From a virus: DNA of 22,456 nt. The stretch lies in IMG/VR virus record IMGVR_UViG_3300030085_000532, positions 1-22,456 of that record. One strand, 5' to 3'. Shown piece by piece: positions 1-22,456 of this stretch; position 1 is the stretch's first letter; each line of letters begins with the position of its first letter. Both the position numbers and the translations under genes were made by a program. The notes below the pieces were generated by a model. That model was not told the origin of the DNA. It made no database searches and worked only from the letters and a program-made list of their open reading frames with translations.

Positions 1-1724
1 ATATCTGCTGCACTACCTTGAATTAATTTATTCAAAGCTTTGTATGTAAATGCTCTACGTGCTGAATTATTATGCCAATAATTTTTCTTACCCGTGTCTT
101 CACCATTTTCATCTAAAAGTGTTGGCCCCATTTGTTGAAGCTCTAACATTCTTTCGTGATCTTCTGCAGGTACATATTTACCCCAGTCATCACCTCTAAG
201 TACAGGTTCGTATTTTGGAAATCGACAACGTCTGCCTAATAAAGTTTTTACTTCACCTTTATTTTCTGCAGCTTTCATTGTTTTATTCATTAATTGTTTT
301 ACAAATGGAACTCTGTTGTGATATTTTTGAAATAATTCGTCAGCTTTATCTTTTGATACTCCTAATTCTGCTTGTAGTTTTGCTTTACCCATACCATAAA
401 ATAATCCAAGATTAATTGTTTTTGCTTCTGATCTTGGTATCTCTGCCATCTCTGCAACTATTTTGTGAAAGTCTGTTGATGGATCTGTATCGTAAGAATC
501 TGCAATTGTATTTACAGATGGTAATTCAAATCTTAATGCATAGTGTGCAACAAGTCTTGGTTCCTGTTGCGAGTAATCAAAGCATCCCCATTTACAATTA
601 TCTTCTGGTATGAATAATGATCGAATCATAGGACCTGTTACTGGATCCCTAGCGGGTATTTGTTGTAGGTTTGGATTTGCATAACTAAATCTTCCTGTAA
701 CAGTACCACCCTCATCAGATCTTATTTGATTTATATCTGCATGTATTCTATCACAATGTTCATGATCAATAATGGTATCGATAAAAGTTGTTCTTACCTT
801 GTTAATCTTTCTAGCTTCTGCTATCATCTTAACTACAGGATGTTTATGATTTGTAATAAAATTTTTAGTGAAAGAAGGTGATTTTGTTTTCGCAGTTAAT
901 TCGTAAGATAAATTTAGGTTATCAAAAACTTTGGCAATGCTTGCTGCAGCCCATAGTTGAACTTCTTGGTTACTTTCTTTTTTTATTGAGTGGATTAACA
1001 TTTCTTCTTGTAGCGCTAACTCTTGCTTCAATTTATGAGCTCTTTCAACGTCCACTTTCACCCCAAGAAATCGCATATCGACCAGACAAGGAAACAAATC
1101 TGTCTCAAGATTAAAAACTTCTTGCAAGTTTTGTTCTTCAATTATTTTTTTATACACCTGCCAAAGTTCTAAAGTTAGTTCAGCATCTTTTTCTGCATAC
1201 GCTCCTACTTCCATCGCAGGTAATCTCCACATGTCAGCTTTTGGATCTAGTCCTCTTGACTTTGCAGCTTCAGTTAATCTTGTTTCGTTTTTACCTTTTT
1301 TTAAAAATGCCCAAGACAAAGTATTGAGCGTGTATGAATATCTGTTTTCATCAATTAGACTAGCTGCAATCATTGTGTCTAACACTAAACCATTGATATT
1401 TATACCTAATTTACGTATCCAACATACGTCGTACATAGCATTATGAAAAATTTTTGCAGCGGGTAATTGACATACAGAAGTAAACCAATCTAAAACTTGT
1501 TTACGATTCATGTTAGGTCCTTCTTCGTGAGCAATTGGATAATATCCTTTCCAATCTTTTACTGCTACAGCAATACCTACAATTTCACCTACACCAATGA
1601 TGGCCCCTGATCCCAGTTTCTTTAAGTTTGGATCTCTTGTCTCTAAGTCAATTGCAATCTCATCGTACTTAGATAAGTCTGGAAATTCTTTTGGCGCTAA
1701 CCATTCTGTTTGTGGTAATATCAT
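1..1724 (-). CDS. Family A DNA polymerase with 3'-5' exonuclease, C-terminus cut by window edge
   Basis: Replicative phage DNA polymerase: template-directed DNA synthesis plus proofreading. About 574 residues are in the window. Exonuclease motifs are visible: D26/E28 in AIDLETRD (Exo I), N95/D99 in HNAMYD (Exo II) and Y176/D180 in YAEKD (Exo III). Polymerase motif A is DYSQQEPR (D383) and motif B is RSEAKTINLGLFYG (R431, K435, Y443). The residue matching E. coli Phe762 is Leu439 (codon 410-408). Motif C (HDE) lies beyond base 1. There is no room for a 5'-3' exonuclease domain. The ATG at 1724 overlaps the upstream TGA (ATGA) and has AAAGGGA before it. As the last visible gene of the replication block it is likely co-transcribed with primase and helicase. 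The family assignment is secure. Confidence 0.95.
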   Translation of the reverse strand, partial: MILPQTEWLAPKEFPDLSKYDEIAIDLETRDPNLKKLGSGAIIGVGEIVGIAVAVKDWKGYYPIAHEEGPNMNRKQVLDWFTSVCQLPAAKIFHNAMYDVCWIRKLGININGLVLDTMIAASLIDENRYSYTLNTLSWAFLKKGKNETRLTEAAKSRGLDPKADMWRLPAMEVGAYAEKDAELTLELWQVYKKIIEEQNLQEVFNLETDLFPCLVDMRFLGVKVDVERAHKLKQELALQEEMLIHSIKKESNQEVQLWAAASIAKVFDNLNLSYELTAKTKSPSFTKNFITNHKHPVVKMIAEARKINKVRTTFIDTIIDHEHCDRIHADINQIRSDEGGTVTGRFSYANPNLQQIPARDPVTGPMIRSLFIPEDNCKWGCFDYSQQEPRLVAHYALRFELPSVNTIADSYDTDPSTDFHKIVAEMAEIPRSEAKTINLGLFYGMGKAKLQAELGVSKDKADELFQKYHNRVPFVKQLMNKTMKAAENKGEVKTLLGRRCRFPKYEPVLRGDDWGKYVPAEDHERMLELQQMGPTLLDENGEDTGKKNYWHNNSARRAFTYKALNKLIQGSAAD

Positions 1725-1930
1725 TTATAATCCCTTTCAATTATCATCTCTATAAAATGAATTGCTTTTAATAAATCTTGTTTCTTTCCTTTATCTCTAT
1801 GTCTTATGATATATTTTATAGCACATCCTTCTGGATATAACAACTCATTCTCAACAACAAACTTGCTCGGTTGAATTTTATATTTTTGATAATGACTCCC
1901 CCCATGCTGCTTATCCCATACTTTACTCAT
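1721..1930 (-). CDS. DUF3310 family protein, 69 aa
   Basis: Small phage protein matching the DUF3310 pattern: HYQ near the N-terminus, then IQP, EGCAIKYIIRHRDKGKKQDLLKAIHFIE. The family is common in phage replication regions and is sometimes annotated as a nucleotide kinase, but no kinase P-loop is visible here, so the role is unknown. Its ATG (1930-1928) overlaps the helicase stop (TGA 1929-1927), and its own stop overlaps the polymerase start in the same ATGA way. All three are therefore probably translationally coupled. Upstream purines (GGAGAGGA) can serve as ribosome binding site. The family call rests on pattern memory rather than a search. Confidence 0.85.
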   Translation of the reverse strand: MSKVWDKQHGGSHYQKYKIQPSKFVVENELLYPEGCAIKYIIRHRDKGKKQDLLKAIHFIEMIIERDYK

Positions 1931-3354
1931 AGTTTATATCCTCTCCTCTCTATTTTTGCTTTTAGTTTATATAAATTATTTTTTGCTCTGGTAACTCCAA
2001 CGTACCAAACTCTATGTTCTTCATCTTCTTTGTCTTGACTTTTCTTTATGGCTTTTAATATTTTATCTCCGAGGTCTAAAGATAATACAACATTATCTTG
2101 TTCACCTCCTTTGATAGCATGTATAGTAGATGTCCAAATTCTTGCAGGCTCATCTAAATTTTCTCCTGCTTCAATTAAATTTAATAAATAATCTTTATCT
2201 TCTTGTTCTACATTTTGAAAAGCTTGATACCAATCTTTTTTTAAATCTAATTCTTCTGTGCCTGTATATTCTTTTATATCTTTCAAATCTTTTTCTTCTA
2301 ACTTAATATCTTTTTGTAATAACTCGTAGTTCTTAATAGCTTTGTATGCCCGAACCCTGACGCTTTTACCTCTATTACTTTCAAAATATAAATTTTTCTT
2401 TTTTAATTGTTCTTCAATTTTTAAAAGTTTAGATACAGTTCTTGTTAGTATTAACCATTTACCCACAGATAAATCTATTTGATCTAGGTTTGCAATCTCT
2501 TCACAATTACCATCAAAGTTTCTTGGATAATATTTTTTTATTTTTCTATTACCCATAATGTTTTCAATACACATTTGTGATTGTTCTTGTATGGCTTTTG
2601 ATATTCTTCTAGACTTATGTAATACTTTTTCTTTTGCAGGTTCATTAATAAATCTATTTACATCAGCTCCAGCCCAGGCAAAGATAGCCTGGTCATCGTC
2701 TCCTGCAAGATAAATATCTTTACTTTTTTCTTTTAACTTATCATATAACTTCCATTGTAATGGTGACAAATCCTGTGCTTCATCTATAAATACCACATCA
2801 AATTCTGGAATTTTTGTGTCCTCTTTTAAAAGCATTTCAATCATATCATTAAAATCAATTAGCTTTTTCTTTTGTTTGTAAACAACGTAGTTATCAGAAA
2901 TATGCTTTAACATATTCCAATCAACTTCTTTTGAGTTGTGTTCACCACGATCAAACTCTTCTCGTATGTCTACACATCTATTGATTGCTCTGTGTATTAA
3001 TTGAAAATACGGATTATCACAGGTTAAAAAATGAGATTCTTCTTTGTTGTATCTGTCATAGTATTTTACTTTTACATTTAATTTTTTACCAAAACTTTCA
3101 TAGTGATATGGCTGCATCACATCTTCTTCTTTTAATTTTAAAATATTAAATGCAAACGAATGAAGCGTTTGAAAGTAAAGTAATTTCTTATCTTCTGCTG
3201 GCATTCTTTTCTTTGCTTCTCCTGCAGCTTTCTTTGTAAATGCAAAGTATCCAATCTTATGTAGTGGTGTACCAACTCTTGCGTAAGCTCTTGCTCTAGA
3301 TATTAATCTATATGTTTTACCTGTACCTGGCGGTCCGTATATTTTATATATCAT
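1927..3354 (-). CDS. UvrD/Rep-like superfamily 1 DNA helicase
   Basis: ATP-dependent DNA helicase, probably unwinding at the phage fork or in recombination and repair. From the chosen start it has 475 residues. Motif I is GPPGTGKT (7-14), Ia FTKKAAGE (39-46), II DEAQD (191-195), III GDDDQAIFAWAGA (218-230), V IHAIKGGE (411-418) and VI VGVTRAK (452-458). Motif III is typical of UvrD/Rep/PcrA. An in-frame ATG at 3471 would add 39 residues that run through the neighbouring 69-residue gene. ATG 3354 is preferred because it puts the Walker A motif at the usual N-terminal position and leaves an 11-base overlap with the upstream stop. No DnaB-type helicase is in the window, so this enzyme or the SNF2-like one may serve the fork; that is inference. 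Confidence 0.9.
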   Translation of the reverse strand: MIYKIYGPPGTGKTYRLISRARAYARVGTPLHKIGYFAFTKKAAGEAKKRMPAEDKKLLYFQTLHSFAFNILKLKEEDVMQPYHYESFGKKLNVKVKYYDRYNKEESHFLTCDNPYFQLIHRAINRCVDIREEFDRGEHNSKEVDWNMLKHISDNYVVYKQKKKLIDFNDMIEMLLKEDTKIPEFDVVFIDEAQDLSPLQWKLYDKLKEKSKDIYLAGDDDQAIFAWAGADVNRFINEPAKEKVLHKSRRISKAIQEQSQMCIENIMGNRKIKKYYPRNFDGNCEEIANLDQIDLSVGKWLILTRTVSKLLKIEEQLKKKNLYFESNRGKSVRVRAYKAIKNYELLQKDIKLEEKDLKDIKEYTGTEELDLKKDWYQAFQNVEQEDKDYLLNLIEAGENLDEPARIWTSTIHAIKGGEQDNVVLSLDLGDKILKAIKKSQDKEDEEHRVWYVGVTRAKNNLYKLKAKIERRGYKL

Positions 3355-3553
3355 TTCTGTTTTTATAATCTTTTTTGAAATGACACATCCATAACCAATT
3401 CCAAAATGAACCAGCAAATTTACCGAATCTATTATTCCAAGATTTGTTTTCGTAATTATCAATACATTCAATTTCGTGTTGAACCTGTAATTCTTTTCTT
3501 TTTTCTTTTGGAAGAGACATAAATATTCTATATGCTTTTCTATTATTGATCAT
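3344..3553 (-). CDS. Hypothetical 69-aa basic, Trp-rich protein
   Basis: No family recognised. The protein is basic at its N-terminus (NNRKAYRIF, PKEKRKEL) and has an aromatic stretch SFWNWLWM near residues 49-56, followed by a basic tail. It is not a clear transmembrane segment: too short and too Trp-rich. The ATG at 3553 shares its A with the primase stop (TAATG), and its end overlaps the helicase start by 11 bases, so it is wedged between primase and helicase and likely coupled to both. A helicase loader or primase accessory role can be guessed from position only. The tight packing argues that it is real. Confidence 0.7.
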   Translation of the reverse strand: MINNRKAYRIFMSLPKEKRKELQVQHEIECIDNYENKSWNNRFGKFAGSFWNWLWMCHFKKDYKNRNDI

Positions 3554-5169
3554 TAAACAATATCCTCCTCATCTTCAAAATCTATCATTTCATCTATTTC
3601 TTTTCTTTCTTCAAATATATGCAAAGGTATTCTAAGAACTTTTATAGGTGGAAAATATTTATCATCCTTGTCTTTTCCAGGAAATCTTTTTGGTTTATTA
3701 AACAAAGCTTTTTTATCTTTGTCATCACTTTTAAATAATTCTTTTATCATGTAAGAAGTTCTTTGTGGATCTATCTTCCATTCTTTTGTTTTTAAATCAG
3801 AATAAAATTCATCATAAACAAACCATGCATAGGTATCATCAATTAAAGGTTTACCACTTTCAAATGATTTGTAAGTAGTTGCTTTTGGTCCATAAATATA
3901 TTTTTCTAAATGTTTTTGTAACATATCTGTAGGACTTGTACCTTCTGCAGGTTCTATTGTTTCTACTTTTTCTTTATCAAATAATACTTTCATTATTTCT
4001 ATAAACTCATTACCTTTTATATTTGGTGGAACTATGAATGCTTGTTCCATCATCAATGCTCTTAATGCTTTTTGACTTTCTAATTTATAAATATCTTTTG
4101 CGTGTACTTGAGCTGTTTGTCCGTCATCTCTTTCTACTGTAAATTTCCATTCTGGTGTAGGTTTGTAATTAATTTTTTGTAATGCAAACATTCTAGGCCA
4201 AACTTGTTTGTTATCAGATAGAACTCCATACTTTCTTTTTACACAAACAGACTTTAAACAATTTGGTTTAAGTAATTCTCCATTACATTGATAACCTTTT
4301 GTTTCTTTGTCCCAACTTTTTATTTTAGTCTTAACATGATCATCTGTCCATTTTGAGTCAAACTTAAAATAATTTCTAGCTGCTTCAACTATTTTATCTT
4401 TCCAGTTATCTTTGTATTTCTTTTTAGCAAAGACCATGTAGTTATATAAAAATCTATCTCTATCATCGGTCATTATTTCTTTTGTAAGAACACCTAAACA
4501 AGGTGGGCCATCACTAAACTCTTCACCACTACCTTTTAATTCATCTTCAATAATTTTATCTTGTATTTCTTTTAATTGTTTTCTGCTGACTGCATTAAGT
4601 TCTATGCATTTTAAAAACATGTCTAATGACATTTCAGTTCCATCAGGAGAAAGAGCTCTTCTGTTATCTGCATTGTATGGTAGATTTATAAAGTTACCAT
4701 TTGTTTTACTTTCTCCAGAAGATTGTAAACTAGTTTGTTTTGGAAATACCTCTGTTTGTATGGACAGATTAAATACATAAAGCATTTGTTCTAAAAATTG
4801 TCTAATCTCTATTGCTTTTACAAATTCAGTGGTGAACACATATAAATGTAGTCCACCACTTTTGGACAGGACAGGGATGATCGGTAAATTTTTTTCTTGA
4901 ATTGTTTTTAAATAAAATTCTCTATCAATTGGATACTTATCTACATCTATTGCACCAAATCTTGCAGTGCCTTCATCAGTACAAGGTTGAATTCCAATTG
5001 ATTTAACTCCTGTTAAATGATCTTCGTAATCTTTATCTGTAATCTTAACTTGTGACCACTCGTGTTTAAATTTTTTCTTGCCTGTTTCTGGATCTATATA
5101 ACCTTCATTAATTTTACAGACACCATAGTTACGTGTTAAGCCTGTAAAATACTTTATAAAATCTTGCAT
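3553..5169 (-). CDS. Archaeo-eukaryotic-type primase (AEP/PrimPol-like)
   Basis: Synthesises primers for the phage polymerase. In the 538-residue product the AEP catalytic signature is visible: FGAIDVDKY (D75, D77), then SKSGGLHLYVF (S104, H108), then EVFPKQ (E140) and INLPYN (161-166). A middle domain has C224 (PPC), C295, C304 and C309, a four-cysteine spacing like the Zn or Fe-S domain after some AEP catalytic cores. The C-terminal third is unassigned with no Walker motif, so no helicase is fused, and it ends in an acidic tail (EIDEMIDFEDEEDIV). The ATG at 5169 follows AAAGGA and sits just downstream of a GC-rich structured element. Its stop overlaps the next gene's start. It is unlike the TOPRIM primase-helicase of T7. 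Confidence 0.82.
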   Translation of the reverse strand: MQDFIKYFTGLTRNYGVCKINEGYIDPETGKKKFKHEWSQVKITDKDYEDHLTGVKSIGIQPCTDEGTARFGAIDVDKYPIDREFYLKTIQEKNLPIIPVLSKSGGLHLYVFTTEFVKAIEIRQFLEQMLYVFNLSIQTEVFPKQTSLQSSGESKTNGNFINLPYNADNRRALSPDGTEMSLDMFLKCIELNAVSRKQLKEIQDKIIEDELKGSGEEFSDGPPCLGVLTKEIMTDDRDRFLYNYMVFAKKKYKDNWKDKIVEAARNYFKFDSKWTDDHVKTKIKSWDKETKGYQCNGELLKPNCLKSVCVKRKYGVLSDNKQVWPRMFALQKINYKPTPEWKFTVERDDGQTAQVHAKDIYKLESQKALRALMMEQAFIVPPNIKGNEFIEIMKVLFDKEKVETIEPAEGTSPTDMLQKHLEKYIYGPKATTYKSFESGKPLIDDTYAWFVYDEFYSDLKTKEWKIDPQRTSYMIKELFKSDDKDKKALFNKPKRFPGKDKDDKYFPPIKVLRIPLHIFEERKEIDEMIDFEDEEDIV

Positions 5170-5170
5170 T

Positions 5171-5240
5171 CCCGTCCTTTATAAGGCGCCTCCAGTCTCC
5201 CTTCAGCGCCTTTGCTTGGCCAGCATCCCTTAAAGGGAAA
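5171..5240 (-). promoter_or_regulatory. GC-rich structured leader upstream of the primase gene
   Basis: Intergenic segment between the 260-residue protein gene and the primase. 36 of the 60 bases at 5171-5230 are G or C, roughly double the surrounding content. It holds a perfect 7-bp inverted repeat, AAGGCGC (5183-5189) with GCGCCTT (5206-5212), around a 16-base loop. It also holds an 11-base palindrome CCCTTAAAGGG (5227-5237) and GCTTGGCCAGC (5214-5224) around a TGGCCA palindrome. No T-run follows either hairpin, so it does not look like a simple intrinsic terminator. It may be a cis-acting RNA, an mRNA processing site or an origin-linked element. Function unproven. Confidence 0.5.
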
Positions 5241-6023
5241 CTAGATAATATCTTCTTTTGAAGTTGATGAGACCTGCTCATACTTAGGTTTAGTTGTTCC
5301 TTTGAACGACTCCTCCTGAAGTTTTTTTGCAGATTCATAAATAGCAACGTCTTCATTATTAGATAAATCTAACATTCTAACTTTGCTTGGTTTATAAACG
5401 TGCCAGCTTTTGTCTCCCCAGTTTTTACCAACTGTTTTTAGATTGAAGATAGCGGAATACGCTGCAGGTCTAAAACTACCTTTATCATCTGTTGCTCTCA
5501 AGTTTTGAATTAAATTATTTAATTCTCTACCTGGAGTTAAATTAGACGATCTCATAGTGATGACTGCTTTTCTCATTTCACCATCCATTAATGCAATCAC
5601 ATAAAAGTACATGGTTTTTTCACAGTAATTACCATTTGATAATCTGTATTTACCATTACGTTCTTCTGTTGCATCCGCAGGTGGTTCCATATGAGTGCCG
5701 ACTGGTGCTGCTGCACTGTCGCCTCTCTCTTGCCATTCTGGAAATCTAGTTTGTGAATGACAAATAACTACATTTAGTCCTTTGTCACCATCTACTAAAG
5801 TACCAAAACTACCAGAATAAATCATGCCAGGCTTAGCACCTTCGACATATTTAGCATTTCTAGTATTACACTCAGGAGAAAGTTGGTGAAGAATTTTTAA
5901 AATCGGAGTCGACGTATCGCTCGCTTTAATTTCTTCTGTACCTTTACCTGAATCGGCTCTTAGACTTACTGGTGATAGTGCACCTGCACTATTCTTTTTT
6001 ACCATATCTGTATTATTAGACAT
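5241..6023 (-). CDS. Conserved phage replication-module protein, possible ssDNA-binding protein
   Basis: 260 residues. The N-terminal 30-40 residues are Ser/Ala/Lys-rich and look disordered. A compact domain follows, starting near PILKILHQLSPE and carrying KPGMIYSGSFGTLV, VVICHSQTRFPEW, YFYVIALMDGEMRKAVITMRSS and PAAYSAIFNLKTVGKNWG. This strand pattern and the conserved PILK...LSPE...KPG layout match a phage family usually found beside primase and polymerase. An OB-fold-like ssDNA-binding role is plausible but not shown. The C-terminus (SSTSKEDII) is short and only mildly acidic. ATG 6023 is preceded by AGGAG at good spacing. It is followed by the GC-rich element before the primase. Middle confidence for the gene's job, high for its reality. 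Confidence 0.75.
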   Translation of the reverse strand: MSNNTDMVKKNSAGALSPVSLRADSGKGTEEIKASDTSTPILKILHQLSPECNTRNAKYVEGAKPGMIYSGSFGTLVDGDKGLNVVICHSQTRFPEWQERGDSAAAPVGTHMEPPADATEERNGKYRLSNGNYCEKTMYFYVIALMDGEMRKAVITMRSSNLTPGRELNNLIQNLRATDDKGSFRPAAYSAIFNLKTVGKNWGDKSWHVYKPSKVRMLDLSNNEDVAIYESAKKLQEESFKGTTKPKYEQVSSTSKEDII

Positions 6024-6044
6024 ATATATTTACTCCTATATTAT

Positions 6045-6590
6045 TTATTTTTTATTTTTTATTTTTGTTTGATTTCCATCAAACGTCCAAAAAAGATTTT
6101 CAGGAACTTCGTTGCCTTTGTTCTTCCAATCTTCCATGGTTACTTTCAAGGTCATGGCATGAACTGCTTCCTTTTGAGAAGGTTCATAACCTTGACCTCG
6201 TGCAAGGTTTGCATATTCGCTCGCCTTGTTTTCTTCGCCTTGACCAAAGTTAACTGTGATTTCATTTTTCACAATATCACCTAGGCCATTGTCTCGAAGC
6301 CATTGTATTGCCTCAGCTTTTTTATCAGCTTTTATTGTGGCACTGTACACTTTTTTAATAGATAGTTCTGAACCATCTTTTAATTTAACTGTACTTAAAT
6401 TCATCTTATTCATAATTTCAGGAATGGTGAAATTATTTATTTGTTTCTCCTGTTCCTTCAATTGTTTAAGACTTGCCTCTGTATTTGAAATCTGAGCGTT
6501 AATAGAATTTAATTTTTCTATCGCTTCAGATAGTTCTGTTGGATCAATTGCATTTAACTGATCGGGTGCATCATCACGTAGACTTAACAT
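6045..6590 (-). CDS. Conserved phage protein with N-terminal coiled coil, unknown function
   Basis: 181 residues from the chosen start. Residues about 20-50 (ELSEAIEKLNSINAQISNTEASLKQ and on) look like a coiled coil. The remainder is a conserved phage domain with LKDGSELSIKKVYSATI, WLRDNGLGDIVKNEITVNFGQGEE, EAVHAMTLKVTMEDW and VPENLFWTF. I recognise the pattern as widespread in phages but know no function. An upstream ATG at 6623 is rejected: ATG 6590 has AAAGGAG directly before it at ideal spacing, and the predicted transcript start (~6624) would leave the longer form without a leader. It is the first gene after a strong promoter, in the early/replication block. Confidence 0.8.
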   Translation of the reverse strand: MLSLRDDAPDQLNAIDPTELSEAIEKLNSINAQISNTEASLKQLKEQEKQINNFTIPEIMNKMNLSTVKLKDGSELSIKKVYSATIKADKKAEAIQWLRDNGLGDIVKNEITVNFGQGEENKASEYANLARGQGYEPSQKEAVHAMTLKVTMEDWKNKGNEVPENLFWTFDGNQTKIKNKK

Positions 6591-6630
6591 ATTTTCTCCT
6601 TTGTTATAGTAATTAGCTTTCATGCTTCGT

Positions 6631-6658
6631 AATATAGAAACAATTTATTTTTTGTCAA
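6631..6658 (-). promoter_or_regulatory. Strong sigma70-like promoter for the replication block
   Basis: On the minus strand, TTGACA (6658-6653, perfect -35) is followed by 16 bases and then TATATT (6636-6631, five of six to TATAAT). Predicted transcription starts near 6624, giving a ~34-base leader to the ATG at 6590 with its AAAGGAG site. It sits in the short gap after the stop of the 130-residue protein gene. Confidence 0.7.
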
Positions 6659-6660
6659 GA

Positions 6661-7053
6661 TTACTTTTGAAATAAATTTATCTCAATTGGAAAATATGAC
6701 GATTGTATTCTATCCCACTTCAATAATTTAAAGCGACCATTTGTCACATCACTTGCAACTGCACATACAACTCCAATTAAGGCAGGATCGCCATAAAGTA
6801 AAAGATAATCATCAGGTGTAAAATTCTTTAAACTTCTTTTTATTTCAATAATTAAAGGCCCTGGTGAAAACTGCATTTGTTTTAATCTAGGAAACATTGT
6901 CTTAATTTCGCCATATTTCATAGCTGCAGTTATATCAAACTTTGGTTTTCCTGTTTCTCTATCTGTAGGTATTTCTTGAACTAAATAAACTTTGGACAAT
7001 TTTGTCGCATTGTCTACGTAGTATAATTTATCATTATATTTTTCTATTTTCAT
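6661..7053 (-). CDS. Conserved phage protein of unknown function, 130 aa
   Basis: Contains YLVQEIPTDRETGKPKFDITAAMKYGE, FSPGPLIIEIKRSLKNF, DDYLLLYGDPALIGVV and NGRFKLLKWDR, a pattern I associate with a recurrent small protein of marine phage genomes without known role. The order QEIPTDR...KFDITAAMKYGE...DPALIG...KLLKWDR is compact and suggests a single mixed alpha/beta domain. The start at 7053 is chosen over a possible 7158 because the longer form would cross the divergent promoter region and overlap the plus-strand gene; AGAGAAAGA lies before 7053. It is divergent from the SNF2-type gene with a 66-base gap, and leads the minus-strand replication block. Confidence 0.78.
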   Translation of the reverse strand: MKIEKYNDKLYYVDNATKLSKVYLVQEIPTDRETGKPKFDITAAMKYGEIKTMFPRLKQMQFSPGPLIIEIKRSLKNFTPDDYLLLYGDPALIGVVCAVASDVTNGRFKLLKWDRIQSSYFPIEINLFQK

Positions 7054-7054
7054 A

Positions 7055-7083
7055 TTGACTTTATATCTTTCTCTTCCTATATA
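7055..7083 (+). promoter_or_regulatory. Sigma70-like promoter for the SNF2-type gene
   Basis: TTGACT (7055-7060), a 17-base spacer, then TATATA (7078-7083). Expected start of transcription is near 7090, about 30 bases before the ATG at 7120; AAAGG at 7103-7107 can be the ribosome binding site. The -35 box begins two bases from the start codon of the divergent gene. Confidence 0.6.
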
Positions 7084-7105
7084 CACCAGTAGAAAGCAAA
7101 GTAAA
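7078..7105 (-). promoter_or_regulatory. Divergent minus-strand promoter sharing the same -10 box
   Basis: Read on the minus strand, TTTACT (7105-7100) is followed by 16 bases and TATATA (7083-7078), preceded by TG like an extended -10. The TATATA is palindromic and is the same six bases used by the plus-strand promoter, so the two polymerase footprints would exclude each other. It would drive the gene starting at 7053. AT-rich DNA makes chance matches likelier, hence moderate confidence. Confidence 0.45.
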
Positions 7106-7119
7106 GGTATATATAAACT

Positions 7120-8553
7120 ATGAATTACAAATTTAAAACAAAACCATATAAGCATCAATTAGATGCATTACAAGACTCTTGGGACAAAGAAAACTTTGCC
7201 TATTTCATGGAGATGGGTACGGGTAAATCTAAAGTTCTTTTAGATAATGCTGCTGTTCTTTATGATAAAGGTAAAATAAATGGATTATTAATTATTGCAC
7301 CAAAAGGTGTATATAAAAACTGGTACGATTCAGAGATACCTACACACTTACCAAATCATATATTTAAAAAAACTGTTCTTTGGAAAACATCTGATAAGTC
7401 ACAAAAACAAAAAAACATTTTAAATACTTTGTTTGAAACAGGGACTGAACTTCACATTTTATTAATGAATGTAGAGGCTTTTTCATCTGCTGATGGACCT
7501 GCATTTGCATATAAATTTTTATCGGCTCACAATGCTATGATAGCAATTGATGAATCTACTACAATAAAAACACCTACAACTAAAAGAACTAAAAACATTA
7601 TTGCGCTGAGAGAGATGGCTAAGTACAGGAGAATTTTAACAGGTTCTCCTGTAACCAAATCACCTCTTGATTTATTTAGTCAATGTGAATTTCTTGATCC
7701 TTGGCTCTTAGGTCATCAATCTTATTGGACATTCAAGGCTCGTTATGCAGTGACCAGAAAGATCCAGGTACAAGGTAGACAAGTAGAAATAGTTGTTGGT
7801 TATAGAAATCTTGGTGAATTATCAGAAAAGATACAACCTTTTTCTAAAAGAGTTTTAAAAGATGATTGTCTAGATTTACCTAAAAAAACTTTTATGAGAC
7901 ATGTTGTTGAATTGACTAAAGAACAAAAAAGAGTTTACAAACAAATGAAAGAAGAAGCCATTGCTTATTTAGATGGTAAAGTATTATCTTCTGCAACTGT
8001 TATGACTCAATTGATGAGACTCCACCAAATAACTTGTGGTCACTTTACAGCTGACGATGACACAATTAAAGATTTGCCATGTAATAGAATGACTGAGTTA
8101 ATGGATATACTAGATAATGTACACAATAAAGCAGTTATCTGGTCACACTATACTCATGATGTAAAAAGAATTATTGAAGAAATAAAAAATAAATATGGTG
8201 AAGATTCTGTTGTAGATTATTTTGGTGAAACAGATCAAGATCAAAGGTCAATTAATATAAAGAAATTTCAAAATGATGACAAGTGTAGATTTTTTGTAGG
8301 AACCACTCACACGGGCGGCTATGGTATCACATTGACTGCTGCAAGTACAATGATTTATTTTTCAAATGGTTATGATTTAGAGAAGAGACAACAATCAGAA
8401 GCAAGGATAGATCGTATTGGTCAAGAAAAACCCATGACCTATATTGACATTATTGCAGAAGATACTGTTGACGATAGAATTGTCAAAGCTCTTCGTAGCA
8501 AAGTAAACATTGCCAACAAGATCATGGGTGAAGATTATAAAGAATGGATTTAA
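7120..8553 (+). CDS. SNF2-type DEAD/H helicase-like ATPase
   Basis: 477-residue superfamily 2 ATPase of the SNF2 type. Walker A is EMGTGKSK (31-38), Walker B is AIDEST (143-148) in place of DEAH, motif III LTGSP (174-178), motif V THTGGYGITLTAAS in the C-terminal lobe, and motif VI QSEARIDRIGQ (425-435), the QxxxRxxRxGQ signature of SNF2 proteins. Such enzymes translocate on double-stranded DNA and can remodel forks or displace proteins; phage members are often set among replication genes. It is the only plus-strand gene in the window, divergent from 6661-7053 and overlapping the Hsp20 gene end-to-end by 4 bases. Short length means a core motor with no added domains. Exact substrate unknown. 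Confidence 0.9.
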   Translation: MNYKFKTKPYKHQLDALQDSWDKENFAYFMEMGTGKSKVLLDNAAVLYDKGKINGLLIIAPKGVYKNWYDSEIPTHLPNHIFKKTVLWKTSDKSQKQKNILNTLFETGTELHILLMNVEAFSSADGPAFAYKFLSAHNAMIAIDESTTIKTPTTKRTKNIIALREMAKYRRILTGSPVTKSPLDLFSQCEFLDPWLLGHQSYWTFKARYAVTRKIQVQGRQVEIVVGYRNLGELSEKIQPFSKRVLKDDCLDLPKKTFMRHVVELTKEQKRVYKQMKEEAIAYLDGKVLSSATVMTQLMRLHQITCGHFTADDDTIKDLPCNRMTELMDILDNVHNKAVIWSHYTHDVKRIIEEIKNKYGEDSVVDYFGETDQDQRSINIKKFQNDDKCRFFVGTTHTGGYGITLTAASTMIYFSNGYDLEKRQQSEARIDRIGQEKPMTYIDIIAEDTVDDRIVKALRSKVNIANKIMGEDYKEWI

Positions 8554-8951
8554 GAAATTTTTATTTCTTTTGCCTTCGATTCTCTAATGTTCTTTAAACT
8601 AATAAGTAGCATACCATCTTCAAACTTAGCTTTTTCTACTTCTAAGTGATCAGATATCTGCATCCTTTTTTTAAAGTATCTTTTTGCAATACCTTTAGAC
8701 ACATAGTTTTTATTTGGATCATCTTTAGATCCTCCTTCTACGGTTAAGATATTGTCCTTTACACTAACTTTTATGCTGTCTTTTTTATAGCCAGCTAAAG
8801 CCATTTCTAAAGTGTAGTTTTCATCTTTTGATTTAACTACATCATAGTGTGGATAAGGAGCGCCGTTGTAGCATAGATGTTCTAAGTTATGAAATATGCT
8901 ATCAAAACCGACACTGAAGTTTAGGAAATCTTTTAGTCTTTCGTGATACAT
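8550..8951 (-). CDS. Hsp20 / small heat-shock protein
   Basis: ATP-independent holdase chaperone of the alpha-crystallin family, 133 residues. The crystallin domain spans about 35-122, with PHYDVVKSKDENYTLEMALAGYKKDSIKVSV and the late strand signature FEDGMLLISL (110-119). A C-terminal I-K-I (130-132) provides the I-x-I motif used in oligomer assembly. Small Hsp genes occur in marine cyanophages and other marine phages, where a virion-assembly role is suspected. The start at 8951 has a near-perfect Shine-Dalgarno (AAAGGAGG, five bases off the ATG). It converges on the SNF2-type gene with overlapping stop codons. The product family is clear. Confidence 0.93.
   Translation of the reverse strand: MYHERLKDFLNFSVGFDSIFHNLEHLCYNGAPYPHYDVVKSKDENYTLEMALAGYKKDSIKVSVKDNILTVEGGSKDDPNKNYVSKGIAKRYFKKRMQISDHLEVEKAKFEDGMLLISLKNIRESKAKEIKIS
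8552..8569. terminator. Weak AT-rich stem-loop over two convergent stop codons
   Basis: AAGAAAT (8552-8558), TTTT loop, ATTTCTT (8563-8569), then TT: a perfect 7-bp inverted repeat lying across the converging gene ends. Only one G-C pair makes it a weak terminator if it is one; it is the sole candidate between the opposing units. Confidence 0.25.
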
Positions 8952-8956
8952 AGTAA

Positions 8957-8964
8957 CCTCCTTT
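8957..8964 (-). promoter_or_regulatory. Consensus Shine-Dalgarno of the Hsp20 gene
   Basis: Minus-strand AAAGGAGG, five bases (TTACT) before the ATG at 8951. It is among the strongest ribosome binding sites in the window, where most genes rely on stop/start overlap, and suggests high Hsp20 output. Confidence 0.75.
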
Positions 8965-9008
8965 GTAGACTGTTAATATTAAGGTCCTTCCTAAAGCAAC
9001 CTACTGAT

Positions 9009-9036
9009 AATATAATTATTATTATAATTTTTGCAA
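9009..9036 (-). promoter_or_regulatory. Possible promoter for the Hsp20 gene
   Basis: Minus-strand TTGCAA (9036-9031), 16 bases, TATATT (9014-9009); start near 9002 with a ~50-base leader to the ATG at 8951. The -35 matches four of six and the segment is almost pure A/T, so a chance match is possible. Confidence 0.35.
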
Positions 9037-9219
9037 TAGTACAATTATCACGCCAGCCATACCTGACATTAGTGCACCTGCTGATACTAAAAGGATTCTT
9101 TCTATTCTATTAATTTGACTTTGAAGTCCGTTAATTTTATCGTGAGTTTGTTTTTGCATGATTCTGCAAAGTTTTTCGTGTGATTCTATTCGTTGTAATG
9201 CGTCGTCTTTTTTAGTCAT
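9022..9219 (-). CDS. Small coiled-coil membrane protein, holin/XhlA-like candidate
   Basis: 65 residues from the chosen start. Residues 1-41 form an amphipathic, probably coiled-coil helix (DDALQRIESHEK...INGLQSQINRIERI). Residues about 43-62 (LLVSAGALMSGMAGVIIVLL) form one transmembrane segment, followed by a short QKL tail. This layout resembles XhlA/haemolysin-associated proteins and other small phage lysis membrane proteins. A lysis role is plausible, but no endolysin is next to it in the window. The longer start at 9258 is less likely because the family begins with the soluble helix and a purine-rich GCGGGGG lies upstream of 9219. Position after the virion genes fits late lysis. Confidence 0.6.
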   Translation of the reverse strand: MTKKDDALQRIESHEKLCRIMQKQTHDKINGLQSQINRIERILLVSAGALMSGMAGVIIVLLQKL

Positions 9220-9252
9220 TAATATGTAACCCCCGCTACATAAGAAACCCGA

Positions 9253-9265
9253 TAGCATGATGCTA
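9253..9265. repeat. 13-base palindrome TAGCAT-g-ATGCTA
   Basis: Perfect 6-bp inverted repeat with a one-base centre, located between the end of the 1365-residue gene (9287) and the start of the membrane-protein gene (9219). It is not followed by a T-run in either direction. It could be an operator or chance. Confidence 0.3.
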
Positions 9266-9286
9266 ACAAACCGCCCAAATAATTCA

Positions 9287-12200
9287 TTATATTAAACCCC
9301 TTTGTCTTAATCTGATTGTTTTCTCTTCGTCAGATAATAAAGCATTCTCTACTGGTGTCAATCCTGTAGCCATAATGTTTCCTGACACTTGAGGCTGTAA
9401 TACTTGAGCGTTTGGCATTGGTTGTATTGGTAAAGGTGGTGTTTGTACTTCTGGCAATAAATAATCATCAATATTTAATCCCATAGAAAAAACTTCACCT
9501 CCTTCAGATCGTAATAATCTTTCATCTATATTAAATAAAAATCGTTCATTTAATTTTATTCTTTTCATATCATTAACCATTCTAAGTATTTGTGGTTTTG
9601 CTATGTTGTATGGATTCGCTCCACCTAAATTACGTGCAATTTCTGCAAATTTTTCTTCAATGTCTGCAGATGGTAAGTAAGGATCAAAATTCGCATTCGT
9701 TAAATTTATAAAATTTTTTTCACTAATTTGTCTTTCTTTAAATTGTCTCCCTAAAACATTTTTTGAAACTCCTAGTATTTCAGCAGCATTTATATCTTTA
9801 TACATTTCTTGTTGAACTCCAAATCTAGCATTATTCGATGCTGCAAATCTTTTTATAATATCATTAGGATCAACTGGTCCACCTTTTAATAATCCAAATG
9901 CACCTCCAGTAAATTCTCTTCTTGAATCTCTAATACCTCTTTGATAATTAGAAATTTTAAAACCCATTGATCTTAATGGATCAACTTTAATTGGTCTAAG
10001 ACCCATAAATCCTGCAATCTCTGGTCCTACATCAAGTGTCTCTCCACGTTTAGTTGGAGTTTGTGTAGCTGCTTGTAATAATCTTCCATACTGTTTGTAT
10101 GATGGTGCTAATGCATTTCCTAAATGCATAAATCTAATTGCAGCTTTATCTCCTACAGATGTTTGTTCTGTGTATAATCTTCTTCCATCTTTTGTTACAC
10201 CACCTCTAACAGTTAAATCTGCAGCAGCTTCTGTCCAAATAGATTCTGAAATAAATGGATTCATTATTTCAGCTCCTGCTTCATCTACACCTTTAACAAA
10301 ACTTGCTAATAATTGTTCATCAGTTTGTTGACCTTCTTGAATACTGTTCATTACAGTTCTAAGTGGTCTAGCAATTACATCGTATGCGTTGCTGTGACTA
10401 AAATCTATGTATCTTAATTCACCATCATCATCTTTAATTGGAATTAAAGTAGAATTTTTTGACCACTCAGGAACAAATCTTCTTAGTGCATCTAGTTCTT
10501 CTTTTGATACGTCATATATTGCAGCTGCACCTTCTGTTAAAGCAATTGGTATACCCGTTGTAAATGTTGCCATACCTAATAATCTTTTAAATCCTGTGCC
10601 ATAAGTTCCTTTTGCTATTGCATCATTAGCAACTCTTTGACCTGTAGCAGCATCAACAACAGTTAAACCTAAATTACTACCAAGAGTTTTTTTAGAGTGC
10701 CTCATCTCTTTTAAACCTTGACCTACGATATTAGTTGTAGTTCGAATCATCTCAGATGGAAATGACATAAAGTTACCAATTGGTAATAGTCTCGCAGTTC
10801 TAACTGCAGAACCAACAAAGTCATAATTAGGTACAGTGTTCTTAACTATATTAGCGGCCTCTGTTTTTAATGCAAAGTCATCTAAGAACTCATCGTAAGT
10901 TCCTTTGAATCCATTTTGTCTTGCTCTGTTAAATTTTATATTAAGTTCTGATTCAGGTAAATTAATTACATTTCTATTTACTGGTCTACCGTTTGCTCTG
11001 TAGTTTTTTAATCTTTTTAATTCAACCACATAGTTTGTAATTTTAAATGTATCATCTTCTGCAACATACTTACCTTGAAAAAAATCTTTTAATTTTTTCA
11101 TTTTTTTCATAAATGGACTTACGATTGAATCTAAGTTAGCAACTTGTTCACCAAATCTAACATCTGTTAGTAGTGCTTTTAAATCTCCAATTTGAACTTG
11201 TGAATTTACAACACCCAGTTCTAATAATTCTCTATAAGCTTCTTGTGCTCTTGCACTATTTGGTCCAAGTTTTGTTAGACCTGATACGTCAATACCTTCT
11301 CTAAAAGCTTTAGCAACTACAGCTGGGTTTTCAAATAAAATACCATTAGCTCCAGAAAAACCAAAAGCACTTATCATATTACGCAAGTGTGTTGGTACAG
11401 ATAAAACTGTTTTAGCTAACTGAGAAGCTCCTTTTGGTAATAGTAATAAATTTCTATACATCCAACTAACCGCAGCCTCAGCGCCTTCTTTACCCTCACC
11501 TCTTACAAAACCTTGAAGACCTCCTGCAATATTGTTTGCGTTTCTAATTGCATCAGCTATTTCTTTTGTCGTAAAACTATTTTGTAATGGATTAATAACT
11601 TTACCTGCTCCAGGTAAGTCTTTTACTATTTCATCCATTGGCACTAATTCTATTCCTGTTGTTCTTGATCGTAATGCTTCTTCACCTGCTTCTTTACTTG
11701 CCCAAAAAAATCCTCTACCGCCTGCCTCTTGTACTTCTTTATTTTTAGCTGCAACTGCAGTTAAGTAATTTGTAGTTCTTGCAACAGCAGATAAATTAGT
11801 CATTGCATTAAATATTGAATATCTTGGATCTTGTATTTCTCCCAATAATTCTCTTAATTCTTTTGGTAATAAATTAGTATCATCAATAACTTGCTTAATA
11901 AATTCTCCTCCTGGCTTACCTTCTACTGTTTGTTTTATATATTTATTAAGATCTAATGCTTTTGGGTTTTTTAATTTTTTTACTGAGTTTAATAAGCTTT
12001 TAACTTGTATTACAGCTTCTCTTTCTAATTGACTTGGTTTACGAGCTAATGTTGGATTTTCATTTACAATCATTCTTTTAAAAAAATTAATTGCACCTTC
12101 CTCTGCTTCTGCAGTTGGTTTGTATCTACCAAATAATTTTAACAAACCTTTGTTTTGATCTTCAAAAAGCCTGTAAGTTCCACCAATCCAATTAGCTGTT

Positions 12201-13384
12201 CTGTCTTGTAATATTTTTTGTAATTCTTTTTGTCCTTTTTTAAATTCAACCCCATCTGTATTTTTATTTAAAATATCTATTAATCTAACAAATTCTTCTC
12301 TCGCATTATTAATACCACCGACAATAGCTTGTCTTCTTTCTGCAGGTAAATTTGTTTTGTTCATTAATTTTAACGTTTCATCAATTGCATCTTTGTTTAA
12401 AGGTTTTCTTAAATCTCCTTCAAATAAAGATTTATTTAGTAAAGAAAGAAATTTATCTCTTTCAGCTACGTTTGCTCTGCCAAAAAATCTTTCTGCTTCT
12501 GGGTAAATAGCATCTATTTCTCTTGTAAGATTATCTACAATTTCTTTTGCTCTATTTGTATCTCTTGCAATTAAAGCTTGTTTTGTTTTTTCTGCACCAA
12601 ATAATTCTTCTGTCAATCCACCTCTAGGACTAAATGGAGCTCTAATATATTTATCTAAAAATCTAGCAAATTGACTATCACTATAAGCTAATTCTTTTCC
12701 TCTTTGCGCAAGTAACTTTGCACTTTTACCAACACCATAAACTACAGGTGTAATTAATAAAGATTCAGATCCAAATTTTAATCTATTAGCTAATTTTCTT
12801 GCAGCATCTTCTCGACCAAATCCTTCTTCTCTATCCAACTGAGTTGGACCTCCTTCAAACATATCCCCAAAAGTTCCAATCTTTTCAACATCTGCAACAA
12901 AAAATTCTCCTGTTGCACCACCCATTAAGCCTACTCCGAATCTAGGATATTTTGCCTTATCATTTAAATCTCTGGTTTTATTTAATGCATCTCTTAATGC
13001 AGTTCTGTCTTTTGTTTTTCTAAAGTCAGCAAAAGCATTTGCACGTTTTGCTTTTAAAGTCTTGGCGGTTATTCTTCTTGCAGCTTGATTAGCTAATTTA
13101 AAACCTGCCGTGCCTGGTACACCCACTTGAATGATTGCTTCTGTTAATTTACCTACTGCTCTGTCTTGTGCAGCGTCTTCAAATATATTTATTCTATCAA
13201 AAAATTGTTCAACATCTGCTGCAGTGTTGGTGTCAAAACCTAAATCAATTAATTCAGCTGTTAATGAAAATACTCCTTCAGGTACTTTAATAATACCCGA
13301 TGCTATACCTGATGCAAATGATGAATACCAAGATCTGTCACTATCTCTTTCGGCTTCATTAAGTGGTAGAAATTCTTCTGCCAT
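9287..13384 (-). CDS. Very large presumed internal virion / DNA-ejection protein, 1365 aa
   Basis: By far the largest gene (4.1 kb). The N-terminus (SWYSSFASGIASGIIKVPEG) is followed by long charged helical stretches (roughly 230-480). A more hydrophobic central part has LLLLPKGASQLAKTVLSVPTHLRN (near 645-670), and another section contains LLPIGNFMSFPSEMIRTTTN. The C-terminal third resembles domains of large multi-domain phage proteins (WSKNSTLIPIKDDDGELRYIDFSH), and the last 40 residues are Pro/Gln-rich. No lysozyme or transglycosylase signature is evident. As the final and largest gene of the virion block, after gp10-like and low-complexity genes, it corresponds in position to P22 gp16/gp20 or T7 gp16 ejection proteins. 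That is inference from order and size. TAGGAGAT lies just before the ATG. Confidence 0.75.
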   Translation of the reverse strand: MAEEFLPLNEAERDSDRSWYSSFASGIASGIIKVPEGVFSLTAELIDLGFDTNTAADVEQFFDRINIFEDAAQDRAVGKLTEAIIQVGVPGTAGFKLANQAARRITAKTLKAKRANAFADFRKTKDRTALRDALNKTRDLNDKAKYPRFGVGLMGGATGEFFVADVEKIGTFGDMFEGGPTQLDREEGFGREDAARKLANRLKFGSESLLITPVVYGVGKSAKLLAQRGKELAYSDSQFARFLDKYIRAPFSPRGGLTEELFGAEKTKQALIARDTNRAKEIVDNLTREIDAIYPEAERFFGRANVAERDKFLSLLNKSLFEGDLRKPLNKDAIDETLKLMNKTNLPAERRQAIVGGINNAREEFVRLIDILNKNTDGVEFKKGQKELQKILQDRTANWIGGTYRLFEDQNKGLLKLFGRYKPTAEAEEGAINFFKRMIVNENPTLARKPSQLEREAVIQVKSLLNSVKKLKNPKALDLNKYIKQTVEGKPGGEFIKQVIDDTNLLPKELRELLGEIQDPRYSIFNAMTNLSAVARTTNYLTAVAAKNKEVQEAGGRGFFWASKEAGEEALRSRTTGIELVPMDEIVKDLPGAGKVINPLQNSFTTKEIADAIRNANNIAGGLQGFVRGEGKEGAEAAVSWMYRNLLLLPKGASQLAKTVLSVPTHLRNMISAFGFSGANGILFENPAVVAKAFREGIDVSGLTKLGPNSARAQEAYRELLELGVVNSQVQIGDLKALLTDVRFGEQVANLDSIVSPFMKKMKKLKDFFQGKYVAEDDTFKITNYVVELKRLKNYRANGRPVNRNVINLPESELNIKFNRARQNGFKGTYDEFLDDFALKTEAANIVKNTVPNYDFVGSAVRTARLLPIGNFMSFPSEMIRTTTNIVGQGLKEMRHSKKTLGSNLGLTVVDAATGQRVANDAIAKGTYGTGFKRLLGMATFTTGIPIALTEGAAAIYDVSKEELDALRRFVPEWSKNSTLIPIKDDDGELRYIDFSHSNAYDVIARPLRTVMNSIQEGQQTDEQLLASFVKGVDEAGAEIMNPFISESIWTEAAADLTVRGGVTKDGRRLYTEQTSVGDKAAIRFMHLGNALAPSYKQYGRLLQAATQTPTKRGETLDVGPEIAGFMGLRPIKVDPLRSMGFKISNYQRGIRDSRREFTGGAFGLLKGGPVDPNDIIKRFAASNNARFGVQQEMYKDINAAEILGVSKNVLGRQFKERQISEKNFINLTNANFDPYLPSADIEEKFAEIARNLGGANPYNIAKPQILRMVNDMKRIKLNERFLFNIDERLLRSEGGEVFSMGLNIDDYLLPEVQTPPLPIQPMPNAQVLQPQVSGNIMATGLTPVENALLSDEEKTIRLRQRGLI

Positions 13385-13392
13385 TTAATCTC

Positions 13393-14280
13393 CTATGCTT
13401 GAGGATCACCTAAATCGAATGCGTCTTTTTCAAAGATTGAGAAATCAAATTTTTTAGGTGGTCTTCTGTATCCTGGAGTTGTGCTTTTTTCTCCAGTAAA
13501 CTTTGGTTTTGGAATTTGTTTAGCTTTGTCAGCTTCAGGATCAAATGTAGTTATATCAATAATTTCATAACCATATCCACCATCTACTTTCTTTTTTAAT
13601 CTTTTAAAATTACCATCGGTTACATCATAATATACTTTTCCAATATTTTGTTTTTTCTCATAGTCTTTTGTTCTACCATGAATACCACCAATAAATCCTT
13701 CATACGAATCACCAAACTGTTCACTAGCTTTAGCTTCTAATCCTTTGTTTTCGTAATCTGCTCTGTTTTTAGCTTGAACTGTGCTTCCTTGGTATTGTTC
13801 TAAATAATCTTTAAAACCAGTTGTGCCTTCTGCACCTAATTCCATTTTCATTAATTTTTCTTGAGCTTTTAATTTTTTATCAAGTAATTCTTCATCACCA
13901 GCTTGTTTAATTGCAAGTTCAGTTGCACCTGCTTTTAAATCTCTTAAATATTTTCTTCTCTCAGCTTGTTGTTCTAAAAGACTTTTTACAGGTTTATCTG
14001 CGGCAGCTAATCCAGTGGATACTAGTCCACTAAGACCACTACCTGTTGGAGTTTGTGTTGCAAGAGCTGGACCATATTGTAATAAAAAAGTTGTTAATGG
14101 ATCAAAACCTTTATCTGGTTGATCACCACCTAAAGTTTTTAAATTAGCTGCTGCTAACTCTTCAACTCTAGAAGGAGTGCCATTTTCAAAGTTTTGTCTA
14201 TCCTCAATACCAGACATAATGCCATTCATATTAGCACCGCCACCTTTTCTAAACATTGGTCTTCTAAATATTCTACTCAT
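13393..14280 (-). CDS. Structural-module protein with basic GGG N-terminus, candidate ejection protein
   Basis: 295 residues from the chosen start. It begins SRIFRRPMFRKGGGANMNGIM, a short basic segment with a GGG turn that I associate with virion-module proteins of marine phages. A Gly/Ser/Ala-rich region (PTGSGLSGLVSTGLAAADK) and a long charged helix (LLEQQAERRKYLRDLKAG through KAQEKLMKMELG) follow, then a mixed C-terminal part ending in a Pro/Lys-rich tail. A longer start at 14319 would overlap the previous gene by 38 bases. ATG 14280 lies one base after that gene's stop and places the basic motif at the very N-terminus. No enzyme motif. The position matches the P22 ejection-protein cluster, which is the best guess at its role. 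Confidence 0.72.
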   Translation of the reverse strand: MSRIFRRPMFRKGGGANMNGIMSGIEDRQNFENGTPSRVEELAAANLKTLGGDQPDKGFDPLTTFLLQYGPALATQTPTGSGLSGLVSTGLAAADKPVKSLLEQQAERRKYLRDLKAGATELAIKQAGDEELLDKKLKAQEKLMKMELGAEGTTGFKDYLEQYQGSTVQAKNRADYENKGLEAKASEQFGDSYEGFIGGIHGRTKDYEKKQNIGKVYYDVTDGNFKRLKKKVDGGYGYEIIDITTFDPEADKAKQIPKPKFTGEKSTTPGYRRPPKKFDFSIFEKDAFDLGDPQA

Positions 14281-14281
14281 A

Positions 14282-15136
14282 TTAACTAAACGCTCTGTAT
14301 ACTCCAGCAAGTGTTGCACCTAAACCTAATGCTGATTGTAATGGGCTAGGTGATGGTTGAGTTGTTTGTTGTTGTCCTCCAGGATATCCAGAAATTAAAC
14401 TAGTAATACCTGAACCTAAAGCTTGTGTTGCTTGTAATGGTTGCATTAATTGTTGTTGAGCCAACTGTTGTTGTGCTCCTAATTCTGCTTGTCTTTGTGT
14501 TTGTAATGCACCACCTAAACTAGTTAAACCTGCAACTTGTTGTCCAGCTAGCTGTGGAGATAGTCTAGCTAAATTTTGTTGCTGTTGTGATAATAATTGT
14601 TGTTGACCAAAAGCCTGTTGAGCTGCTTGTGATGCTTGACCAAAACCTTGTTGTAATAATTGTGCTTGTAATGCAGCTCTGTTTCTATCAGATTGAGATT
14701 GATAAATACCTCTTTCAACACCTTCTCTACTTCCTCCAGCAGCGCCCGCTGCAATTGCTCTGTCTGACAGTGAAAGCAAACCTCTTCGTGCTTGTTCATC
14801 AAATTCATCTAAAGTTGCTTTAATAACATCCTGTTGATAAGGTGACATAAATTGTTGATAAGCTTTTGGACCAACAAATTGACGTGCCTCATCAGCTCGT
14901 GTTGCTGCTGTTTGTAAAAATGGAGCATACGATCCTAAACCTTGTTGCGCTGTTGCAACTTTAATTGCCTCAGCTTGTAAAGGATCTTGTCCAGCTACAA
15001 ATTGTGGTCCATAAACTTTTGATAAATCTGCTGTTCTTAACCCACCTACATCTTTTTGTAGTTGAGCTATATATGGTTTTGCTGCTGTTTCTATAAACTC
15101 AGGTGGTTGTGTTATTTGTGTAATTGTTTCTGCCAT
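14282..15136 (-). CDS. Gln/Ala-rich structural protein, candidate ejection protein
   Basis: 284 residues. The N-terminal half (ITQPPEFIETAAKPYIAQLQKDVGG, DPLQAEAIKVATAQQGLG, MSPYQQDVIKATLDEFDEQARRGL, then AAGAAGGSREGVERG) is a pattern common in marine phage virion modules. From about residue 165 to 240 the sequence is very Gln-rich with QQ, QQQ and QQQQ runs, predicted helical. It ends in a Gly/Ala-rich hydrophobic stretch (LGLGATLAGVYRAF). Its ATG shares a base with the upstream stop (TAATG). Low-complexity, helix-rich proteins at this position are typical of short-tail phage ejection proteins such as P22 gp7. No catalytic motif. Structural role likely, exact role unknown. Confidence 0.72.
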   Translation of the reverse strand: MAETITQITQPPEFIETAAKPYIAQLQKDVGGLRTADLSKVYGPQFVAGQDPLQAEAIKVATAQQGLGSYAPFLQTAATRADEARQFVGPKAYQQFMSPYQQDVIKATLDEFDEQARRGLLSLSDRAIAAGAAGGSREGVERGIYQSQSDRNRAALQAQLLQQGFGQASQAAQQAFGQQQLLSQQQQNLARLSPQLAGQQVAGLTSLGGALQTQRQAELGAQQQLAQQQLMQPLQATQALGSGITSLISGYPGGQQQTTQPSPSPLQSALGLGATLAGVYRAFS

Positions 15137-16389
15137 TATACTTTTCCGCCTTTTTCTAACATTTTCATTTGATCGTATAGTCTTTGTGCGCCTCTATTGA
15201 CGTCGCCGCCTCCCATACCTCGGACAGCATCTGCAGTGAATACAAATTCATTGTTTGACAACATCGCAGGGATGTCATCTGCCTTCTCTTTTACACCAAC
15301 TGGAGGGATAAATCCACCACTTTCTCTAAGGTCTAGTTCCTTGACGCCTGCTGCATTAGTCCTTTGAGGTAGACCCATGATGCCTGAAGCCTGATCCACT
15401 ATTTCATCTGTGCCTTTAGCATAACCTATTCTACCACCCTCAGCAAAAGATTTTTTAAATGTACCTCTAATTTCAGGTTCACCTGTTTCCATATTATACA
15501 TTACAGTTCCCCCAAAACCTTCACCATCTTTATTAAATCCAAATCCAATATTTCTGTTTTTATAATTACCTTCACCTAAAAATATTTCTTGATCATCTTT
15601 TTCAACTCTATCTCTGCCTTTTCCATATTCAAAACTCGCAAGTAAATCTATTTTTTGAGACAAAGGTATATCAGCTTTTACTATGGCATTATACGTTTCG
15701 CTATCTATTGTAATACCTTCTGGCGCACCTGATATTTGTTGCTTACCAGATTTAGATCCTGAAGCTCCAATTTTAATCATATCTAATAAACTTTTTGGAG
15801 TTCCTTGATCAAAACCTATTCTACCACCTTCTGCATATCCACCAGCTCCTGATGTATATTCAGATAAATCACTTTCAACTTGTTCAGCTATAGCTGCATC
15901 TTCATCTTCTGCATCTGCAAATGTTTTTTGATTTTTATATGCATTTATTAATTTTGTTCTTAACGCGCCAATGTTTCTTCCTGATGTAACTTCTGCTCGT
16001 TCTTCTGGAGTCATTTCACCTAATACTCCACCTAGTAAAGAACCTCCTAAAAATACCTTAGCTGTTTTACCTAAAGTTTTTTCTCCTCCCAAAGCAGATA
16101 AACCAGGTATGGTCGCTAATCTACCAGCTGTATTACCAAATCCTATAAAAGGTGCTCCACTACCTAACATAGGTGCAAAGTTTAGAGCAGCCAAAGCTAA
16201 TGCTGGATTATCTTTTATTGTTGAAACAATACCTTTAGCAGCACTTTTAATACCGCCTGTAATACCTTTTACAGCTCCTTTAAGAGCATCACCAACACCT
16301 CCAAGAAAATAACCTTGTCTAGGTGCAACACTCATAATTCCACCACCTCTTCTTAATTGTCGTTTCATTAATGATCTAGATATAGGCAT
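15136..16389 (-). CDS. Gly-rich virion-module protein with AEGGRIG repeats and exchangeable C-terminus
   Basis: 417 residues. The N-terminus is basic with GGG (SRSLMKRQLRRGGGIM). Residues 28-125 are Gly/Ala-rich and partly hydrophobic (FLGGVGDALKGAVKGITGGI, LALAALNFAPMLGSGAPFIG, VFLGGSLLGGVLG), suggesting membrane interaction. AEGGRIG occurs at 186-192 and 316-322. The last ~95 residues contain GVKEKADDIPAMLSNNEFVFTADAVRG and GDVNRGAQRLYDQM, a motif seen at the ends of some phage tail and tape-measure-type proteins. GC content is 45% over 15141-15440, the C-terminal part, but 32% over 15481-15780. That change begins at the second AEGGRIG copy. Probably an ejection or tail protein; function not proven. 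Confidence 0.72.
   Translation of the reverse strand: MPISRSLMKRQLRRGGGIMSVAPRQGYFLGGVGDALKGAVKGITGGIKSAAKGIVSTIKDNPALALAALNFAPMLGSGAPFIGFGNTAGRLATIPGLSALGGEKTLGKTAKVFLGGSLLGGVLGEMTPEERAEVTSGRNIGALRTKLINAYKNQKTFADAEDEDAAIAEQVESDLSEYTSGAGGYAEGGRIGFDQGTPKSLLDMIKIGASGSKSGKQQISGAPEGITIDSETYNAIVKADIPLSQKIDLLASFEYGKGRDRVEKDDQEIFLGEGNYKNRNIGFGFNKDGEGFGGTVMYNMETGEPEIRGTFKKSFAEGGRIGYAKGTDEIVDQASGIMGLPQRTNAAGVKELDLRESGGFIPPVGVKEKADDIPAMLSNNEFVFTADAVRGMGGGDVNRGAQRLYDQMKMLEKGGKV
15423..15828. repeat. Pair of 16-base direct repeats inside one gene
   Basis: AACCTATTCTACCACC occurs at 15423-15438 and 15813-15828, in the same reading frame, encoding the G-G-R-I-G core of the two AEGGRIG motifs. The 15423 copy sits at the border of a higher-GC segment. 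Confidence 0.8.
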
Positions 16390-16398
16390 TTTATTATT

Positions 16399-16569
16399 CT
16401 ATTTGGTTTTTCCATATAAATCAAGACTTGGCATGATGACTTTTACATCTCTTCTGATGTCTTCTACAGGAATTCCTTTAGATTTCCACTCTTCATCATT
16501 TTTGTACACCTCGCCTGTCTTTAAATTACTAATTGTTTCTATTATTTTTTCTGGTTTTAGTTCTATCAT
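16399..16569 (-). CDS. Hypothetical 56-aa protein
   Basis: Small charged protein (IELKPEKIIETISNLKTGEVYKND, then EWKSKGIPVEDIRRDVKVIMPSLDLYGKTK) without recognised family. The TGEVYKNDEEW stretch followed by VEDIRRDVKVIMP suggests a small folded alpha/beta unit. A start at 16584 would overlap the previous gene; ATG 16569 lies one base beyond that gene's TAA at 16573-16571 and is preferred. It lies in the virion block between a small beta-rich protein and the Gly-rich protein, so a minor virion or assembly role is possible. Packing supports its being a real gene. Confidence 0.65.
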   Translation of the reverse strand: MIELKPEKIIETISNLKTGEVYKNDEEWKSKGIPVEDIRRDVKVIMPSLDLYGKTK

Positions 16570-16570
16570 A

Positions 16571-16900
16571 TTACGTCCTATCAAATTCTAGTATTGATAC
16601 TGTTCCTTCAAATATATCAGCTGTTGCTGCTTGTAGTTGTAGTTTATCACTTTCTTCTAGTATGATTGTGCCATCAGAAATAGATTTAGAATCACCTGAG
16701 TTTACCGTATGTTCTGCAAATTGATAAGCTCTACTTGCAGAAGTGTCATATATAAAGGCTTTAATTTCAACATTTCCTGATCCAACATTAGCAGTATGTA
16801 TATTTTGAATAATTGCTCGAGAGTCAGAGGGCACAGTATAAATATCTGTAACATCTGTCGTTGTTAAATCAAATTGTGCATTTCTATATCTATTAGCCAT
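16571..16900 (-). CDS. Small beta-rich virion-module protein, 109 aa
   Basis: Sequence alternates hydrophobic and polar residues (AQFDLTTTDVTDIYTV, RAIIQNIHTANVGSGNVEIKAFIYD, DKLQLQAATADIFEGTVSILEF) in a pattern typical of a beta-sandwich, as in small head-decoration, tail-knob or adaptor proteins. The motif TDIYTVPSDSRAIIQNIHTAN followed by LEESDKLQLQAA recurs in my memory of tail-associated phage proteins, without a name. The ATG at 16900 shares a base with the stop of the 59-residue gene (TAATG). No catalytic residues or signal peptide. A structural role is inferred from composition and position after the gp10-like gene. Confidence 0.72.
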   Translation of the reverse strand: MANRYRNAQFDLTTTDVTDIYTVPSDSRAIIQNIHTANVGSGNVEIKAFIYDTSASRAYQFAEHTVNSGDSKSISDGTIILEESDKLQLQAATADIFEGTVSILEFDRT

Positions 16901-17079
16901 TATCCTTCACTTCCACCACTCATGTACCAAGTAAATCTTGATTGCTCTTCTCTTAAATCTTGTTGAAATGTAGAATTTAATTTTTCAATCAATCCATCTA
17001 AATCTCTAACTAAAGAATCAGCATCTTCTTGTTTATATTCTTTACTAGGTCTGGTAAATACTACTGTTATCTTTGCCAT
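16900..17079 (-). CDS. Hypothetical 59-aa protein, TAATG-coupled on both sides
   Basis: A short gene fills the whole gap between two longer ones. Its ATG (17079-17077) shares the A with the upstream TAA, and its own TAA (16902-16900) shares a base with the next ATG. The product starts MAKITVVFTRPSKEYKQED, continues with an acidic helix (SLVRDLDGLIEKLNSTFQQDLREEQ) and ends FTWYMSGGSEG. The first strand and single helix suggest a small alpha/beta unit or a peptide that packs on a larger virion protein. Perfect frame fit with no spare bases at either side is the main evidence for coding; no family name is known to me. Confidence 0.75.
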   Translation of the reverse strand: MAKITVVFTRPSKEYKQEDADSLVRDLDGLIEKLNSTFQQDLREEQSRFTWYMSGGSEG

Positions 17080-17822
17080 TAAAAATCTTGTCTTCCTCTA
17101 CCTGATTTAGATTCAAATGCACCTTCTCTACCTGAAGTGCTAAAACCACCTCCAGGACCAGTAAAGCCTTTTTCTTTTGCACTTCTATAAACATCTGGAT
17201 TACGTTCTTGTGCTCTTCTAATCGTGACAGTTTCAGCTGCAGCTTTATTAGCAGCATCTATTTGATCTTGAATTATTTTTTGTTTTGCAACATTTTGTCT
17301 GTCAAAAAAACTTTTTGCCATATATGGATTTTTAAATAATGCTTTAGGACTTACCATATCAAATAAACCTGGATACTTTGGTTGATCTCTTTCAAATCCA
17401 AGTTTTGAACTTATAGCATCTAATATACCACCATAAATAGTGTTGCCACCTAAATTTTGAATATTTAATCCTGATATGTCTTGATATAAACCTGTATTTA
17501 AATTTTTATAACCAGTGACAATGTTACCATTTATATTAAATTGTTTAGCGGTACTTAAATCTAAGTTACCAAAATCTCCTCCACCTCTAGGTCCATCTCC
17601 ACCCCCTGTTCGTTCTGGATATAATAATGCAAGTTGTTCAGCAGTTAGTCCTTGTGGAGTTGCAACTGATTCTTCTTCCACAACAGGTGTTGTGACGCTT
17701 GATGCCTGAGGCAATGAAAAAATACCAGAGATATCTGGTAAGTCCTGTGCTAAATATTGTGTTGCTAAATCTGCTAAAGTTGCAGGTGTACTTCTTCTTG
17801 CAAATCTACTAAATATTGACAT
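17079..17822 (-). CDS. Virion-module protein of unknown function, 247 aa
   Basis: The N-terminus is basic (SIFSRFARRSTP), then a Ser/Pro/Val linker and a GGGDGPRGGGDFG run near 73-86. A middle region (NINGNIVTGYKNLNTGLYQDISGLNIQNLGG) is rich in Asn and Gly, like beta-helical or fibrous proteins. A helical stretch (FFDRQNVAKQKIIQDQIDAANKAAAE) follows, then a Gly/Ser/Arg-rich disordered tail. No enzyme motif. The start overlaps the gp10-like gene stop (TAATG) and the end overlaps the 59-residue gene. In P22 the genes after gp10 are gp26 (tail needle) and gp14; this might be a counterpart, but the sequence does not prove it. Confidence 0.7.
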   Translation of the reverse strand: MSIFSRFARRSTPATLADLATQYLAQDLPDISGIFSLPQASSVTTPVVEEESVATPQGLTAEQLALLYPERTGGGDGPRGGGDFGNLDLSTAKQFNINGNIVTGYKNLNTGLYQDISGLNIQNLGGNTIYGGILDAISSKLGFERDQPKYPGLFDMVSPKALFKNPYMAKSFFDRQNVAKQKIIQDQIDAANKAAAETVTIRRAQERNPDVYRSAKEKGFTGPGGGFSTSGREGAFESKSGRGRQDF

Positions 17823-19999
17823 TATCTTCTTCCGTCGGGTTGTGTATCTAATCTAAACGTACCAAGTTTCCAACTTTGAGATGCGCCTGTATTAGCTATT
17901 TTTAAAGACACGGCTCTAGCTCTTGCACGTGTATCTACTTTATCAGTAGAACTAGTAATTGTAAAGGGTCCAAGAGGAGAGCTAGCTTGTGTGCTATTTG
18001 GATAATTTTTTAATTGTAAAGTTACTTGTGTATTTCCTGTTTGAGATAAAAAATCAGGCACAAATCTTCTAATTTTCATTATGTGTTCACCATCGCCTTT
18101 AAAATTTGCAATACCTGTAGACTGACCAAAAGCACTTTTCTGTTGTGTAATATCAAAATCTCCAGACTCAATATTAGATGTAACAGCGTTAACTCCTGTA
18201 GCTAGTGCTTCATCTGTTCCTTTTTCATGTTCAAAATAAGTTGTACATCCATCTGTATTACCTACTACATCATATGAACTGTTACTGTCTGGATCATAAA
18301 AAGTTGCATGTGGTAAACCAAATACAGATGAATCTTTCCATGTTCCTCTTGCTAAAGTTCCTGTAGTCCATACAGGTCTTTGTGCTGTTGAATCCATATA
18401 ATTATATGTTACACATCTATTAATAACAGTTGAATTTTCTGTACAATAAAACCAAGTTATTTCACCAAATAAATTATTTAGTCCAACGTTAATCAACTGT
18501 GATGCAGTTGTATTTAAATCATTATAAACAAAGTCTTCTACTAAACAAATCATTGTTTCAAGATTACCAGAGTATTTAAAAAAACCATTTTCTGAAAACC
18601 AATAAGCAGCACCATCAACTTCTAAAGCTGCATTCTGTCCTATTAATCCACAGTTAGTTCCCACTTGTTGAAAACCAAATACAAATGGTTGACCAATAAA
18701 ACGCATGGTAAATAATGATGTATCAGTCCAAACATAAATTGCATCTCTACCTCTAACCGCACCTACAATTTTTGATCCATCAGCTAATCTTTGAAAACCA
18801 GCGCTATTATCTACTTTATCTTCATAAACAGTAATTTCATCTCTATTAGAAAATCTAATAAACATTTCATCTTGTGTTGTTGGATCTCCAATAGTTGTTT
18901 CTGTTCCAAAAAATACTAAGTGTCTATCAGGTGTAGATACCAACATATCTCTTGACGCTGTTGGTGCACCATTAATAATAGTTGCTCTTGTTCTAACTGC
19001 ATTTGTTGCATTTGAGTCCCATTCAAATACTTGTGCATTATGTATTAATGCAATAATTTTATCACCAAAATTATCAATACTCCACAAACCTGGATCAACA
19101 ACTAAGTCACCTGATGCAGCTTCACCCCATGCAATATAATCAGAACTATTTGTAACAGCAACACCTGCATTATGTGTTGCAGCTGTTGTATTTCTAACCC
19201 CTCTTGTTACACCTGTTAAAACACTAGAAGATATACCTGTATAAGATATTTCTTCTGTGCCTATTTGTACAAAGTTTGTACCTGATGTTGGAAATTGTGA
19301 TGCATCATTTAATTGTATACCTGTTGTTTGTGATGCGTTAATAGAGTTTGTTAAACTTGTAACTGCTTCACCTGATACTGTACCACCATACTGTGCAAGA
19401 CCCCAACCGAAACCAGGTAACTGTTCTGCAGGACCAACTGGATAATAATGTTGAACTCTAATACCACCTGATGAACTTGCACCCGATCCAGTCTCAGCCG
19501 ATGGCATTGTAATAGTGATACTTGTTGAATTTGGAACAGATGTGACCATAAATGTTTTATCATTAAAATCAGACGCAGTAAAATTTGAATTTGTAATTGT
19601 AGAAAAATTATCTAAAAGAACTATGTCTTTTGCTGATATATTGTGAGCTCCACTAAAAGCTATTGTAACAACTGCTGAACCATTTGTAGTGGTAAAACAA
19701 CTAGATAAAGTTGTAGTAAGTTTAATGGGATGTATGTCATAAAATACTCCACCTGTATAAGCATATAAAATTCTGTTAGTCCCTATGATTGCATATTTGT
19801 TACCAGATTTATTAACTATATGATGTAGAGCTCTTGCAGCTCCTGTCATTTTATCTTCACCTAACTGTGACCAACCACCTATTTTTTCAGGTGTACCATA
19901 TCTAAATCTTACATTATCACCATCAACCCATTGTCCTTCAGCTGTGGTTTCTGTAATCTGTTTATTGAATCCAGGTTGAAAACCTATCTTTTGTAACAT
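17822..19999 (-). CDS. P22 gp10-like DNA-stabilisation / tail-hub protein
   Basis: 725 residues. The start (LQKIGFQPGFNKQITETTAEGQWVDGDNVRFRYGTPEKIGGWSQL) is the diagnostic opening of the phage stabilisation protein family of P22 gp10, which closes the portal after packaging and joins the tail. The repeated strand pattern with W/F-rich turns (IIGTNRILYAY, LWSIDNFGDKIIALIHNAQVFEWD, MLVSTPDRHLVFFG, DAIYVWTDTSLFTMRF, AAYWFSENGFFKYSG) fits a beta-propeller-like fold. Two insertions interrupt it: about 100-180, Ser/Thr-rich (SAVVTIAFSGAHNISAKDIVLL), and about 207-287 with IGTEEISYTG and LTGVTRGV, a module found in many tail proteins. Start at 19999 with GGAG upstream. The family call is strong; it shows a short-tailed phage. 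Confidence 0.85.
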   Translation of the reverse strand: MLQKIGFQPGFNKQITETTAEGQWVDGDNVRFRYGTPEKIGGWSQLGEDKMTGAARALHHIVNKSGNKYAIIGTNRILYAYTGGVFYDIHPIKLTTTLSSCFTTTNGSAVVTIAFSGAHNISAKDIVLLDNFSTITNSNFTASDFNDKTFMVTSVPNSTSITITMPSAETGSGASSSGGIRVQHYYPVGPAEQLPGFGWGLAQYGGTVSGEAVTSLTNSINASQTTGIQLNDASQFPTSGTNFVQIGTEEISYTGISSSVLTGVTRGVRNTTAATHNAGVAVTNSSDYIAWGEAASGDLVVDPGLWSIDNFGDKIIALIHNAQVFEWDSNATNAVRTRATIINGAPTASRDMLVSTPDRHLVFFGTETTIGDPTTQDEMFIRFSNRDEITVYEDKVDNSAGFQRLADGSKIVGAVRGRDAIYVWTDTSLFTMRFIGQPFVFGFQQVGTNCGLIGQNAALEVDGAAYWFSENGFFKYSGNLETMICLVEDFVYNDLNTTASQLINVGLNNLFGEITWFYCTENSTVINRCVTYNYMDSTAQRPVWTTGTLARGTWKDSSVFGLPHATFYDPDSNSSYDVVGNTDGCTTYFEHEKGTDEALATGVNAVTSNIESGDFDITQQKSAFGQSTGIANFKGDGEHIMKIRRFVPDFLSQTGNTQVTLQLKNYPNSTQASSPLGPFTITSSTDKVDTRARARAVSLKIANTGASQSWKLGTFRLDTQPDGRR

Positions 20000-20016
20000 A
20001 TGACTCCATTATAATA

Positions 20017-20655
20017 CTATTTTACATAAGATGGTAGACCTAGCTTTGGTCTTCCATCAAACATATTTTTATTAGCAAATGGGCCATTTACATGATTATA
20101 ATGTAGAAATACTTGGCCGCAAATGTTTCCTTCAAATGGCTCTCGCCAATGTTCAAGTTCGCATCCACTATATACCAACATATCTCCTACATCAAGCACG
20201 ACTTTTGTGCCTTTAGGTGCATTGGGCTTATGTATGTTCTTATACTCGTCTATGACGTTGTCAGACCCCGTACCGTCGATAAATATAGGCCAGGGATCTC
20301 CACCAAGGTTTAGAGTCGTTGATATCTCACAGCTTGGCCTGTCTTTGTGTCGTCTTAATATATCTCCTTTTTTATATGCTCTAGAATAAGAATAAGTAGG
20401 TATTAAATCTAGTCCTGTTTCTTTCTTCATTACAGGTAACATTTTCATTAATAATGTTTCCATTACAAAATCAGCATAACAAGAGTATGTATTAGGCACT
20501 TGTTTATCGGTCCATGTTCCAAGTATAGGAGACTGTGAGTTTAGATTGTGTTTATACATAAACTCCACAGCATCTCTTTTAAGTAAAAAGTAATTAAATA
20601 TAAAATTAGCTAATTCAAAAGATAAAGCTTTTTTGATAACATGATATTTAAACAT
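20017..20655 (-). CDS. 2OG-Fe(II) oxygenase 4 (HKD...HWR type)
   Basis: 212 residues. A 2-oxoglutarate/Fe(II)-dependent hydroxylase core is visible: H103-x-D105 in RRHKDRP, then ISTTLNLGG, LDVGDMLVYSG and H169 in ELEHWREPF, ending with QVFLHYNH. These match the iron-binding triad of the jelly-roll fold; a basic residue near H169 (R171) could bind 2-oxoglutarate. It is the last of four such genes, overlapping the previous one by 8 bases, with AAAGGA before the ATG, and is followed after 17 bases by the gp10-like gene. GC is 44% over 20101-20340, which encodes the catalytic part, but 28% over 20401-20640. Substrate unknown: protein side chain, peptide or small molecule. Confidence 0.85.
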   Translation of the reverse strand: MFKYHVIKKALSFELANFIFNYFLLKRDAVEFMYKHNLNSQSPILGTWTDKQVPNTYSCYADFVMETLLMKMLPVMKKETGLDLIPTYSYSRAYKKGDILRRHKDRPSCEISTTLNLGGDPWPIFIDGTGSDNVIDEYKNIHKPNAPKGTKVVLDVGDMLVYSGCELEHWREPFEGNICGQVFLHYNHVNGPFANKNMFDGRPKLGLPSYVK

Positions 20656-21235
20656 TAAATCCTTTCTGTAAAAAATTAAATGATACTGATATCCTTATAT
20701 CATCACTCTCGTTTGGTTCAACACAATGCCAAAGCCATGCTGGAAATATAATTATTCTACCCTCTAACGGATCTACACGAACCTCTCTCCATAAATGTGA
20801 AGGTGGTGTCCCTTCTTTTCTTCTTGGCATAACCATATGTGCTGCAGCTCTTGGTTCATTAAATACTATTTGTCCAGAATTTTTAGGTGCTTTAATATAA
20901 TACACGCCACTAAAATGAGAATTTGGATGTAAGTGTGGTCTGTTATATCCGCCTGGCGGATTTATGTTGGCCCACATATTTCCTATAACAGGTTCGTTAT
21001 CTAACCATTCTTCTTGAAATACTTCACTCTGCATTTTAAATAATTCATCAACTAAAGGTTTAAATACTGGTATTTCATGCATGTTAGTTGTGCTATGCCA
21101 ACCATTCATATTAGTTCTTTTAACTCCTTTGTCTTTATCAGCCCAAGCAAGAACTTTTCTTTCAAAAAGTTTATTGTCTAGATTAACATCTTTAGCGTAT
21201 ATAATAGTTGGAAAGTATGCAGCTTTAATCATCAT
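20648..21235 (-). CDS. 2OG-Fe(II) oxygenase 3 (TIGR02466 / PF13759 type)
   Basis: 195 residues from ATG 21235 (ATGATG; the second ATG at 21232 is equally possible). It carries the family pattern YNRPHLHPNSHFSGVYYIKAP (H101, H103), PRAA...M, FPAWLWHCVEPNESDDIRISVSFNFL (H170, R181). In this family the first His pair, the distal His and the Arg bind Fe(II) and 2-oxoglutarate. The ATG overlaps the stop of the preceding oxygenase gene (ATGA) and its end overlaps the next oxygenase gene by 8 bases, so the four appear to be made together. A start at 21259 is in frame but would overlap further. Substrate unknown; such proteins are frequent in marine phages and in cyanobacterial and alphaproteobacterial genomes. 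Confidence 0.88.
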   Translation of the reverse strand: MMIKAAYFPTIIYAKDVNLDNKLFERKVLAWADKDKGVKRTNMNGWHSTTNMHEIPVFKPLVDELFKMQSEVFQEEWLDNEPVIGNMWANINPPGGYNRPHLHPNSHFSGVYYIKAPKNSGQIVFNEPRAAAHMVMPRRKEGTPPSHLWREVRVDPLEGRIIIFPAWLWHCVEPNESDDIRISVSFNFLQKGFNV

Positions 21236-21816
21236 TTGAATGGTGTGCCTCCAAACCACATGACTAAAGATTTTCTGTTACCACGAATTACGGGTTTAAC
21301 TCTGTGTCTAATAAATGATGCAAAAAATACTGCATGTCCTTGTTTTATTTTTGCAACTTTACCTTCAGCCATTAATTCTAAATCACCGCCTTCAAATTCA
21401 TTTTCAGGAGATAATAAACAAGTCATAGATATTTTTCTTACAGGTGGTTCATGTTGGCAATTTACATCATTATCTACATGCCACTCATAAAAACCACCTT
21501 CTGGATATTCTGTGTATTGTGCCATTTCTGTAATTGTCATTCCATCAAAACCAAAATGATTACCGTTTGTAGTTTTCATAATTTTTTCAATATCTTTATA
21601 CATCTCATGCATTTTTTTAAATGGTATCCAGCTTATATGTGAGGTTCTGGTTTTGGTGTCTACTACTCCACCTTTAGTACCTTTAGCATTTCCAACATAC
21701 GCGTCTTGTTTAGGTTCGCTTCTACCTGCTTCAATAATCATCTGACATTGTTTAGGTGTAAAGATTGGTGTAGTTGTTTCAACTATGTAAGATTTCCATC
21801 GTGGTTCTGTTATCAT
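21232..21816 (-). CDS. 2OG-Fe(II) oxygenase 2 (prolyl-hydroxylase/PKHD-like)
   Basis: 194 residues with the most canonical site of the four: H113-x-D115 in FYEWHVDND, H171 in FIRHRVKPV and R181 in GNRKSLVMWF, ten residues after H171, where the 2-oxoglutarate carboxylate normally binds. FEGGDLEL and KQGHAVFFASF mark the double-stranded beta-helix strands. It resembles prolyl 4-hydroxylase/PKHD-type enzymes acting on peptide side chains. The N-terminal part (PIFTPKQCQMIIEAGRSE) is the typical lead-in helix. It starts one base after the upstream oxygenase stop and ends overlapping the next. A virion or host-protein hydroxylation role is a guess from location. Confidence 0.9.
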   Translation of the reverse strand: MITEPRWKSYIVETTTPIFTPKQCQMIIEAGRSEPKQDAYVGNAKGTKGGVVDTKTRTSHISWIPFKKMHEMYKDIEKIMKTTNGNHFGFDGMTITEMAQYTEYPEGGFYEWHVDNDVNCQHEPPVRKISMTCLLSPENEFEGGDLELMAEGKVAKIKQGHAVFFASFIRHRVKPVIRGNRKSLVMWFGGTPFK

Positions 21817-21817
21817 A

Positions 21818-22396
21818 TTAATATCCGTATTCTACCCATCCAGTTATTATATATTTATCATTCGATAAAGGTGGGTTGCCTCTATGAACGTGTGTAAACT
21901 GTGATGGCCAAACTAATAGTGTATTCTTTTCTGGTTTAAACCTACACTTTTGATATAAAAATTCTGTTTCTCCACCTTCAGCTACATCATTAAGATAAAC
22001 CATAAAAGCTAGTATTCTATTTCTTGCTTTCATAGCTGCATTTTCACAATGCCAAAAATGATAACCCTCACCTACTTTAGTTTTTTGTATCTTAACTTCT
22101 AATATATTATGTGTAGCTAATTTTTTTAAATAAGAATATTTTTGAACATACAGAGGATACACCTCTTTAAAAAACATATCTATAAAAGGTTTGTTATTAT
22201 AAGTCATTGCAACATTAGTATCTCTTATAGTATCTATTGCATTATCAGATACTAACATTTCATCTTCTCTTCTTGGATACACTGCACCCTGTTGTTCACA
22301 TTTATTAAAATAATTTATGTAATCATCTATCATTTCATTTGGCATAAAGTTTTTAAATATACCTATATGATTGTCTATGTAATATTGTTTATCCAT
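21818..22396 (-). CDS. 2OG-Fe(II) oxygenase 1 with HxE iron motif
   Basis: 192 residues. The jelly-roll core shows YHFWHCENA (H116-x-E118), ILAFMVYLNDVAEGGETEFLYQ, and FTHVHRGNPPLSNDKYIITGW, where H171 is the likely distal ligand and K181 the likely 2-oxoglutarate-binding basic residue. Glu in place of Asp in the first motif is a variant seen in some 2OG oxygenases. The GGETEF strand is the typical end of the first sheet. It is the first of four oxygenase genes; its ATG shares a base with the stop of the partial upstream gene (TAATG). Substrate unknown. Family call strong, activity unproven. Confidence 0.85.
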   Translation of the reverse strand: MDKQYYIDNHIGIFKNFMPNEMIDDYINYFNKCEQQGAVYPRREDEMLVSDNAIDTIRDTNVAMTYNNKPFIDMFFKEVYPLYVQKYSYLKKLATHNILEVKIQKTKVGEGYHFWHCENAAMKARNRILAFMVYLNDVAEGGETEFLYQKCRFKPEKNTLLVWPSQFTHVHRGNPPLSNDKYIITGWVEYGY

Positions 22397-22456
22397 TATG
22401 ATGCACCTCTATTTTTTATTGGATCAAATTGTACATCACAGTTTGCAGCAAGAGTT
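22396..22456 (-). CDS. C-terminal end of an unidentified gene, cut by window edge
   Basis: The last 19 residues (TLAANCDVQFDPIKNRGAS) and TAA stop of a gene entering from the right. The stop shares its A with the ATG of the first oxygenase gene (TAATG at 22398-22394), so it belongs to the same transcription unit. Too little is visible to name it; a head or structural gene would fit the block that follows. Confidence 0.6.
   Translation of the reverse strand, partial: TLAANCDVQFDPIKNRGAS

Follow-up and report, generated by a model that had tools for sequence, protein, structure and literature searches.

A conserved, coupled row of five 2OG-Fe(II) oxygenase genes beside a gp10-like structural gene in a putative HTVC023P-like podovirus

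Clusters of 2OG-Fe(II) oxygenase genes are already known from pelagiphages. Eight non-orthologous oxygenases of this type were described in HTVC023P-type pelagiphages, where they lie near but not adjacent to each other and in varying order (PMC9599517, 2022). A run of five is already visible in the cultured phage HTVC008M, and 24 2OG-Fe(II) oxygenase genes have been published for the 229-kb cyanophage S-SCSM1 (PMC9602691). The statement in our first-pass annotation that single such genes are common in marine phages thus understates what had been published.

Here we analysed a stretch of 22,456 nucleotides (the window), positions 1 to 22,456 of IMG/VR record IMGVR_UViG_3300030085_000532. Its gp10-like gene shares 38-46% identity with the homologues in HTVC023P, HTVC027P and 023Pt_psg01, and its primase 45% identity with that of HTVC027P. 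Judging from sequence similarity, the window phage is probably a SAR11-type, HTVC023P-like podovirus. The end of the window carries, on the minus strand, a row of five oxygenase genes in the order E-A-B-C-D, and the record, which is that of an incomplete virus, ends inside E. Gene A (21818-22396) encodes a PF13640 2OG-Fe(II) oxygenase of 192 aa with the motif HxE...H...K and is an optional member of the array. It is followed by B (21232-21816), a PF13640 oxygenase of 194 aa with HxD...H...R that is PiuC/PKHD-like, and by C (20648-21235), a PF13759/TIGR02466 oxygenase with HxH...H...R and the most variable member, of 195 aa, or 194 aa if started at the second ATG (21232). The last is D (20017-20655), of 212 aa, a predicted phage-type 2OG-Fe(II) oxygenase of phrog_2954 with HKD...H, mislabelled 'ferrochelatase'. 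The gp10-like virion structural (tail/stabilisation) gene (17822-19999, minus strand; phrog_3287, 5.7e-105) comes directly after the array. A and B are separated by one base, B and C overlap in ATGA, C and D overlap by eight bases, and 17 bases separate D from the gp10-like gene.

The ORFs and the Pfam and PHROG matches agree with the first-pass annotation, which had described four end-to-end oxygenases with these junctions before the gp10-like gene. A to D are indeed intact, but the count of four missed gene E (22396-22456, minus strand), a fifth 2OG-Fe(II) oxygenase, of the PF13759 type, truncated by the window end. The last 61 bases of the window, from the start codon of A, encode the gene end TLAANCDVQFDPIKNRGAS*, and the stop codon of E and the start codon of A have one base in common. 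When the record of the window itself was searched with E of the related contig L101, residues 201-219 of that protein aligned to window positions 22399-22455 with 84% identity (E 2.3e-6). It is because of this match that we count five members; full-length homologues of E in L006, L101 and other related contigs have 216-250 aa. A scan of the window revealed no minus-strand terminator-like site within the array, and this, together with the coupled junctions, agrees with the earlier proposal of a single unit, the anatomy being that of co-transcribed genes. The promoter scan of the window was uninformative, with fewer sites than in shuffles.

This arrangement is similar to that of HTVC023P (gp65-67) and 023Pt_psg01 in phage type, in the presence of B-, C- and D-like families, in coupling and in the nearby gp10-like gene; counting its 'endonuclease V', 023Pt_psg01 has four consecutive oxygenases. 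It differs from the published pelagiphage clusters (PMC9599517) by five adjacent genes in fixed order, by the E and A families, by an optional sulfotransferase and by kelch-like neighbours. HTVC008M (gp072-gp068) also has five consecutive coupled oxygenases that end in D, with an 8-base overlap, by tail/neck genes. Unlike the window phage, it is a T4-like myovirus, its order is B-like, C/X-like (X is introduced below), C-like, A-like and D, and its array lies on the strand opposite to the structural genes. Mosig possesses a similar array plus further genes. S-SCSM1 likewise has an expanded set of PF13640 and PF13759 oxygenases that share little identity with one another, whereas this set is not presented as one fixed-order operon in the available part of its description (PMC9602691). 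In the literature examined, we found neither the fixed order nor the regular presence of E and A, no sulfotransferase or kelch-like genes next to the array, and no correction of the D label as given below.

Profile searches of A to D, as suggested with the first-pass annotation, placed A (2.6e-13) and B (2.4e-15) in PF13640 and C (5.3e-29) in PF13759; D matched phrog_2954 only, with no match in Pfam. Gene A also matches phrog_61 (8.9e-46) and, at the profile level, the bacterial prolyl 4-hydroxylase structures 3itq/5hv0 (7e-7). Gene B matches 3dkq and PiuC structures (2.6e-7 to 5e-7); with 55.2 bits it falls under the cut-off of 143 of the NCBIfam equivalog for the PiuC/YbiX PKHD-type hydroxylase and would at most resemble this type in its working. 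Gene C is well above the curated cut-offs of PF13759 (101 versus 27 bits) and TIGR02466 (143.4 versus 62.5), and E of L101 exceeds that of PF13759 (34.9 versus 27) without attaining that of TIGR02466. The oxygenase fold of A, B and E is assigned by profile alone, that of C and D by predicted model. The AlphaFold model of C (pLDDT 81) matches 3bvc/2rg4 and prolyl 4-hydroxylases, and the fold matches of C and D to prolyl 4-hydroxylases and their relatives reach probability 1.00, with E-values down to 3e-13 (C) and 1e-7 (D); the Pseudomonas putida enzyme ranks third for C and first for D. The fold matches to bacterial prolyl 4-hydroxylases and the like are at 11-16% identity. The array proteins are thus like bacterial prolyl 4-hydroxylase (4j25/4iw3, 5hv0) and PiuC (9qn0, 3dkq) in predicted fold and Fe-ligand motif, and unlike them at this level of identity and in not attaining equivalog cut-offs.

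The core residues named earlier for A to D are all present, and alignments of all complete homologues show them to be invariant: H116/E118/H171 and K181 in 134 sequences of A, H113/D115/H171 and R181 in 190 of B, H100/H102/H169 and R180 in 186 of C (numbered from the second ATG), and H103/D105/H169 in 145 of D. In E, H117/H119/H187 and R199/R200 are invariant in 180 sequences, residue 187 being ambiguous in one. C, E and X carry HxH...H in place of HxD/E...H, and HxH is common to the solved PF13759-like protein 3bvc; the second His would be a candidate Fe ligand. By sequence, A to E are members of the 2OG-Fe(II) oxygenase superfamily with predicted intact Fe-ligand motifs. The idea that every Fe/2OG site is intact stands for the Fe ligands. 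The predicted basic residues that would bind the 2OG carboxylate are K181 in A, R181 in B, R180 in C and R199/R200 in E, but D has none at the canonical position, ten residues after the distal His; the invariant R171 and R92 are candidates for its 2OG anchor.

The label of D deserves separate discussion. Gene D matches phrog_2954, labelled 'ferrochelatase', at 1.2e-47, and it was reasoned from the same label that oxygenases and ferrochelatases are partner genes, the latter, which are D homologues, being counted separately (PMC9599517). That D is a ferrochelatase, with the task of supplying or handling the iron of the oxygenases next to it, would fit this partner-AMG reasoning, the labels of phrog_2954 and phrog_3531 and several GenBank names. 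We consider it hardly credible. D has no Pfam match at E<=1 and hence none to PF00762 (HemH), and the 'ferrochelatases' of 023Pt_psg01, HTVC008M, S-RIM32 and Syn30 do not match PF00762 either. In a fold search with the AlphaFold model of D, whose mean pLDDT is 79, P. putida prolyl 4-hydroxylase came first (E 1.2e-7); 2OG-dependent oxygenases and related proteins make up the 50 best PDB matches listed, which include no chelatase. The HxD...H motif is invariant, and A and B, too, have matches in phrog_3531, another family with the 'ferrochelatase' label. The profile, fold and motif results together lead us to reject a ferrochelatase. The fold matches have modest TM-scores (about 0.5-0.6), and confidence is low for residues 103-107, the modelled loop that contains HKD, so the fold assignment is firm whereas the predicted geometry of the site is not; a sequence search of D against the PDB gave a chance match only. 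The 'ferrochelatases' of HTVC023P, HTVC033P, 023Pt_psg01, HTVC008M, Mosig, S-RIM32 and Syn30 are D homologues that retain the HxD and HWR motifs.

Similar problems affect other families. 2OG-Fe(II) oxygenases are hidden behind the labels of phrog_274 ('DNA endonuclease V'), phrog_2297, phrog_2954 and phrog_3531, which include 'DNA endonuclease' and 'ferrochelatase', and phrog_3531 and phrog_274 also match A, B or C. GenBank records repeat these wrong labels, and the ferrochelatase label is relied on by at least two papers; the labels look like annotation-transfer errors. For phrog_274, DNA endonuclease V was rejected as an identity since the S-RIM32 member exceeds the Pfam cut-off for PF13640. 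If D is an oxygenase, the supposed link to iron or heme falls, which bears on the partner-gene proposal (PMC9599517) and on the reported seasonal enrichment of 'ferrochelatase (phrog2954)' (PMC11561400).

2OG oxygenases of other families modify or repair DNA or nucleotides. That the array does the same might be suggested by the relatives labelled 'DNA endonuclease V', and we regard it as very unlikely, as the S-RIM32 label is wrong, no AlkB or TET/JBP family scored over its cut-off for the array proteins, and the genes are positioned among tail genes. Cellular genomes offer little guidance: only five loci with D were found in genome contigs, with B- or C-like genes near four of them. As these loci are few and one (L233, NZMJ01000114.1) looks like a phage contig, there is no cellular function of D to borrow. 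L233, binned as Maricaulis sp. IN14, has E-B-C-D in the phage order and is probably phage DNA in a MAG.

The array is not peculiar to the window. IMG/VR loci were retrieved with B, A and D as probes, and all counts are therefore conditional on at least one of these genes. Loci from the three separate probes have the same order, kelch-like (K) - U - [S] - E - [A] - B - C - [X] - D - gp10-like, where brackets mark optional genes. It recurs in more than 100 contigs, which disposes of an order unique to one contig, named beforehand as evidence against a joint system, and of an assembly artefact. Complete E, B, C and D occur together in at least 97 distinct loci. There are five oxygenases in a row in 86 loci and six in nine, the shorter runs including contigs cut by their ends. 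The junctions are stable: A to B is +1 base in 130/130 loci, E to A is -1 in 126/130, and D to gp10 is +17 in 80/122. Where A is missing, E and B overlap instead (-4 in 41/55 loci). Because the junctions are stable and a new overlap is present where A is missing, we conclude that translational coupling is maintained whichever optional genes are present.

The optional gene S encodes a PF13469 sulfotransferase and is found between U and E in 66 loci with coupling kept. An example is L101:4567-5361; its phage relatives are few (cyanophages S-SKS1 and S-SRM01, and marine single-cell records). X is an optional sixth oxygenase-like protein of 165-166 aa between C and D in about a dozen loci (for example L047:7159-7659, with HxH...H); it has the highest dN/dS, 0.39, from few pairs. 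Kelch-like genes with WNGTNWTEVNDLNTGR-type repeats stand two or three in tandem upstream of the array (L101:562-3846, L012:1231-4046). They probably encode tail fibres, with weak similarity to Kelch_1, and K is a putative virion protein; K had no match among phage records, for which low-complexity filtering is a possible cause.

Comparison of the families agrees with the earlier view that the genes are not simple recent duplicates. No significant profile match between families was found with these narrow profiles, beyond a weak C-terminal match of C and X; this rules out recent tandem duplication and speaks against recent duplication only. Median dN/dS values (Nei-Gojobori) are 0.075 for A, 0.11 for E, 0.14 for B, 0.14 for D, 0.22 for S, 0.28 for gp10 and 0.33 for C; the pairs are non-independent and dS is near saturation, so that the ranking weighs more than the values. 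Purifying selection acts more strongly on most array genes than on the gp10-like gene. Many alleles of C share less than 75% identity, and D is far more uniform. The presence of A, X and S and the type of C allele vary largely independently, with little association, and this argues against one obligatory sequence of steps. Distances of E and B are strongly correlated (Mantel r 0.91), which shared ancestry alone could explain. The joint successive pathway that the first-pass annotation had proposed is so far unsupported, given that A, X and the sulfotransferase are optional, C alleles reassort and D occurs alone in Syn30. Individually useful enzymes fit the reassortment facts at least as well.

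The strongest rival to the function proposed below starts from the same facts. The oxygenases could be auxiliary enzymes that are unrelated and independent of one another, brought together in an island that tolerates cargo; each would have its own, possibly metabolic, target, and shared expression and a permissive insertion site, not a common task, would account for the row. The little association among A, S, X and C alleles and the sulfotransferase or glycosyltransferase genes that also occur in the island point in this direction, as does the gathering of many such genes by pelagiphage and cyanophage genomes, with 24 in S-SCSM1 (PMC9602691). Against it, E, B, C and D hardly vary in presence and order even where the sequences diverge, the junctions remain coupled, and C-like genes and D are also together in the arrays of unrelated myoviruses. 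We consider such an island possible but doubtful.

The reading that we favour, tentatively, is that the array encodes protein hydroxylases that act in parallel, their substrates being chiefly proteins of the virion or tail. On this view an HTVC023P-like podovirus would express, late in infection and beside its tail genes, a modular operon with translational coupling. Its five small oxygenases would each need Fe(II), O2 and 2-oxoglutarate and would hydroxylate the side chains of late-made proteins. The likeliest targets would be the virion or tail proteins encoded next door, which the optional sulfotransferase may decorate further. Most likely the enzymes would work side by side, at different sites or on different targets, and not as the steps of an obligatory series.

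This protein-hydroxylation reading is based on the position of the array in several phages, on protein-hydroxylase-like folds and on the optional sulfotransferase. The array is beside tail/neck genes on the same strand in HTVC023P, 023Pt_psg01 and Mosig, and follows a glycine-rich repeat protein in HTVC033P. The closest solved relatives have protein or peptide hydroxylase folds (prolyl 4-hydroxylase, PHD2, PiuC), and fast turnover of C alleles is expected if the target varies. On the other side, the array of HTVC027P and HTVC008M is adjacent to tail/neck genes but on the opposite strand, so that late co-transcription is not universal. A D homologue stands alone near replication genes in the T4-like cyanophage Syn30 and B homologues overlap a DNA helicase gene in several cyanophages, so that proximity to tail genes is not obligatory. 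The prolyl-hydroxylase-like fold matches also include the small-molecule enzymes HygX, SnoK and KanJ, and the literature, with the terms tried, yielded no report of hydroxylated phage virion proteins. A more specific version is tempting but improbable: the array, the optional sulfotransferase and the kelch-like repeat proteins would form a dedicated virion-decoration system, with hydroxylases that act at different sites of receptor-binding tail proteins, later sulfation of part of the hydroxyls, and swaps of C alleles or optional modules that alter the surface seen by the host.

Other targets can be envisaged. The enzymes could tailor small molecules or surface glycans or lipids, or, by consuming 2-oxoglutarate, alter the nitrogen metabolism of the host, an idea put forward for cyanophages (PMC9602691). 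This published proposal, the antibiotic-tailoring oxygenases among the fold matches, the nearby sulfotransferase and the glycosyltransferase genes near the array in cultured relatives would agree with such roles; five divergent and strongly constrained active sites would not be needed for a 2-oxoglutarate sink, and the operon has no biosynthetic gene set for tailoring. We find these roles unlikely. Modification of host proteins, such as translation factors, is suggested by the top structural neighbours, which are prolyl 4-hydroxylases (4j25, 4iw3), that of P. putida having been solved with EF-Tu (4iw3). Fold similarity at 11-16% identity tells little about the target, however, and a late position is late for host takeover; to us a host-protein target seems slightly less probable still.

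Ocean viromes commonly contain phages with this array, which occupies about 3 kb of genomes near 60 kb. With such common carriers and such a share of the genome, its function probably matters to the infection of SAR11-type bacteria. As HTVC023P, HTVC027P and HTVC008M are cultured, this function is directly testable.

Other features of the window may be mentioned. The region of gene C (20648-21235) is a site of allele swapping within a fixed operon. A minus-strand ORF of 1365 aa (9287-13384) has no PHROG match at 1e-3 and is likely a large late virion protein. A lone plus-strand helicase gene (7120-8553), surrounded by genes of the minus strand, overlaps an Hsp20-like gene (8550-8951) at the end of the latter.
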